Translations under genes and position numbers: made by a program
Part shown: in pieces, positions 1 through 64,000 of the stretch
Layout of the letters: each line of letters opens with the position of its first letter
Numbering within the stretch: position 1 is the first letter of the stretch
NCBI RefSeq assembly: GCF_000722635.1
Contig: NZ_JOKH01000001.1
Coordinates: forward strand, 568,601 to 632,600
Direction: 5' to 3'
Length of the DNA: 64,000 nucleotides
Source of the DNA: Endozoicomonas numazuensis
Lineage (GTDB): Bacteria > Pseudomonadota > Gammaproteobacteria > Pseudomonadales > Endozoicomonadaceae
The notes under the pieces: model-generated
What the model was told of the DNA's origin: nothing
The model's database searches: none
What the model saw: only the letters and a program-made list of their open reading frames with translations

Positions 1-2263
1 CGGTGGCGACTTGAACCATATTACTCAAAGCTGCTTCTACTTCAGGCCAGTCACGTGTCTTAAGCCCACAATCAGGATTGACCCAAAGACGCTGAGCCGG
101 GATTTTTTCAGCGGCCTTTTTCATTAGCTGCTTCATCCACATCGATTCAGGAACATTGGGGGAATGGATATCATAAACCCCCGGACCAATCTCATTCGGG
201 TATTCAAACTGTTCAAAAGCATCCAACAACTCCATGTCTGACCTGGAAGTCTCAATGGTAATAACATCTGCATCCATCGCAGCAATGTATTCAATGATGT
301 CATTGAATTCGCTGTAACACATATGAGTATGTATTTGAGTCTCATCTCGAACGCCACTGGCAGCTATCCTGAAGCTTTTAACCGCCCAATCCAGGTAAGC
401 AGGCCAGTTCTCCTGACGTAATGGCAAACCTTCACGAATAGCCGGCTCATCAATTTGGATAATGCCAATTCCCGCCTTTTCCAGATCAACCACTTCGTCT
501 CTAAGCGCCAATGCCAACTGCATGCATGAAACACTGCGATCCACATCTTCCCTGGGGAAAGACCAGCATAATATTGTCACCGGGCCTGTCAGCATACCCT
601 TCATCCATTTACTGGTTTGATCCTGAGCATAGCGACTCCAGTTCACAGTCATAGGGTCAGGCCTGGAAACATCACCAATAATAATGGGGGGTTTTACACA
701 ACGACTGCCGTAGCTCTGAACCCAGCCATTACTGGTAAACGCAAACCCATTCAGCTGCTCACCAAAGTATTCAACCATGTCATTACGCTCAGCTTCACCA
801 TGAACCAGAACATCCAGCCCCAGCGCTTCCTGCCTGTTCACCGTGTCCCTGATTTCCTTCTGCATGGCTTCAACATAGGCAGCCTCACTCAACTCACCCT
901 TCTTAAATAAACGACGTTGCTTTCGTATATCAACAGTCTGAGGGAAAGAACCAATAGTCGTGGTTGGGAACAACGGTAATTTAAGCCTGGAAGCCTGAAC
1001 AATGGCTCTTTCACTGTAGGGTAAATGACGCTGATCATCTCCCTCGGAAATTCCAGCCACTCTCGACTGAACAGCAGGGTTGTGAATTCTCGAGGACTGA
1101 CTTCGGGTTTCAACCGCTCGATCAGAGGCTGCCAAGAAGGCGCTGACTTCAGAACTCAGGTCTCCTGAAAGCAACCCGGCAATTGTCGATACTTCCTGAC
1201 ACTTTTGAACCGCAAACGCAAACCAGGACTTTAACTCCTCATCCAGACTCGCCTCACACTCAAGGTCAACCGGAGAATGCAAAAGTGAACAGCTGGGAGC
1301 AATCCAGAGACGATCGCCCAACCGCTCACTGGCCTCACGAAGCTTACCAACGATGGAACGAATATCAGCTTTCCAGACATTCCTGCCATTCACAACACCG
1401 GCAGAAAGCACTTTGTAAGAAGGCAGTCGATCCAGAATACCGGTCAGCTGATCAGCACCACGCACCAGATCGACATGCAGACCTTCAACAGGCAAGTTAA
1501 CCACCGTTGTTGTCGTGCCATTCAGGCCCCCAAAATAAGTGGCCAGAAGAATCTTCAGGTTTTTGCCCTGCAGCCTGTTATAAGTCGATTCAAAAGCCTG
1601 GTGCCATTCGGCAGGCAAATCCAACACCAAAATGGGCTCATCAATCTGAACCCACTCAACGCCCAGATCTGATAATTGACTCAGTACTTGACCATAGACC
1701 TCTATTACATCATCCAGAAGATCCAGACGATCAAACACTTCACCCTTAACTTTTCCCAGCCACAGCCAGGTCAGCGGACCAATCAGAGTGGGCTTTACCT
1801 TAAAGCCTGCTTCTATTGCCTCCCGGGTTTCACGAACTATCTCTGAGGACGACAACTTAAAAGACTGATTTTTATGCAACTCTGGAACAATATAGTGATA
1901 ATTGGTATCGAACCATTTAGTCATTTCACAAGCAGCGGCGGGACTACCACTGGGCGCCCTGCCACGAGCCATGCGAAAAAGTGTATCAATGTCTTCACAA
2001 TCGGAGTCTGTGCCAAATCGTGCGGGTACAGCTCCCAGCATGAGAGAATGGTTCAACATCTGGTCATACCAGGCAAAATCCCCGACCGGAATCAGATCCA
2101 GCCCGGCTGCCTTTTGCTGAGCCCAGTGCTGTAGCCTCAGACACCTGCCTTCCTCCAGCAGCGCTTCTTTACCCAGCTCTCCTTTCCAGTAGGCTTCCTG
2201 TGCTTTTTTTAGCTCTCGATTTGCACCAATACGTGGAAAGCCACCACTGTGTGAGATTGCCAT
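1..2263 (-). CDS. metE: Cobalamin-independent methionine synthase, 3' end cut by window edge
   Basis: Transfers the methyl group of 5-methyltetrahydropteroyl-triglutamate to homocysteine, the last step of methionine synthesis, in the cytoplasm. The ATG at 2263 is preceded by GGGGA eight bases upstream. The N-terminal half carries [11 protein letters not shown], a MetE hallmark. The zinc ligands are visible as His647-x-Cys649 (in HMCYSEF) and Cys732 (in PDCGLKTR), each offset by six from E. coli H641, C643 and C726. The frame stays open through codon 754 to the left edge, so only the last few residues and the stop should be missing. The gene is divergent from metR, the usual arrangement. The family and frame are certain. 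Confidence 0.96.
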
Positions 2264-2557
2264 AACCTGATTCCCCAGAGCGTCCACTCTTGTTTATTCA
2301 GAGACATTGTTTCAATACCCTTGGCGACGATAAACGCTTCCCGCCACCCAAAGCGTGAAATGCCAACCAGACCAGCCAGGAACCTGTCAGACTTAATTCT
2401 GACAGGCCCTCAGATAAATTTAATGGCTGCCTGTGACTCATGGAGTATCAGTGTGGTTGACGAAACAAGTTGAATCAAACTCATTCTTCTAATGATAAAA
2501 GTGAACAAAATTGATAATCTTCTAGAAAAATCACCCTCTTCATGAAAATTATTAAAT
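2264..2557. promoter_or_regulatory. metE/metR divergent control region
   Basis: This 294-bp spacer must hold both promoters. TGAATCAAACTCA at 2471-2483 differs by one base from the MetR half-site pair TGAA-N5-TTCA and is a candidate MetR site. A perfect 9-bp inverted repeat (CCTGTCAGA at 2383-2391, TCTGACAGG at 2398-2406, 6-nt loop) lies in the metE leader and could act as a hairpin or operator. No cobalamin riboswitch is recognisable. The site assignments are inference. Confidence 0.4.
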
Positions 2558-3496
2558 ATGACGATCAACATAGGGCTGGAACTGAGACACCTGAAAACAC
2601 TGCATGCATTGAAGCAGACGGGTAGCCTGGTGGAAGCAGCAAGAAGCCTGCACCTGACTCAGTCCGCTTTGTCTCATCAAATCAAGGAACTGGAAGCCCG
2701 GGTTGGCATGGAATTGTTTATTCGCAAAACCCGCCCCCCCAGATTCACGTCAGCTGGCCTTCGAATTTTACAGTTAGCAGATGAAGTGCTGCCGCAGGTC
2801 AGACATGCAGAGCAGGATTTGTTCAGGCTGGCTGGAGGAGAATCTGGACGCCTCAACATTGCTATAGAATGTCACAGCTGCTACCAGTGGCTAATGCCTA
2901 CCATTGACGCCTATCGTCAGCAGTGGCCAGAAGTAGAGATGGACTTTGCGACTGGATTCAATTTTGCGCCCCTGCCGGCTCTATCAAGGGGAGAGCTGGA
3001 TCTGGTGGTCACCTCTGACCCGATTGATATTCCTGGTCTGACTTATATCCCTCTGTTCCGTTATGAGATGCTCCTGGCTCTCTCCAGACGCCACCCTTTA
3101 CTGGACAAGGAATATATTGAGCCTGCCGATCTCGAAGAAGAAACACTGATCATCTACCCCATTGATCATGACCGGCTTGATATCTTCAATCGATTTCTGG
3201 ACCCAGAGAACAAAGAACCCAGTCAGGTCAGAACGGTTGAGTTGACCCTGATGATGCTGCAGCTGGTTGCCAGTCAGCGAGGTGTCTGTGCACTGCCTAA
3301 CTGGGCTCTGGCTGAATACCTTGAAAAAGACCATGTGGCAGCAAGAAAATTAGGAAGTGAAGGACTCTGGTCAACGCTCTACGCGGGCATCCGGGTTGAA
3401 CAAAAAGAGCAGCCGTATATTGCGGACTTTCTGGAAACCGCCAGAGAGACCTGTTTCAAAACGCTATCGGGCGTTCTACCCGCAATACCGGGATAA
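2558..3496 (+). CDS. metR: LysR-family activator of methionine genes
   Basis: A 312-residue LysR-type regulator; in the family MetR senses homocysteine and activates metE and metH. Residues about 8-67 form the winged helix-turn-helix (LVEAARSLHLTQSALSHQ recognition region). The remainder is the periplasmic-binding-like effector domain. Overall similarity to enteric MetR (317 aa), including the IECHSCYQWLMP stretch, and divergence from metE support the name. The ATG at 2558 has little Shine-Dalgarno, which is common when LysR genes share a spacer. The 3' end is 41 bp from the convergent protease gene. Confidence 0.93.
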   Translation: MTINIGLELRHLKTLHALKQTGSLVEAARSLHLTQSALSHQIKELEARVGMELFIRKTRPPRFTSAGLRILQLADEVLPQVRHAEQDLFRLAGGESGRLNIAIECHSCYQWLMPTIDAYRQQWPEVEMDFATGFNFAPLPALSRGELDLVVTSDPIDIPGLTYIPLFRYEMLLALSRRHPLLDKEYIEPADLEEETLIIYPIDHDRLDIFNRFLDPENKEPSQVRTVELTLMMLQLVASQRGVCALPNWALAEYLEKDHVAARKLGSEGLWSTLYAGIRVEQKEQPYIADFLETARETCFKTLSGVLPAIPG

Positions 3497-3537
3497 TCTA
3501 CAATTACCCCGGCCCAGAATCAGAGCTTGTAACGGTC

Positions 3538-4674
3538 TCAAATTGACGTGGGATAAATGGCAAAGCTGGATATACCACAGGTGTTCACTTTATCCTTTTG
3601 AACTTTCACATAGCCCTTTTGGCCCCACCAGCTTCCCCAGTTGTTCTTGATCAACCAGAACGCCTCACCATGGCTATCCCTGCCATAGCCAACGAGTAAC
3701 ATGGCATGATCAATCTTTGCTGGAGTGTGGCAATGGCTGGCCTTGAAAACACCTGTAAGATAGAACTGAAACCAAAATGAAGAGGCTTCCATAGACACCG
3801 AAACAGGTTGCTTCAAGAGGGTAACCTGAAGGGCTTTGTCATCGCCTTGAGGTACCGAAGCATAGCCTCCCACCTTGATGTGAGTCGGGCATTTGTCGAT
3901 AAGCTGTTTCTTGCAGCTGAGTTCCATTGAATAATAGTGTCGGTAACAACTTTCAGGACAGATGCCGTCCGTTTTTGAATAGTCCATCACCACCCCGGGC
4001 CAGGCACCTTTACAGCCATCCTGCTTCGGAGTGCAATCCAGCACCTGCTGAACGCTTAAAGCGGTCACGGTCATGTTGTTGTGTATCGCATGAAAACTCT
4101 CTACAGCCTCAGTACCACTAAAAGCCCAGCAACTGCCACAGAACCACTGATTTCTAGGAGAGGTGATAACACCTTTATCTCTCCAGTCAAAACTATCGGG
4201 CAATGCACTCAACCGTTGCTGCAACTCCAACCCTTTCAGCTCTGGCAACACCTCAGGCCTTTTTGCAGGTAACTGGAGAGTCAGATATCTGTTCTGAAAC
4301 TCTTCCTGTGTCAGATCAGCATGTGCCGTTATACCGAGCCTTAAAGACTCACCTTTACTAACGCTCTCAGCATTTTCTTTAATGATACGCTGAAGGTTTT
4401 CATTAAAAATGGTTGCACGTTTACTGATCTCTTCTTCGGTTTCGGGGAGCACAAACAGCTCTGTACTTTTTCTTGATTCCGAAAAAGCATCACGAAACCA
4501 CTGATAGGCTTCTTCTGGACTGAGGCCTTGGTAATACTCAGGATTGATAGCTTCCTGATTGACCTTCTGCTGTTTATCCGGCAAAAGCGCTGCTGCGTAA
4601 GCTTCTGACAATGAAAACAGCAGACCCGCAACAACAATGATTCGATTCACAACAGTTTGATGGGATATCTTCAT
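3538..4674 (-). CDS. Exported papain-family (C1A, cathepsin-like) cysteine protease precursor
   Basis: A 378-residue preproprotease. The ATG at 4674 follows AGGGGAGAG; the longer open frame to 4830 lies inside the upstream terminator and is not used. Residues 1-27 look like a signal peptide (hydrophobic VVAGLLFSLSEAYA). Residues about 55-125 match an I29 inhibitor propeptide with an ERFNIN-like pattern. The mature enzyme begins near LPDSFDWRDKG (about 158). Gln176, Cys182 (NQWFCGSCWAF), His323 (KIDHAMLLVGYG) and Asn344 (KNNWGSWWG) complete the active site. Cathepsin-type enzymes are uncommon in free-living proteobacteria and suggest host interaction or acquisition from a eukaryote (inference). 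It lies downstream of rstB on the same strand but behind a strong terminator. Confidence 0.93.
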   Translation of the reverse strand: MKISHQTVVNRIIVVAGLLFSLSEAYAAALLPDKQQKVNQEAINPEYYQGLSPEEAYQWFRDAFSESRKSTELFVLPETEEEISKRATIFNENLQRIIKENAESVSKGESLRLGITAHADLTQEEFQNRYLTLQLPAKRPEVLPELKGLELQQRLSALPDSFDWRDKGVITSPRNQWFCGSCWAFSGTEAVESFHAIHNNMTVTALSVQQVLDCTPKQDGCKGAWPGVVMDYSKTDGICPESCYRHYYSMELSCKKQLIDKCPTHIKVGGYASVPQGDDKALQVTLLKQPVSVSMEASSFWFQFYLTGVFKASHCHTPAKIDHAMLLVGYGRDSHGEAFWLIKNNWGSWWGQKGYVKVQKDKVNTCGISSFAIYPTSI

Positions 4675-4784
4675 TGCTCTCCCCTGCCTGATAGGCTGTC
4701 TGGAAAGGACACAAGTCGTGAAAAAAGAGAAAGAACTGATAAGAAAAATAGTTCGACCAGACAGTATTTCAAGAAAAATAAAAA

Positions 4785-4824
4785 AAAAGAGAAGGCCAGC
4801 TTTAATAAGATAACCTTCTCTTTT
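4785..4824 (-). terminator. Terminator of the rst-like operon
   Basis: An 11-bp perfect inverted repeat (AAAAGAGAAGG / CCTTCTCTTTT) with an 18-nt loop. Read on the minus strand the stem is followed by a long T run, giving a good intrinsic terminator after the sensor kinase gene and before the protease gene. Confidence 0.75.
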
Positions 4825-4887
4825 AATCAAAAAAATATAAAATCAACTGGTTCAGCGATGCCCGTATTCAGAATACATTGCTAACTA

Positions 4888-6477
4888 TCAGCGTCTCTGT
4901 TTACGAGGCCAGACCAGACTGAATCGAGCGCCTCCCAGAGGACTGTGACTCACCATGGCCCGACCATTGTGCCAGTACATGATACGCCTGACGATAGAAA
5001 GGCCCAGACCGTATCCTCCCGACTTCCTGGTACGACTGTCATCCAGCCTTGAGAAAGCCGAGAATACGCGGTCCCACTGACCTTCTGGAATACCGGGACC
5101 ATCATCATCGACATCAACACGACAAGTGTCCTGCGTGGCAGAAAAGCGGACTTCAAGTTTACTGTCTGCATATCGGCAGGCATTGCCTACCAGATTCTGA
5201 ATAGCCCGGTGCATATAGCGACGGTCAACATCAGCAAAACGACGTGGATCCAAAATATTGCAGGGAACATGTTCTATCGCTACACGATCCTGCAGACGTT
5301 TGTGCTCACTTACTACCTGACCAATCACCTTGTCAACGTCGTGTCGCTTGAAACGAATCTCTGGAGCACCCTGTTCAAGATTGGCATAGGTTAAAATCTC
5401 GTCCACCAGATTATCCAGCTCTTGAATATCCTTATCCATGCCTTCTAGCTGATGATCTCGTTCTTCCCGGGTTTCGGCATCAGCCACCAGATCCAGGCCG
5501 AACCTGAGCCTGGCTACGGGGGTCCTCAGTTCATGAGAAACCCCCCTGATCATTTCCTTCTGAAGACTCAACAGCCTCTGGATATGACCCGCCATAGCAT
5601 TAAATGCCTGAGACAAACGCCCTATTGAATCGGCTCCGTGCAAGGAGACCCGAACATCAAAATCGCCCCTACTAAACCGGGTTGCTGCTCTCTCCAGCTT
5701 ACGCAGGCGTTTTTCCATTCCCCGAACCAAAATATAAATAGCCAGGCTCAAGGACGTCAGAACAAAAAGCCCTATAGTCAGCATAAGTTTGAAAGGGTAA
5801 TGATTTAAGAGTCCCAGCGGGCCCATTCGGATCAGACGGGAATCATCGGGCAGGCTGGTATATATGGACACGGTTTGCGCCTCATCATCCAACAGCATCA
5901 TCATACTGCCTTTACGGAGCTGATCCTGCTGAACAGGTAACAATCGGGTCTGAGAGGGTTCCACCAGATATACAGGGTAACTGAAGGTATTCTGGGATAA
6001 CGCTTCCAGCCTCTGTGCTCTTTCTGCAACGGGATAGCGCATCAATCTGGTTTTTAAGAGGCTTAGGGTTCCACTGGCTGTCTGTTCTGATATAGATGAC
6101 ACAACCCCTTCCAGAAGCGTGTCTCCCTCCAGAGGTGTCATAACCAGCGCTCTGCTCTGGTCAAGCATACGAACTTTGATGCCATTGGACTTCAACGCTT
6201 TAAACTGATCCTGGTCGAGACCCGAATCTTCCTGGCTTATTTGCTTAAAAGGAATGGCTAAGCGCTCACCCCAATCTTCAAGCCATGGCTTTCGTTCTGC
6301 CTCTGGCAACTCTTCTACCGTCTCAGCAATCAGGCGAAAGGTGCCTCTGACCATATCTTCACGATAGTCAGCCTGCCTCAGCCCATTGATTAGCGTAACG
6401 GAAATACCAGAGAGAACAGCGACGAGCACCAGTGTAAACAGGAGCCCGCCGTATATGCGTAAGAAAATACTACTCAC
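4888..6477 (-). CDS. rstB: RstB-like membrane sensor histidine kinase
   Basis: A 529-residue inner-membrane kinase that should autophosphorylate and pass phosphate to the regulator encoded just upstream. There is a TM helix at about 8-30, a periplasmic sensor region of some 200 residues, a second TM at about 229-250, then HAMP (about 250-300). The H-box has His315 in VSHELRTP. An N-box (IQNLVGNACRYA) and G-boxes (DDDGPGIP, GGYGLGLSI) follow. The start is GTG at 6477. The C-terminal architecture and the partner point to the RstB family, though the ligand is unknown and the sensor domain diverges. The spacer separating it from its regulator gene holds an unusual tandem array. Confidence 0.85.
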   Translation of the reverse strand: MSSIFLRIYGGLLFTLVLVAVLSGISVTLINGLRQADYREDMVRGTFRLIAETVEELPEAERKPWLEDWGERLAIPFKQISQEDSGLDQDQFKALKSNGIKVRMLDQSRALVMTPLEGDTLLEGVVSSISEQTASGTLSLLKTRLMRYPVAERAQRLEALSQNTFSYPVYLVEPSQTRLLPVQQDQLRKGSMMMLLDDEAQTVSIYTSLPDDSRLIRMGPLGLLNHYPFKLMLTIGLFVLTSLSLAIYILVRGMEKRLRKLERAATRFSRGDFDVRVSLHGADSIGRLSQAFNAMAGHIQRLLSLQKEMIRGVSHELRTPVARLRFGLDLVADAETREERDHQLEGMDKDIQELDNLVDEILTYANLEQGAPEIRFKRHDVDKVIGQVVSEHKRLQDRVAIEHVPCNILDPRRFADVDRRYMHRAIQNLVGNACRYADSKLEVRFSATQDTCRVDVDDDGPGIPEGQWDRVFSAFSRLDDSRTRKSGGYGLGLSIVRRIMYWHNGRAMVSHSPLGGARFSLVWPRKQRR

Positions 6478-6495
6478 AGGTTTCTCTACTTAAGT

Positions 6496-6514
6496 AGCTA
6501 AAACAGTTTTAGCT
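6496..6514. repeat. 9-bp perfect inverted repeat at the edge of the tandem array
   Basis: AGCTAAAAC-A-GTTTTAGCT is a perfect palindrome with a 1-nt centre. Its right arm is the start of the first array copy and its left arm is an inverted partial copy of the same unit, placed 19 bp upstream of the sensor kinase start codon. Confidence 0.8.
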
Positions 6515-6644
6515 CAAACTGTTTTAGCTCAAGCTGTTTTAGCTCAAGGCTGTTTTAGCTCAAGCTGTTTTAGCTCAAGCTGTTTTAGCTCAAACTGCTT
6601 TAGCTCAAACTGCTTTAGCTCAAGGCTGTTTTAGCTCAAGGCTG
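6507..6644. repeat. Nine-copy 15/16-bp tandem array between rstA-like and rstB-like genes
   Basis: Nine head-to-tail copies of TTTTAGCTCAA(G/A)CTG-type units: 15 bp at 6507, 6522, 6553, 6568, 6583 and 6598, and 16 bp (extra G) at 6537, 6613 and 6629. The array abuts the regulator stop codon (6645-6647) and fills most of the 167-nt spacer to the kinase start. The mix of 15- and 16-bp units breaks any reading frame, so it is not coding. On the mRNA strand each unit reads about CAG-YTTGAGCTAAAA. It could modulate readthrough, mRNA stability or kinase translation, or simply be slippage-prone filler. Confidence 0.95.
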
Positions 6645-7358
6645 TTATTCACTTTTAACGAAGAGGTACCCTTTACTGCGAACAGTCTTGATTAGACGCG
6701 GATGCATGGGATCATCGCCAATCTTGGGTCGGATGCGAGACACCCGAACATCAATGGAGCGATCCTGTCCGTCATACTCAATACCACGCAGTTGAGAAAA
6801 TATTTCTTCTCTACTCAGAACCCGACCTGCATTGGAACAGAGCAACCATAGCAAATCAAACTCAGCACTGGTCAGCTCAACACTGACATCGTGCAGCCAG
6901 GCTTCTCGCATAGAGTTATCCACAACCAGTGGGCCAAAGGTCAGCCGACTGCTGCTTTCTTCTTCCTGCTCTTCCAGAGGCCCCTGATTTCTTCGCAGTA
7001 AAGCACGGATTCTGGCTAACAGAACCCTTGGGCGAACAGGTTTGGCAACGTAGTCGTCCGCTCCCATTTCCAGCCCCAACACTTCATCCAGGTCATCAGC
7101 CCTGGCGGTTAGCATCAGAATTTGTCCGCCATACTGCCCACGAACCCGGCGACAGATGGAAACACCATCCTCTCCTGGCAGCATCAGATCCAGCACCACC
7201 AGATCGGGACGCTCTTCAAGAATACGATTAACCGCTTTACCACCATCACCTTCTATAGAGACTGAGAGTCCATTGTTCTCGAGATAGTCCCGGGTGAGTG
7301 TGGCCAACCGCTCATCGTCCTCAACAATCAGGATTCGACCTGTTTCTGAATTCTCCAC
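6645..7358 (-). CDS. rstA: RstA-like OmpR-family response regulator
   Basis: A 237-residue DNA-binding response regulator. The receiver domain (about 8-120) has the acidic pocket EDD, the phospho-acceptor Asp57 (LDLMLPGEDG) and the conserved Lys in DDYVAKP. Residues about 140-237 are the winged helix with LRGIEYDGQDRSIDVRVSRIR and KTVRSKGYLF, very like RstA. The start is taken as GTG at 7358, with GGAAG seven bases upstream; an in-frame ATG at 7472 would add an odd hydrophobic N-terminus. It is first in an operon with the kinase. RstA-type regulators in enterics answer to PhoPQ and acid; the regulon here is unknown. Confidence 0.87.
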   Translation of the reverse strand: MENSETGRILIVEDDERLATLTRDYLENNGLSVSIEGDGGKAVNRILEERPDLVVLDLMLPGEDGVSICRRVRGQYGGQILMLTARADDLDEVLGLEMGADDYVAKPVRPRVLLARIRALLRRNQGPLEEQEEESSSRLTFGPLVVDNSMREAWLHDVSVELTSAEFDLLWLLCSNAGRVLSREEIFSQLRGIEYDGQDRSIDVRVSRIRPKIGDDPMHPRLIKTVRSKGYLFVKSE

Positions 7359-7717
7359 AGCCAAACTTCCAACGATTATAAAAATGAAGACCACAAGCCC
7401 AACGGCATAGTCAGGCCCAAAGACAAACCAACAATAGTGCTCAAGCATAAAATTCAGTAGAAGAAGGCGCAATTCTGAGCATTCAAGACGACTTCACCGT
7501 GCTTTGTAGAATAAAGTGAGTCTATTCAATCAAATTCAGTGGTGCTGTCTGGCGCCGCTCTATTACGATCACTCTTTCTGGGCTTTAGGCCGAGCTGCTT
7601 TTTCTTGGTCAGCCTCCCAAACAACGGATACTACTACAGCATTGCGTTAGAGTCCCTATATGACCTGGAAATTACCCAAACCGTCATATGCCTGCACTAA
7701 AACCTGTCGTTTGTAAA

Positions 7718-7733
7718 ACACTATATGTTGTGT
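7718..7733. promoter_or_regulatory. Single NrdR-like box
   Basis: ACACTATATGTTGTGT fits the NrdR palindrome acaCwAtATaTwGtgt with one central deviation. No partner lies at 31-32 bp, so it may be a solitary or decayed site. It lies 567 bp upstream of nrdA. Confidence 0.45.
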
Positions 7734-7915
7734 TTTACATTATTTCGGTGTGCCTTTCCGAAAACTAACTATTAATTATTGATTTATACTTATTTATGAC
7801 TTTTTATTATATAGAGAGTCTGGCCTGCGTCGGCAGATCTGTTCAATACTGAAAGCCGTGTCAGCAAAAGCAGTCAGGCCGTTTGCGAGTACTAACACTT
7901 TGAAAAATTCACAAG

Positions 7916-7924
7916 TTATACACA
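7916..7924 (+). promoter_or_regulatory. DnaA box
   Basis: TTATACACA matches the strict DnaA 9-mer TTATNCACA. A second, opposite-strand near match (TGTGTATAT, one mismatch) lies at 7975-7983. E. coli nrdAB is also controlled by DnaA through promoter boxes, so a similar role is plausible. Confidence 0.5.
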
Positions 7925-7963
7925 ATTTTTCCACTGAACTGCCAACTTGAATTTCTGCCAATA

Positions 7964-8010
7964 GCGCATTATCTTGTGTATATATAAGGTCGTCACACAA
8001 CATATTGTGC
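7964..8010. promoter_or_regulatory. Paired NrdR boxes
   Basis: GCGCATTATCTTGTGT (7964-7979) and ACACAACATATTGTGC (7995-8010) each resemble the NrdR consensus and start exactly 31 bp apart, three helical turns, which is the classical NrdR spacing upstream of nrd operons. NrdR is the ATP/dATP-sensing repressor of ribonucleotide reductase genes. A further weaker match, ACACAACATCTTGAGT, lies at 8253-8268, 32 bp before the nrdA start. Confidence 0.62.
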
Positions 8011-8299
8011 CGAACTCAAAGACAGTACCTATGAAGTCGCTAACGAAAGGGATTTGTGGCATCAGCAGTGCAGTATCAGGGAAGAAGAGCTGACAGGTCA
8101 CTCAGGACGGCATCAGGTTCCTGAAAACACCTCTTCGAGACAGTTTTACTGCGGGATCAGTTACCTGCGGATTTCTCTCGGCTTTACCCTCTGCAACGCA
8201 ACTCCTGCACCCAAGACAGGAGCTGGCATTTAGTAGTGGCCGAAACATAAAAACACAACATCTTGAGTTTTAGTATTTTTTTACTGGTAAGGGCTTTTA

Positions 8300-10570
8300 A
8301 TGAACAAAGACATCCTGGTCACCAAGCGCGACGGAGACAAGGAGCAGCTGGATCTGGAAAAGATCCACAAGGTTATCACCTGGGCTGCTGAAGGACTGAA
8401 CAACGTTTCCGTTTCCGAAGTTGAACTTAAATCACACATTCAGTTCTACGATGGTATACAGACCACGGATATCCATGAAACATTGATCAAGTCAGCCGCT
8501 GACCTGATCTCTGAGCAGGCTCCGGATTACCAGTACCTGGCCGCTCGCTTGGCTATTTTCCATCTGCGTAAAAAAGCTTACGGTCAGTTTGAGCCACCCC
8601 GGCTCTATGATCATGTCGTCAAGCTGGCTGAAATGAAGAAGTACGACGCTCATCTTCTTCATGATTACAGCCAGGCCGAGTTCGATACCATGAATGGTTT
8701 TATCGATCATCATCGCGACATGGACTTCAGCTACGCTGCGGTCAAACAGCTGGAAGGCAAATATCTGGTTCAGAACCGGGTTACCGGGGAGTACTATGAA
8801 AGCCCCCAGATGCTGTACATGCTGATCGGTGCCTGCCTGTTTGCCAGCTACCCGAAAGAGACCCGTCTCGATTACATTGAGCGTTTCTACAATGCGGTAT
8901 CTACCTTTAAGCTCTCTCTGCCAACGCCCATCATGGCCGGGGTGCGTACACCTACCCGCCAGTTCAGCTCTTGTGTATTAATAGAGTGTGGTGACTCACT
9001 GGATTCCATCAATGCGACATCCAGCGCCATTGTGAAATACGTTTCCCAGCGTGCCGGTATTGGTATCAATGCCGGCAGTATTCGCGCAATTGGTAGCCCT
9101 ATCCGTGACGGAGAAGCCTTCCATACGGGCTGCATTCCTTTCTACAAGCATTTCCAGACAGCTGTAAAATCCTGCTCTCAGGGCGGCGTCCGTGGTGGAG
9201 CAGCCACTCTGTTCTACCCAATCTGGCACTATGAAGTTGAAAACCTTCTGGTTCTGAAGAATAACCGGGGAGTTGAAGAAAACCGCGTTCGTCACCTCGA
9301 TTACGGTGTTCAGTTCAACAGACTGATGTACCAGCGCCTCATCACTGGCGGCAACATCTCCCTGTTTTCACCTATCGACGTACCAGGGCTGTACGACGCC
9401 TTCTTTGAAGATCAGGAAAAATTCGAAGCGCTGTACACCCAGTACGAACAGGATCCAAACATCCGCAAGAAAACCCTGAAAGCGGTAGAACTGTTCTCTC
9501 TGTTTGCTTCCGAGCGTGCCAGCACAGGTCGTATTTACCTGCAAAATGTTGACCACTGCAACACTCATAGCCCGTTCGATCCATCCGTAGCACCGGTGCG
9601 TCAGAGCAACCTCTGTCTGGAAATTGCACTACCGACCAAACCTCTCAAGCATGTTCTTGATGAAGAAGGTGAGATCGCGCTGTGCACTCTGGCTGCCTTT
9701 AACCTGGGCAAACTGGAAAACCTGGACGAACTGGAAGAGATGAGTAACCTGCTGGTACGAGCTCTGGACAGCTTACTGGATTATCAGGACTACCCACTGC
9801 CTGCTGCCTACAACGCTACGATGGCTCGCCGCCCTCTGGGTATCGGTGTCATTAACTTTGCCAACTACCTGGCAAAACACGGTGTTCGTTACTCCGATGG
9901 CTCTGCCAATGGCCTGACTCACAAAACGTTTGAAGCTATCCAGTACAACCTGCTGAAAGCGTCCAACCAGCTGGCGAAAGAGAAAGGCACCTGCACCAAA
10001 TTCCATGAAACTACATACTCTCAAGGTATCTTGCCGGTAGACACCTACAAAAAGGATCTGGACGGGGTATGCTCAGAAGAGCTACACCTGGACTGGGAAG
10101 CTCTGCGCAGCGAGATCAAGGAACACGGTCTGCGTAACTCGACACTGACAGCACTGATGCCTTCCGAGACTTCATCACAGATCAGTAATGCCACCAATGG
10201 CATTGAGCCCCCTCGTGGCTTTGTCAGCGTCAAGGCTAGCAAAGACGGCATTCTGAAGCAGGTTGTTCCCGACTTTGAAGAACTGCGCAATAATTATGAG
10301 CTGCTTTGGGATATCACCAGCAACGATGGTTATCTCCAGTTAGTTGCCATCATGCAGAAGTTTGTTGACCAGACCATTTCGGCCAACACCAACTACGACC
10401 CAGCCCGTTTTGAAGGCGGTAAAGTGCCTATGAAACTCCTCCTGAAGGATCTTCTGACTGCTTATAAGCTGGGCGTGAAGACACTTTACTATCACAACAC
10501 CCGTGATGGAGCGTCTGATGCCCAGGAAGAGGCTGATGACGGTTGTGCAGGCGGCGCTTGCAAAATTTGA
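8300..10570 (+). CDS. nrdA: Class Ia ribonucleoside-diphosphate reductase, alpha subunit
   Basis: Large catalytic subunit that reduces NDPs to dNDPs in the cytoplasm, with NrdB supplying the radical. It has 756 residues. The N-terminal ATP-cone (about 4-94) is the allosteric activity site. Cys225 (QFSSCVLIE) and the NLCLEI motif (about 437-441) give the substrate-site cysteines, Asn and Glu. The radical-path tyrosine pair is TLYYHNTRDGA, and the C-terminal shuttle cysteines are in CAGGACKI. Length and motifs match E. coli NrdA. The ATG at 8300 follows AAGGG. It leads the nrdA-nrdB-yfaE cluster. Confidence 0.98.
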   Translation: MNKDILVTKRDGDKEQLDLEKIHKVITWAAEGLNNVSVSEVELKSHIQFYDGIQTTDIHETLIKSAADLISEQAPDYQYLAARLAIFHLRKKAYGQFEPPRLYDHVVKLAEMKKYDAHLLHDYSQAEFDTMNGFIDHHRDMDFSYAAVKQLEGKYLVQNRVTGEYYESPQMLYMLIGACLFASYPKETRLDYIERFYNAVSTFKLSLPTPIMAGVRTPTRQFSSCVLIECGDSLDSINATSSAIVKYVSQRAGIGINAGSIRAIGSPIRDGEAFHTGCIPFYKHFQTAVKSCSQGGVRGGAATLFYPIWHYEVENLLVLKNNRGVEENRVRHLDYGVQFNRLMYQRLITGGNISLFSPIDVPGLYDAFFEDQEKFEALYTQYEQDPNIRKKTLKAVELFSLFASERASTGRIYLQNVDHCNTHSPFDPSVAPVRQSNLCLEIALPTKPLKHVLDEEGEIALCTLAAFNLGKLENLDELEEMSNLLVRALDSLLDYQDYPLPAAYNATMARRPLGIGVINFANYLAKHGVRYSDGSANGLTHKTFEAIQYNLLKASNQLAKEKGTCTKFHETTYSQGILPVDTYKKDLDGVCSEELHLDWEALRSEIKEHGLRNSTLTALMPSETSSQISNATNGIEPPRGFVSVKASKDGILKQVVPDFEELRNNYELLWDITSNDGYLQLVAIMQKFVDQTISANTNYDPARFEGGKVPMKLLLKDLLTAYKLGVKTLYYHNTRDGASDAQEEADDGCAGGACKI

Positions 10571-10670
10571 CGGAAGTCGAAACCGGGGCATCGTAATGGT
10601 GTCCCACTTAAACCAGAGTTAATAGCAACTGGACGAGGCCGGCCCCTTCTGGCCCTGAAGCAGAGAAAAC

Positions 10671-11801
10671 ATGAGCTACTCGACTTTCAACCAAGAAAAG
10701 TTCAATGCCACTCAGGAACCGATGTTTTTTGGTCGTGGCGTTAACGTCTCCCGTTACGACGTTCAAAAACACCCGATCTTTGAAAAACTGATCGAAAAAC
10801 AGCTTTCATTCTTCTGGCGCCCCGAAGAGGTAGATCTATCTACCGATCGCAGTGACTTTGCTCACCTACCAGAGCATGAAAAGCATATTTTTCTGAGTAA
10901 CCTCAAATACCAGACCCTGCTGGACTCTGTACAGGGCCGTTCACCCAACGTTGCCCTGCTACCCATCGTTTCCCTGCCCGAGCTGGAAACCTGGATTGAA
11001 ACATGGGCTTTCAGTGAAACCATTCACTCACGCTCCTATACACATATTATTCGCAACATCATCACAGAACCTTCCGTTGTTTTTGATGACATTGTTAATA
11101 ATGAAGCCATTGTTAACCGGGCTGCAGACATTACCCGCTACTACGATGACCTGATTGAAGGCATCAGCCAGCTCAACATGCTGGGTGAAGGTACTCATGT
11201 GGTCAAAGGTGAAAACCTGCATGTTTCTATCAGGGATCTTAAGCAAAAGCTTTATCTGACCCTGGTATCTGTGAATGTCCTGGAAGCCATTCGCTTCTAT
11301 GTCAGCTTTGCCTGCAGCTTTGCCTTTGCCGAACGTTCTACCATGGAAGGCAACGCCAAGATCATCAAACTGATTGCCCGTGACGAAGCTCTGCACCTGA
11401 CCGGAACCCAGCATATGCTGCAGATTATGGCCGAAGGAAAAGACGATCCTGAAATGGCTGAAATTGCAGAGGAACTCAAGACGGAAGCCAGAGAGATCTT
11501 TATTGCTGCGGCAGAGCAGGAAAAAGAGTGGGCAGAATATTTGTTCCAGGATGGCTCCATGATTGGTTTGAACAAAGACATTCTCAGCCAGTACGTGGAA
11601 TACATTACCAATCAGAGAATGGTAGCTCTGGGCTTTAAACCGGCTTTCCCATCCATACAGAACCCTCTTCCCTGGATGAACAGCTGGTTGAACAGTGACC
11701 ATGTCCAGGTAGCCCCTCAGGAAGTCGAAGTCAGCTCTTACCTGGTTGGACAGATTGATAATGAAGTCCAGACCGACGACTTCAGCAACTTCTCGCTGTA
11801 A
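10671..11801 (+). CDS. nrdB: Class Ia ribonucleoside-diphosphate reductase, beta subunit
   Basis: A 376-residue di-iron protein that houses the stable tyrosyl radical. Tyr123 in [10 protein letters not shown] is the radical residue (Y122 in E. coli). Asp85, Glu116, His119 and the later E/H ligands ([13 protein letters not shown]) build the iron site. The C-terminal tail ([17 protein letters not shown]) is the peptide that docks on NrdA. It lies 100 bp after nrdA, with a GC-rich short inverted repeat in the spacer. Confidence 0.98.
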
Positions 11802-11814
11802 TGCAATAATAATA

Positions 11815-11833
11815 TGGCCAGAACTTCTGGCCA
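11815..11833. terminator. Hairpin between nrdB and yfaE
   Basis: TGGCCAGAA-C-TTCTGGCCA is a perfect 9-bp inverted repeat directly after nrdB. It lacks a T run, so it is more likely a partial terminator or 3'-end protector that lowers yfaE output relative to nrdB. Confidence 0.5.
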
Positions 11834-11854
11834 TCGGTTAACCAGGAGACCCTC

Positions 11855-12136
11855 ATGGCCAACATCGTCAAGATACTGGATGGCTTCAGTTTTATCCCAA
11901 GAAGTGAACTTAATCTTCTGGAAGCCCTTGAGTCACACAAGGTGGACATTGAATACCAGTGTCGTGAGGGATTCTGCGGTAGCTGCCAGGTTCAATTGGT
12001 GGCCGGAGAAGTTGAATACTTTGCAGAGCCCATTGCTTTCGTTCCCGAAGGGAAAATTCTGCCCTGCTGCTGTTATGCCAAAAGTGATCTCACCATTGAA
12101 ATCCCGGGTGGCTGCCATCTCAAAAAAGAGCCCTAA
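11855..12136 (+). CDS. yfaE: [2Fe-2S] ferredoxin that maintains the NrdB cofactor
   Basis: A 93-residue plant-type ferredoxin. The cluster cysteines are in CREGFCGSC and in the downstream CCC of ILPCCCYAK. Enteric YfaE delivers electrons to regenerate the di-iron tyrosyl radical of NrdB, and the gene position immediately after nrdB supports the same role. The ATG follows AGGAG. Confidence 0.93.
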   Translation: MANIVKILDGFSFIPRSELNLLEALESHKVDIEYQCREGFCGSCQVQLVAGEVEYFAEPIAFVPEGKILPCCCYAKSDLTIEIPGGCHLKKEP

Positions 12137-12292
12137 AAAAGAACCAACGCTTTCTTTATTATTCAATAAACCACTTAAACTTTAGTCTTATATAACAAAT
12201 AAAAATAAAGGCCACTCCACCTTATCAACAATCAGCCTGTTACTCCCTTGAACTAAGACACTCTTCCTCTGTCCAACTGTTTATATATGGCA

Positions 12293-12328
12293 ATGCCCAT
12301 AGCGAATAAAATGCCCATAGCGAATAAA
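12293..12328 (+). repeat. 18-bp perfect tandem duplication in the leader of the lipase gene
   Basis: ATGCCCATAGCGAATAAA occurs twice head to tail (12293-12310 and 12311-12328), ending 25 bp before the lipase start codon. The core TGCCCATAGCGAATA recurs in inverted orientation at 12445-12459 inside the signal-peptide coding region. Confidence 0.95.
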
Positions 12329-12353
12329 ATGTACTCAGGGAGGAGTCGTTACC

Positions 12354-13646
12354 ATGAAAGGGAGATTCGCATCATTATACAAACGCTTCATGTTATCTGT
12401 TTGGGTAGCTGGCGTACTGACAACCTCTGGATTAAGCCAGTGCGTATTCGCTATGGGCAATATTCTCGAGGGCTATCAGGCTGATATAATGGCTCGTGGT
12501 TTTCTCAAGGTCGAAGACCCTCTATCTGTTCTTAATCAAAAGATTCCTCAGCCCACAACCAATCTTCCTTACTTTGGACCTTTTGATCCCGAGAAGCTTG
12601 ATCTTAACAAGGTTCCAGATTCGGACCCTGTTCGACAGTATGTCAGCTCTCCTGACGAAAGAGCTAAAGTTGAGCGTTGGTATCGTGACAACCTCCAATT
12701 TATGGAAGAAGAAGTGGCCAGAATGGCTGCTCAAATTAAATTTAATCGTCAGTTGGAAACACTCTACCCCTATGCGTTTGCAAGCTATCTGTCTTATCGA
12801 TTCAAAGCTCACAGTGATACTGCTGGCGTACAAGAGGCTCTTGCAGATCGCCTCTCCCGAATCCAGTATCGAAATGCGCTCAAAGGAGATGTGCCTGAAA
12901 AATGGCTGACGCAGGGGCTGTTTGAAACCAAAAACGATGCGAACCGAATTTATGATCAAAAAGATTCCGGCCTGAAAGCCAGAGTTTTCTTTCATTCATC
13001 TCAAAAGAAAATTCTGATTGCCTTTACCGGTACAGAATTTGACTGCCCTAACTCTATAGCAAATGCAGTCTGGACTCATGGTGGCTATGGCTATGGCTAT
13101 CTCGCCCAGGCCACTTCCTATTTAGCCAGCTTCATTACTGACGGAGGCTACTCTCCTTTTGAAGTCCCTATGTTGAGAAAAGCTCTGGAGCTCACGGTAG
13201 ATCTGTACGAACGCTATCCAGATCATACATTCGAATTGACTGGCTCTTCTCTGGGGGGAGCCATTGCCCAATACGTCTCCTTCAAAACCCGCTTTAAGGC
13301 AGTGGTGTTTAACAGTCTCGCCCTGAACTCAGCCATCTACTGGCAGGTTCAAAATGAAGAGCCCGACCTTAAACCCGAAGAACTGATTACCCATGCTTAT
13401 CTGAATGGCGAACTCTTGAACGGTTCAATCCAGAGCTACTTTATACAGGGGCCTGCTCACTCAGTATATGCCCAGGGCAGAATGCCTGTTGAAGGACTGG
13501 AGATCCCCATACCCTCTTCAGAAAAATCGTTGTATGGAATGGGTCAGTTCTGGTCACGGCACTCGGCTACCGGATTGCTTAAGGCTATAGAAGCTCATAT
13601 AAAACCAGATCTTCCACCTCTGAAGCCAAAGAAACAAAACGGATAA
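12354..13646 (+). CDS. Exported lipase-like alpha/beta hydrolase
   Basis: A 430-residue protein with a signal peptide (residues about 1-33, ending near QCVFA). The nucleophile elbow G-S-S299-L-G is in FELTGSSLGGAIAQYV. An upstream IAFTGTEF strand is typical of class 3 lipases, where it supplies the oxyanion hole; a likely catalytic Asp/His pair lies in the last 120 residues but cannot be fixed by eye. It probably hydrolyses lipid esters outside the cytoplasm. The ATG follows GGGAGGAG. It is not obviously in an operon with its neighbours. Class 3 lipase is the best guess; other hydrolases are possible. Confidence 0.75.
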   Translation: MKGRFASLYKRFMLSVWVAGVLTTSGLSQCVFAMGNILEGYQADIMARGFLKVEDPLSVLNQKIPQPTTNLPYFGPFDPEKLDLNKVPDSDPVRQYVSSPDERAKVERWYRDNLQFMEEEVARMAAQIKFNRQLETLYPYAFASYLSYRFKAHSDTAGVQEALADRLSRIQYRNALKGDVPEKWLTQGLFETKNDANRIYDQKDSGLKARVFFHSSQKKILIAFTGTEFDCPNSIANAVWTHGGYGYGYLAQATSYLASFITDGGYSPFEVPMLRKALELTVDLYERYPDHTFELTGSSLGGAIAQYVSFKTRFKAVVFNSLALNSAIYWQVQNEEPDLKPEELITHAYLNGELLNGSIQSYFIQGPAHSVYAQGRMPVEGLEIPIPSSEKSLYGMGQFWSRHSATGLLKAIEAHIKPDLPPLKPKKQNG

Positions 13647-13730
13647 GCTATATTTCTACCAGTAATTCCTCCCTTACACGCTCACCCAAAAAAGTCAGTG
13701 AGAAGGGCTGCTGCCAATAACAATGGATTA

Positions 13731-15539
13731 ATGATCCGAATGATCAAGAACCTTCTCTTCAGCTTCTGTGCAACTTTCTCACTGGTTGCCTGGAGCGAGG
13801 TTCATATCCAGAAGTCGTTCACCCTGATAGGCACCAACAAATATCCGGACCACTTCACGCACTTTGCTTATACAAATCCCTATGCACCAAAGGGTGGTCT
13901 TTTAAGGCTGGCAAGAACCGGTTCTTTTGATACTCTGAACCCCCTTAGCCATAAAGGAACCGCTCCCGACTACATGTACTATACCTATGGTACATTATTG
14001 ACCCGCTCAGCCGACGAGCCACACACGCTGTATCCTTTCCTGGCTGAAGCCATAGAATACCCTGATGACTTCAGCTGGGTTGCCTTTCATATCAACCCCA
14101 AAGCAACATTCAGTGACCACCATCCAGTCACCTCACAAGATGTTGTATTCACCTTTGAGTTACTGAAAAAGGAAGGCTCACCTTTTCTCAAAAATCTGTA
14201 TAAAGACATAGTCCGAGTTGAGCAGACCTCTCGCCACCGAGTCATTTTTCATCTGGAGAAACCCAGTAAAAAACAGGTCGCCCTGGTCGGATACATGCGG
14301 ATTCTCCCGCATCATTACTGGCATACAAGAAACTTTCATGATCGACAGCTGGATAGCCCCGTAACCAGCGGCCCTCTTGTCGTTAAAAATGTAAAAATGG
14401 GGCATAACATCACTTTTGAAAGAATCAAAGATTACTGGGCGGAGAACCTGCCCAGTCAAAAAGGACGATATAACTTCGACGAAATCCGAGTGGATTATTA
14501 CCGTGACCACCAGGCGGTGATCGAAGGTTTCAGAGCAGGGCTGTATGATGTTTATCAGGAAACAGACATTAACAGATGGCGTCAGTCCTTTAACTTTCCT
14601 GCGGTAAGAGAAGGACGAGTTCTGAAAAAAGAAGTCGAGACACTCTATCCATCTGGCATGAGTGCCATTGCCTTTAATCTCAGGCGGGAAAAATTCAAAA
14701 AACCCGAACTTCGCAAAGCCCTGATCATGGCCTTCGACTTTGAATGGCTAAACAGCAAACTGCTGAATTCTGATTACCAGCGAACACGGAGCTTTTTTTC
14801 CAACTCTCCCCTTTCAGCCACCGGTTTACCTGCTAAAGAAGAACTCAAACTGCTCAGACCTTTTCAGGATCAATTACCCAAAGAGCTTTTCGAACAAGCT
14901 ATCTCACTGCCTGTTTCAGATGGAAGCGGTACAAACAGGGATAATAAAAGGAAAGCATTATCTCTATTTAAAAAAGCAGGATACCAGCTAAAAAATGGCA
15001 AGATGATAGAAAAGGATTCAGGCAAACCACTCACCCTCAATCTCATAACTGATGACCCCAAACAAGAACGGTTATTACTTTCCTACAGTAAGAGTCTTGC
15101 TGACCTGGGGATAAATCTGAACATACAATCCCTCGACAAGAGCCTGTTCCGAAAGAGAGTCAGAGAATTCGATTTTGAACTGGTGGACTGGTACTTCTGG
15201 CAATCCACTTATCCAGGCACCGAGCTTTATCATATGTGGAGCAGTCAAGTTGCGATGGAAAAGCAAAGTGGCAACATTGCCGGTATCAACAACCCAGTGG
15301 TTGACTACTTGCTGGCCGAGGCGGCAAAGGCAGACAACTATGAAACATTGACTCCCATTATCAGAGCTTTAGATCGGGTATTGATGTGGGGCCACTATGT
15401 CATTCCCAAGTGGCACACTCAAACAACACATCTGGCCTATTGGGATCATCTTGATCACCCATCACAAGACCGACTCTACTGGCTAGACCTGAACAATTGG
15501 TGGTACAAGCCGCCTGCCAAAGACAAAAATCAGCCCTGA
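13731..15539 (+). CDS. Extracellular solute-binding protein, family 5 (YejA-like)
   Basis: About 602 residues: signal peptide (MIKNLLFSFCATFSLVAWS), then a type 5 peptide-binding fold with YAPKGGLLRLARTGSFDTLNP, the YejA/OppA-like core and VTSQDVVFTF. It should bind oligopeptides or microcin-C-like peptides in the periplasm for an ABC importer. No permease or ATPase genes accompany it, so it is an orphan binding protein. The ATG at 13731 is preferred because it places the signal peptide correctly; GTG 13698 would add eleven polar residues. Confidence 0.85.
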   Translation: MIRMIKNLLFSFCATFSLVAWSEVHIQKSFTLIGTNKYPDHFTHFAYTNPYAPKGGLLRLARTGSFDTLNPLSHKGTAPDYMYYTYGTLLTRSADEPHTLYPFLAEAIEYPDDFSWVAFHINPKATFSDHHPVTSQDVVFTFELLKKEGSPFLKNLYKDIVRVEQTSRHRVIFHLEKPSKKQVALVGYMRILPHHYWHTRNFHDRQLDSPVTSGPLVVKNVKMGHNITFERIKDYWAENLPSQKGRYNFDEIRVDYYRDHQAVIEGFRAGLYDVYQETDINRWRQSFNFPAVREGRVLKKEVETLYPSGMSAIAFNLRREKFKKPELRKALIMAFDFEWLNSKLLNSDYQRTRSFFSNSPLSATGLPAKEELKLLRPFQDQLPKELFEQAISLPVSDGSGTNRDNKRKALSLFKKAGYQLKNGKMIEKDSGKPLTLNLITDDPKQERLLLSYSKSLADLGINLNIQSLDKSLFRKRVREFDFELVDWYFWQSTYPGTELYHMWSSQVAMEKQSGNIAGINNPVVDYLLAEAAKADNYETLTPIIRALDRVLMWGHYVIPKWHTQTTHLAYWDHLDHPSQDRLYWLDLNNWWYKPPAKDKNQP

Positions 15540-15725
15540 ACCGGGCCTTGCCACTTCCGGATGAATAACTTGCAGAGCACAAACATGAGTTGTTCACACC
15601 CGCTTCTGAATACCCCTTTTTTTGTACGTTTCCCAAACCCTTTCAACACCTCTCGTTCTATCTCCCCATTCGGGAGCCCACTGCTATATTTCCACCGTTG
15701 TAACAATAAAAAGTGATGTCAAAAG

Positions 15726-16508
15726 ATGAAAACCCTCCCTTTCTGGCTTATCAGCCTTTGTTTTCTGTCTGTTTCAGCAATAAGTCAGGAGCGCCAGCAA
15801 CTCTTTCAATACTCCACAATCAACAGCCTGCTGGATGGAAACTATGATGGACACTTTTCTCTTAAGAAACTGGCTCGAAAGGGGAATTTTGGTCTGGGCA
15901 CCTACGACAAACTCAATGGCGAACTGATAGCCGTTGATGGACTGTTCTACCACATTGATGCCGATGGCAAAGCACATCTGGCAACACCGGATATGAAAAC
16001 CCCTTTTGCCATGGTGAATCATTTCACCACAGAGCTGAGCCAACCATTAAAAGAGAACCTTGAGCTGGAGCAGTTGTACCAATATCTGGATAGCCTCATC
16101 ACTCGCACAAATCATATCCAGGCGATAAGAATTGATGGCACCTTCAGAAAAATAACCGTCAGCAGCATACCTGCCCAAAGCAAACCTTACCGAAAACTGG
16201 CTGAAGTCAACGCCAGAGAGCAGACTTACTTTCACTACAAAAACCTTCAGGGAACACTGGTAGGTTATCGATTCCCCGATTATATGGATAACCTCAATAT
16301 TCCTGGCTACCACTTTCACTTTATTGACGCCAATCGAAAGTTTGGTGGGCACGTCCTGTCTCTGCTGACAGGGAAAGGTAAAGTTGACATCGACAACCTG
16401 CCCCAGTTCAAAATGTTACTCCCTGACGACGAGGCTTTTGCCAAACAGGCATTAAACTTCAACAATCAGGAAATGCTTGAGAAAGCTGAAACCAACCAGA
16501 AAAAATGA
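15726..16508 (+). CDS. budA: Alpha-acetolactate decarboxylase with signal peptide
   Basis: Converts 2-acetolactate to acetoin. It has 260 residues. LLDGNYDG, GNFGLGTYDKLNGELIAVDG and PGYHFHFID...GGHV are family motifs; His196, His198 and His209 are the expected zinc ligands. Residues 1-20 form a cleavable signal peptide, so the enzyme is exported, as in some Gram-positive ALDCs. No acetolactate synthase gene lies nearby, so an acetoin pathway role is not shown by context. Confidence 0.87.
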   Translation: MKTLPFWLISLCFLSVSAISQERQQLFQYSTINSLLDGNYDGHFSLKKLARKGNFGLGTYDKLNGELIAVDGLFYHIDADGKAHLATPDMKTPFAMVNHFTTELSQPLKENLELEQLYQYLDSLITRTNHIQAIRIDGTFRKITVSSIPAQSKPYRKLAEVNAREQTYFHYKNLQGTLVGYRFPDYMDNLNIPGYHFHFIDANRKFGGHVLSLLTGKGKVDIDNLPQFKMLLPDDEAFAKQALNFNNQEMLEKAETNQKK

Positions 16509-16643
16509 CCATCTCTGGCTGAAACAATCAATCAGTACCAACAAGCCCTTGATTTGGGGTTTTGCATCGGTAGAATACCCGGCAATTTGCCTCAGGAAGC
16601 TTGCCACCCGGCACAGGCTTCTTTAACTTAGGCATAATGACTA

Positions 16644-16982
16644 TTGAACGAATACCGCTTTGATCAGTTGAGCCACAAAGCGGTTTCGAGCTATAACAAC
16701 TACCGCATTGGACACTTGCGAATGACATCTGAGACTGGCTGTTTTGATAGACATGTACGCCTGATCAGGGTGCCAACTGGCATCAGCAGTGATCCGTTTT
16801 TCAAAAAAAGCCCCTTGATCAGGGGCTTTTTTTTGGCTTGTGTTTTTACTGACAATGGAAGTGCAGTTTTCCCAGACTCTGCCACCATTTTCATATTCTA
16901 CGATGAGTCCCATTGCCGACTCATGGTTATTGAGCACCAGCCCCCTATCTTCCACCATTACTCAGAAACAGGTAACTCTTGA
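16644..16982 (+). CDS. pyrL: Possible PyrL-type leader peptide of the pyrBI operon
   Basis: A 112-codon frame that runs through the intrinsic terminator before pyrB and ends in TGATG, overlapping the pyrB ATG by one base. The segment [17 protein letters not shown] encoded by the terminator resembles the C-terminal part of the enteric PyrL leader. In enterics, UTP shortage stalls polymerase in U-rich leader DNA so the ribosome catches up and blocks the terminator. A TTTTT tract (16797-16801) lies just before the stem. The true start is uncertain (ATG 16644 or ATG 16722; neither has a strong ribosome site). The peptide itself probably has no function. Confidence 0.5.
16803..16834 (+). terminator. 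pyrBI attenuator terminator
   Basis: A strong intrinsic terminator: A-run, GCCCCT stem, TGATC loop, AGGGGC stem, then eight Ts. It sits about 150 bp upstream of pyrB and inside the leader reading frame, the layout of pyrimidine attenuation. It could also simply terminate upstream transcription from budA. Confidence 0.85.
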
Positions 16983-17902
16983 TGGAAAACCAGCTCTATC
17001 TGAGGGACATTATTTCCATAGCAGACCTGAATCGCTCAGACCTTGAACTGATTCTGGACACTGCTGCTCAGCTTAAAACAACGCCACGGCCTGATCTGTT
17101 AAAGGGCAAAGTGGTTGCCAGCTGCTTCTTTGAAGCCTCTACCCGCACCCGTCTTTCCTTTGAAACCGCTGTTCAAAGACTGGGGGGCACCCTGATTGGT
17201 TTTTCAGATAGCAGCAACACGTCAGCCAAAAAAGGAGAAACACTGGCAGATTCCGTTAAAATCATCAGCTCCTACACCGATGCTTTTGTCATGCGCCACC
17301 CGCAAGAAGGCGCTGCACGCCTGGCTTCTGAATTCTCCAACGTTCCTATCATCAACGGGGGCGATGGCGCCAATCAGCACCCGACTCAAACTTTGCTGGA
17401 TCTGTTCAGTATCAAGGAATGTCAGGGAGCTCTGGATGACCTGACCATCACTTTTGTCGGCGACCTGAAATACGGCAGAACGGTTCACTCACTGGTTCAG
17501 GCCATGTCCTTGTTCGGAGCAAAATTCAACTTTATTGCGCCGGATGCTCTCTCGATGCCCGATTACCTGTTGGAAGAGCTGGATGAAAAAGGCATTGAGT
17601 ACCGCAAAGCTGAGAGCATAGAAGAGGTCGTGCCTGAGTCTGACATCATCTACATGACCCGGGTTCAAAAAGAACGCTTTGACGAAACCGAATATAAACA
17701 CATGGCCTCTAAATATATTCTGGGAGTTGAAAGCCTGAAAGAAGCGAGGAAAAACCTCAAGATTCTTCACCCTCTGCCCCGAGTCGACGAGATTGAAGTG
17801 GCAGTGGACAACACGCCCCACGCTTACTATTTCCAGCAGGCAGAAAATGGGGTTTATGCTCGTCAGGCTCTACTGGCTCTGGTTTTAAATGAAAGCATCT
17901 GA
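16982..17902 (+). CDS. pyrB: Aspartate carbamoyltransferase catalytic chain
   Basis: Condenses carbamoyl phosphate with aspartate, the committed step of pyrimidine synthesis. It has 306 residues with the carbamoyl-phosphate loop [13 protein letters not shown], the mobile-lysine loop (SAKKGET), [17 protein letters not shown] and MTRVQKERF. This is the enteric class B type that assembles with PyrI. The ATG at 16982 overlaps the leader stop and has AGGT eight bases upstream; a TTG one codon earlier is possible. Overlap with the leader suggests translational coupling. Confidence 0.97.
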
Positions 17903-17915
17903 GGAAGACACAACA

Positions 17916-18371
17916 ATGACTAACAAGCTTCAGGTTGAGGCCATCCGCAAAGGCACCGTCATTGACCACATCCCTGCTGGTCAGGGTGTTAAAATCCTGG
18001 ATCGTCTGCACCTGCTGGACTCCGATGTCAGTATCACGGTGGGTTTCAACCTGCCCAGCAAGGCTCAGGGACGTAAGGATATTATCAAAGTCACTGACCT
18101 CAAGTTTACAGAGCAGGAAGCCAACCAGCTGGCCCTTTTTGCTCAAGGCGCCACCATTAATGTCATCGACGAATACAGCGTCGTCGACAAGTTCAACATG
18201 ACGGTGCCTGAAACACTGAGAGGGGCTTTTCCCTGCCCGAACTCAAACTGCATTACTCACAACGAACCTGTGAGCAGTTATTTCTACCTGAGGGAACAAA
18301 ACGACGATATACGTCTGAAGTGTCATTACTGCGAAAAGTCATTCAGTAAAGATATCGTTTCCGAACTCTGA
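17916..18371 (+). CDS. pyrI: Aspartate carbamoyltransferase regulatory chain
   Basis: A 151-residue allosteric subunit binding CTP, UTP and ATP. The C-terminal zinc domain shows CPNSNC and CHYC, the four Cys ligands. The ATG at 17916 has GAGGAAG seven to ten bases upstream and lies 13 bp after the pyrB stop, so the two form an operon. A strong terminator follows. Confidence 0.97.
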   Translation: MTNKLQVEAIRKGTVIDHIPAGQGVKILDRLHLLDSDVSITVGFNLPSKAQGRKDIIKVTDLKFTEQEANQLALFAQGATINVIDEYSVVDKFNMTVPETLRGAFPCPNSNCITHNEPVSSYFYLREQNDDIRLKCHYCEKSFSKDIVSEL

Positions 18372-18381
18372 TGACAGGTAA

Positions 18382-18413
18382 GGTTCTGACCCATTCAACG
18401 GGTCAGAACCTTT
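18382..18413. terminator. Bidirectional terminator between pyrI and the convergent gene
   Basis: GGTTCTGACCC / GGGTCAGAACC forms an 11-bp perfect stem with a 7-nt loop and ends in TTT; a short A run on the other side lets it serve the convergent gene too. Confidence 0.8.
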
Positions 18414-18415
18414 AA

Positions 18416-20659
18416 TCATTGAGCTTTCAAAAGAACCGCGCCTTCATAGCCGGCCATGGAGATTGAACTGACAGGCTCTCCCAAGCGGCCATCAAAATAC
18501 ACTCTTCTATAAAGACCTGGCAGCTGAACGACCGACGAATAACTCTGTTGAAACTCAGCATTATGTCCAAAGAAATCTGTTCTGTAGAGCACCAGACCTT
18601 TGCTGTACTCTCTGGCCAGAATCATTTCAGCAGGCCCCCCAGGTACAATCTCCCGGCTACTCCTTTGCAGATAAAACAAATTTGATGGCTCAATATCCAA
18701 CAGCCCACCGGGGAAATAGTTGCTAACCAGTTGAGTCTGGTTGGAATACCCGACGATGGCATAGTCCGTCACTTCATTTTTCGCCATATAGGCGACAGGT
18801 TCACGATTTCCTGGCAGAGTGCTGACAGGGACTCCTATATCCACAGAGAGCATGGCTTCAGGCAAGTACGCCATGTTTTTCGGAATACCTGCCTGATAGT
18901 AATTGGTTGAGCGGGTATTTTTACTGCCATAACTGAATATACGATTCCAGACGTGCAGGTAGGTTTTTCCCGGAACATTCAGCAGGTAATACTGAGCGAG
19001 AGAAGATTCTATATCTTTCTCCCAGTTCTCACGGGTATTCCCCAGCCTGTGAACCCTGCCACCTTCATTGATCATGGCGGCCAGAATGGACCAACGGTCT
19101 TGTCTGGAAAGGGCAAATGTGTCCCAGGCCTTACTGAGCCCAAACCAGCCACTGAACCCCAGGCTTGGTCGAATCAAACCTTCTCGTAAAAATATACTGA
19201 ATGAAGGAATAAAAGCACTGGCACCCTCTGCAGACCAGAGGTTCACCATCGAAATATTCGCACCAATAAAACTGCCCGAGTTAATCCTGATGGTTTCCAG
19301 TGTCTTGATGAAAGACTCTTGATAAAGAGCCTGAGCCTGAGGAGAGTTCACCGTATGAGGCATCTCTCTCAAACGGCCTCCTGAATGAGGGAAAAACTCA
19401 TTATTCAACAACCTGAAAAGATCATCGTTGTATGCACCGTTAAGCTTCAGCTCTCCCCAACTTTGTTTGTAATAATCTCCCAACAAATCGGCCAGGAGTG
19501 GGTTTTGCAAGTTAGGCCGTATCCAGGAAGAACGTGAACTCCACATTTTTCCCAAGGGCACAACCCGGGATTCCCACTCAAAACGCGCACTGGCAAAGGC
19601 ATTGCTTCTCTGACCAAATTCAACATCATCAATATAACCGTCGCCATTGAGATCGTTGGCTGGATCCCAGCCAGGAATTCGCCTGACAGAAACCTGCTGA
19701 CCTTTCGGATTGAATGCCTTGTAGTTCGAGTTAATGGAACTGACGGGGACGCTATACACCTCTGGCATCCAGTCTTTGACCCGAATATTCGCTAATCTGG
19801 GCGGTGTACCTGTCCCCTCTTTCCAAAGTAAACGAACCAGATAATAACGACCTTCATTAATCAGCATTCTTTTTCCGAAGTAAGGACCTCCACCGTACGT
19901 CTTGCCCGAACCATCATGGGTGGCAGCTCTTTTCCAGTCGGCAGGGGGTGTCCAGCTGATAACACCACTTCGACGCAGGTTATCAGTGCCATCTTTGACA
20001 ACCATCTGGCTCCAGCCACTGACCAGTCCACCCGACATTGAGGACGGGTATTCTACAACCAGCTCCCCGGAGCCTGAGACGGAAGACAGATCCAGCTCAA
20101 GTTGATCAAACTTCTCAAATAAATAGACATAAAGCCCCCCACCGGTTGCAGAATGCTTCCATACCGGTTTGTCATAAGGGGGCTTTTGATAGATAAGAAA
20201 TCCTGCATGGTCAGGCTGAACAGTCCAGCCGACAATACTGGGGATCCTGCCAAAAGGCGTTTTACTGCCATCAGCAGGGTCTTCAATCAACAAGTCCGTG
20301 TCTTCTGAGAAATGTAAAAAAAGTGATTCATAAGACTCTCGACGACTCTCTGTGCGAGCCCTGAGATACATTTCCAAATCGGTAGGAGAAAACTCCAGCT
20401 TCTGGTTGTACATATAACCCAGAGAGTAAGGTCCGTTGCTCTCACCTTCCCCAGCACCCAAAACCAGATCAGCCCTCTGCTGCTCCCAAATTTTTACTGA
20501 CTCGCCGGTGGGAAAGCGTTTCAGCCACTCACTCTGTTCTGGCGCCTCATGATTACCCGGCAGAATCCAGGCAACCCCTGCCGATGGATAGAATCGACCC
20601 GCCAGAGCCTCCAAAGTAAATAAGCCTGCCAGCAGTAGCATCCATGCATTCTTAAACAC
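18416..20659 (-). CDS. Large exported protein of unknown function, possibly a glycoside hydrolase
   Basis: 747 residues with a signal peptide (MLLLAGLFTLEALA). I do not recognise the family. Residues 336-347 (DLNGDGYIDDVE) form an EF-hand/dockerin-like calcium loop. The first 300 residues are rich in Trp, Tyr and Gly and beta-like. The middle (WSAEGASAFIPSFSIFLREGLIRPSLGF, and so on) looks like an alpha/beta catalytic core. The C-terminus (about 660-747) resembles the small beta-sandwich that ends many glycoside hydrolases. This suggests a secreted or periplasmic polysaccharide-active enzyme, but no catalytic pair can be assigned. It is monocistronic, convergent with pyrBI. Confidence 0.7.
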   Translation of the reverse strand: MFKNAWMLLLAGLFTLEALAGRFYPSAGVAWILPGNHEAPEQSEWLKRFPTGESVKIWEQQRADLVLGAGEGESNGPYSLGYMYNQKLEFSPTDLEMYLRARTESRRESYESLFLHFSEDTDLLIEDPADGSKTPFGRIPSIVGWTVQPDHAGFLIYQKPPYDKPVWKHSATGGGLYVYLFEKFDQLELDLSSVSGSGELVVEYPSSMSGGLVSGWSQMVVKDGTDNLRRSGVISWTPPADWKRAATHDGSGKTYGGGPYFGKRMLINEGRYYLVRLLWKEGTGTPPRLANIRVKDWMPEVYSVPVSSINSNYKAFNPKGQQVSVRRIPGWDPANDLNGDGYIDDVEFGQRSNAFASARFEWESRVVPLGKMWSSRSSWIRPNLQNPLLADLLGDYYKQSWGELKLNGAYNDDLFRLLNNEFFPHSGGRLREMPHTVNSPQAQALYQESFIKTLETIRINSGSFIGANISMVNLWSAEGASAFIPSFSIFLREGLIRPSLGFSGWFGLSKAWDTFALSRQDRWSILAAMINEGGRVHRLGNTRENWEKDIESSLAQYYLLNVPGKTYLHVWNRIFSYGSKNTRSTNYYQAGIPKNMAYLPEAMLSVDIGVPVSTLPGNREPVAYMAKNEVTDYAIVGYSNQTQLVSNYFPGGLLDIEPSNLFYLQRSSREIVPGGPAEMILAREYSKGLVLYRTDFFGHNAEFQQSYSSVVQLPGLYRRVYFDGRLGEPVSSISMAGYEGAVLLKAQ

Positions 20660-20895
20660 TGTTTTTACCTGTTGCGATAAACCTGGTCCACCCAGATGGG
20701 CACCTGATTATCATGTGTTCGGCCATCACTGACAGCTCATAAGGAACCATCTCCCTGTGACCTATGTCTAATGGCTGCATTACGTGATTTTTAGTATATT
20801 TAGAACTGTTTCTCATGAAAAAGAGACCATTTGACCACACTTACCGGATTTTCATGACTAACAGAGTCCACAGCATCTGATCAGTGAGGTTGCCG

Positions 20896-21213
20896 ATGGA
20901 ATTAGCACCAGCGCAATGCATTATGAGCCTGATGACTCAGGGACCCGAAAAGAGCCCGGAGCCGGATACGCTGGCCGCCAGAAACCAGAAGTTTGCTGAA
21001 GAAGCGAGTTTTTTCTTCACTTTCTTCAAAAATCGCCTCCTCAGACCTATGCCAGATCAGCCATTAATGCTGATGCTGTACAAATCAAAACTGCGTAGAA
21101 AACAAAGAAAGGTCAGTAAAAAAGACAAGCTCGACAACCTCTATATGCGCAAGAGAAAGAGTGAAGCGCAGGAAAACCAGTCTGATAGCGACACGGATGA
21201 GCAATCAGTTTAG
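20896..21213 (+). CDS. Small basic hypothetical protein
   Basis: 105 residues, not recognised. The ATG at 20896 has AGG six to seven bases upstream. The N-terminal part has FFFTFFKNRLLRPMP and a plausible short helix. The C-terminal half is strongly charged (KLRRKQRKVSKKDK, then an acidic SDSDTDEQ tail), suggesting nucleic-acid or ribosome contact, or disorder. It lies 228 bp before the RhlB-type helicase gene on the same strand. It may be real but could be spurious. Confidence 0.4.
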   Translation: MELAPAQCIMSLMTQGPEKSPEPDTLAARNQKFAEEASFFFTFFKNRLLRPMPDQPLMLMLYKSKLRRKQRKVSKKDKLDNLYMRKRKSEAQENQSDSDTDEQSV

Positions 21214-21259
21214 CAATCAACCGCCAGATACCTTAGAATCCTCGTGATATGCCGCAGCC

Positions 21260-21327
21260 TTGTGAATCCGGTTTCCTGCGGCGCATTACTGCTGAACAGG
21301 AGCCTGACCGGGAACAGGCTGGTTCCT
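21260..21327. repeat. Two adjacent imperfect hairpins upstream of rhlB
   Basis: Around 21250-21285 GCCGCAG and CTGCGGC face each other. At 21298-21327 AGGAGCCTG faces an interrupted CAGGCTGGTTCCT. The second shares AGGAGCCTGACCG with the hairpin at 43661-43703. They fall in the long leader of the helicase gene. Confidence 0.4.
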
Positions 21328-21441
21328 GAAGGCCAACCTCTCTTTCTGTTTGCCCAATTTTTACTGTAAGGGCGGAGATACCGGTCATCAGCAGACTACA
21401 TCCCCGGTTCCGAGATACTCTCAGGACAAGTCAGCCAATCG

Positions 21442-22902
21442 TTGGAGACCGGGATACCGATACCGTATTGGAACGAGATTAAAGCATTGAGTGGATTACT
21501 AGGTCTGTTCAGAAAGAAAAAAGAGCCTTCAGCAGGTGGACAAAAGTCCTCCCCGACGCCTGAAAGCTCTTCCCGCAAGTCTCAGGGGGGGAAGAAAAAC
21601 ACCCAATCCTCCAGAGGCAACTCCAAAAACCCCAAATCCCAGAACACAGCTCGCCGAAACCACCCCCGCAGCTCTCATCGCTCTACCCATAAAAAGCCTG
21701 AGCCCTCCTGGGATATCAGCCAGTTCCAGGTAGAACCAGAGCAGGGTAAAACCCGCTTTCATGACTTCGAGCTGCCTGACCCACTGATGAGAGCTATTCA
21801 GGAACTTGGATTCAAATACTGCACACCGATTCAAGCCGAAGTACTGGGTAGTACGCTGGCTGGACGAGATGCCATTGGTAAAGCCCAAACCGGCACCGGT
21901 AAAACAGCTGCTTTTCTGGTCAGTACGATCAAACAGCTGATTGATATCCCTCCGCCGGATCAACGCTACCTTGGGGAGCCTCGTGCCGTCATCATTGCCC
22001 CCACCCGGGAGCTGGCTCTACAAATTGGTCAGGACGCTGAAGGTCTGACTAAACATCTGCCGCTGAATGTACTGACAGTTGTCGGCGGCATGGACTACGA
22101 CAAACAGCGAAGTCGCATGAGCAGTGGCTTTGTCGACATTCTTGTGGCCACACCTGGCAGACTGCTGGATTACTGCGAACGTAAAGACCTTCATCTCGAT
22201 CTAATAGAAACACTGATCATAGATGAAGCGGATCGCATGCTGGATATGGGCTTTATTCCACAGGTTCGTCGCATTATTCGCATGACACCTCGTCCTGGCG
22301 ATCGTCAAACCCTTTTGTTCTCCGCCACCTTCACCGAAGAGGTTTTGAGGTTGGGTGAGCAATGGACCTGGAAACCTGTCAAAGTTGAAATTGAGCCTGA
22401 TAGTGTCGCAACAGAGACAGTTGATCAGAAGGTTTATATTGTTACCAATGAGCAGAAAGTCCCTCTTTTGATCAACCTGATCAATCAGAACAACCTTGAA
22501 CGGGTTATCGTATTCACCAACCGCAGAGACGAAACCCGTCGATTGACTGAAAAGCTGCAAAAGAAAGGACTTAAGGCCGATCAGATTTCTGGTGAAGTTC
22601 CACAGAAGAAACGCCTCAAGACTCTGGATAACTTCAAGAATGGCAGGCTGACGGTTCTGGTCGCCACGGATGTAGCCGGACGTGGTATTCATATTGAAGG
22701 GATCAGCCACGTGATTAACTACAACCTGCCAGAAGATCCGGAAGATTATGTTCACCGCATTGGCCGGACAGGACGAGCAGGCGCCACGGGCACCAGTATC
22801 AGTTTCGCCTGTGAAGAAGACTCATTCCTGATCCCTGATCTGGAAGAAATGCTGGGTGCCAAACTCAATCTGGAATACCCACCTGAAGAACTGCTGAAGT
22901 AA
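21442..22902 (+). CDS. rhlB: DEAD-box ATP-dependent RNA helicase (Pseudomonas-type RhlB)
   Basis: Unwinds RNA in degradosome-type complexes. Motifs in order: Q-motif ([12 protein letters not shown]), Walker [54 protein letters not shown] and [10 protein letters not shown]. The first 90 residues are a low-complexity basic Ser/Lys/Gln linker as in pseudomonad RhlB. No ATG fits the start: TTG 21442 has a poor ribosome site, TTG 21487 a weak one. ATT 21478 has GGA five bases upstream and aligns with the family's usual N-terminus ([11 protein letters not shown]), so initiation at a rare codon is possible. Confidence 0.93.
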
Positions 22903-22916
22903 CCAGACCTTCCCTC

Positions 22917-22952
22917 TCGACAGCGAATTTTTGTATGAAGATTCGCTGTCGA
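22917..22952. terminator. Inverted repeat after rhlB
   Basis: TCGACAGCGAAT and ATTCGCTGTCGA form a 12-bp perfect stem with a 12-nt loop, 15 bp after the stop codon. There is no T run, so it may be a rho-independent-like 3' stabiliser. The following 240 bp is very AT-rich. Confidence 0.55.
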
Positions 22953-23193
22953 CGACGGCTTGAGATTTAATAAAAAAGTTATATAAAAGAAAAAATTAGA
23001 ACCTTTTAAGTTCTTTTTTTAGCAGAAATAGAAATGTAATCCTCTAAGTTTAGAATTATTCCGTCCTTATTAAAATAACTAATTCGGTATTTTGAATTTT
23101 TTATTTCTGTTAGCAATTTAAACTTGCTGACTGGCCTCTTTTCGATAAAAATCAAATATGAGAGATCCAAAAAAACGGACGAGGAAGACGCCT

Positions 23194-24597
23194 ATGGGAA
23201 ATGCCTTGGAAGCCAGGCCGATCATCTCAACACAAACTACAACCTACATACTCGACAGTAATGTTCTGATACACGACCCCAACTCGATCCTCAATTTTGA
23301 AGAGCACCAGGTGCTCATCCCCATGACCGTTCTGGAGGAACTGGACAAGCTTAAGAACGGAAAGCAAACCATTGCTGCTGACTGCCGACAGGCCATCAGA
23401 CTGATTGATCAAATACTGGGCACTGCCTCACCCGCAGAGATCGAAGCAGGCGTTCCTATCAGACGTGGTAATAAGTCAGAGCCTCAGGGTACTCTCTCAA
23501 TCCTGAGCTCTCATCACGTTGAAAATATCACCACTCTGCCCACCAGCAATAACGATAACCGTATCATTAACGATATCTGCCATTTCCAGGAAACTCATCC
23601 GGGTGCACCGGTTATCCTGGTCACCAAAGATATCAATATGCGCCTCAAAGCCAGAGGATGCGGAATTCCAACGGAGGATTACCACAGCGACCAGCTGGTT
23701 TCCGATATTGGTCTACTCAATAAAGGTTACCGACTGTTTGAAGGCAACTTCTGGGATAGAGTTTCTCAGGTTCAGACAGAACAACTGGAAGGTGTTACCT
23801 TCCATAGATTGCTGAAAGAAGAACTCGGCGATGATATCTATCTGAACCAGTTCTTTCTGGACGACACCGGGTTTGTAGCCAGAGTCAATGCTATCACTCA
23901 GGATGAAGTTCAGTTACAGCATTACTGTCGTGAATCATTAATGAGCCAGGAAGCCTGGGGTCTTCAGCCTCTTGATATCTATCAAGCCATGGCTTTGAAT
24001 CTTCTGCTGGATCCTGATATTCATCTGGTCAATCTGACCGGTGCTGCGGGTTCAGGTAAAACGATTCTCGCTCTGGCTGCAGCTATTGAGATGACGGTAG
24101 CCACCAAGCAATTCCGTCGAATCATTGCTACCCGCTCAACCCGGGGGCTGGATGAAGACATTGGTTATTTACCTGGTACGGAAGCGGAGAAAATGGAGCC
24201 TTGGCTGGGCGCCATTACCGATAACCTCGAAGCTCTGCATTGTGACGATGAATCCACCAACAGCAGTGTGGACTACATCCTCAAGCAGGTTCCCCTCCAC
24301 TTCAAATCCCTGAACTATATCCGGGGCCGAAGCTTTCAGCAGAGTCTGATCATTATTGATGAGTGTCAGAACCTGACGCCACACCAGATAAAAACAATAA
24401 TCACCCGTGCGGGTTCCGGCAGTAAGGTGATCTGTTTGGGCAACCTGGCCCAGATTGACACGCCTTACCTGGCACCCACCAGTTCAGGTCTGACTTATAT
24501 GACCGAGCGGTTCAAGAATTTCCCACACGGTGGAGCCATACAACTACAGGGAGTCCCACGCTCACCACTGGCCGCTTACGCTGAAGAAAACCTTTAA
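23194..24597 (+). CDS. PIN-PhoH fusion ATPase (PhoH2/YlaK type)
   Basis: About 467 residues. The N-terminal PIN ribonuclease domain (about 15-145) begins TYILDSNVLIHDP, with later acidic residues in NRIINDI and LVTKDINMR. The C-terminal PhoH domain (about 270-467) has Walker A GAAGSGKT and Walker B LIIIDECQN. Family members act as RNA helicase/RNase pairs. The ATG at 23194 has GAGGAAG seven bases upstream; the frame opens earlier at ATG 23158, which lacks a ribosome site. It stands alone between two hairpins. Confidence 0.92.
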   Translation: MGNALEARPIISTQTTTYILDSNVLIHDPNSILNFEEHQVLIPMTVLEELDKLKNGKQTIAADCRQAIRLIDQILGTASPAEIEAGVPIRRGNKSEPQGTLSILSSHHVENITTLPTSNNDNRIINDICHFQETHPGAPVILVTKDINMRLKARGCGIPTEDYHSDQLVSDIGLLNKGYRLFEGNFWDRVSQVQTEQLEGVTFHRLLKEELGDDIYLNQFFLDDTGFVARVNAITQDEVQLQHYCRESLMSQEAWGLQPLDIYQAMALNLLLDPDIHLVNLTGAAGSGKTILALAAAIEMTVATKQFRRIIATRSTRGLDEDIGYLPGTEAEKMEPWLGAITDNLEALHCDDESTNSSVDYILKQVPLHFKSLNYIRGRSFQQSLIIIDECQNLTPHQIKTIITRAGSGSKVICLGNLAQIDTPYLAPTSSGLTYMTERFKNFPHGGAIQLQGVPRSPLAAYAEENL

Positions 24598-24775
24598 CTT
24601 TCATTGTCCGTTGAGGGATAGCCAGACTTTTTAGTCTGGCTATCTAATGCCTATAGTAAAATAAAATACAGGCAACAGAAATTAATCATTAACTTTCCTG
24701 CGCAACACCCCCTATCCTGAGTTCTATCGACCTGCATCAACTCAGCAGGTATCTCACTGGAATACAGTAGAGTAA
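24598..24775. other. Spacer before the 129-bp element
   Basis: It holds the phoH2 terminator at 24617-24644 and otherwise nothing recognisable. Together with the 129-bp element it makes a 347-bp gene-free stretch ahead of gdhA. Confidence 0.6.
24617..24644 (+). terminator. Hairpin terminator after the PhoH-type gene
   Basis: GATAGCCAGACT-TTTT-AGTCTGGCTATC: a 12-bp perfect stem with a 4-nt loop starting 19 bp after the stop. It has only a short T tract, so termination efficiency is uncertain. Confidence 0.7.
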
Positions 24776-24904
24776 CTATACCCATTGGATTTCAAGATGC
24801 TACCAGGCGACAAGTGAGCGAAGCCCTGTGAGCCTACAAGTAGTAGGTGATCAGGGTGAGCGAACGCTGGCAACAACGTAGCATCTTGAAAGGCGATGGG
24901 TATA
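24776..24904. repeat. 129-bp palindromic element, copy 1
   Basis: Identical over 129 bp to 32109-32237. It begins CTATACCCAT and ends ATGGGTATA. The outer 27 bp are inverted repeats with three mismatches (TATACCCAT, then a 4-bp variable box, then TTTCAAGATGCTAC). The centre is a nested hairpin CCCTG-TGAG-CCTAC-AAGTA-GTAGG-TGAT-CAGGG. There is no coding potential. Its end lies 40 bp before the gdhA start codon, so it would be transcribed in, or override, the gdhA leader. It looks like a non-autonomous mobile element (MITE-like) or large REP/BIME-type repeat. Confidence 0.93.
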
Positions 24905-24944
24905 TCCGCTTCCCGGCGTTACTCAACGATAAGGAGCAGGCACC

Positions 24945-26294
24945 ATGTTTTCTAATAAACTAAATCTTGACGATTTCATGCTAGGGCTGGCCAAGCGCAA
25001 TCCACACGAACCTGAGTTCTATCAGGCAGTTTATGAGGTGGCACAGAGTGTTATTCCCTATATCAATCACCACCCGGAATATATTGATGCCCGTATCCTG
25101 GAAAGGATGACGGAGCCAGACCGAATTATCAGTTTCAGAGTTTGCTGGGAAGACGACGAAGGGCACATAAGAGTCAATCGTGGATACAGAGTTCAATTCA
25201 ACAATGCTATTGGTCCCTATAAAGGTGGACTTCGCTTTACCAGCCACCTCACTCTGGACACATTAAAATTTCTGGGCTTTGAACAAACCTTCAAAAACAG
25301 CCTGACCACTCTGCCACTGGGCGCAGCAAAAGGCGGCTCCGACTTTAACCCTAAGGGGAAAAGTGATCGGGAAGTCATGCGTTTCTGCCAGTCCTTCATG
25401 TCCGAACTACACAAACATATTGGTGTGTACACCGATATTCCCGCCGGCGACATTGGCGTCGGAGGCCGTGAAATCAGCTATTTATTTGGACAATACAAAC
25501 GGCTGGAGAATCAATTCCAGGGGGTTCTGACGGGTAAAGGGCTGGAATACGGTGGCAGTCTTATCCGCAAGGAAGCCACTGGCTTTGGCACCACCTACTT
25601 CATGGAAGAGATACTGAAAGAACATGGCAGCTCTCTGGAAGGAAAAAAGTGTGTTATTTCAGGTTCCGGTAATGTCGCGCTTTATACAGCAGAAAAAGTC
25701 ATGCAACTGGGCGGCCATGTACTCGCCATGTCTGACTCGTCTGGCACAATTCATATACCTGACGGCATCAGCCGGGAACAACTGGACTGGTTGATCGACC
25801 TGAAAGAAAACCGTCGGGGCAGAATTCAGGAATTTGCTGAACATTTTCAATGTGAGTTTTTACCAGATACAAAAGTCTGGGGCATTCCTTGTCAGATTGC
25901 CTTTGCTTGTGCGACACAAAATGAGCTGGAGAAATCCGACGCTCAACAGCTCATCAAAAATGGCTGTATCGCGGTGGCCGAAGGTGCCAACATGCCCTCC
26001 ACTCTGGAAGCCGTTCACCTCTTCAAGAAGAACAATATTTTATTTGCTCCAGCCAAAGCCGCAAATGCCGGAGGCGTTGCTGTTTCTGGTCTGGAAATGA
26101 CTCAAAACAGTATGAGGTTGTCCTGGTCGATGGAAGAACTTGAAGATCGCCTGAAAACAATCATGCAGAAAATACACAGCCAGTGCATCAAGTACGGTCG
26201 AGGTGAAGGTGAAACCATCGACTATGTTAGGGGAGCCAACATAGCCGGTTTCAAGAAAGTGGCTGATGCCATGCTGGCTTATGGGGTCGTGTAA
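24945..26294 (+). CDS. gdhA: NADP-type glutamate dehydrogenase
   Basis: Reductive amination of 2-oxoglutarate to glutamate in the cytoplasm. It has 449 residues. GPYKGGLRF and the catalytic-lysine segment GAAKGGSDFNPKGKS mark the substrate site. The Rossmann motif is SGSGNVA, and ANAGGVAVSGLEMTQNS closes the family signature. The length equals that of hexameric enteric GdhA. The ATG follows AAGGAG. The promoter must lie in or before the 129-bp element. Confidence 0.97.
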   Translation: MFSNKLNLDDFMLGLAKRNPHEPEFYQAVYEVAQSVIPYINHHPEYIDARILERMTEPDRIISFRVCWEDDEGHIRVNRGYRVQFNNAIGPYKGGLRFTSHLTLDTLKFLGFEQTFKNSLTTLPLGAAKGGSDFNPKGKSDREVMRFCQSFMSELHKHIGVYTDIPAGDIGVGGREISYLFGQYKRLENQFQGVLTGKGLEYGGSLIRKEATGFGTTYFMEEILKEHGSSLEGKKCVISGSGNVALYTAEKVMQLGGHVLAMSDSSGTIHIPDGISREQLDWLIDLKENRRGRIQEFAEHFQCEFLPDTKVWGIPCQIAFACATQNELEKSDAQQLIKNGCIAVAEGANMPSTLEAVHLFKKNNILFAPAKAANAGGVAVSGLEMTQNSMRLSWSMEELEDRLKTIMQKIHSQCIKYGRGEGETIDYVRGANIAGFKKVADAMLAYGVV

Positions 26295-26346
26295 TTATTT
26301 TTTACTCAAGCTACCCCATAATATAACTGCCTTATTTGACCAGTCC

Positions 26347-26409
26347 CCGTTCGGGCTGAGCCTGTCGAAGCCCAGAGCCACCACCCTTCGACAGGCTCAG
26401 GGTGAACGG
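26347..26409. repeat. REP-like inverted repeat after gdhA
   Basis: Two 24-bp arms (26347-26370 and 26386-26409) are inverted copies with three mismatches, centred on GAGCCTGTCGAAG / CTTCGACAGGCTC. This core belongs to a repeat family seen between genes in many proteobacteria. It lies between gdhA and the convergent hydrolase gene and could serve as a terminator for both. Confidence 0.75.
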
Positions 26410-26449
26410 AGTTCATGTTTTAATCGGGAAGTTATTTCAAGACAAATCC

Positions 26450-27289
26450 TTACGGGATAGCTTTATTTACAGAAGCAACCTTTTGGATAAATGCTCTTAT
26501 AGAAGGATAAAAATTTGGAGACTCATCCAGATTATTGTGGTCATAACCTGTAAGAACCTTCGTATCTGATGAACCTTGCCAGACTTGAGACAATTTGTGT
26601 CCATGGGATGGAGGAATAATCTGATCCAATGATGCAATGAGAAATAATGCTGGAGTATTTAACTGACCAGCTCGCTGTAAACTTTCAAATGGGTGTTTCA
26701 ATATCCATCGAACTGGTAACCATGGAAAATGATGGCTAACAACAGCTCGCAGGCTGTCGTAAGGAGTTACTAGAACCACGCCAAAAAGTGATTGATTATT
26801 GAGCTTAACTTGTTGGGTCAGCTGAACTGCCACTCCACTTCCAAGACTTCGCCCCATCAGCAAAATTCTTTCTGGAGAAACTTCTTTTTCTTTGATGAGA
26901 TACTCATATTGAGCCCAAGCATCTGCAACCAAGCTTTCTTCTGAAGGAGAACCATTACTGCTTCCGTACCCTCGATAGTTGAAAGCATAAAACTCCGACA
27001 CTCCCAACTCTTTAGATAAGTAAAGCATTGTGGAAACGTCTTCTGCATTGCCTCCAAAGTAAAGTACTACAACGCCATTGGACTTATCAGTAAATTGCCG
27101 CCTGAAACCACTCAGAACAACATCTCCACGCTCAAGATTGATAGATGTATGCTCAACGCCCTTGAGTATATGGTGATCATTCGTTGCACCTGGGAAAATA
27201 AAACCATTCTGTTGTATAAAGAAAAACAGACAAACACATAGATATATCCCAAACACCACTAAAGTGATCAGTCCGAGGACACTACTCAT
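26450..27289 (-). CDS. Membrane-anchored alpha/beta hydrolase
   Basis: 279 residues. An N-terminal TM anchor (VLGLITLVVFGIYLCVCLFF) precedes a hydrolase fold with the nucleophile elbow GRS148LGSG, a likely Asp in IASLDQIIPPSH and His in YDHNNL. It resembles Bem46/ABHD13-type hydrolases; the substrate is unknown. The ATG at 27289 overlaps the stop of the upstream lipoprotein gene (ATGAGTAG), implying translational coupling. Confidence 0.8.
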   Translation of the reverse strand: MSSVLGLITLVVFGIYLCVCLFFFIQQNGFIFPGATNDHHILKGVEHTSINLERGDVVLSGFRRQFTDKSNGVVVLYFGGNAEDVSTMLYLSKELGVSEFYAFNYRGYGSSNGSPSEESLVADAWAQYEYLIKEKEVSPERILLMGRSLGSGVAVQLTQQVKLNNQSLFGVVLVTPYDSLRAVVSHHFPWLPVRWILKHPFESLQRAGQLNTPALFLIASLDQIIPPSHGHKLSQVWQGSSDTKVLTGYDHNNLDESPNFYPSIRAFIQKVASVNKAIP

Positions 27290-27695
27290 CAGTACAATTC
27301 CAGCTTTGTAACCATTGATCAGGATCACTGTTAATCGGAACAGGACTGACACAAATGCAGACCAGATCTTCAACCAGCCCAACAGCTAGCAAATCTCCTG
27401 ACTTTGCATCACCCAGCTCAAACTTTGGCAACACTAGTTTTACTGTTTCATACTGGCCATTTTTTACTACACCCTTCAATACTACTGGTTCAGGAAAACC
27501 TTGAGCTAAAGATGGGGATTTCTTCAGCCCAAACAGACCGCTTTTTGAGGTAACTTCAGTAACTTCAACTATAAGTTTTTTCTGAATATCTCTCTCCGCT
27601 GGCCACTCCCAACGCAACTCTGTTTCACCTGCCATAGCACACCCTCCCAAAACCATAGATAAAAGTACTAAAATATAAATAAACCTGTGCTGCAT
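27282..27695 (-). CDS. Small lipoprotein, unknown function
   Basis: 137 residues with a lipoprotein signal ending LGGC (Cys19). The mature part has a beta-rich stretch (TELRWEWPAERDIQKKLIVEV...PVVLKGVVKNGQYETVKLVLP) and three later cysteines. I do not recognise the family. It sits between a truncated gene and the hydrolase in a tight operon, so a shared envelope function is likely. Confidence 0.7.
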   Translation of the reverse strand: MQHRFIYILVLLSMVLGGCAMAGETELRWEWPAERDIQKKLIVEVTEVTSKSGLFGLKKSPSLAQGFPEPVVLKGVVKNGQYETVKLVLPKFELGDAKSGDLLAVGLVEDLVCICVSPVPINSDPDQWLQSWNCTDE

Positions 27696-27701
27696 AATGC
27701 C

Positions 27702-28103
27702 CTACACCTCGCTCACAGGTAAAACTTGCAGTTTGAAACGCAAATCCGCTGTTCTCCGCACGCCTATATGTCCAGTAACAAATTGAACATCCCTATTCGT
27801 TTCTTTGCTGAGCTGCTTGAAAAGATTATTGGGTGTATCCAAACCAGGAATGCTCTTTGACAAGATATTTGACGCAACAAAAACTTCCGATGCGTGAGAC
27901 GAGCAATTTCCGCCCAGAAGATTGAAAGAGCCCGGGTTCAGTTTCAACTGTTGCCAGAACTTATCAAACAGTTCTCCTTCATCATGCGTGACTCGTAAAG
28001 AAATCAAACAGGATATGACATTAAGTTGTTTAGCCATATTCGCATCGACATAATAAGGACGGATTTTTTGCATCCCATCGAAATTTGCTACCATTCCCTT
28101 CAT
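27702..28103 (-). pseudogene. IS-truncated gene, C-terminal 133 codons remain
   Basis: The frame runs from an ATG that lies one base inside the end of the insertion element, so the original N-terminus is probably lost. The remaining protein holds FNLLGGNCSSHASEVFVAS, whose Cys and His could be catalytic (a papain/NlpC-like pattern, unproven). It ends six bp before the lipoprotein gene. It could still be translated from the ATG at 28103. The function is unknown. Confidence 0.55.
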
Positions 28104-29835
28104 CCGACATTCACCACCCCGAATTAGGAATAAATTTCTTGGTACGTTGACCCCAAGACAAGGACTATTGTCGTCATACTCTCCGAGAGACCGATTACAT
28201 GTTTCTCCGTCCCGTTGACCGTTAACACATGGACACCCGAAAAACAGAAGAAAACCCACCTGCCTGTAGGGTTCTGGGCTGGCTTTTTCTTCATGTCAGG
28301 AAACGTCCGACTTTGCCTTTTCAGCTCATGACGAATCCGGTGCTGGATAGCAGCATAGACCATCAGGCAAAGCGTCATCACCATTAATAAAGCCTCAATG
28401 CGTTCCGGCTTCTTCAGATACAAAGACGACACCAGAAAGTCCGGGCTTTTCAGAAAACGGAAGCCCCTTTCAACCTGTTGCTGAGATTTGTAAGTCCTGA
28501 GCAGTTCTGCGGTGGTCAGTCTGCCTGTATCAGTGTCGTTCGTAGCGAGAACAAAGCAACCCAGCGATGCCTCAGCATCCCGTCGGGTTTGCACAGTGAC
28601 CGAGCAACACCCTGTCACGAAGTACTCCAGATGATCCGGCTCTGCCCCGTGAGCGGGACGACCTTTGGTCTTGTAACAGGGCTTTGAAATAATCTGTGGC
28701 TCAGCCTGACAGAGTTCAGATTGCTTTTGCCACTGCTTGAAGGCTTCAAGGGCGTCCTTCTCGCACCGGAACGCTTTTTTGCCCAGTTTTTCCAGTTTCT
28801 TGCACTCTGCCAGAGATTTTTTCTGCATACGTCTTGTCAGTGTCTTCTGTTCAGTTTTCCGGCTTTGCTTGTTGCGGAATAAAACCCAGCGTTGTTCTAC
28901 GCCAGCATAATCAGACGACACCTTTATGGCTTCGTAATGCTCAAAACCTTCCACAGCCTTCATAGTGCGTGTTGGCGCACTCTGCACCAGCTCTTTGGCG
29001 GCGGCGATATTGAGGGGAACACGGGAAATGAACCACTGCCCTTGTTGATCCAGTTTTTGAAGCGTTTCTGCTACATACAACGCAGCATCAGCAACGAAGT
29101 AACGGGCTTCCAGTGCGGCCTTGAAACTCTTCAGGTGCTGGGATACGACCCACTGAAAACTCGTCTTGTCGGTCACATTGCCGCTGGCAGCGGCAATAAA
29201 CATGGGAATGCCCGCTTTGTTTTCGGTCATCAGAAGCAAAATGGCCTGGTTCAGGTCTGGCCGATGGTCACGGCTGTAGCCTTTGCAAATCCTGATGCAA
29301 TTAAGGTCTTCGTCGCTCTCCTCGCTGTCGCTATTATAACGACCATCGACGTGTAGGCTTGTACCGTCAAGGTTTAACGCCTCGCATGGCAGCTTGAGGT
29401 GCTTTGCTACCTTGATAGCCAGCTCGAAATAGACTTTACTGACATCCAGGTTGAACATCTCATCCAGTGCTCTTCCGAGCACTTTGTCGTTTAAGTGCTC
29501 AGGTTCGACTCCCTCCCTGATCAGCTTGTCGAGGGGTTTGTTGTCGAAAAACTGCGGAAACATATGGAGAGATTGCCCAACGAACCCCAAGCCATTGAGA
29601 ATCATGGCGAGAATGCACTCACCATGAGAAACCTTCCACTCGTCGGACTGCTTTGGGGCACGCTGGTCAATGTGTTCGACGATCCCAAGCTCTTTGCACA
29701 TTCCTGCGACTAAGCCGAGGTGATCCATGACCTGAGTGCGGTACTGAACAGGAGGCATAAGACGGTTTCCTGATATTTGCTTATCTGATAAATAGCAGAC
29801 TTCAGGAAAATGTCAGGTTAGGTGGTGAATGTCGG
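28104..29835 (-). mobile_element. IS1634-type insertion sequence
   Basis: A 1732-bp element bounded by 15-bp perfect terminal inverted repeats (CCGACATTCACCACC at 28104-28118 and its complement at 29821-29835). It carries one transposase gene. No target duplication is evident: the left flank ends TTCAT and the right flank begins GAACA. The left flank is not bioB while the right is, so the copy marks a rearrangement rather than a simple insertion. Confidence 0.85.
28124..29758 (-). CDS. IS1634-family DDE transposase
   Basis: 544 residues. The N-terminal DUF4277-like region (HLGLVAGMCKELGIVEHID, LNGLGF) and the DDE domain (ALNLDGTSLHVDG; FVADAALY; late E in YKSQQQVERGFRFLKSPDF) fit this family. 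It appears intact and full length, so the element may still be active. The start ATG at 29758 lies 63 bp inside the right terminal repeat. Confidence 0.9.
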   Translation of the reverse strand: MPPVQYRTQVMDHLGLVAGMCKELGIVEHIDQRAPKQSDEWKVSHGECILAMILNGLGFVGQSLHMFPQFFDNKPLDKLIREGVEPEHLNDKVLGRALDEMFNLDVSKVYFELAIKVAKHLKLPCEALNLDGTSLHVDGRYNSDSEESDEDLNCIRICKGYSRDHRPDLNQAILLLMTENKAGIPMFIAAASGNVTDKTSFQWVVSQHLKSFKAALEARYFVADAALYVAETLQKLDQQGQWFISRVPLNIAAAKELVQSAPTRTMKAVEGFEHYEAIKVSSDYAGVEQRWVLFRNKQSRKTEQKTLTRRMQKKSLAECKKLEKLGKKAFRCEKDALEAFKQWQKQSELCQAEPQIISKPCYKTKGRPAHGAEPDHLEYFVTGCCSVTVQTRRDAEASLGCFVLATNDTDTGRLTTAELLRTYKSQQQVERGFRFLKSPDFLVSSLYLKKPERIEALLMVMTLCLMVYAAIQHRIRHELKRQSRTFPDMKKKPAQNPTGRWVFFCFSGVHVLTVNGTEKHVIGLSESMTTIVLVLGSTYQEIYS

Positions 29836-29836
29836 G

Positions 29837-29980
29837 AACATGATTAGGATCGAAAAACTGTCGATGAATGGTGCGTGCCCGGAACAGCAGATCATTAAAG
29901 GGTTGATGATAAATATCTTTGACTTCGCCTAACGTCCAGTCTGTTCGGATAAGCTCTTCCTGCCTGACAATCTTGGTCAT
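29837..29980 (-). pseudogene. bioB: Biotin synthase, 5' remnant of 48 codons
   Basis: The frame from ATG 29980 reads as the BioB N-terminus: [21 protein letters not shown], then [12 protein letters not shown]. It stops exactly at the IS terminal repeat, before the radical-SAM CxxxCxxC motif. The rest of bioB is absent on the far side of the IS and anywhere else in the window. BioB converts dethiobiotin to biotin, so this copy is non-functional; an intact copy elsewhere cannot be excluded. Confidence 0.88.
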
Positions 29981-30463
29981 GTGCAAATACTACCAATGAG
30001 GAATTACATGGATTGCTGATGGAAGAAAGTCTATTTGGGGAATGGCAGCTGTCAACTTTAAAAGCAGAATAAAGTTGACAGCTGTTGAAGTGCTTATGTA
30101 TTCCTGAACTATGGCTCTATTTCGGGGCTTTCTCAGGCTGGCTGAAGAAAAGTGAAGGATTGCAACAGAAACAGCCTTCAGACAAAGATTGATTTGAACG
30201 GATCAACCTTGCTGAAGGATCAGACATGTCTGCAACGCCCTCACTTCGCCCTATGTTCTCATTTCCTGGCTGGGTCATCGACGTTGACTGGGAGGATTCC
30301 AGCGCAATAGGTATACAAGGGCTCTGCCAGTGAGTTTCTCGATCGGTGGATTGAGATGGCCAGAATTAACCGGGGTTTTTTATAGGTTTTCTGACAGGCA
30401 CTAATTAGCGACCACGAAGATAAGTCGGTATTATCAACGCATCCATTGAAAAGGTTGCTTTTA
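29981..30463. other. Spacer between bioB remnant and phosphomannomutase gene
   Basis: It holds the BirA-like operator (30046-30084) and then about 350 bp with only short, broken reading frames, possibly decayed coding DNA. No RNA gene is recognised. Confidence 0.5.
30046..30084. promoter_or_regulatory. BirA-type biotin operator upstream of bioB remnant
   Basis: CAGCTGTCAACTTTA and its perfect complement (15 bp each, 9-nt spacer) contain TGTCAAC-N17-GTTGACA, close in sequence and spacing to the BirA operator TGTAAAC-N17/18-GTTTACA. It lies 66 bp upstream of the bioB start, where the biotin repressor would act. Confidence 0.68.
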
Positions 30464-31846
30464 ATGAAATCTTTGAACTGTTTCAAATCCTATGATGTCC
30501 GAGGTCGCATGCCGGACGAGTTGAATGAACAAGTCGCCTGGAGAATCGGACGTGCAACTGCAGAGTATTTAAAAACAGATACAGTTGTAGTGGGTGGAGA
30601 CATTCGCCTTTCATCGCCTTCTTTAAAGGCAGCACTCACACAAGGTCTTAGATCGGGTGGCGTCAATGTTCTGGATATTGGTCTGTGCGGCACTGAAGAG
30701 ATCTATTTCGCCACTTCTCATCTGAAAGTGGGCGGCGGCATTATGGTCACTGCCAGCCACAACCCCAAAGACTACAACGGGATGAAGCTGGTAAGGGAAG
30801 ACAGCAAACCGATTTCTGGCGATACCGGTTTACGTGCCATTCAAAAGTTAGCTGAGGATACTTTTATAACCGCAGACTTAGATGATACATCTCATCTGTC
30901 AGGCAATTATGAAACCATCAGTGTGCTTGATGCATACATTGAACATATCCTTGGCTATATCAAACCCACTCAGCTAAAGCCAATGAGACTGGTGGTCAAT
31001 GCAGGCAATGGCGCAGCGGGTCATGTTATAGACGCTATTGAAGCCCGGTTCCAGGCAGATTCAATACCTGTCGAATTTATCAAAATCCACCATGAACCAG
31101 ACGGTCACTTCCCCCATGGCATTCCTAATCCACTTCTCCCTGAATGTCGACAGGCAACCAGTGACGCGGTTCTGGAACACCAGGCAGACATGGGTATAGC
31201 CTGGGACGGTGATTTCGACCGCTGTTTTCTGTTTGACGAACAGGGCCAGTTTATTGAGGGCTATTACATTGTCGGCCTGCTGGGTGAAGCCTTCTTGAGT
31301 CATACGCCCGGTGCCAAAATTATCCATGACCCCCGACTCACCTGGAATACCATCGACCAGGTTCAGAGTGCGGGAGGTGAGCCAGTACTGTGCAAAACCG
31401 GTCACGCTTTTATAAAAGAAAGAATGCGTAACGAAGATGCGGTTTATGGGGGAGAAATGAGTGCTCACCATTACTTCCGGGACTTTGCTTACTGTGACTC
31501 TGGCATGATTCCCTGGCTGCTGGTTGCAGAACTATTGTCTCAAAAGAACCAGACGCTCTCCTCGATGGTAGCCGAACGGATTGAGAAATTCCCTTCCTCA
31601 GGGGAAATAAACAGCAAGCTGGAAAACCCTGCGAAAGCAATCGAAGCCATTCTGGCAATCTATGAAAAGAATGCAGTCGAGATTGATCGCACCGACGGTA
31701 TCTCCGTTGATATGGGAGACTGGCGTTTTAACCTCAGAATGTCCAATACCGAACCCGTGATCAGACTGAATGTAGAAAGTCGGGGTGATAAGCCACTAAT
31801 GGAAGAAAAAACCACTGAACTTCTGGCACTGATACGTTCTCAGTAA
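30464..31846 (+). CDS. manB: Phosphomannomutase (CpsG/ManB type)
   Basis: Interconverts mannose-6-P and mannose-1-P for GDP-mannose and surface polysaccharides. It has 460 residues. The phosphoserine is Ser98 in [15 protein letters not shown], the metal loop is [11 protein letters not shown], and the sugar loop is [27 protein letters not shown] binds phosphate. Similarity to enteric CpsG runs end to end. The ATG at 30464 has AGG nine bases upstream; TTG 30446 is less likely. No other capsule genes are adjacent. Confidence 0.94.
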
Positions 31847-32516
31847 TCTTTGGCGAACAGGATTCAGGCAGACTCTGCGAGCCGTCCTGGAATGGCAAAA
31901 TCTGACACCTTGGCTACATTCCTTGATACATCAAGATTTCTGGAATCAAGCGAATGAAACCTCTTCAAAGTTTCAACGCTGTGTGGCTGCGCTCTGCCTG
32001 GCCACCTCACTGCCTATGATGGCAGCGCCAGCCGCGGAGTCACCTAAAAAATCCATGCCTGAATCGGTATCTGGGCTCTGGAAAAATATCCGAGGCTCGG
32101 TTTTAGAGCTATACCCATTGGATTTCAAGATGCTACCAGGCGACAAGTGAGCGAAGCCCTGTGAGCCTACAAGTAGTAGGTGATCAGGGTGAGCGAACGC
32201 TGGCAACAACGTAGCATCTTGAAAGGCGATGGGTATAACCCCATAAGCTTGCGGTCAGTATGTGACTGGAAGAGTAAACCAGACAACAACATAACCTCTT
32301 TATAACCTCTTTAAAGACGATGGCTATCAGGCCAATAGCGAGAATACACTACAAAAGCCCCGCGCCCTCTACTACTATGTGTTCCATAGTGCTAAGCCGT
32401 ATTTTCAAAGCCACTTCGGCCTGAAACCCAGAAAGTGCGGCCAGGAGCCTGTCCGACAAGCTCCCAGACTGGATAACACAGCTTATAAACCGGAATTCGA
32501 AAGGAAGGAAACTCAT
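31847..32516. other. Disrupted region between manB and yaaA
   Basis: A short frame from about 31923 or ATG 31955 to 32150 encodes a possible signal peptide (CVAALCLATSLPMMAAPAAES) but runs into the 129-bp element and stops there. Downstream of the element, 32310-32516 is open in frame with yaaA and looks protein-like ([22 protein letters not shown]). This may be a small exported-protein gene broken by the element. A short tandem repeat (TAACCTCTT) occurs at about 32292-32312. Confidence 0.4.
32109..32237. repeat. 129-bp palindromic element, copy 2
   Basis: Identical, same orientation, to 24776-24904. It interrupts a short exported-protein-like frame and lies 279 bp upstream of yaaA. The flanks of the two copies are unrelated beyond the TATA-like ends, which places the borders precisely and suggests insertion at TA (inference). 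Confidence 0.93.
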
Positions 32517-33290
32517 ATGCTTTTTGTCGTGTCACCTGCCAAGACTCTGGACTATGACACCGCTCCGGTGACCAAAAAGTTCAGTCAACCTGAATTCCTG
32601 GATCAGTCTCAGGATCTGATCGATCAATTGCGTCAACTCAATCCTGCTGATATTGGCAGTCTGATGAGTATTAGCGACAAACTGGCACAGCTCAACGCAG
32701 CCCGCTATGAAGCCTGGCAGCAGCCTTTTACTCAGGACAATGCCAAACAAGCGGTTCTGGCTTTTAAAGGCGATGTTTATACGGGACTTGATGCTGAAAC
32801 AATGAATGCCAAGCAGTTTGATTACGCTCAGAATCACCTGCGTATTCTCTCAGGGCTCTACGGGTTACTTAAACCTCTCGACCTGATGCAGGCTTACCGT
32901 CTGGAAATGGGCACAAAGTTTGCCAATAACGCAGGCAAAGACCTTTACACTTTCTGGGGTGATCAGATCACTGAAAAGTTGAATGAAGAAATGGCTGCCC
33001 AGAAAGACAACATTCTGGTTAATCTGGCGTCTAATGAATATTTTAAGGCCGTTAAACCCAAGTTTGTAAAAGGACAGATTATCACTCCGGTATTCAAAGA
33101 CTGGAAAGGTGATAAATACAAGATCATCAGCTTTTACGCCAAAAAAGCCAGAGGCCTGATGTGTCGTTATGCGATTGATAATAATCTGAAAAAAGTCGAT
33201 GACCTGAAAGGTTTTGATTACGAGGGCTACAGCTATAACGAATCGATGTCCAACGACAAGGAATGGGTGTTTATTCGTAAAGAAGCCTGA
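32517..33290 (+). CDS. yaaA: YaaA/UPF0246 peroxide-stress protein
   Basis: A 257-residue cytoplasmic protein. [17 protein letters not shown] opens the family; [34 protein letters not shown] and [11 protein letters not shown] follow. Enteric YaaA lowers free iron and protects DNA during H2O2 stress, and structural work shows a DNA-binding fold. The ATG at 32517 follows GGAAGGAA; the frame opens earlier but without homology. Confidence 0.95.
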
Positions 33291-34073
33291 CTACTCATTG
33301 ACTCTCAACTCCAGTTTCCGCTTTCTGGTGTACAGAAAGCGGATCATGTCATAGCTGAAAGGCGAGCTGAAGTCGTCGTAACTCATGGGGACAGTATACC
33401 GGTAGTTGATTCCATAAATGGCAAACACTTCCGGCTCAGCAAACACCTGTGATGGCACCCCGGTAAAATCAATGTGATCTTCAGCGCTCAAATCAACCAC
33501 CAGACCACTGACATCCCTGAGACTGTAAGGTCCAATAACAGGAACCACCAGATAAGGACCCGCACCCACGCCATATTTAGCCAGAGTCGAACCAAATTCA
33601 TTGCGTTTATGCGGAATCCCCATACTCGTGGCAGGATCAAATAAACCCAGCATCCCCAGTGTTGAATTGATTACCAGCCGACTGGCCGACTTCAGGGTTC
33701 TTTCACCATCAAACTGCAGCGCACTGTTTAAAACAGTAGAAACTTCTTTAAGGTTCTGGAAAAAATTAGCCACCCCGACCCGAACAAACGACGGTGTTAC
33801 CGTTTCATACAGCTGCACGACGGGTTCAAGAAAATACCGATCAAGCTGACGATTAAAGGCAAAAACCTGACGATTAAACGATTCAAGAGGGTCGTAAACA
33901 TCCATAAACTTCATACGATCAATCTTGTGATGCCAACCCTCCAGCAGTTCATCATCGCTGTCATGAAACTTCACAGTATCCATCGGATTTGAATATGGGA
34001 TACGTTGACCTGCATTGACATTAAAGGTCATCAGAACCAACATCAGGGTGAACAGGATTCCAGCTCTAGGCAT
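33291..34073 (-). CDS. mlaA: MlaA (VacJ)-family phospholipid-transport protein lacking a lipobox
   Basis: 260 residues. VYDPLESFNRQVFAFNRQLDRYFLEPV and the NFFQNLKEVSTVLNSALQ and RLVINSTLGMLGLFDPA segments are MlaA signatures; the family removes phospholipids from the outer leaflet of the outer membrane. Here the signal sequence ends FNVNA-GQ with no Cys, so it should be secreted by signal peptidase I rather than lipidated. It overlaps the upstream hydrolase gene by eight bases, and no mlaBCDEF genes are present. Confidence 0.9.
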   Translation of the reverse strand: MPRAGILFTLMLVLMTFNVNAGQRIPYSNPMDTVKFHDSDDELLEGWHHKIDRMKFMDVYDPLESFNRQVFAFNRQLDRYFLEPVVQLYETVTPSFVRVGVANFFQNLKEVSTVLNSALQFDGERTLKSASRLVINSTLGMLGLFDPATSMGIPHKRNEFGSTLAKYGVGAGPYLVVPVIGPYSLRDVSGLVVDLSAEDHIDFTGVPSQVFAEPEVFAIYGINYRYTVPMSYDDFSSPFSYDMIRFLYTRKRKLELRVNE

Positions 34074-35568
34074 CAGGAAACCCCTTACCTTTCATAAAAC
34101 CGAGCATATCCCGAACATTCTCATGGTATTGCAGGTTGCCCATATGCCCACCTAATGGATAAATTTTTATCCGCCGGCCAAACGTATCGTACAGAAAATC
34201 GAGCCCTTTCTGATCAATGATAAAATCATCGGCATTATGCATCACCCCCACATGCCGGGCGTTTTTTAACCAGACTTCCAGATGAGACAGACTGTTCTGC
34301 TCAAACAACAACCTCCGTTGTTTTGAAGTAGCCCCTTCCTGGCTTGAATGGACTGGTTTCTGCTCAATCACATACGGAATCAGCACTTTATCAACGTAAC
34401 ACTGAAAACTGCAGAGCATGGCTTTTTTAAAATAAGGGGTTCGGCTGTCGCTGCGTTTGAGCTTAAAATCTTTCGGGATCAGGTTACTGTCCCAGGTCAT
34501 GGCATCAGAAGTGAAATACATGGATGCCACTGACAGTCTGAAACTGACGCCTATCAGCAGAGCCAACTCTTCGCGACTTAATGCGTAAGGACTTTTCTGA
34601 ACCTGAAACAACATAGACTCATCCAGATCAATGCTCTTATGAGTCCGGAAATAATCCGCCAGCTTGTCAAAGAAGTGATTAAATAGCGTTGTTGAATCAT
34701 CCACTCCCGGTACATCTGCCATCAACAGACGATCAAGATTATCGATTGACCGTTGCAGACTCACGGGAGGGTTCAATAACAGAACTCGCTCAAAGCCAAA
34801 CACTTTCTGTTCGCTGTCCAGCTGGGCTACAAAAGCAGCATTGAGCGCTCCAAGACTATAACCCGTCAGATACCAGCCATTAATCTCTACTTTCCTGAAT
34901 GATTGCGCTCGTTCGACAGAAGCTTTCATCAAACGATAGAGATCTTCAGAGTCCTGCTGTGTCAGCCCTGGCCGATGAGTGTTAGAGCCTGACACCACAA
35001 AATCGTAACTGGTAGGAGACGAGATCTGAATCACATGAAACCCGGCCTGATAATAAACCCTTTTCAGAAACTCAACCTTGCTGGTATCAAAGCGTCCACC
35101 CGTACCGGCAATAATAAAAATCAATGGAGCCTTCTTCTCCTGCCAGGCGAGCTTGAATCTGGGTTTGGTCACATCCCAAAAGATATCGGGTGCATTCTCA
35201 ACCGTTTCGTCCGCAAGACCTAAAATAGCCTCCCGGACCTTCATTGGATTCAGTTTGACCTGCTGCTCAGGCGGTGTGCCAGCCACTGTAGCCAAAAATG
35301 GATTACTGACTGGAAAATCATAGGCCCACGAAAGAGCAGGACCGACAAAAAGCAGAGATAAGCACCTGACCAGTTGTTTTCGAATATCTGGACGGCGGCT
35401 TAAGAAAAATATTGGTGCTCGATGACAGAAACCTTTCGTCCTCTGAATGGGAGGAGGCTCTGTTAAAGCTGAGGGCTGATAGCCACTCTGAGCATTCGAA
35501 AAACATTTTGCCCACGCCACAACATTAACCACGAATACAGCCGGACAAAATGCCTTTCTTTTACTCAT
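34066..35568 (-). CDS. Alpha/beta hydrolase-fold protein partnered with MlaA
   Basis: 500 residues. GTGGRF and the elbow GYS238LGALNAAFVAQ indicate a hydrolase fold, and the late GGHMGNL supplies a candidate His. A hydrophobic stretch (LVRCLSLLFVGPALSWA, about 66-82) looks like a signal peptide, but about 60 residues precede it and no alternative ATG is available, so the start may lie at a non-ATG codon nearer that stretch. The eight-base overlap with mlaA implies a joint envelope-lipid role. The enzyme's substrate is unknown. Confidence 0.75.
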   Translation of the reverse strand: MSKRKAFCPAVFVVNVVAWAKCFSNAQSGYQPSALTEPPPIQRTKGFCHRAPIFFLSRRPDIRKQLVRCLSLLFVGPALSWAYDFPVSNPFLATVAGTPPEQQVKLNPMKVREAILGLADETVENAPDIFWDVTKPRFKLAWQEKKAPLIFIIAGTGGRFDTSKVEFLKRVYYQAGFHVIQISSPTSYDFVVSGSNTHRPGLTQQDSEDLYRLMKASVERAQSFRKVEINGWYLTGYSLGALNAAFVAQLDSEQKVFGFERVLLLNPPVSLQRSIDNLDRLLMADVPGVDDSTTLFNHFFDKLADYFRTHKSIDLDESMLFQVQKSPYALSREELALLIGVSFRLSVASMYFTSDAMTWDSNLIPKDFKLKRSDSRTPYFKKAMLCSFQCYVDKVLIPYVIEQKPVHSSQEGATSKQRRLLFEQNSLSHLEVWLKNARHVGVMHNADDFIIDQKGLDFLYDTFGRRIKIYPLGGHMGNLQYHENVRDMLGFMKGKGFPDA

Positions 35569-35575
35569 GTCACTA

Positions 35576-36148
35576 CTACTGGGTATTTACTGGGGATGAA
35601 ATCAACAGATAGACTGTCCAGGCTTTGGAAAAGAGACCACCTGTGCTGACCTTTTCCAACGATCCCCTGACCTGCCCGTTGATGGCATACTGAATTTTTT
35701 CGCCTTTCTGATCTGGTAATGCTACCTGTTGCTGGCTCCAGCTCTTTGGAAGACATTGACCAATGACTCGGGACGCTTCGTCAAATACGTGGGTAGCCGT
35801 CTGTTCATCGGGCAAGACACGACTGCAAACATAGCTGTAACGATTGGACCACTGCCAGATTTCGCAACCACCGTCCAAAGGTTGATAATCGGTCTGCCAG
35901 AGGGTGATCTTGTTATAGAACGAAGGTTGCTTGCGTATGTCAGTAAAACCATTCTGACTTTTTGTAAAAATCTGCCCCAGATCCTGACAGACTTTAGTCT
36001 GATCAATAACAGGTTTGTGGGTCATCACTTCATCGCTGTTGCGGGCTGAATGTGAAGCACAACCAGAAACAAGAATAGCGGCAGAGGTCATCAAGACAGC
36101 AATAGCAACACGACATTTGGTTTTATTATGGTTCAAGATATTTCCCAC
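35576..36148 (-). CDS. Lipoprotein, unknown function
   Basis: 190 residues. The lipobox LVSGC places the lipidated Cys at 30. The mature part has four further cysteines (CQDLG, CEIWQW, CSRV, CLPKSW) and a beta-rich C-terminus. GTG 36148 is the only sensible start. It lies seven bp upstream of the hydrolase-mlaA pair on the same strand and is probably co-transcribed. Confidence 0.7.
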   Translation of the reverse strand: MGNILNHNKTKCRVAIAVLMTSAAILVSGCASHSARNSDEVMTHKPVIDQTKVCQDLGQIFTKSQNGFTDIRKQPSFYNKITLWQTDYQPLDGGCEIWQWSNRYSYVCSRVLPDEQTATHVFDEASRVIGQCLPKSWSQQQVALPDQKGEKIQYAINGQVRGSLEKVSTGGLFSKAWTVYLLISSPVNTQ

Positions 36149-36181
36149 AATTGACTTCAGGGTTTAGCAATAGCTAAAAAG

Positions 36182-36206
36182 AGCCTGCCTGATCTTCAGG
36201 CAGGCT
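36182..36206 (-). terminator. Terminator of the first FadL-family gene
   Basis: AGCCTGCCTGA-TCT-TCAGGCAGGCT: an 11-bp perfect stem with a 3-nt loop. On the minus strand it is followed by CTTTTT, 13 bp after the stop codon. Confidence 0.82.
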
Positions 36207-36218
36207 GGCGTAACCAGT

Positions 36219-37586
36219 CTAGAAAATATAATTCAATTGTGCAGCCACAATATGAGAACTGTTGTTGTATTCGCCGGTAAAAGTGCCGTAGCTCTCAACA
36301 ACTTCGGGCGAATCACCGGGAGGGTTATGTTTAGTCTCGCTGACTTTTCCTTTCTTCAGACTGACATAGGCGTAGGAGAGATCGATGGAAAACTTAGGAT
36401 CTGCTTTCCAGTTCGCTCCCAGCGTAAACCAGTTACGATCGGCGTCCGGTGTACGCGCTGTACGATTTTTGTCGTCCACAGGTGACTGATCGAACATATA
36501 GCCAGCCCGGAGCTTCCACTCGGGTGCAACCTGCCAGGAAGCCCCAAAACTCCAGGACCAGACGTCTGTCCATTTAATAGGGATATAACTGGATAGATCT
36601 GAATTATCTGCCCTGACATAAAACTCTTCGAAGCGACTCCAACGGGTCCAGGTGGCATCAGCCATCAGAGTCCATTCATCATTAAGATGATGAGTCAGAC
36701 TTAATGCTGCCTTTTCAGGCATGGTGATATCCAGTTTGGCTTTTGATTTTTCATTCACAGGGAGTGTTTGCCCAAAAAGGGTCGCTGTTCCGTTAGCTGC
36801 TACATCTCCCTTTAACTTGAAATCTAACTGTGAAAAATAGGATAAACCTAGGTAGGTTTGCTCTCTAACCCTCCAGAGGGCACCAACAGTCCACCCTATA
36901 GCCTCAGCGTCGCCATCTACTTTTGCATCAATGTTCGCATTCTGTGGAGGTATAGAAATAGGAGGATCGGTAGGAGCAGTTCCACTACTCTTTTGTGTCA
37001 GCTCTCCTTTTACATAAGATCCTATCAATCCAAAACCAACAGAAAAGTCCTCCTGAAACTTGTAGGACACAGTACCCTGAATATTAATCGTTTTAACGCT
37101 GGTTTTGTTGCCAAAATACTGACCAGCCCAGCTCTTGTCATAATCCAGCTCAATACCATAGGGAGCATAACCGCTTAAACCAAAGCTGAGCTGTTCGTTC
37201 ATAGGGATAACAAAATGTCCAAACGGAACCAATGTGGTTGATTGGAAGTCTTTGGTTTTACCCTGAGCAACAACCTCTAGCTGTCCTTGAAGGTTGGGTG
37301 CAATATGCTGCCCCTCAAACTCCCCCCCTTCAAAAATAACAGCAGAACCCACAGAAATCTGGGTACCTTCAACATAAGCAATACCCGCTGGGTTATTGGC
37401 TGCGATCGACGCGTCCTGTGGGTTAGAAGCCTTCCCCGCAAAGGCTGTTCCCATATAACCGGCCGAGTTTTCGTAGATGCCATAACCGGCAGATTGCGCT
37501 GTACTGGAATGAAAAGAAAATGCCATAGCAGCAAAAAGAGGGGACAGAACCGCCACCCTCTGTCGTGAACAGAAAGCCATCTTCAA
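36219..37586 (-). CDS. FadL/OmpP1/TodX-family outer-membrane porin
   Basis: 455 residues. A signal peptide (ending HSSTAQSAG) is followed by the FadL hatch motif region YENSAGYMGTAFAGKASNPQDASIAANNPAGIAY, then amphipathic strands ending in the C-terminal aromatic LNYIF typical of beta-barrels. The family carries long-chain fatty acids or other hydrophobic compounds across the outer membrane. A second paralogue lies 2.7 kb away on the other strand. Confidence 0.9.
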   Translation of the reverse strand: MKMAFCSRQRVAVLSPLFAAMAFSFHSSTAQSAGYGIYENSAGYMGTAFAGKASNPQDASIAANNPAGIAYVEGTQISVGSAVIFEGGEFEGQHIAPNLQGQLEVVAQGKTKDFQSTTLVPFGHFVIPMNEQLSFGLSGYAPYGIELDYDKSWAGQYFGNKTSVKTINIQGTVSYKFQEDFSVGFGLIGSYVKGELTQKSSGTAPTDPPISIPPQNANIDAKVDGDAEAIGWTVGALWRVREQTYLGLSYFSQLDFKLKGDVAANGTATLFGQTLPVNEKSKAKLDITMPEKAALSLTHHLNDEWTLMADATWTRWSRFEEFYVRADNSDLSSYIPIKWTDVWSWSFGASWQVAPEWKLRAGYMFDQSPVDDKNRTARTPDADRNWFTLGANWKADPKFSIDLSYAYVSLKKGKVSETKHNPPGDSPEVVESYGTFTGEYNNSSHIVAAQLNYIF

Positions 37587-37691
37587 ACCTCAATGTGTGT
37601 GTTGGTTTGAAAGGTATAGACGCAGAAACGCTTCCATGCCTCGTTTTACAGGCATAAACGACGACTAGTGAATAACTGTTATTAAAACTTT

Positions 37692-37728
37692 GGGAACTCT
37701 GATCAAATAGCTATATAACAGAGTTCCC
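37692..37728 (-). terminator. Hairpin after the TRIC-type gene
   Basis: GGGAACTCTG and CAGAGTTCCC form a 10-bp perfect stem with a 17-nt AT-rich loop, seven bp after the stop codon on the minus strand. There is a modest T tract. Confidence 0.6.
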
Positions 37729-37734
37729 TTCAGG

Positions 37735-38349
37735 TCAGCGGGCAACTGGAGGCAGATCAAAGCGGGGAAGTGAGAGTTTTTTGTACATGGCCAAAAGTCT
37801 TAATAACAGCACCAGTCCTGCAGAAAGCAAAGTCGCTTCATTAACCCCTATGTGTGACTCCAGCGTAACAAAGACAGCACCACCCGCCATTGCTGCAAAG
37901 GCATACACTTCTTTCTTTAGCACCAGAGGTACTTCACCAGACAGTAAATCCCGGATAGCGCCACCGCCACAACCGGTCAGCACGCCCATCATTACCGCAA
38001 CAATGGGAGAAGCACCAAATGCCAGTGCCTTGGTCACGCCAATCACCGTAAAAACGGCCAGACCTAAAGCATCGGAAATTAACAATAAATGGTGCGTTCG
38101 CTCATGCCAGCGCCTGACCAGAATAGCCAGCAGGGTTGAGGCAAGAATAACCATCACATAATCGTGATCCTGAACCCAAAAAACCGGCGTTGCCCCTAAA
38201 AGAACATCGCGAATCGTGCCACCGCCTACGGCAGTGACAAAAGCCAGAACCATTGCACCAAAAATATCCATATCTTTCCGGCAGGCCAGCCAGGCACCGC
38301 TGATAGCAAACACAGCAGTACCGAATAAATCCAGGGTATAAAGCAGCAT
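37735..38349 (-). CDS. TRIC/UPF0126 family membrane protein (YicG/YadS type)
   Basis: 204 residues and about seven TM helices. The repeated glycine motifs TAVGGGTIRDVLLG and TGCGGGAIRDLLSGEVP are diagnostic of prokaryotic TRIC cation channels, here in the inner membrane. Some relatives (YicG/YadS) have been linked to glycine uptake, so the substrate is open. It is monocistronic. Confidence 0.9.
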   Translation of the reverse strand: MLLYTLDLFGTAVFAISGAWLACRKDMDIFGAMVLAFVTAVGGGTIRDVLLGATPVFWVQDHDYVMVILASTLLAILVRRWHERTHHLLLISDALGLAVFTVIGVTKALAFGASPIVAVMMGVLTGCGGGAIRDLLSGEVPLVLKKEVYAFAAMAGGAVFVTLESHIGVNEATLLSAGLVLLLRLLAMYKKLSLPRFDLPPVAR

Positions 38350-38686
38350 GAATGTGAGACTGATTAGGGTGAATTAATATTCGAATTATAAGTTCTAAGC
38401 ACACTGCCCCATATCAGGACCCGTACTTAATTCAGCAAGAACTTTCCACCAGCATCGAACCTCAAGCATGCCCGGACACCCTAACCCGGAAAATTCATCA
38501 AGCCGCTCTGATCAGAGCAAAGACTGCTGAAATACAAAGATGTTCGCTTTCTGATGTGTACGAAAATAGAAAATTAAGAAGGCAAAAAGAATGCTTTCGG
38601 AGCCACGGTATAAATGCCTGGAAGAGGTATTGATGACTGACTACCGCAGTGTCATCCCTGCGGTAGTCACATGATCGGCAAAGCCG
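38350..38686. other. Spacer between TRIC-type and YqhA-type genes
   Basis: No coding potential seen. Apart from the hairpin at 38638-38669 it holds the promoter region of the TRIC-type gene; a TATTCGAAT-like motif near 38371 resembles the palindrome before the second porin gene. Confidence 0.5.
38638..38669 (-). terminator. Hairpin after the YqhA-type gene
   Basis: TGACTACCGCAG and CTGCGGTAGTCA form a 12-bp perfect stem with an 8-nt loop, 17 bp after the stop. There is no T run, so its efficiency is unclear. Confidence 0.6.
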
Positions 38687-39226
38687 TTAATCAAGCAGAT
38701 TTTCTGACACTGGACTGCCAGGACCACTCGGCTTGGTTTTTTTCCTGCCGTAGTAATCCAGAAAACCCATCAGCAAAGCAGATATCACGAATGTCATATG
38801 CATCACGACATTCATCAGCAATTTGTCGTTGGTTATGTTTTCTGCATTCATGAACACTTTCAACAATTGAATGGACGATATCGCGACGATGGAGGCCGCC
38901 AGTTTGGCCTTCAGTGAACTGCTGTCCATTTTACCCAGCCAGCTCAGCTTTTCAGTATCGTCATCAATGTCCAGCTTGGAGACAAAATTCTCATAGCCGG
39001 AGTACATCACCATCACAATCAGGCCAGCCACCAGAACCACATCAATCAGTGTCAGCACCTTTAAAGTAACATCGTGCTCTGCCAGCTCCAGAACATTGAA
39101 GCCCAGATAAAGTACTCCCTGGAAGAACTCAATCAGTAACACAATGAGCACCAGGCTCAACCCCAGATACATGGGTGCCAGTAACCAGCGTGCAGAATAC
39201 AGCACACGCTCAAGCAATCTCTCCAT
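38687..39226 (-). CDS. yqhA: UPF0114 (YqhA) inner-membrane protein
   Basis: 179 residues, four TM helices. [24 protein letters not shown] and the [11 protein letters not shown] and [27 protein letters not shown] segments are the family signature. The molecular role is unknown. The ATG at 39226 has AGGT five bases upstream; GTG 39232 would add two residues. Confidence 0.9.
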
Positions 39227-40261
39227 CAACACCTATACCTCTGACATCAGTAAAATCAGGTTTAAACGGTGCCCTATTTTGCTCTGATTAGCGGGGTTTC
39301 GCCAGTCAGGACAGTCCAATAAGAATCTGAACTAATAGAAGTGAAGGGAGCCAAGGCCTCACAAGAGAAGGTGCGAGTAAGTCCTATGCGTTCTCTGCAA
39401 GGCAATGGCTCCTGGAACTCAGTTATAAGAAGCTTCATTGATGGCGTTGCTGGAGCCCTCAAGGGAGAATTTTACAGTACGGCTCACTGCTTCTTCCAAC
39501 TCTCCTTCGTCATCGAGAGGCTGAAAGGAGTACCCCATTTTCAGGTTTTCAGCCATTTTCATCTGATCTGCCAACCCTCTCATTTCCTGATAATTATCCC
39601 GCTCACTAAAAATGCAGTTGCCAGTGCTGGTGTATATTTTTTAATCATTACTGCTTATCTTTCGGTTTTTATACTTAATGTTTTAAGCACTCAACCAGAC
39701 CTGCTTACCTTCACTGGATGTTTGTTTTTTATTCTGCCCTTGGTGGTCTCTTTGAGCTGTTTTGGACTTTATATCAAACGTCAATGTATGTATAGACAAA
39801 AGTCAGACAGTCGTCTTAGATGTTTTTTTCACTTTTATTACTGAGTGCTCTGACTTTAATCAAACCCCATCAACGAAATAAAAACCATTACATATCATAA
39901 GGTTACCGATAAACCAGATAATCAAACCATCTTGATTTTATTAAAACAAAAATCGAATAGTATTCGAATTTTAATTAACAACACACACTATCTTGACTCA
40001 TCACTTTTAAACAGGGATATTTCGTACCGTTGTTTCAAATGCCCGTTTAAATGCATTGAGAGAATCGCATTTTAATAACTGGATATTTACAAAACGACAA
40101 CAGAAATTCCTAATAAGCATAAATAGACTAGCGGCCTTTTCGACCACCGAACCTTATAAGACTTCAAAAGAGCAAACAGGGTTCGTAATCAGGCAGGCTC
40201 ATGCCACTTGTTTATAAAAACAAAGAGTCGCCTTCCGGTCTTGCCACCATCAGGAGTTGTA
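39227..40261. other. Gene-poor region ahead of the second porin gene
   Basis: A frame at 39341-39844 (+, GTG start, up to 167 codons) has a C-terminal half with two possible TM helices (VYFLIITAYLSVFILNVL; FTGCLFFILPLVVSLSCFGLYI), but its N-terminal part overlaps a short antisense frame and looks patched. I would not call a gene with confidence. A perfect palindrome, TCGAATA-G-TATTCGA, lies at 39953-39967 in the AT-rich porin leader. Confidence 0.35.
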
Positions 40262-41599
40262 ATGACAAGCCATACACGTTCCCCTCATTTTTTCGTCTCT
40301 CCATTCGCTGTAGCCTCATCTCTGGCTATTGCTGTATCAGCAGGTAATGCTGTTGCCGGTGGTTTTGAAAAAGCGACCCTCTGGGATGCCGAATACAGTG
40401 CACTGGCAGGTGCTGCTGTTTCTTCTGTAAATGATTCCAGCGCTATCTTCTTTAACCCGGCCGGTATGGCTTTTGCAGAATCCAATGATATTGCTCTGCA
40501 CGTTTCCCCTACCTTTACGACCACCAATGGTCCTGCGGGCGGCCAAGGTACTTTTATTGATGGAGAAACCAACTTCTCTCCAGCCGGTGGTTTTACAGGG
40601 CTGTTTAAGCTGAACGAAAAGTTCACCATGGGTTACGGTATTTATGCTGCCGGTGGTGCTGCTTCCAAGTATGAAGATGTGACTGTTGGTGATAAGTTCA
40701 CCGTGCCACTACCTGGCCCTTTTCCTGATGTCAATGTGAACGCTGTAACTGGAGATTACTCTACTGACATTCAGATTATTGAAGCTGGTTTAGGTCTTTC
40801 ATATCGCATCAATAAAAACTGGGCTGTAGGTGGAACTTATCGACTTACTTATGCCACTGCAGATATCAACTTGCTCGCTACCCAAGCAGCTTTTGGTAAC
40901 AATGTTGGAGCATCTGTTGGCTACAACGACATGAGCGGCTTCAATACTTTCGGTGTCCGACTGGGTGCAATGTTCCGCTCTGACGATAACCGCTGGGGCT
41001 GGGGTATCAATTACCGCTCAGAAGTCGATGTCGAAGCAGATGGCGATTACAACTACAGAGATGGCACAGGTGCCACTGCTAAAGGTGATGCTACTGCCAA
41101 GACAGCACTGCCAATGCAAATTTCTACCGGTGTAGACTACCAAGTTGCTCCTAACTGGACCCTGTTCGGCGAAATCACATACTCCGAGTACAGCAACAAC
41201 GAACAGATCAAGTTTACTTCTGATGATGTCAGCGATCTCGCTGTACCTGCGATCAACTCCAACTGGGAAGACCAGTACAACTACCGTATTGCTGCTGAGT
41301 ACACCGGTATTGAGAACTGGGCTCTGAGAGCCGGTTACATCTATACAACGGCGGTTGTACCAGAAGAATATGCTGCCCCTACTTTCTCTACGCCAGCCAA
41401 TGCCCACTCCTTCACCTTCGGTGCTGGTACCACCATTCTGGACGGCCAGGTTGCTCTGGACTTTGCTGCTGAGTACAACATGGCTGAGAATGACAGTGTG
41501 AAAGGTGGCGGCGACCTTACCAGCACCACCAAAGCTTACGCTGGTAAGTATGAGTCTAATGCATACGCTCTCCACGCTTCTGTGAAGTACAAGTTCTAA
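40262..41599 (+). CDS. Second FadL/OmpP1-family outer-membrane porin
   Basis: 445 residues. It has a signal peptide (ending SAGNAVAGG), then FEKATLWDAEYSALAGAAVSS with SSAIFFNPAGMAF, the FadL N-terminal hatch and NPA motif, and a barrel ending in YKF. The ATG at 40262 follows CAGGAG; an earlier ATG at 40208 lacks a ribosome site. It has a long AT-rich leader and its own terminator. Sequence differs widely from the porin at 36219, so the substrates may differ. Confidence 0.9.
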   Translation: MTSHTRSPHFFVSPFAVASSLAIAVSAGNAVAGGFEKATLWDAEYSALAGAAVSSVNDSSAIFFNPAGMAFAESNDIALHVSPTFTTTNGPAGGQGTFIDGETNFSPAGGFTGLFKLNEKFTMGYGIYAAGGAASKYEDVTVGDKFTVPLPGPFPDVNVNAVTGDYSTDIQIIEAGLGLSYRINKNWAVGGTYRLTYATADINLLATQAAFGNNVGASVGYNDMSGFNTFGVRLGAMFRSDDNRWGWGINYRSEVDVEADGDYNYRDGTGATAKGDATAKTALPMQISTGVDYQVAPNWTLFGEITYSEYSNNEQIKFTSDDVSDLAVPAINSNWEDQYNYRIAAEYTGIENWALRAGYIYTTAVVPEEYAAPTFSTPANAHSFTFGAGTTILDGQVALDFAAEYNMAENDSVKGGGDLTSTTKAYAGKYESNAYALHASVKYKF

Positions 41600-41626
41600 G
41601 ACTGTTCTTCAGCAGAGTCATACTTT

Positions 41627-41656
41627 AAGGCCACAGATCGAAAGATCTGTGGCCTT
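41627..41656. terminator. Bidirectional terminator
   Basis: AAGGCCACAGATC-GAAA-GATCTGTGGCCTT: a 13-bp perfect stem with a GNRA loop, followed by ATTTATTTT on the plus strand. It lies between the porin and the convergent phosphatase gene. Confidence 0.88.
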
Positions 41657-41673
41657 ATTTATTTTAAAGAGAG

Positions 41674-42306
41674 TTATTCCACTATCTTTGAGGTCCGATC
41701 GATCCCCGGGCAACGGTCACTGAGATTGTGGATGGAAAGCTCCTGTTCTTTCAGTTCCATTTCCGGCGGTTTCTGATCCCAGTTCATTTTGATAATCAGC
41801 ACCCGGTTGTACTCTTCATTTCCCCAGTCTTCTGTTAACTGATAATTGCCAAACTGTTTCTGCAACTCCTTAACAAAACGCAGAATCTCAGAATGCTCCC
41901 AGACAAGGTAGAGCGTTGCATGATGATACTTGGTCTTGGTGACTTCCGAGGCTAATGCTCTCACCTGCTTGTAGCCGAACTGGACATTTACAGGCAGACC
42001 CAGACGAATAGCCGTAGGCTCTATCGTCGCCAGAGGCCTGACATAATCGTAATGCTTTTGATCACCATGCCTTTCATAAACCCGATCAGAAGGTTTGGGC
42101 GCAAAAAGGAAATCCGGCTTTGGGTACTTCTCCAACAGTAAATCCGGCAATAACAGAGATCGGTTCAGCCCCCGACAGTCCAGCTGCCCAAGACCTGCCT
42201 TTGGTTTCTCTCCATGCCGGAAAATCACCAGTGTTTCTTCAGTCGACTGAGCATTGACAAAAGAGGCTACCAAGCCAGTGAGCAGGAAAAAAACCAGGTA
42301 CTTCAT
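41674..42306 (-). CDS. Exported histidine-phosphatase-family protein
   Basis: 210 residues. A signal peptide (MKYLVFFLLTGLVASFVNA) is followed by the catalytic motif R30-H31-G-E-K and a second His138 in VWEHSE. Branch 1/2 histidine phosphatases use these to form a phosphohistidine. The periplasmic location suggests phosphomonoester or phytate-like scavenging; the substrate is unknown. Confidence 0.82.
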   Translation of the reverse strand: MKYLVFFLLTGLVASFVNAQSTEETLVIFRHGEKPKAGLGQLDCRGLNRSLLLPDLLLEKYPKPDFLFAPKPSDRVYERHGDQKHYDYVRPLATIEPTAIRLGLPVNVQFGYKQVRALASEVTKTKYHHATLYLVWEHSEILRFVKELQKQFGNYQLTEDWGNEEYNRVLIIKMNWDQKPPEMELKEQELSIHNLSDRCPGIDRTSKIVE

Positions 42307-42368
42307 AGAACAACGTCTCTGTAGAAAATGAATATGACTACAGATTAGCCATTAATGAAAATAATAGT

Positions 42369-43424
42369 TTAACGGATCTCAAAATCGACTCGGCTGTAGC
42401 CCTGAGCCCTACAGAACTTATCGACCAGAGATTGCACCAGAACCTCCGGCGGCTGACGTATTCCTTCTGCCCAAGGCTGAGAAATCAGTAAGGAAGCACT
42501 CTCATTGTAGAGCGCGAAAATAGGATCAATGAACTTCATCTGGGTGGGCTCTTCCAGAATAAAATTAAAGGCCGCCTTATTATTCTCTACGGACTGATCT
42601 GGAACGGACTTTCCATATTCATCTTCAGCACCCATGTTGATGAGCACCGCCTTGCTCTCCAGAAATGCCTGCAATGGATAGTACTTTTCAATGAAACCGT
42701 AAAGGCCTGTTGCCGTAACAATAAAATCAGCTTCAGCAACAGCAGCAAGCACACTTTGCTCATCGTCGGCCTTTATCCAACCTGCAATACCATTACCAGC
42801 CGGTCTCTTTCTAAGCTCAACAACGGTGACCTGAGCTTGCTCAGAAAGCAGGGCCCGGCTAATGCCCACACCGACTTTACCATAACCAAACAGCAGTACT
42901 TTCTTGTCTTTTAAGTTCTCATAGCCCGATTGTTTCATGGCTCTGAGCAGGCCATCACCTGTACCAAGCACCGTTTCAAGATTTTTAACCAGCGTTGAAT
43001 CAACATCCAGACAGGGCTTACCATTGAGGCTGTGATAATAACTCAATCCGCTACGCGTCAATTCCACATAGCCATCTCTGGCCTCAAGGTCAGCATGATC
43101 CCCACAACAATCGAGAATGACATCAAAGGACAGGACATCAGGCACCTTCTCATAACAACTGACCCCCTTACTTTGAAACAGGGCAACAACTTCCGGGTCC
43201 GCATCAATAATCTCTGGCCAGGAGAGCGTCAGCTCTGCACCACCAGCAACCATAGGAAGCAGAGCGACCTGAGTATTCTGAGTGAGGGGAGCAGCATAGA
43301 GTATCCGTTTGCCAGAGAAGGGTTTCTCGTTTTCAAAACGCTTCATCTGCTCCAGCAGACAGGGGTATTCCCGGGTAGAAAAGCTACGATCTACCGCATG
43401 TTGTAATGTTTGAAATAGAGTCAT
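42369..43424 (-). CDS. S-adenosylhomocysteine-hydrolase-like NAD-binding protein
   Basis: 351 residues, shorter than AhcY (430-490). The Rossmann segment KKVLLFGYGKVGVGISRALL, the domain-swap GTGDGLLRAMK and the late FIDPIFALYNESA resemble SAHH. The C-terminal tail that completes the NAD site in true AhcY is missing, as are several active-site motifs. It may be a dehydrogenase-like relative with another substrate. It is monocistronic. Confidence 0.65.
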   Translation of the reverse strand: MTLFQTLQHAVDRSFSTREYPCLLEQMKRFENEKPFSGKRILYAAPLTQNTQVALLPMVAGGAELTLSWPEIIDADPEVVALFQSKGVSCYEKVPDVLSFDVILDCCGDHADLEARDGYVELTRSGLSYYHSLNGKPCLDVDSTLVKNLETVLGTGDGLLRAMKQSGYENLKDKKVLLFGYGKVGVGISRALLSEQAQVTVVELRKRPAGNGIAGWIKADDEQSVLAAVAEADFIVTATGLYGFIEKYYPLQAFLESKAVLINMGAEDEYGKSVPDQSVENNKAAFNFILEEPTQMKFIDPIFALYNESASLLISQPWAEGIRQPPEVLVQSLVDKFCRAQGYSRVDFEIR

Positions 43425-43583
43425 CCAGCCGCACCTGATGGTTGTTTCTGTTCTGATTCAGCTTTAAAGAAAGCACTGAAGTCTGAACTGTCAAACCTGA
43501 TGACTGAGAATTGCACTCGAGAATAAAGTTCAGTAGAGCGGCCCCCTCTCCCCGCAGCGAAATGTTAATGCTTATGCATACGC

Positions 43584-43645
43584 TGTTCATCCTGAGCTTG
43601 CTGAAGGATTCGGGTAATGTACTTCCACTGGCTCAGGATAAACGG
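43584..43645. repeat. Imperfect inverted repeat upstream of the SAHH-like gene
   Basis: GTTCATCCTGAGC and GCTCAGGATAAAC face each other with one mismatch. The core resembles the GAGCCTG-type REP arms after gdhA. It lies in the spacer between the SAHH-like gene and the ABC transporter operon. Confidence 0.45.
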
Positions 43646-43660
43646 TATGGGATTTAGCAC

Positions 43661-43703
43661 CTAGGAGCCTGACCGAGAATAGGCAGGTCGGTCAGGCTCC
43701 TAG
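43661..43703 (-). terminator. Long hairpin overlapping the aapP stop
   Basis: A perfect 16-bp inverted repeat (43661-43676 / 43688-43703; CTAGGAGCCTGACCGA arm) with an 11-nt loop. The stop codon of the ATPase gene (43700-43702) is within the stem. It probably terminates or protects the aap transcript. It shares AGGAGCCTGACCG with 21298. Confidence 0.7.
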
Positions 43704-44470
43704 TGACTGAGAATTTGCCCCAAAAACTCTTTGGTGCGCTCGGACTCCGGAGAATTAAAAAAGATATCGGGTGTGGCTTCTTCCACTATTTGCCCCTGAT
43801 CCATAAAGATCATGCGGTCCGCAACCGTTTTGGCAAAGCCCATTTCATGGGTCACACAGATCATGGTCATACCTTCGTTGGCCAACTCAACCATAACATC
43901 CAGTACTTCCTTGATCATTTCCGGATCCAGTGCGGAAGTAGGCTCATCAAATAACATGATTTCAGGATTCATGCAGAGGCTTCGGGCAATTGCCACACGT
44001 TGCTGCTGCCCACCGGAGAGTTGTCCCGGAAACTTATCGGCCTGATCAGGAATACGGACACGCTCAAGGTATTCCATCGCCGTTTTTTCCGCTTCCTTTT
44101 TAGCTGTTTTTCTGACCCAGACCGGTGCAAGCGTGCAGTTTTCAAGCACTGTCAAATGAGGAAACAGATTGAACTGTTGAAAAACCATACCGACTTCACG
44201 ACGCACCTTTTCTATATTTTTCAGATCCCGGTTAAGTTCAGTACCATCTACAATGATCTGGCCTTCCTGATGTTCTTCCAGAGCATTAATGCAACGAATG
44301 AGTGTTGATTTACCGGACCCCGAGGGTCCACAGATCACAATCTTTTCTCCACGCACCACATCCAGATTAATGTCTCTAAGGACATGGAAACTGCCATACC
44401 ATTTATTGACCCCATTCAATTTAATGACAGGGCTTGTTGGGTCTTTGCCTTCCCTTACCATCTTTTCCAT
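43700..44470 (-). CDS. aapP: Polar amino-acid ABC transporter, ATPase
   Basis: A 256-residue cytoplasmic ATPase. Walker A is GPSGSGKST, the signature LSGGQQQR, Walker [14 protein letters not shown], and the H-loop Val-Thr-His. It energises the AapQ/AapM permease pair and is last in the aapJQMP operon. Confidence 0.95.
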
Positions 44471-44500
44471 GGAGACCTCTCATTTTTATTATGCTTGAAT

Positions 44501-45586
44501 TTAATTCTTTTCCAGGCGCTGGCTGTACTTGGACATCCCAAAGCAGAACAACCAGAAAACAAACCCGGCAAAAAGATAACCTTCAACAGCGCTTCCCAGC
44601 CATTCGGGATCATTCAGACCGGCCTGAACAATAGAAAGCAGATCAAACAGACCAATGACCAATACCAGACTGGTATCTTTAAACAGGGCAATAAAAGTAT
44701 TCACGATTCCGGGAATAACCAGACGGACAGCCTGAGGCAGAACCACCAGCAACATACTTTGCCAATACCCCATTCCGAGACTCTGGCAGGCTTCCGCCTG
44801 ACCTCTTGGAATCGCCTGCAATCCACCACGCACCACTTCTGCCATATAAGCCGACTGGAACATGACGATCCCAATCATAGCCCTGACCAGTTTGTCGAAA
44901 ACAATTTCTTCCGGAACAAACAGTGGCAGCATGACCGAAGCCATAAACAGAACGGTAATCAGCGGAACGCCTCGCCACAGTTCAATATAAGCGGTACAGA
45001 ACGTCCGAATGACAGGCATGGAAGATCGCCTGCCAAGCGCTAACAAAACACCTATCGGTAATGACGCTAACATCCCATAAAGCGCCAGCACCAATGTCAC
45101 CATTAAACCACCCCACTGATGGGTTTCAACCACGGGCAGGCCGAAGAAACCACCTGACAGAACCAGCCAGGAGGTCACTGGTAACACCAGTAATCCCAAA
45201 CCCAGAGCCAGCTTCTTGCCGGGAATAGCCGGAATCATTAGCCAACCCAATACCAAAGCCAGTTGTGCAAAAAAGAGATTAACTCGCCAAGTTTCACTCT
45301 CCGGGTAGAAACCATATATAAACTGATCCAGTCGTGCAGTCACAAAAGCCCAGCAGGCGCCTTCAACATTACAGGCCGAACGGTTTTCACCCGTCCAGGT
45401 AGCATCCATGACCGCCCATTGCCAAAAGGGAGGAAGGATCAGATAGAGTCCATAGGCAATCGTCAGTGTAATCAGTGACTGAAAGGGGGTCGCAAACAAG
45501 TGCTCCCTCATCCAACCTAAAACCCCTCTCGAATTAACCGGAGGCTCTCTGGCAGGAATCATCTTCTGCTCCATCGCACTCTTCAT
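44501..45586 (-). CDS. aapM: Amino-acid ABC transporter permease, AapM type
   Basis: 361 residues, about eight TM helices. The C-terminal half carries the EAA loop (EVVRGGLQAIPRGQAEACQSLGM). As in other AapM proteins an N-terminal periplasmic domain (around ACNVEGACWAF) precedes the permease core. It lies 11 bp after aapQ. Confidence 0.93.
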   Translation of the reverse strand: MKSAMEQKMIPAREPPVNSRGVLGWMREHLFATPFQSLITLTIAYGLYLILPPFWQWAVMDATWTGENRSACNVEGACWAFVTARLDQFIYGFYPESETWRVNLFFAQLALVLGWLMIPAIPGKKLALGLGLLVLPVTSWLVLSGGFFGLPVVETHQWGGLMVTLVLALYGMLASLPIGVLLALGRRSSMPVIRTFCTAYIELWRGVPLITVLFMASVMLPLFVPEEIVFDKLVRAMIGIVMFQSAYMAEVVRGGLQAIPRGQAEACQSLGMGYWQSMLLVVLPQAVRLVIPGIVNTFIALFKDTSLVLVIGLFDLLSIVQAGLNDPEWLGSAVEGYLFAGFVFWLFCFGMSKYSQRLEKN

Positions 45587-45597
45587 TAACAGAATCC

Positions 45598-46794
45598 TTA
45601 TCGCTCAACCAGCGATACCCAGCGGTTATAGAGGTTCATTAATACAGAGACCGTAAGGCTGATGGTGAGATAAACGGCCATGGTCATAGCTATCACCTCC
45701 ACTGCCTGTCCTGTCTGGTTCAGAGTGGTACCTGCAAAGACACTCACCAGATCCGGATAACCTATAGCCGTTGCCAATGAAGAGTTCTTGATCAGGTTTA
45801 AATACTGGTTGGTCAGAGGAGGAATGATCACTCTCATAGCCTGAGGAATCACTACCAGACTCAGAACTCTGCGAGGCTTGAGACCCAGTGCCGCAGCGGC
45901 TTCCTTCTGTCCTTTGTTGACAGACTCAATACCCGAGCGAACGACTTCGGCAATAAAAGCCGCTGTATAAATAGTCAAAGCAAACCAGAGAGCAGCCAGT
46001 TCAGGCAGCACCACCAGACCGCCAGAGAAATTAAATCCTCTTAACGCCGGTATCTCCCACTGCAAACGGGCATCAGCAAGAAAGCCTGTCATCATGGGAA
46101 TCAGTACGACGATAGAAACCATGATCGCTTTAATATAAGGAACGGGTCGTCCAGTGTTTTTTCGATGCTGTTTGTTAAAAAAAATCAGAACTAACACGGC
46201 AACACAGCAGGCCAACAAAGTCCAGGCAACCATTACCATTCCGGAATCAAGAATGGGCCAGGGCAGAGATATACCCCGGACATTCAGAAAGATGGCATCA
46301 AAGAGGCTGAAACTTTGTCGAGGACTGGGCAAAATACCCAGCACCGCAAAGTACCAGAAGAAGATCTGTAACAGCAGGGGAATATTTCTGAAAATTTCAA
46401 TATAAACGCTGGCCAGTTTGGACAGCATCCAGTTTGAGGAAAGTCTGGCAACCCCCATCAGGAAGCCTAATACGGTGGCAAAGATAACACCAAGAAACGA
46501 CACCAGCAGGGTATTCAGCAACCCCACCAGAAAGGTTCGGCCAAAGCTATGGCTCTCGTCATATTCCACCAGCGTTTGGATAATGCCAAATCCCGCTGAC
46601 TGGGATAAAAAGTCAAAGCCGGTACTGATACCACGCTGCTCAAGATTCGACAGAGTATTGTTAACGACCCATCCGACCATCGCTACAACAGCCAGAATCA
46701 GCAACACCTGAAAAAAAATGGCCCGCCAGACTGGATCTCGCCAGAGTCTTACCAACATAGGTTGCCTTTTATTGTCCATGACCCATGAGCTCAT
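45598..46794 (-). CDS. aapQ: Amino-acid ABC transporter permease, AapQ type
   Basis: 398 residues. The N-terminal TM is followed by a periplasmic region with the AapQ-type NLEQRGISTGFDFLSQSAGF. The EAA loop EVVRSGIESVNKGQKEAAAALGL marks contact with the ATPase. It forms a heterodimer with AapM. Confidence 0.93.
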   Translation of the reverse strand: MSSWVMDNKRQPMLVRLWRDPVWRAIFFQVLLILAVVAMVGWVVNNTLSNLEQRGISTGFDFLSQSAGFGIIQTLVEYDESHSFGRTFLVGLLNTLLVSFLGVIFATVLGFLMGVARLSSNWMLSKLASVYIEIFRNIPLLLQIFFWYFAVLGILPSPRQSFSLFDAIFLNVRGISLPWPILDSGMVMVAWTLLACCVAVLVLIFFNKQHRKNTGRPVPYIKAIMVSIVVLIPMMTGFLADARLQWEIPALRGFNFSGGLVVLPELAALWFALTIYTAAFIAEVVRSGIESVNKGQKEAAAALGLKPRRVLSLVVIPQAMRVIIPPLTNQYLNLIKNSSLATAIGYPDLVSVFAGTTLNQTGQAVEVIAMTMAVYLTISLTVSVLMNLYNRWVSLVER

Positions 46795-46823
46795 GGCTTG
46801 TTCTTATTCTGATAGGCAAACGT

Positions 46824-46892
46824 TGGCAGCGTTTTTAAGTTCGCTGCCAGCTTTTTCCAGAAGCCTGCCGAAACAGTCTTAAGTTCAGCAGG
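46824..46892 (-). terminator. Two hairpins between aapJ and aapQ
   Basis: TGGCAGCG / CGCTGCCA (46824-46831, 46842-46849), and AGCCTGC / GCAGGCT near 46862-46892. Such hairpins behind a binding-protein gene commonly protect its mRNA and reduce expression of downstream permease genes. Confidence 0.55.
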
Positions 46893-46903
46893 CTCCCAGA
46901 CTC

Positions 46904-47929
46904 TTAACGGAAAGGAGGTGCGTAAAGAATGCCGCCCTGACTCCACTGGGCATTGAGTCCACGCTCAATCTTCAAGGGAGAGGATTCACCAATATTCCGC
47001 TCAAAGATTTCACCGTAGTTCCCCACTTGCTTCACTACCTGATAAGCCCAGTTATCCTTGAGCCCCATACCTTTACCCTTGGGACCTTCAATGCCCAGAA
47101 AGCGGCGGACGGAAGGATCGGCTGAAGACTTGCTCTTGTCGATATTGGCAGAAGTCAGGCCGAGCTCTTCAGCATTGATCATGGCAAACAAAGACCACTT
47201 AACAATGTTGAACCATTGATCATCACCCTGGCGAACCAAGGGTCCCAGAGGCTCTTTGGAAATCACTTCAGGAAGAACAACCGCCTGATCCGGCTTGGAC
47301 AGACGCAGTCGCAGAGCGTAAAGCTGGGACTGATCAGAAGTCAGGACATCACAACGACCGGAGTCAAAACCTTTGGCCGTTCCATCGGAAGTATCAAACA
47401 CAACAGGCTGGTATTTCATACCATTGGTTCGGAAATAATCAGCCAGGTTGAGCTCAGTGGTGGTACCGGACTGAATGCAGACCGCCGCACCATCCAGCTG
47501 TTTAGCACTGGTCACACCCAGTTCTTTTTTCACCAGAAAGCCCTGACCATCGTAATAGCTGACGCCGGCAAAGTTGAGACCCAAAGAAGCATCACGGGTG
47601 AGTGTCCAGGTCGTATTTCGGGAGAGCATATCAATTTCACCCGACTGCAAAGCGGTGAAGCGTTCCTTGGCCGTCAGGGGAATGTACTTCACCTTCGAAG
47701 CATCACCCAGCACGGCAGCCGCTACCCCACGGCAAACATCCACGTCCATGCCTGACCACTGGCCTTTTTCATCAGGTGTTGCAAAACCCGGCAAACCGGT
47801 ATTCACCCCACAACTGAGGTAGCCCTTGCTCAATACTGTTTCCAGTGTTGTGCTGCTGGTCTCTGCCTGGGCGCCAGCTGCTGCCAGCATAAGAGCAGGT
47901 GCCACCCATTTTTTGAGTCTTCTGATCAT
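46904..47929 (-). CDS. aapJ: General L-amino-acid-binding protein, AapJ type
   Basis: 341 residues. A signal peptide (ALMLAAAGAQA) is followed by family 3 solute-binding motifs: KGYLSCGVNTGLPGFATPDEKG, GMDVDVCRGVAAAVLGD and the FTALQSGEIDML segment. It captures broad L-amino acids in the periplasm. The ATG at 47929 has GGGA eight bases upstream; a longer frame to 47968 has no support. The leader is rich in CAA/ATAACAA, discussed in the findings. Confidence 0.93.
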   Translation of the reverse strand: MIRRLKKWVAPALMLAAAGAQAETSSTTLETVLSKGYLSCGVNTGLPGFATPDEKGQWSGMDVDVCRGVAAAVLGDASKVKYIPLTAKERFTALQSGEIDMLSRNTTWTLTRDASLGLNFAGVSYYDGQGFLVKKELGVTSAKQLDGAAVCIQSGTTTELNLADYFRTNGMKYQPVVFDTSDGTAKGFDSGRCDVLTSDQSQLYALRLRLSKPDQAVVLPEVISKEPLGPLVRQGDDQWFNIVKWSLFAMINAEELGLTSANIDKSKSSADPSVRRFLGIEGPKGKGMGLKDNWAYQVVKQVGNYGEIFERNIGESSPLKIERGLNAQWSQGGILYAPPFR

Positions 47930-48510
47930 GATTCTGGTCCCGGTTGTTATTGTTATTCTGTTGCGCAAATGGCATTGGATACCTGCAAAACCTTACCGCT
48001 ATTGGGCAGGGCTGGCAATAACCTCATTACTGACAGTGGCAATCAAACTCATGAGCAATGAGATCAAGTATTAGGGCCCCCGTCTAAAACACATAAAAAG
48101 ACGACATTCAATGGATTGAAAATATCTCCAGAAAACACGATTCACCATCTGACCTTACCCTCACAGAAGCCCTGGAAGCCACGCTCCGAACCACAAAACC
48201 TGAGTCCCAAGCCCTATTGATGCCCTTACTGGCAGGCTTTCGCCAGAGCAAAATGCTTTTTAAAACGCTCTATTTGAACGAATAACGCTGCCTTGAAAGC
48301 GGGATACACCCTGCACAGCCCTGAAACCGTTCCACCCAGCCTCCTTTGTGTTAAACTCTGGCCACTTTTTTCCATGAACTTCCCATGAAAAACAGGCAGT
48401 ATCAGACCCCTGCCATTTTCATGCTGGGCTCCGGACATCCCTCACTGTCAAACGGCGGTTCCGTGAGCTTTATAAAACTGACTGAGTGACTACTCACCAC
48501 TGGGCGAGCC
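47930..48510. other. Divergent spacer between aapJ and folE
   Basis: 581 bp. It should carry both promoters. On the plus strand 48097-48285 is open and protein-like (LTLTEALEATLRTTKPESQALL) but has no standard start codon; it may be a remnant. No RNA gene is seen. Confidence 0.45.
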
Positions 48511-49068
48511 ATGACCGAACAACTGAGCGAACATTACAAAGCCATCCTTGAATCCCTGGGAGAAGATATTCACCGGGATGGCCTGAGAGATACCCCCAAG
48601 CGTGCCGCCAAGGCCATGCAGTTCCTGACTCGCGGTTATGAGCAAAGCCTTGAGGACATCGTTAATAACGCGGTGTTCGAATCTGACATCAGCGAAATGG
48701 TCGTCATCAAGGACATCGAGCTGTACTCCATGTGCGAACACCACATGCTGCCCTTTATTGGCAAGTGCCACATTGGTTACATCCCTGATGGCAAAGTACT
48801 CGGTCTGTCCAAATTTGCCCGTATTGTGGATATGTTTGCCCGTCGCCTACAGATTCAGGAAAACATGACCAAGCAGATTGCCGACGCCATTGTCGAAGCT
48901 ACCGGTGCGAAAGGTGTGGGTGTTGTGATTGAAGCCCAACACATGTGCATGATGATGCGTGGCGTACAGAAACAAAACTCTTCCATGACCTCATCGGTGA
49001 TGCTGGGTCTGATGCGTGAAAATCAGCCAACCCGTGAAGAATTCCTGCAGTTTATTCGTCACAGATAA
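48511..49068 (+). CDS. folE: GTP cyclohydrolase I, type IA
   Basis: A 185-residue cytoplasmic enzyme that turns GTP into 7,8-dihydroneopterin triphosphate for folate. [20 protein letters not shown] has the zinc Cys and His; [25 protein letters not shown] holds the second zinc Cys and substrate site. It is full length. A terminator follows. Confidence 0.96.
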
Positions 49069-49077
49069 ACCAGTAAG

Positions 49078-49100
49078 AGGGAGCCAGCAAGGCTCCCTTT
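49078..49100 (+). terminator. folE terminator
   Basis: AGGGAGCC-AGCAA-GGCTCCCT followed by TT: an 8-bp stem just after the stop, with a short T tract. The convergent histidine kinase gene ends at 49103. Confidence 0.7.
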
Positions 49101-49102
49101 CA

Positions 49103-50443
49103 TCAAGCGGCTGGCAACAGGCAGTTAAACTCCGTTCCCTCTCCCTGACTGCTTTTGACATTGATCTTGCCATTATGGGCTTCAACAATGGCCTTCACCA
49201 AAGACAGCCCAAGACCAAACCCCGGCGTTTTTCGACTGGCGTCCCCCCGGTACAAACGATCAAAGATATGAGGCAAATCAGACTCGGCTATTCCTCGGCC
49301 AGAATCCTGCACAGACACCTTCCATAAGTCTCCTTCCTTACAAGCAGAAAGCACAATACTTCCCTGCTCTGGAGTAAACTTCATGGCATTATCCAAAAGG
49401 TTGGCAAAGACCTGTCGCAAGCGGTTGGGACTGGCCAGAATATTCATAGTCTCCGGAAGCTCGAAACTGAGATCAATCTGCTTCTCTTCCGCCAGATATT
49501 CATAAAGTTGTGCCGCTTCCCTAATCAAGTCGGACAAATTTGCCTGAGTACGATCTCTGGCATCCAGATGTTGCTCCACTGCAGCCACGTCCAACAGGCT
49601 ATTCACCATTGCCAGCATTCTTTCACTTTCTTCCAGACAGTCCATCAGGCTTTCTTTCAAGGCCTGAGGGTCATTCTTGACCATGGCTTTTTCAGCACTG
49701 AGTCGCATCCGGGTTAATGGCGTTCTGAGATCATGGGCTGCTGCATTCAGTGTGTCTTCGAGGCTGCGGATCAATTGATCGATTCGGCTCATCTGCTGAT
49801 TAAACAACAGCGTTAACTGCCCAAGCTCACTGCTTTTCGAAGACGACAACGGTAGCTTGTCCTGTAATCCTTTTCTCTGCAGACTTTTAACATGCTCCAC
49901 CAGCTTGCGGATGGGTTTCAGCATCCGACCATTTAGCCAGGCTACCAGAACAATACTGATGACCCAAAGCGACAGCAGGGTCAACAACATGACATTGCGA
50001 AAGCTGGCTAGCTCTTCATATCGCAGAGTACCGGAAAGGCTCATCACCAGAGTCTGACTACCCACCACCTGTCTACTGACCTGGCTGCCATCATCCAGCC
50101 TTTCTGTCGCAGAGAAAGGCAGGTCAACTCCCTCATGGAACAGCAACTCACCGTCGTCACCCCAGAGGTTGGCACTGTAGCCACTCAGCCGGAGAAAATA
50201 ACGATCACGCTCCAGTACGGTCAGAATCTTTTCCTGACCACTGCTGTTGTAGATGCGCTGCATATTATTGTTGATGACTTTCAGCAGCTGGGCATCCCGA
50301 CTGACCAGCTCTTCTTCAAACAAGTGATAGCTGACAGCCCCAAGACCGGAAGCAATCACCATCATAATCACGCCGTACCAGAGAGTCAGTACTCGCTTGG
50401 TTGGCGTCATTACACTTTCGTCATTCACAACAGGTTTATTCAC
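49103..50443 (-). CDS. Membrane sensor histidine kinase next to a GlcG/HbpS-like gene
   Basis: About 446 residues. TM1 (WYGVIMMVIASGLGAVSYHLF), a periplasmic sensor of about 130 residues, TM2 (VMLLTLLSLWVISIVLVAWL), HAMP, H-box (NAAAHDLRTPLTRMRLS), N-box (VFANLLDNAMKF) and G-boxes (DSGRGI, GFGLGLSLVKAI). The likely start is GTG 50443, overlapping the regulator stop in GTGAATAA; ATG 50410 is an alternative. It pairs with the regulator immediately upstream. The signal is unknown. Confidence 0.87.
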   Translation of the reverse strand: MNKPVVNDESVMTPTKRVLTLWYGVIMMVIASGLGAVSYHLFEEELVSRDAQLLKVINNNMQRIYNSSGQEKILTVLERDRYFLRLSGYSANLWGDDGELLFHEGVDLPFSATERLDDGSQVSRQVVGSQTLVMSLSGTLRYEELASFRNVMLLTLLSLWVISIVLVAWLNGRMLKPIRKLVEHVKSLQRKGLQDKLPLSSSKSSELGQLTLLFNQQMSRIDQLIRSLEDTLNAAAHDLRTPLTRMRLSAEKAMVKNDPQALKESLMDCLEESERMLAMVNSLLDVAAVEQHLDARDRTQANLSDLIREAAQLYEYLAEEKQIDLSFELPETMNILASPNRLRQVFANLLDNAMKFTPEQGSIVLSACKEGDLWKVSVQDSGRGIAESDLPHIFDRLYRGDASRKTPGFGLGLSLVKAIVEAHNGKINVKSSQGEGTEFNCLLPAA

Positions 50444-51119
50444 CGGCTCTGAGCACATAACCCATCCCCCTGATCGTGTGCAGCAGCTTGGTTGACTCAT
50501 CCTTGTCAATTTTGCTTCTCAATCGACAGACCAGAACATCAACGACATTGGTTTGTGGATCAAATTGATAATCCCAGACATGCTCCATGATTTGTGTTCT
50601 GGAAATCACTCTCTCACGGTTTCGAAGGAGGAACTCCAGAAGAACCATTTCTCTGGGCTGAAGGGACAGTTTTCTATCGCCCCGCCAGGCCAGCTTTCGG
50701 GACGAATCAAAACTGAGGCCATGGAAGCTCAGCTTTTCCGACACCACTGACTGGGTAGATTGATTCCGGCGCAGTAATACTTCTACCCGTGCCAACAGTT
50801 CATTAAAAGAAAAGGGTTTGGTGAGGTAGTCGTCTCCGCCAATACGAAGTCCTGACACCTTGTCTTCTACTGTTTTTCGGGCACTGAGAAAAAGAATAGG
50901 AAAGGTGACGCCCTGCCCTCTGAGGTTTTTCACCAGATCCAGACCGTTCATTCCCGGTAGCATGATATCGACTATCGCCAGGTCAAAAGGCTCAACGACC
51001 ACTTCATCCAGTGCTTCTTCAGCACTCTGGCACTGAGCCACGCCATAGCCATGCTCTTTCAAGCCTTCACTGACAAAGGTGGATATAACTGAGTCGTCTT
51101 CTACTACCAGGATATTCAA
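50436..51119 (-). CDS. OmpR-family response regulator
   Basis: 227 residues: receiver (about 1-118) with EDD, Asp in VDIMLPGMNG and Lys in DDYLTKPFS; winged helix (about 130-227) with QIMEHVWDYQFDPQTNVVDVLVCRLRSKID and HTIRGMGYVLR. Resembles the CusR/QseB/IrlR group. It is operonic with the kinase, and divergent from the exported GlcG/HbpS-like protein 221 bp away. Confidence 0.88.
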   Translation of the reverse strand: MNILVVEDDSVISTFVSEGLKEHGYGVAQCQSAEEALDEVVVEPFDLAIVDIMLPGMNGLDLVKNLRGQGVTFPILFLSARKTVEDKVSGLRIGGDDYLTKPFSFNELLARVEVLLRRNQSTQSVVSEKLSFHGLSFDSSRKLAWRGDRKLSLQPREMVLLEFLLRNRERVISRTQIMEHVWDYQFDPQTNVVDVLVCRLRSKIDKDESTKLLHTIRGMGYVLRAGE

Positions 51120-51340
51120 CAGCCTACTCCAAAATCCGGCGACATTATTAGCGTCATTTTTTGGACGTAGATTACCAGCAAAGCGTTAGAAAAGAAGAAA
51201 CCTTTCCAGCCTGTAATGTTCAGGCAAGGTCAGGGCAATGGTGACTCACTAATCTACAACCAAGCGCTGAGACAACAGCAATAATGTCCTTAGCGGATAA
51301 ACAGAACAGAGACAACAAGATCAACATTAAGGATACAACC

Positions 51341-51835
51341 ATGAAAAAGAGCATCATCGCACTGGCTTTCATTACTACTGGACTGGCTACCGGACTGGCT
51401 ACTGGCGCACAGGCTAACACCACTTCCCTGCCTACCCTAACTGACAAAGCAGCTCTGGAACTGGTCAATCAGGGCCTACAGTCCTGCCGCAAAGATGGTT
51501 ACAACGTCAGTGTTGCTGTTGTTGATCGTACAGGCTCACTGAAAGCCTTCGGTCGCTCTGAACTGGCTGGACCGCACACTGTTGATAGCGCTCAGAAAAA
51601 AGCCTTTACTGCCGCCTCCATGGGTCAGCCTACTGCCAACCTGGCCAAGCTGATCACCGACAAGCCTTTCCTACAGGGCCTGAAAGACATGGATTCACGC
51701 ATGTTGCTGCTGGGTGGTGGTATGCCAATCAAAGTTGACGGACAGGTAGTAGGTGGCATCGGTATTGGCGGCGCGCCGGGTGGTCATCTGGATCAGGCTT
51801 GTGCAGAACAGGCTATCAAGGTCGCTCTGAAATAA
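51341..51835 (+). CDS. Exported GlcG/HbpS-family (DUF336) protein
   Basis: 164 residues. A signal peptide (IALAFITTGLATGLATGAQA) is followed by the GlcG/HbpS fold: VSVAVVDRTGSLKAFGRS, AQKKAFTAASMGQPT and VGGIGIGGAPGGHLDQACA. In Streptomyces, HbpS is a secreted heme-binding redox sensor that works through the SenS/SenR two-component system. The ATG at 51341 has AAGGAT six bases upstream. Its position opposite a two-component operon suggests a similar accessory-sensor role (inference). Confidence 0.85.
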   Translation: MKKSIIALAFITTGLATGLATGAQANTTSLPTLTDKAALELVNQGLQSCRKDGYNVSVAVVDRTGSLKAFGRSELAGPHTVDSAQKKAFTAASMGQPTANLAKLITDKPFLQGLKDMDSRMLLLGGGMPIKVDGQVVGGIGIGGAPGGHLDQACAEQAIKVALK

Positions 51836-51883
51836 AATGGAAGCGTAACCTTGTTTCCTTCCTGTAAACAACTATCGATAGCC

Positions 51884-51925
51884 TGTCTGAGCTCTTTCTG
51901 AAGAGCTCAGACACATTAATTTTTC
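51884..51925 (+). terminator. Terminator of the GlcG-like gene
   Basis: TGTCTGAGCTCTT-TCTG-AAGAGCTCAGACA: a 13-bp perfect stem with a 4-nt loop, then an AT-rich tract ending in TTTTT. Confidence 0.85.
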
Positions 51926-52012
51926 CTTCCAAACACCCCGCTCTCCCAGCCATTTTGAATTTGCACATATAAAAAACGAATACTAATTTGTATTTCTAAT
52001 AAATATCCAAAA

Positions 52013-53209
52013 ATGGTCTGGACACTGACAATGTATACCAAGGTTGCTAGGCTCTCTTTTTGTTTTCTAATGTCTCAGGGGTCGTTCGTTCTGGCTCAAT
52101 GCCCAAATCCATTAACAGGCCTTCCAGATAGCCAATATCAGGAGCCTGACTGCCACATGTTGACCTGTATGCAGGGAGAATTCACCTACAACGCTGAAAA
52201 AGATACCCTGTATCTGACTCGACTGATTGAAGGTAGAAATCCATCACTTTCATATACCAGTCAACCTATGCCGTCACCCCTTCCTGCTGATAGGCAGACT
52301 GAAGGCCTCTATTTACAAAATGCTTGTCAGCTTTTAGAGCAGGGTTTCAGCATTCATTTATTTGCAGACAGCCAGCAAGGGACACACTTTGCACTAACCC
52401 CACCACAACTGGAACAGCCTTCTCCCCTAGTCATCAAGAAGGAAATACAGGAAGAGAAAACCGGTTACGCTCTGGACAAAAATATCCCTTACAGTTTTGC
52501 CCCTACCTTTATGAGTGATGACCTGAAAAACAGCTTTCACTTCAGTTGTAAAAATATCCAGTTCTATGAACGTGCTGACTTAGTCACTGCAGATTGCCCT
52601 GTAAACCAGGGAAAGACTGTTCGAGCCATCGCTATCAGCCCCCGATCCATCCTGTTCAAAGTGATTGAGTCAAATACTCAAACCAAAGAGCCTGTTAACT
52701 TTTTTGCAGAGAACAGAAAAGGCCGTATCACCCCCAGACACGCAGAGTTCATTCCACGTTTTATAACACGCAAAGTAGATACCGCTACCTTTATTAGCGA
52801 AGATTGTAAAAATAACCAGATAGTTGTTCCATTTATGGACTGGAAAACTTGTCATTCAAAAAATACAGTCACTTTATCTGACAGTATTACGGTTCTCGAA
52901 AATACAGAGCTGGTTGTCGATACCCGAGATGATAAAAACTACGCTCTGATGTTTTACCCCCTTAGATCCAAATTTAATGAACCGACCTGGCTATCAGGAG
53001 TTAATCAGTGCCACCAAAACGGTTTAGTTCTGTCTTATAATACTTATCATAACCATCTCTATTGTGAAGCCCCTGCAACACTTACTAAGGAAAATACTCC
53101 GCCTAAAAGACCCGCACTCTCTCAAGAAAGAACTACACTCAGCCAACTACTGACAGATGAAGATGAGTTTGAAGTCTCCTTTATCGACAACCTTGAGGAA
53201 GAGATCTGA
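52013..53209 (+). CDS. Exported Cys-rich protein of unknown function
   Basis: 398 residues; the real start may be ATG 52031. A signal peptide (ARLSFCFLMSQGSFVLA) precedes a Cys-rich start (QCPNPLTGL...DCHMLTCMQG) and about 12 cysteines overall, suggesting disulfides outside the cytoplasm. The acidic C-terminus (LTDEDEFEVSFIDNLEEEI) looks disordered. I recognise no family. It stands alone, with an AT-rich promoter region and codon use like its neighbours. Confidence 0.65.
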   Translation: MVWTLTMYTKVARLSFCFLMSQGSFVLAQCPNPLTGLPDSQYQEPDCHMLTCMQGEFTYNAEKDTLYLTRLIEGRNPSLSYTSQPMPSPLPADRQTEGLYLQNACQLLEQGFSIHLFADSQQGTHFALTPPQLEQPSPLVIKKEIQEEKTGYALDKNIPYSFAPTFMSDDLKNSFHFSCKNIQFYERADLVTADCPVNQGKTVRAIAISPRSILFKVIESNTQTKEPVNFFAENRKGRITPRHAEFIPRFITRKVDTATFISEDCKNNQIVVPFMDWKTCHSKNTVTLSDSITVLENTELVVDTRDDKNYALMFYPLRSKFNEPTWLSGVNQCHQNGLVLSYNTYHNHLYCEAPATLTKENTPPKRPALSQERTTLSQLLTDEDEFEVSFIDNLEEEI

Positions 53210-53398
53210 TCCGTTGGTATTTTTCAAAAGATACCGCAAACCACTTGGATAACAGTCCTGCAAGGCTAAGCCCCTGATTCAACTCATTAAATATCCTGAT
53301 ATCCAGCACGTATGTATAGACAAAAAATAGGTTGACTCTGCTGAAATCAAGCATAACATATAAAAGCGTATTTATATGTTTTCAGGGAGGACGCTGTT

Positions 53399-55552
53399 AT
53401 GTCCACATGCACTACAACCAAGAGCTGCTGCTCAAAAGAAAAAGTGGTTCAGCCCGTCACTTCCATTGAAGCGACCACCCGCTATAAATGGTCTGTAGGG
53501 GGAATGGATTGCGCCAGCTGTGCGGCCAAAATCGAGAAAGCTCTGGCCACAATATCCGGTGTAAAACAGGTTAGGGTCGCTTTTGCGACAGAGCGTTTGC
53601 TGGTAGACCTGGACCCGGCCACTTCACCAGATACTATTCAGAAAACGGTGGAACAGCTGGGCTTCACCCTGAAAAATACAGATCAGGCAGACAAGGAAGA
53701 GCCCCTTTGGAAAGCTCACTCAACGTTTACCCTGCTAGCTGTTCTGATGACACTGGCCAGTATCTTCATGCTCTTCGATCCAGCCTGGGGCTCATTCGGC
53801 TTTCTGCTGGCCACCGTTCTGGGCGTAATGCCTTTTGCGAAAAAGTCACTCAACCAGATTCGAAATGGTAGCTGGTTTGGCATAGAAACCCTGATGACTG
53901 TCGCGGCACTGGGAGCATTGATTCTGGGAGAAACCGTTGAGGCAGGTCTCGTTCTGCTGCTGTTTTCTCTGGGCGAAATGCTTGAAGGTTTTGCCGGGCG
54001 AAAGGCCAAAGCAGGGATCAAAAGCCTTATGCAGCTCACTCCTGACACTGCCTGGAAAATACAAGACGGTGAGCGAATAGAAGTCCCTGCAGACTTTTTG
54101 GTACCCGGCGAGCTGATTGAAGTGTTACCCGGAGACCGCTTGCCTGTCGATGCCATTTTACACTCCAGTCTGGGCTCTTTTGACGAAAGTGCACTGACAG
54201 GTGAGTCTATTCCTGTTAACCGAGAGGCCGGTGAAAAGATCATGGCCGGCTCCATGGTGGTCGATAAACCCGTCCGCTTAACCGTAGAATCAGAGCCTGG
54301 CGAAAATGCTATTGATCGCATTGTTACGCTTATCGAAGAAGCTGAAGAACGTCGTGCACCTATTGCCAGAATGGTCGATAAGTTCAGTGCCTGGTACACG
54401 CCACTGGTCATGGGATTTGCCACACTGGTTTTAATCATTCCGCCCCTGTTCGCCGGTGCAGCATGGACTCCCTGGGCCTATAAAGCACTCACTCTGCTGC
54501 TGATTGCCTGTCCTTGCGCTCTGGTTGTATCCATTCCCGCTGCGGTGACTTCCGCGCTGGCCTCTGCAGCACGATTCGGTGCGCTCATCAAAGGTGGGGC
54601 CGCATTAGAACAGCTCAGAGAGATAAAGAAACTGGCTTTTGATAAAACCGGTACATTGACTGAAGGCAAGCCAAGGGTTACCCGTGTAGTTAGCGTTCAT
54701 GAACAGGAAGATCAAATACTCTCTCTGGCGAGCGCCATTGAAATGGGCTCAAGCCACCCTCTGGCTACGGCTATCATTGATGAGACCAAGAGCCGAAGCC
54801 TGACTTTCTCTGAAGCGACTGATATCCGTGTTCTAACGGGTCGGGGTGTAGAGGGTACTGTCGCAGGAAGAACCATAAAAATAGTGGCTCCTCGCTACAT
54901 TGATGATAAAGATCTGGGTGAACACAAAACAACCATTGAGTCTCTGGAATCAGAGGGCAATACCGTTGTCGTCGTCAAGGATGAAGAGAACGTTCTCGGT
55001 CTGATTGGACTGGCGGATACTCTTAGAGAAGATGCGATTAAAGCCATCAGAAAGCTCAAAAGCATTGGTGTTGAAAGCGTGATGCTAACCGGCGACAACC
55101 GTCGTGCAGCCGCCGCTATTGCGGGTAAACTGGGCATAGACTACAAAGCTGAATTATTACCGGAAGATAAAGTTAAAGCCGTCCAGGCAATACAAGCTCA
55201 AAATAAGGGCGCTGTCGCGATGGTGGGTGATGGCATTAATGATGCCCCTGCCCTGAAAACAGCTGAGCTGGGTATTGCCATGGGACGAGGCAGTGACGTG
55301 GCTCTGGAAACAGCCGATGCAGCGCTGACTCATGAGCGTCTGATAGAGCTGCCACATATGATTCAGTTGTCACAGAATACAGCACGAATTACTCGTCAGA
55401 ATATTGGTTTGGCTCTGGGTATCAATACCCTGTTCCTGCTAACCACCCTGTTTGGTGTGACCGGTTTAATGGCCGCAGTATTGTCAGATGCCGGTGGAAC
55501 CGTATTGGTCACCCTGAATGCATTAAGATTGATGAAGAAGCAGAAGAACTAA
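53399..55552 (+). CDS. zntA: P1B-type heavy-metal ATPase, Zn/Cd/Pb type
   Basis: 717 residues. The N-terminus is Cys-rich (MSTCTTTKSCCSKE), then an HMA domain (about 25-95) with GGMDCASC. The membrane core has CPC in LIACPCALVV; the catalytic Asp is in DKTGTLTEG, with TGES, the nucleotide-site HP in SSHPLA, and GDGINDAPALK. It exports divalent metal to the periplasm. The ATG at 53399 follows GGGAGGA. No MerR-type regulator gene is adjacent, and no typical MerR operator is obvious. Confidence 0.92.
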   Translation: MSTCTTTKSCCSKEKVVQPVTSIEATTRYKWSVGGMDCASCAAKIEKALATISGVKQVRVAFATERLLVDLDPATSPDTIQKTVEQLGFTLKNTDQADKEEPLWKAHSTFTLLAVLMTLASIFMLFDPAWGSFGFLLATVLGVMPFAKKSLNQIRNGSWFGIETLMTVAALGALILGETVEAGLVLLLFSLGEMLEGFAGRKAKAGIKSLMQLTPDTAWKIQDGERIEVPADFLVPGELIEVLPGDRLPVDAILHSSLGSFDESALTGESIPVNREAGEKIMAGSMVVDKPVRLTVESEPGENAIDRIVTLIEEAEERRAPIARMVDKFSAWYTPLVMGFATLVLIIPPLFAGAAWTPWAYKALTLLLIACPCALVVSIPAAVTSALASAARFGALIKGGAALEQLREIKKLAFDKTGTLTEGKPRVTRVVSVHEQEDQILSLASAIEMGSSHPLATAIIDETKSRSLTFSEATDIRVLTGRGVEGTVAGRTIKIVAPRYIDDKDLGEHKTTIESLESEGNTVVVVKDEENVLGLIGLADTLREDAIKAIRKLKSIGVESVMLTGDNRRAAAAIAGKLGIDYKAELLPEDKVKAVQAIQAQNKGAVAMVGDGINDAPALKTAELGIAMGRGSDVALETADAALTHERLIELPHMIQLSQNTARITRQNIGLALGINTLFLLTTLFGVTGLMAAVLSDAGGTVLVTLNALRLMKKQKN

Positions 55553-55642
55553 GAAAACTTTGAAGTGGTTGATTACAGAGTCTTTTACAGACTCTGCATC
55601 AACCCAGAATGGTAGTATTAAGCTGGGATGTTTGCCTTCAAC

Positions 55643-55750
55643 TCAAAATAAAAAAACAGTGCCTTTACCTTCCTCACTGATAAAGCCTATTTCTCCACCA
55701 TGCTTTTCAATAATCGTTTTGGAGATACTGAGCCCCAACCCTGCAGCAGG
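55643..55750 (-). pseudogene. Histidine-kinase ATPase-domain remnant
   Basis: The last 34 codons of a histidine kinase: LGLSISKTIIEKHGGEIGF, then ISEEGKGTVFLF and a stop. The upstream codons do not continue the kinase, so the N-terminal part, including the H-box, is gone. This is a truncated relic. Confidence 0.7.
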
Positions 55751-55751
55751 A

Positions 55752-55959
55752 ATACCAGGACTTATCCAACAACGCCGGAATACTGATGCATTCTCTGGAA
55801 GAGATAAAACTGGATAACAATAATGTTGTAATATCTGAGCAAGATGCTTCAAGACTTTCTGCATTAATGCTGGCGTTGATTGCCATCATTGAAAAAACAG
55901 TCGCCAGCGCCAGTAAAAAAACTCAGTTCATTACTCACGAAGCCCCGGCTTCCAAGTAG
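55752..55959 (+). pseudogene. C-terminal fragment of an unidentified protein
   Basis: An open frame reads QEYQDLSNNAGILMHSLEE, continues through ISEQDASRLSALMLALIAI and ends HEAPASK. It looks like the tail of a larger protein. ATG 55786 would give a 57-residue peptide. It begins where the kinase remnant ends, so the two were probably joined by a rearrangement. Confidence 0.4.
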
Positions 55960-55979
55960 TCAGAGTAATGAGTACCTCA

Positions 55980-56019
55980 TTGTCATAAAACGCCAACAAA
56001 GCTGTAACATTACTGAAAT
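55980..56019 (+). promoter_or_regulatory. Tandem Pho boxes for the pst operon
   Basis: Four PhoB half-sites at 11-bp steps: TTGTCAT (55980), CGCCAAC (55991), CTGTAAC (56002) and CTGAAAT (56013), each separated by 4 bp. This is the phase of two consecutive Pho boxes. The best box is CTGTAAC-ATTA-CTGAAAT. The array lies 145 bp before pstS and should give PhoB activation under phosphate limitation. Confidence 0.75.
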
Positions 56020-56163
56020 ATATTCCCCCTATTCTCGCAACCATCAAATTTTAAAGTTAAAGAAAAATGTTTTGCACAACCCATAACCAGATAACGGCGC
56101 GGCAAAATATTTTTCTCAGTAAACATAAGCACACTCCAAGCGAGTTTCTCGGGGAGAGAACAA

Positions 56164-57213
56164 GTGAAGTTACTGAAGTCTGTTCTGATATCATCTCTGC
56201 TGGCTGCAGCGTCCTTCTCTGCATCTGCCAAGACTGAAATCATCAACGGTGCGGGAGCCAGCTTTCCACACCCTATCTATGCCAAATGGGCTGAGGAATA
56301 CCAGAAAGAAACCGGTATTCGTATCAACTATCAAGCGATTGGTTCCGGCGGTGGTATTCGTCAGATTACAGCCAAAACCGTTGATTTTGGCGCCAGCGAT
56401 GCTCCTCTGGACGTAAAAAAACTGGCTAAAGAAGACATGATCCAGTTCCCAATGGTTATGGGTGCGATTGTTCCTGTCATCAACGTTCCAGGTATTGAGC
56501 CAGGCGCTTTGAAACTGACCGGTAAAATCCTGGCAGATATCTACATGGGTAACATCAAGAAGTGGAACGATGAGCGTATCTCTGCTCTGAACCCAGGCGT
56601 CAATATTCCTAATCAGGCTATTTATGTCGTACACCGTTCAGATGGTTCCGGTACTACTTACAACTTCACCGACTACCTGAGCCGTGTAAGCTCGGAGTGG
56701 AAAGAGAACATCGGCAAGAACACCGACATCACCTGGCCCAAGAAAGCCACCACTATCGGTGGTAACGGTAACGCAGGTGTAGCTAACTTCGTACGCCGTA
56801 CCCGTGGAGCTATCGGTTATGTTGAATATGCATACGCCAAACAAAACAGCTTGACCTATACCCAGCTGGCCAGCGCTGATGGCAAGTTCCTCCAGCCAAA
56901 TATGGATACTTTCCAGGCGGCGGCTGCCAATGCTGACTGGGCGAATGCTCCAGGCTTCCGCCTGCTGCTGAACAACCAGCCTGGGGCTGATTCCTGGCCT
57001 ATGACTGCGGCCACTTTCATCCTGATGCATAAAGATCAGAAGAATGCCAAGAAAGCACAGCACATCATCGACTTCTTCGAGTGGAGTTATGAAAAAGGCG
57101 GTGACTTTGCAGTCGGTCTGGATTACATCCCAATGCCCGAAGCGGTTGTGGAAATGGTTGAGAATGTCTGGAAAAAAGACCTGACCACTGATGGCAAGAC
57201 CATCATCAAGTAA
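56164..57213 (+). CDS. pstS: Phosphate-binding protein of the Pst ABC transporter
   Basis: 349 residues. A signal peptide (SSLLAAASFSASA) is followed by the phosphate site: GAGASFPHPIY, GSGGGIRQI, FGASDAPL and HRSDGSGTTYNF. The GTG start at 56164 follows GGGAGAG. It is first in pstSCAB. The sequence is closest to the enteric-type PstS. Confidence 0.96.
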   Translation: MKLLKSVLISSLLAAASFSASAKTEIINGAGASFPHPIYAKWAEEYQKETGIRINYQAIGSGGGIRQITAKTVDFGASDAPLDVKKLAKEDMIQFPMVMGAIVPVINVPGIEPGALKLTGKILADIYMGNIKKWNDERISALNPGVNIPNQAIYVVHRSDGSGTTYNFTDYLSRVSSEWKENIGKNTDITWPKKATTIGGNGNAGVANFVRRTRGAIGYVEYAYAKQNSLTYTQLASADGKFLQPNMDTFQAAAANADWANAPGFRLLLNNQPGADSWPMTAATFILMHKDQKNAKKAQHIIDFFEWSYEKGGDFAVGLDYIPMPEAVVEMVENVWKKDLTTDGKTIIK

Positions 57214-57247
57214 CTCAGTATCCATGACTTTCTGAAATAGGAAACGA

Positions 57248-57354
57248 ACGACAGTTGATCAGCTGTTTATACCAAAACTCCTTGCCTGACATGTACCGAG
57301 ATGGAGCACAGGCAAGATGTTTTCGCTATAGGCACCACGCTGATCAACTGTCGT
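57248..57354. repeat. Nested inverted repeats in the pstS-pstC spacer
   Basis: A perfect 16-bp outer stem (57248-57263 / 57339-57354; ACGACAGTTGATCAGC arm) encloses an 8-bp inner stem (CTTGCCTG 57281-57288 / CAGGCAAG 57309-57316). The structure fills most of the 139-bp spacer and ends 10 nt before the pstC ATG. It should block 3'-5' decay of pstS mRNA and mask the pstC initiation region. Confidence 0.85.
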
Positions 57355-57364
57355 GTTGCTGCTT

Positions 57365-58312
57365 ATGCTTTCGACTACGATGTCCCGCGCCGTGAACAGC
57401 CCTGAGCTGATAAATGGTGACTCAATCTTCCACAGACTGAGCTTCACCAGCGCCATTTTGATTTTTCTGGTGTTGATCGGAATCATTATTTCCCTGATTG
57501 ACGGAGGCTGGCAAGCTCTCACTGAATTTGGTCCCGGTTTTGTATTTCGTAATGTCTGGGATACGGTAAACAGTGACTTCGGTGCAGCTGCAGCCATTTA
57601 CGGCACTCTGGTTTCTTCTCTTATTGCCATTGTTATTGCCATTCCTGTAGGTCTGGGCACAGCGATCTTCCTGGCCGAGCTGGCTCCCGGCTGGATCAGC
57701 CGCCCCGTTAGTATGGCCATTGAACTGCTGGCCGCAGTACCCAGTATTATTTATGGTATGTGGGGCCTTTTTGTCTTTGCCCCCTGGTTCTCCGAAGGTT
57801 TCCAGTTCTGGGCACTGGAAAATCTGGTTGACCTGCCCCTGATTGGTCCCTGGTTTGATGGACCACCCATTGGCATTGGCCTGCTGACAGCAGGCATTAT
57901 TCTGTCATTCATGATTTTGCCCATTATTACTGCCCTGACCCGTGATGCTCTGAAGACTATTCCCAATGTGGTCAGAGAAGCGGCTTATGGGGTGGGTGCC
58001 ACACCTTATGAAGTGATTACCCGGGTACTTCTGCCCAGCATCAAGAATGCTGCAGTCGGTGCTGGTATCCTCGGTCTGGGCCGAGCCCTGGGCGAAACCA
58101 TGGCCGTTGCTTTTGTCATAGGCGGCGCCAGTCGTATAGAGACCTCGCTGTTTATGCCTGCGAGCTCTATTTCATCCACGATTGCACAGCAATTCAACGA
58201 AGCCACTAATGAGATGCACATCTCAGCTCTGATCAGCCTGGGTCTCGTGCTGTTTGTACTGACATTTATTGTGATGGGTGCCGCCCGTCTCTTGTTAAAA
58301 AAGAAGAGCTGA
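57365..58312 (+). CDS. pstC: Phosphate ABC transporter permease PstC
   Basis: About 315 residues with six TM helices. TAIFLAELAPGW and the EAA loop (VVREAAYGVGATPYEVITRVLLPSIK) identify it. ATG 57365 is chosen; GTG 57353 lies in the hairpin arm and ATG 57380 is possible. None has a clear ribosome site, so initiation may depend on the neighbouring structure or coupling. Confidence 0.92.
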   Translation: MLSTTMSRAVNSPELINGDSIFHRLSFTSAILIFLVLIGIIISLIDGGWQALTEFGPGFVFRNVWDTVNSDFGAAAAIYGTLVSSLIAIVIAIPVGLGTAIFLAELAPGWISRPVSMAIELLAAVPSIIYGMWGLFVFAPWFSEGFQFWALENLVDLPLIGPWFDGPPIGIGLLTAGIILSFMILPIITALTRDALKTIPNVVREAAYGVGATPYEVITRVLLPSIKNAAVGAGILGLGRALGETMAVAFVIGGASRIETSLFMPASSISSTIAQQFNEATNEMHISALISLGLVLFVLTFIVMGAARLLLKKKS

Positions 58313-58322
58313 GGAAGCGATA

Positions 58323-59165
58323 ATGCCAGTCAGGAAACTCAAGAATTTCGCCTTTATCGGCTTTTGCATTTGCTGTGCACTGTTTGGTCTTATTGTTCTG
58401 GCCAGCGTACTTTATAGCCTGGTCGGACAAGGTCTTGCCGGCATGGGGCAACATATCTTCACCGAACTGACACCTGGACCTGGTAGCCCCGGTGGTCTGA
58501 AAAACGCTATTGTCGGCAGTTTGATTCTGACGGGGCTGGGTATCCTGATCGCGGCACCTCTGGGTGTGTTGGCTGGCACCTGGCTGTCCGAGTCTGAGCA
58601 AAGCTCAAAAATTGCTGAAACCCTACGCTTTCTCAACGGTATGTTGATGAGTGCACCTTCCATCCTGGTAGGTCTGTTTGTCTACAAGGTAGTGGTCGTG
58701 ACCACCGGTACCTTCTCAGGCTGGGCTGGCGCCATCGCTCTGGCTATTCTGGCACTGCCTGTTATCGTCAGCACCACGGAAGAGATGCTTCGCCTGGTGC
58801 CTACCACCTTGAAAGAAGCGGGTACCGGACTGGGTGCCCCACGCTGGAGAGTGATTACCCAGTTGTGCTATCGGGCAGCGGGCCCCGGCATTATTACCGG
58901 CATTCTGTTGTCTGTAGCTCGTATCACGGGTGAAACAGCACCTCTGTTGTTTACCGCCCTGAACAGTAACTTCATGAGCACCGACCTGGACAAGCCTATG
59001 GCTAACCTGCCGGTGACCATCTATCAGTACGCTTTGAGCCCCTACGAATCCTGGAATGAACTGGCCTGGGCCGGCGCTCTGCTGATTACCGTATTTATTC
59101 TGATTATCAATATTCTGTCCACTGCTTTACCGCGTTGGATCAAAGCTCGAAAGGCAGCCAAATGA
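58323..59165 (+). CDS. pstA: Phosphate ABC transporter permease PstA
   Basis: 280 residues with six TM helices. [13 protein letters not shown] and the EAA loop ([24 protein letters not shown]) identify it. The ATG follows GAGGAAG and is 10 bp after pstC. Its stop overlaps the pstB start (ATGA). Confidence 0.94.
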
Positions 59166-60025
59166 ACATGAACATTGCTACTGCTCCTGCGGCTACAGAT
59201 GCGTCTGCAACTCAAAAAAGCCTGACTGACATCAATACAGAAACCGGCCTGGCTGAAGATATTCTGTACCCAAGAATGGAAGTAAAAGACCTCAGTTTCT
59301 TTTATAACAAAGGTTCCGAGCCTGCGTTGAAAGAGGTCAACATGCCAATTTACAACAACAAGGTAACGGCACTGATTGGTCCTTCTGGCTGTGGTAAGTC
59401 CACACTGTTGCGCACCATGAACCGTATCTTTGATCTGTATGGCAACCAGGCTGCAGAAGGTGAGATTCTGCTGGATAACGAAAACATCCTGCAGCGCGGT
59501 CTAGATCTTAATGAATTGCGCTCCAAGGTAGGCATGGTCTTCCAGAAGCCAACGCCTTTTCCTATGTCCATCTATGACAACATCACTTTTGGCCTAAAAA
59601 TGAGAGGAGGCATGAGCAAGCCGGAAATGGCTATCCGTGCCAAGAAAGCGCTGAAACGTGCTCATTTGTGGAAAGAAGTCAAAGACAAACTGCATGCCGA
59701 TGCCAGCAGTTTGTCCGGCGGACAGCAGCAGCGTCTGTGTATTGCACGCACCATCGCCCTGCAACCCGAAGTAATTCTGATGGACGAGCCAACCTCTGCT
59801 CTGGATCCACTGGCCACCAGCGCTATTGAAGAGCTGATTACCGATCTGCGTGAGAAATACACCATCGTAATCGTGACCCATAACATGCAACAAGCCATGC
59901 GTATCTCGGATTACACAGGCTTCATGTATCTGGGCGAACTGGTTGAGTTTGATGAAACCAGCAAGATCTTCAATGATGCTGCTAATCAGAAGACCCGTGA
60001 TTATATTGCGGGTGACTTTGGTTAA
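59162..60025 (+). CDS. pstB: Phosphate ABC transporter ATPase PstB
   Basis: 287 residues. Walker A is GPSGCGKST, signature LSGGQQQR, Walker [15 protein letters not shown]-loop VTHN. The ATG at 59162 overlaps the pstA stop and has AAAGG upstream. It has a longer N-terminus than E. coli PstB (about 30 extra residues, Ala/Thr-rich). No phoU follows, which is unusual; a terminator lies 12 bp after the stop. Confidence 0.95.
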
Positions 60026-60474
60026 CCCGACTCTGACTGTGGAGCCTGATGGCTCTACAGTTTTACCTTCAAATATCCCCCTGACTAATATCTCAATATC
60101 TACAGCAGACTGGTTTACATAATAGTAATAAACACCACTCCCATTTGTGACAACAACAAGAAGTACAACGATATTATCTGAAGTCTGAATCCAAACACCT
60201 GAATACTGAGTATTTATTAGCTTTTCAGGCTCAGCCTGCACTCCCTCTCGATTTATCGAAACAGCTGAAGCTTTTGAGTTTACGGCTTTAGTTGCGTTAG
60301 CCGCTGCAACAAGTGAAAACTAACTTAAATTAGCACAGAGAGACTCCAGCGCCTGCGATACCAAACACTTCCGTTATCAGCCATTCAGACTACAGCGTTT
60401 GACTTACATTGATAGATAATAGGAACTTTCCATAACAACAATAACAACAACAATAACAACAACAGGGGAAGGCC
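60026..60474. other. Spacer after pstB
   Basis: The minus-strand frame from about 60322 to 60030 is protein-like (FSLVAAANATKAVNSKASAV, then IQTSDNIVVLLVVVTNGSGVYYYYV) but begins after an in-frame stop and runs on antisense to pstB. I take it as a possible decayed exported-protein gene. The CAA-rich leader of the following gene occupies 60434-60464. Confidence 0.35.
60037..60064 (+). terminator. pst operon terminator
   Basis: CTGTGGAGCC-TGAT-GGCTCTACAG then TTTT: a 10-bp stem (one G-U pair) with a 4-nt loop, 11 bp after pstB. Confidence 0.8.
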
Positions 60475-61611
60475 ATGGGTCCTTTGAAAGGCATCAGAAT
60501 TCTGGAAATTGCAGGGATCGGACCCGGCCCTTTTGCCGGCATGATGCTGGCAGATTTGGGCGCAGATGTTATCCGTGTTGAACGTCCCAAAGGAGGAATG
60601 TTCGGCGACAACCCCAAACTGGATATTCTCAACCGGGGCAAACGCTCCATCGGAGTTGATCTCAAGACTCAGGAAGGCGTTGAAACCGTTTTAAAACTGG
60701 CAGAAAGCTGTGATGCCATGTTTGAAGGTTTTCGGCCAGGTGTCGTTGAAAAGCTCGGTATTGGTCCAGAGCCTGCTATGGCTATCAATCCACGTCTGGT
60801 CTATGGCCGAATGACAGGCTGGGGGCAAGACGGACCACTCGCCCATGCCAGTGGTCATGACATCAATTACATCTCGATCACCGGGGCATTGCATGCCATA
60901 GGAAACCGAGGAGAGAAGCCGGTAGTCCCCCTGAACCTGGTGGGCGATTTTGGCGGCGGTGGATTAATGCTTGCCTTCGGCATGGTCAGTGCCATTCTCG
61001 AAGCGAAAACATCAGGGAAGGGTCAGGTAGTCGATGCGGCAATGGTCGATGGCGCTGCAGCCTTGATGGCCAGCGTTTACGGAGCTCAACAAAGTGGCTT
61101 CTGGTCAGAAGAGCGTGGCACTAACATGCTGGATTCAGGTGCTCATTTCTACGACACCTATGAAACATCAGATAACCAATACATTTGTGTGGGTGCCTTT
61201 GAACCTCAATTCTATGCAGAATTGCTGAAACTCATTGGGCTGGACGATGAGGAGCTTCCTCACCAGATGGATATGGGGCAATGGCCGGATCTGAAAGAGC
61301 GCTTCACTGCAGTGTTCAAAACCAAAACAAGAGATGAATGGTGTGAGATCCTGGACGGTACCGATGCCTGTTTCTCACCCGTATTACCCATGTCAGAAGC
61401 CTACCACCACCCTCATAATGTGGCTCGGGGAACCTTTGTTGAACGCGAAGGTGTGATGCAGCCAAGACCGGTTCCTCGTTTCAGCCGAACCGACAGCGAG
61501 ATTCAAAGACCCGCTGCCCGAGTCGGTGAGCATACTGATGAGATTCTTTCAGAGCTGGGCTTTACCATAGACGACATTAATCGTTTGAAAGAAAACAAAG
61601 CCATTAAATAA
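60475..61611 (+). CDS. CaiB/BaiF-family CoA transferase, alpha-methylacyl-CoA racemase-like
   Basis: 378 residues. MGPLKGIRILEIAGIGPGPFAGMMLADLGADVIRVE, VDLKTQEGVE and the GHDINYI loop (active-site Asp in ASGHDINY) point to AMACR, which epimerises 2-methylacyl-CoA thioesters, or a class III CoA transferase. It has a CAA-rich leader and a GGGGAAGG ribosome site. Convergent with an acyl-CoA synthetase gene, so branched fatty or bile-acid-like substrates are plausible. Confidence 0.88.
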   Translation: MGPLKGIRILEIAGIGPGPFAGMMLADLGADVIRVERPKGGMFGDNPKLDILNRGKRSIGVDLKTQEGVETVLKLAESCDAMFEGFRPGVVEKLGIGPEPAMAINPRLVYGRMTGWGQDGPLAHASGHDINYISITGALHAIGNRGEKPVVPLNLVGDFGGGGLMLAFGMVSAILEAKTSGKGQVVDAAMVDGAAALMASVYGAQQSGFWSEERGTNMLDSGAHFYDTYETSDNQYICVGAFEPQFYAELLKLIGLDDEELPHQMDMGQWPDLKERFTAVFKTKTRDEWCEILDGTDACFSPVLPMSEAYHHPHNVARGTFVEREGVMQPRPVPRFSRTDSEIQRPAARVGEHTDEILSELGFTIDDINRLKENKAIK

Positions 61612-61656
61612 CTCTTCGGTCAAATCAGGATGGGACAGATCATAGGCTCCGATTAA

Positions 61657-61687
61657 CAGCCGGGAAAATATTTACCTTTCCCGGCTG
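61657..61687. terminator. Inverted repeat between convergent genes
   Basis: CAGCCGGGAAA and TTTCCCGGCTG form an 11-bp perfect stem with a 9-nt loop, nine bp from the end of the synthetase gene. It can serve either strand; T runs are weak. Confidence 0.65.
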
Positions 61688-61695
61688 ATGCTTTA

Positions 61696-63318
61696 TCAGG
61701 CTGACTTTTCTTCCAGCCCTAATGTTTTGAGTGCCAGTGCTTTGGCAGCCCGGTAATCAGGCTTGGCTGCCGGCGTACGTTTAATTTCGTCTACCAGAAT
61801 GAGCTCTCTTGGCGCCTTGTAACGGGCAATTTTGCTGGAACAAAAAGCGGCCAGATCTTCCATTGAAGGCTGCTTGCCCTGACGGGGATGCACAATGGCT
61901 GCCACCCGTTGGCCAAACCTGTCATCAGGCACTCCGACGACTACAGCATCAAAAACATCATCGTGAGCTTTGAGTGCGGCTTCCACTTCTTCCGGAAAAA
62001 CTTTTTCACCTCCGGTATTAATACAGCCAGAACCCCGGCCCATCAGCTGAACCGAACCGTCTTCCAACACCTGGGCGAAATCACCGGGAATGACCCAGCG
62101 CACACCATTGGCATCGGTTTTAAAGGTCGCGTCGGTTTTTTTCTGATCCTTGTAATACCCCAATGGGATATGACCACTACGAGCCAAGCGACCTATTTCC
62201 GGACAACCAGGCGCCAGTGGCTTCAGATTGTCATCCAGAATCTGAGTGTGTTCTGACAGGGTGAATCTTGGACCTGCAGCTTCTTCATCCCCCATATCCA
62301 TAACAGCACCATTATGGCCCGTCTCTGAAGCACCAAAGCTGTCCAGAATCATACGACCAGGCAGCAATGCTTTAAGTTTGTTCTTCACTGACTGACTGAG
62401 AATGGCTCCCCCGGATGAAACCACCATTAAACCTTCAAGATTGTATTTCCCGGTTTCTATGACTTCTGCGATGGGCCTGGCCATGGCATCACCCACTAGC
62501 ATCAGGGAAAGTCCTTTCTCATCCTGAGTCAGTTTTACCACTTCATCCGCATCAAAATGTTTTCCGGTGTAGAGAATAAATTTACCACCGGTAAAAAAGG
62601 TGATCATGCAGGTCCAGGTGCCTCCACCATGCATCATAGGCGGTGGGCAAACCGTGGTCAGAGGGAAACTGTTGCTAACAACCGCAGAGAGTTCTTCCGG
62701 TGTTTTAATAGGATCACCGGAAGGGTTACCGCCCTGCATGGCCGCAAAAAAAATATCTTCATGACGCCACGTAGTGCCTTTGGGCATTCCGGTAGTGCCA
62801 CCGGTATAAATCATATAGACATCGTCGCTTGTACGACCGGTAAAGTTACGTTCCGGACTGGATTCACTCAGAGCCTGTTCATAAGAAATAGCATTCAATG
62901 CAGAGCTGTCATGTTCACTGCCATCTTCAATGACCGTGAAACTTTTCAACAAAGGAAGTCTGGATCGAATGGATTCAAGTAAAGGCGTAAAGCTGCGTTC
63001 ATACACGGTAGCAACAATGTCAGCATCATCAAAAATATAAGTCAGCTCATCTTCAACGTAGCGGAAGTTAATGTTGATCGGTACTGCACGGATTTTAAAA
63101 CAGGCAATAAGAGCTTCAATCCACTCCACCCGGTTGTAGGCATAGATAGCAACATGTTGTCCTGCTTCCACACCACTGTTGGATAAGTGATGCGCCAGCC
63201 GGTTAGCCCTCTCATCCAGCTCTGCATAGGTTCGCCTTTCACTCCCCGCGACCAGTGCTTCATTCTCAGGCACGGTATCCACCACCTGTTCAAACAGATC
63301 TGCCAGATGAAATTCCAT
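61696..63318 (-). CDS. Acyl-CoA synthetase (AMP-forming)
   Basis: 540 residues. P-loop IYTGGTTGMPKG, adenylate motif FGASETG, hinge and LMGRGSGCINTGGEKVFPEEVE (A8), and a late KTP-like KIARYKAPRELILVDEIKRTPAAKPDYR with the catalytic Lys. It activates a carboxylate to a CoA thioester; chain preference cannot be read from sequence. The start ATG at 63318 follows GAGGT. Its partner is probably the convergent racemase-like gene. Confidence 0.93.
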   Translation of the reverse strand: MEFHLADLFEQVVDTVPENEALVAGSERRTYAELDERANRLAHHLSNSGVEAGQHVAIYAYNRVEWIEALIACFKIRAVPININFRYVEDELTYIFDDADIVATVYERSFTPLLESIRSRLPLLKSFTVIEDGSEHDSSALNAISYEQALSESSPERNFTGRTSDDVYMIYTGGTTGMPKGTTWRHEDIFFAAMQGGNPSGDPIKTPEELSAVVSNSFPLTTVCPPPMMHGGGTWTCMITFFTGGKFILYTGKHFDADEVVKLTQDEKGLSLMLVGDAMARPIAEVIETGKYNLEGLMVVSSGGAILSQSVKNKLKALLPGRMILDSFGASETGHNGAVMDMGDEEAAGPRFTLSEHTQILDDNLKPLAPGCPEIGRLARSGHIPLGYYKDQKKTDATFKTDANGVRWVIPGDFAQVLEDGSVQLMGRGSGCINTGGEKVFPEEVEAALKAHDDVFDAVVVGVPDDRFGQRVAAIVHPRQGKQPSMEDLAAFCSSKIARYKAPRELILVDEIKRTPAAKPDYRAAKALALKTLGLEEKSA

Positions 63319-63611
63319 GGGATGACCTCAATTATTATTATTTTTAAGATAGACGCCTTACTTGTAAGCCATAATCTCTCAGAGTCGATCTGGTTTGTAA
63401 ACTGGAAAGTCATGAGCACAGCGGGCAGGAACTTCTATAGTGTTTCATGGTCAAATCATGTTGAGATAAAGATTGTTCGAACAAGAAACAAACCTATCTC
63501 TATCTTCAAAAGAAACAGGGAAAAAAAAGACAGAACACGACAGGATTCCAATGAGTTATTGTTCTTCAAAAAGCACCCAACGGCCCATTTAATCTCAAAG
63601 TATTGGAGATA
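63319..63611. other. Spacer upstream of the acyl-CoA synthetase gene
   Basis: An AT-rich leader and promoter region. No gene is supported, only short frames. The group II intron's 3' end lies at its far side. Confidence 0.5.
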
Positions 63612-64000
63612 AATCGGGATAGGGCGTAGCCTCACGACTACGCTCCTCCCACAACACCCAGCATACGGGTCCGTACTGGGCGTTTCGGCCAGTTAAGCGG
63701 CCAACAATCTGATTAAACCTAACTTATCAAACCAACTATTGGGTAGCGCCATGTGTAACGCAGGACTCCGACTCACTCGCCAATGTCCTTTTCCTGAAGC
63801 TACCGTTTGCCTTGTCAGTTTGTCACTGATTCCCTGCTTTCGCAGTTCCTTGTACCGCTTTGGGCTTCTCTTCCATTGATACCAGAGCAGACTTCGCAAC
63901 CGCCTTCTTATCCAACAGTCAAAGTGTTCAAACTCTGTGCGGGTTTCTACTTCTCGGAAGTAGTTCTTCCATCCCTGCAAGTACCTGTTGAGTCCTTCCA
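63612..64000 (-). mobile_element. Group II intron, 3' part, cut by window edge
   Basis: Behind the maturase stop the minus strand shows a domain V-like hairpin (about 63645-63680: CGCCCAGTACGG, ACCCGTATGCTGGG, then TGTTGTGGGAGG) and a domain VI-like stem (GCGTAG...CTACGC) ending near CCCTATCCCGAT at about 63613. This is the usual end of bacterial group II introns with a maturase. The 5' part is beyond the window. The exact 3' splice site is estimated. Confidence 0.75.
63693..64000 (-). CDS. ltrA: Group II intron reverse transcriptase/maturase, C-terminal part
   Basis: Partial at the right edge. The visible 102 codons hold the maturase (GIIM) domain: RYLQGWKNYFREVETR, FDCWIRRRLRSLLWYQWKR and WRVSRSPALHMALPN. 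The frame continues past 64000. The protein would carry the RT and splicing activity of the intron. Intactness cannot be judged. Confidence 0.9.
   Translation of the reverse strand, partial: EGLNRYLQGWKNYFREVETRTEFEHFDCWIRRRLRSLLWYQWKRSPKRYKELRKQGISDKLTRQTVASGKGHWRVSRSPALHMALPNSWFDKLGLIRLLAA

Follow-up and report, generated by a model that had tools for sequence, protein, structure and literature searches.

The element and its place in the window

The analysed DNA is a 64-kb stretch (the window) with a G+C content of 47.5%, in which one palindromic element is present twice in the same orientation. Copy 1 (24777..24904, + strand), a 124-bp element with TA on each side, occupies the leader of gdhA (24945..26294, + strand). 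This gene is assigned by NF006929 (724.9 bits, cutoff 536) to NADP-specific glutamate dehydrogenase, as the earlier note had it, and its ATG follows the end of the element after 40 bases. Upstream of copy 1 lies a PhoH-like gene (23158..24597, + strand), whose score stays under the curated cutoffs (195.5 bits, with 680 required for PhoH2). Copy 2 (32110..32237, + strand) has on one side a phosphomannomutase-type gene (30446-31846), which scores 765.2 bits against a cutoff of 801, and on the other yaaA (about 32517-33290), with 428.5 bits against a cutoff of 368. Between the two copies the reverse strand carries an ORF of 544 aa (28124-29758), which we take to resemble an IS4/IS1634-type transposase. 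Elsewhere in the window (6480-6655), about ten units of 15-16 bp around TTTTAGCTCAA form a tandem repeat.

With a 129-base query both copies match at 100% in the DNA search, and the repeat comparison within the window gives a 132-nt pair at 99%, with a start-to-start distance of 7333. Both copies described in the earlier note are therefore real; the length of 129 bp given there is reduced to 128 bp, as C24776 is a flanking base shared by chance. The element is an imperfect palindrome of the form TATA...TATA, and its TA-like ends read TATACCC...GGGTATA. The left terminal inverted repeat TATACCCATTGGATTTCAAGATGCTAC (24777..24803, + strand) and the right one TATACCCATCGCCTTTCAAGATGCTAC (24878..24904, read on the - strand) agree at 24 of 27 bases. 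Allowing up to 3 mismatches, the 24-bp end is present in each copy on either strand, and in none of 100 shuffles. The central hairpin (24824..24856, + strand), also recognised earlier, corresponds to helices 5 and 6 of the consensus structure. The predicted RNA fold of the element has an energy of -64.5 kcal/mol, compared with -32.67 (sd 3.24) for 200 shuffles (z -9.82). At gathering scores, Rfam gives no match in the window.

The element is an ERIC (IRU/RU-1), a miniature inverted-repeat transposable element (MITE). The family is well known from enteric bacteria and has long served as a tool for fingerprinting bacteria; it went unrecognised in the earlier note. Local alignment to two intergenic loci of E. 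coli and one of Salmonella, which are unannotated in their records and which we take to be ERICs, gives scores of 101, 97 and 103, respectively (shuffled maxima 37, 35 and 29), and covers positions 15-128 of the element in both E. coli loci and 1-125 in the Salmonella locus. At E 1e-5, 2376 of 5426 E. coli genomes match; query cover is 64% in five matches listed, and no match listed reaches 80%.

Alignment of 18 elements requires few gaps, and 96% of the pair cells are standard pairs. Changes on both sides are observed at 18 of the 38 pairs of a consensus structure derived from this very alignment, against a shuffled mean of 7.7 (none of 500 shuffles is as high, and slid structures reach at most 5). 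For further pair types, one of five measures, the value of 33 is attained by 14 of 500 shuffles. The hairpin is maintained via compensatory changes, which selection on RNA and selection for symmetry of the transposon ends would explain equally well.

Copies in the genome and the insertion ahead of gdhA

The host genome assembly (6.34 Mb, 31 contigs) contains the element at no fewer than 78 distinct places (from 82 loci retrieved), 61 of them with both ends. The best-piece identity is at least 97% at 51 places, 90-97% at 10, 80-90% at 10, and below 80% at 7. These counts are lower bounds, and one more place, on contig C23, lies outside the 78. The DNA search of the genome returned 94 first-look candidates, of which the 40 scored are all at least 97% identical, and the genome contains 116 matches to the end pattern TATACCCATNNNNTTTCAAG, versus 0 to the reversed control. 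A covariance model based on 18 elements detects additional and diverged copies (150 of 1195 candidates scored, a single palindrome often being matched on both strands). Plasmid records contain no ERIC match at E 1e-5, and phage records only one, lying on a Salmonella genome contig.

Every one of the 59 places with an alignment over all 128 bases has its own 12-bp flanks on either side. Exactly 128 bp is the length of 41 copies; 7 of these, the gdhA copy included, are identical to their consensus, and 37 are at most 4 changes away from it. The recent spread proposed by the earlier note is thus borne out by many near-identical copies with unrelated flanks, by the consensus sequence of the gdhA copy, and by an empty site in a relative (G006, see below). 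Segmental duplication or gene conversion, suggested by the 100% identity of two copies 7.3 kb apart, is practically excluded: instead of only two copies with flanking homology the genome holds many with distinct flanks, which already rule out a segmental duplication, the exact sequence is found in 7 of them, and with so many places at 97% or above in unrelated surroundings gene conversion is unnecessary.

None of the 78 places is called inside an ORF, by crude calls (at least 100 codons) which an ORF broken by ERIC would escape. The places lie between tandem genes (45), divergent genes (18) and convergent genes (14), with 1 at a contig edge; between tandem genes the element points along the direction of the genes in 30 cases and against it in 15 (p 0.036, on the same crude ORF calls).

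Several variants were observed among the copies. Of the 41 complete 128-bp copies, 21 have C at position 28 of the element (window 24804) and the other 20 have T, which may reflect two co-amplified subfamilies. Length variants are present in L041:2189-2391, L044:1825-1992, L035:1719-1866, L043:1968-2053 and L050:1515-1600; in L041 the central CCTGTGAGCCTACAA unit is tandemly expanded to six units, and two of the variants are 86-bp forms without the central hairpin. Another miniature element, 160 bp long and with the ends GAGGCTGACCGAGA, is nested inside ERIC copies of this genome at two different positions (L032:1976-2266, L056:2018-2312 and L039:1829-2133), a MITE within a MITE. In two of these copies (L032, L056) CTAG borders it at either end, and in L039 at one end.

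In respect to the gdhA site, the relative G006 (same genus, flanks 87% identical) has a phoH-gdhA interval without the element, in which the two flanking matches adjoin; in the window the element sits 3' of a block conserved with G006. The empty site has one base fewer exactly at TA, and for this reason the TA duplication is unreadable here. The gdhA copy is recent, since it equals the consensus of the 41 copies and is absent from the leader of a genome of the same genus. An attempt to date it via the gdhA genes of other genera yielded no DNA match in four of five genomes, the fifth being G008 of the same genus, at 75%. For copy 2 the surrounding matches in G006 give no clean empty site.

The earlier note supposed that the element can supply a promoter, a structured 5' UTR or a terminator to gdhA. 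Simple consensus scans found no promoter-like and no terminator-like site in 24590-24980, and likewise none at copy 2, which speaks against the first and the last of these; for a structured 5' UTR to be plausible, transcription must begin upstream of the element. In the predicted leader the element folds independently, and the ribosome site is unpaired at 0.32 with the element and at 0.33 without it. The gdhA transcript would carry a hairpin that folds by itself and would hardly affect the translation start, and a mild influence on mRNA processing, perhaps also on stability, is possible. According to the relevant parts of PMC10969869 and PMC2229807, ERIC in Yersinia exerts orientation-dependent RNase E effects on upstream transcripts.

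These effects, and a position so close ahead of the start of a gene central to nitrogen metabolism, would suit a regulatory element that has been domesticated as a promoter, attenuator or processing site and is maintained by selection. This explanation is nevertheless quite unlikely: the G006 leader lacks the element between closely similar flanks, the same sequence recurs exactly in 7 genome copies and within 4 changes in most of the 41, the scans found neither a promoter nor a terminator, and the predicted pairing of the ribosome site hardly changes. A designed regulatory role at gdhA is not supported. Directly 3' of the phoH-like gene, a palindrome GATAGCCAGACTTTTTAGTCTGGCTATC (window 24617-24644) is conserved in G006; it is a possible candidate terminator, unflagged by the scan.

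ERIC in relatives and the ends of IS630

At E 1e-6, 15 of 38 genomes of the same family match ERIC; the counts per genome are of matches, some of them on both strands, with at most 91 candidates scored. In g1, the genus of the window, there are 76 matches in G000, 23 each in G008 and G001, 3 in G009, 1 in G003 and none in six genomes, and genera g7 and g6 show up to 91 per genome. The plain DNA search is positive in 9 of 38 relatives (the own genome included), all of the same family, and in none of 13 genomes of other families of the same order. The ERICs of G021 (genus g7) are up to 97% identical to those of the window, and two genes compared between the genomes are 68-74% identical. The simplest reading of these sequence comparisons is that ERIC was probably transferred between the genera recently.

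At E 1e-8 the class-wide model search is positive in 12 of 369 genomes, that of the window among them. Five loci were checked: L230, L232 and L234 are ERIC-like by sequence and L231 and L233 are unlike ERIC, so the model also captures unrelated hairpins. The element at L230:1501-1628, from a genome of another family of the same class (G371, 8 model matches), scores 58 versus 32 for shuffles, and ERIC may therefore extend further within the class.

The TA duplication that the earlier note had advised looking for is seen in the relative G024, in which an ERIC interrupts an IS630 gene (L216), while the uninterrupted L219, L223 and L225 read GGAC-TA-TACGG. In the same genome, five head-to-tail ERICs (L067:1528-2148) overlap their neighbours by the terminal TA, with start-to-start distances of 126 for full-length units and of 117 and 124 for units with deletions. 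ERIC is found at an identical TA inside IS630 transposase genes at L213:1839-1963, L216:1381-1507 and L221:1380-1507; L213 and L216 agree at both junctions, L221 at one. The parasite therefore interrupts its presumed mobiliser, and within such a gene it is probably copied together with it.

An IS630 element of G008 is present in four copies with both ends (L200, L206, L209 and L222), three of them with an open frame of 346 codons; the ORF of L200 (342 aa) matches NF033545 at E 9.8e-72. Its terminal sequences are TATACCCAAGTGAATTCAAGATGC (first, end A) and TATACCCGTGACCATTGAAGATGC (second, end B). End A agrees with the left end of the window ERIC at 20 of 24 positions and with the right end at 18, and end B agrees with one G001 ERIC at 22 of 24, the best of 60 comparisons. 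As agreement over these 60 (5 IS630 ends by 12 ERIC ends) ranges from 13 to 22, the values of 20 and 22 are picked best ones. For three ERIC queries the best of 127,196 window 24-mers reach 17, 18 and 19 by chance, and a large share of the end comparisons, with 13-19 of 24, do no better. The likeness extends about 24 bp inwards, with nothing similar seen further in. Two other DDE_3 (IS630) types of G008, considered as parents, have ends matching ERIC at 11 of 24 positions at most.

A plasmid protein search finds related transposases in 250 records, with about 60% identity among the 25 of 250 listed. Of six named plasmid copies, two from Vibrio and one from Klebsiella agree with end B at 22-23 of 24, those of Enterobacter and Citrobacter at 15 of 24 ungapped, and one record begins inside the end; the downstream ends agree with ERIC at 16-19 of 24. 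The named Vibrio, Enterobacter and Klebsiella elements share this type of end.

As to the autonomous parent envisaged by the earlier note, relatives carry a transposase-bearing element with very similar ends, and the own genome has only fragments, one of which retains an end identical to end A. At E 1e-40 the own genome gives 4 matches, all fragments, with no intact transposase of this type. The look for orphan ends there covered 100 of the 116 places; the retrieved stretches of three half-elements (L033, L036 and L054) show no second orphan end, so no larger element with ERIC ends was found among them.

The presumed mobiliser and comparison with known systems

We favour, with a probability of roughly 0.8, the reading that the element is an ERIC-family MITE moved in trans by an IS630-family transposase with very similar 24-bp ends and inserted at TA. 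ERIC has no transposase of its own, and its ends would be recognised in trans by that of an IS630 element bearing similar 24-bp ends (TATACCC...TTCAAG/TTGAAG-ATGC); the enzyme would insert ERIC at TA, which would become duplicated. The copies in the genome of the window were presumably moved by a transposase of this type.

The co-occurrence of the two partners is uneven. Counting remnants, the transposase is present in 7 of 38 family genomes at E 1e-40, and ERIC occurs in 5 of these 7 and in 10 of the 31 without it, a weak association (one-sided Fisher p 0.07). In genus g1 three genomes have at least 23 ERIC matches, and precisely these carry the transposase or remnants of it (3 of 11; p 0.006, threshold post hoc). 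G048 and G019, which bear the transposase as partial genes, show no ERIC at E 1e-6. No transposase match at E 1e-40 is found in the ERIC-rich g7 genomes G021, G039, G040, G043 and G047, and such genomes weaken the simple IS630 account. Among ten ERIC-bearing genomes searched, IS630 members are present in 8 (in G021 weakly) and absent from G009 and G040. None of 30 IS630 loci taken from ten ERIC-bearing genomes, in which many more matches exist, matches at both ends, and the only strong hit to one end is an ERIC end in G043. In the ERIC-rich g7 genomes either the mobiliser was lost, or it lies outside the sampled loci, or a different one exists.

A different transposase as the mover of ERIC, with the likeness to IS630 ends as an old relic or as convergence on TA-targeting ends, would account for these g7 genomes, for a likeness confined to 24 bp, and for the end comparisons within the chance range. 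We consider it improbable, because the best end matches exceed the best background 24-mers, the TA target is common to ERIC and IS630, and the g1 carriers coincide with the ERIC-rich g1 genomes. A broader form of trans-mobilisation by IS630 has somewhat less than an even chance: the IS630 elements with CCC ends would be a general ERIC mobiliser across Gammaproteobacteria, ERIC repeatedly hitting its gene and crossing genera with it, with bursts switched on at its arrival and off at its breakage.

In the literature covered we found no demonstration of how ERIC moves. Young near-identical copies, an empty site and, in one clade, IS630 elements with very similar ends all occur in one bacterial family, so trans-mobilisation is directly testable. 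The link between ERIC and IS630 is not new, as the relevant part of PMC6267812 already reports that MITEPlu5 of Photorhabdus, related to ERIC, resembles IS630 elements of the CCC type.

In comparison with ERIC/IRU/RU-1 (MITEEc1 and MITEYpe1 in PMC6267812), the window element is 128 instead of 127 bp long and shares the TATACCC-type ends, the TTCAAG motif, the long hairpin, the TA duplication and the intergenic placement; the core AAGTGAGCGAA and GAGCGAACGC is common to it and E. coli. Its left end differs, reading AAGATGC, whereas the E. coli and Salmonella copies read AAGTTGC and GAGTTGC. The host also differs, lying probably outside Enterobacteriaceae and Vibrionaceae, the families given in a 2024 review. 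GdhA identity among the 80 best named loci, from which close kin may be missing, peaks at 69%, versus 55-57% for the Enterobacterales among them, which suggests an order other than Enterobacterales. Genome size, the G+C content of the window and the genes present would suit Endozoicomonadaceae. In the part of the literature covered we found no earlier account of ERIC from such a host, and one may exist; if the host is as it seems, the host range is widened past that review.

MITEPlu5, as described in the relevant part of PMC6267812, is likewise ERIC-related, has hundreds of copies, a TA target and ends like those of CCC-type IS630 elements (ISPlu3, ISPlu8, ISPlu19), but is 123 bp long and has no copy equal to its own consensus, versus 7 for the window element. 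The IS630 family (NF033545) shares the very similar 24-bp end type and the TA target, and differs in its length of about 1.1 kb and its transposase gene, which ERIC lacks, with no likeness seen past the ends. Compared by description, the RUP/IS630-Spn1 pair of pneumococcus is similar: in the relevant part of PMC2229807, from 2007, RUP is a small element with a TA target, proposed to be driven by IS630, and is singled out among bacterial repeats for having a transposon match.
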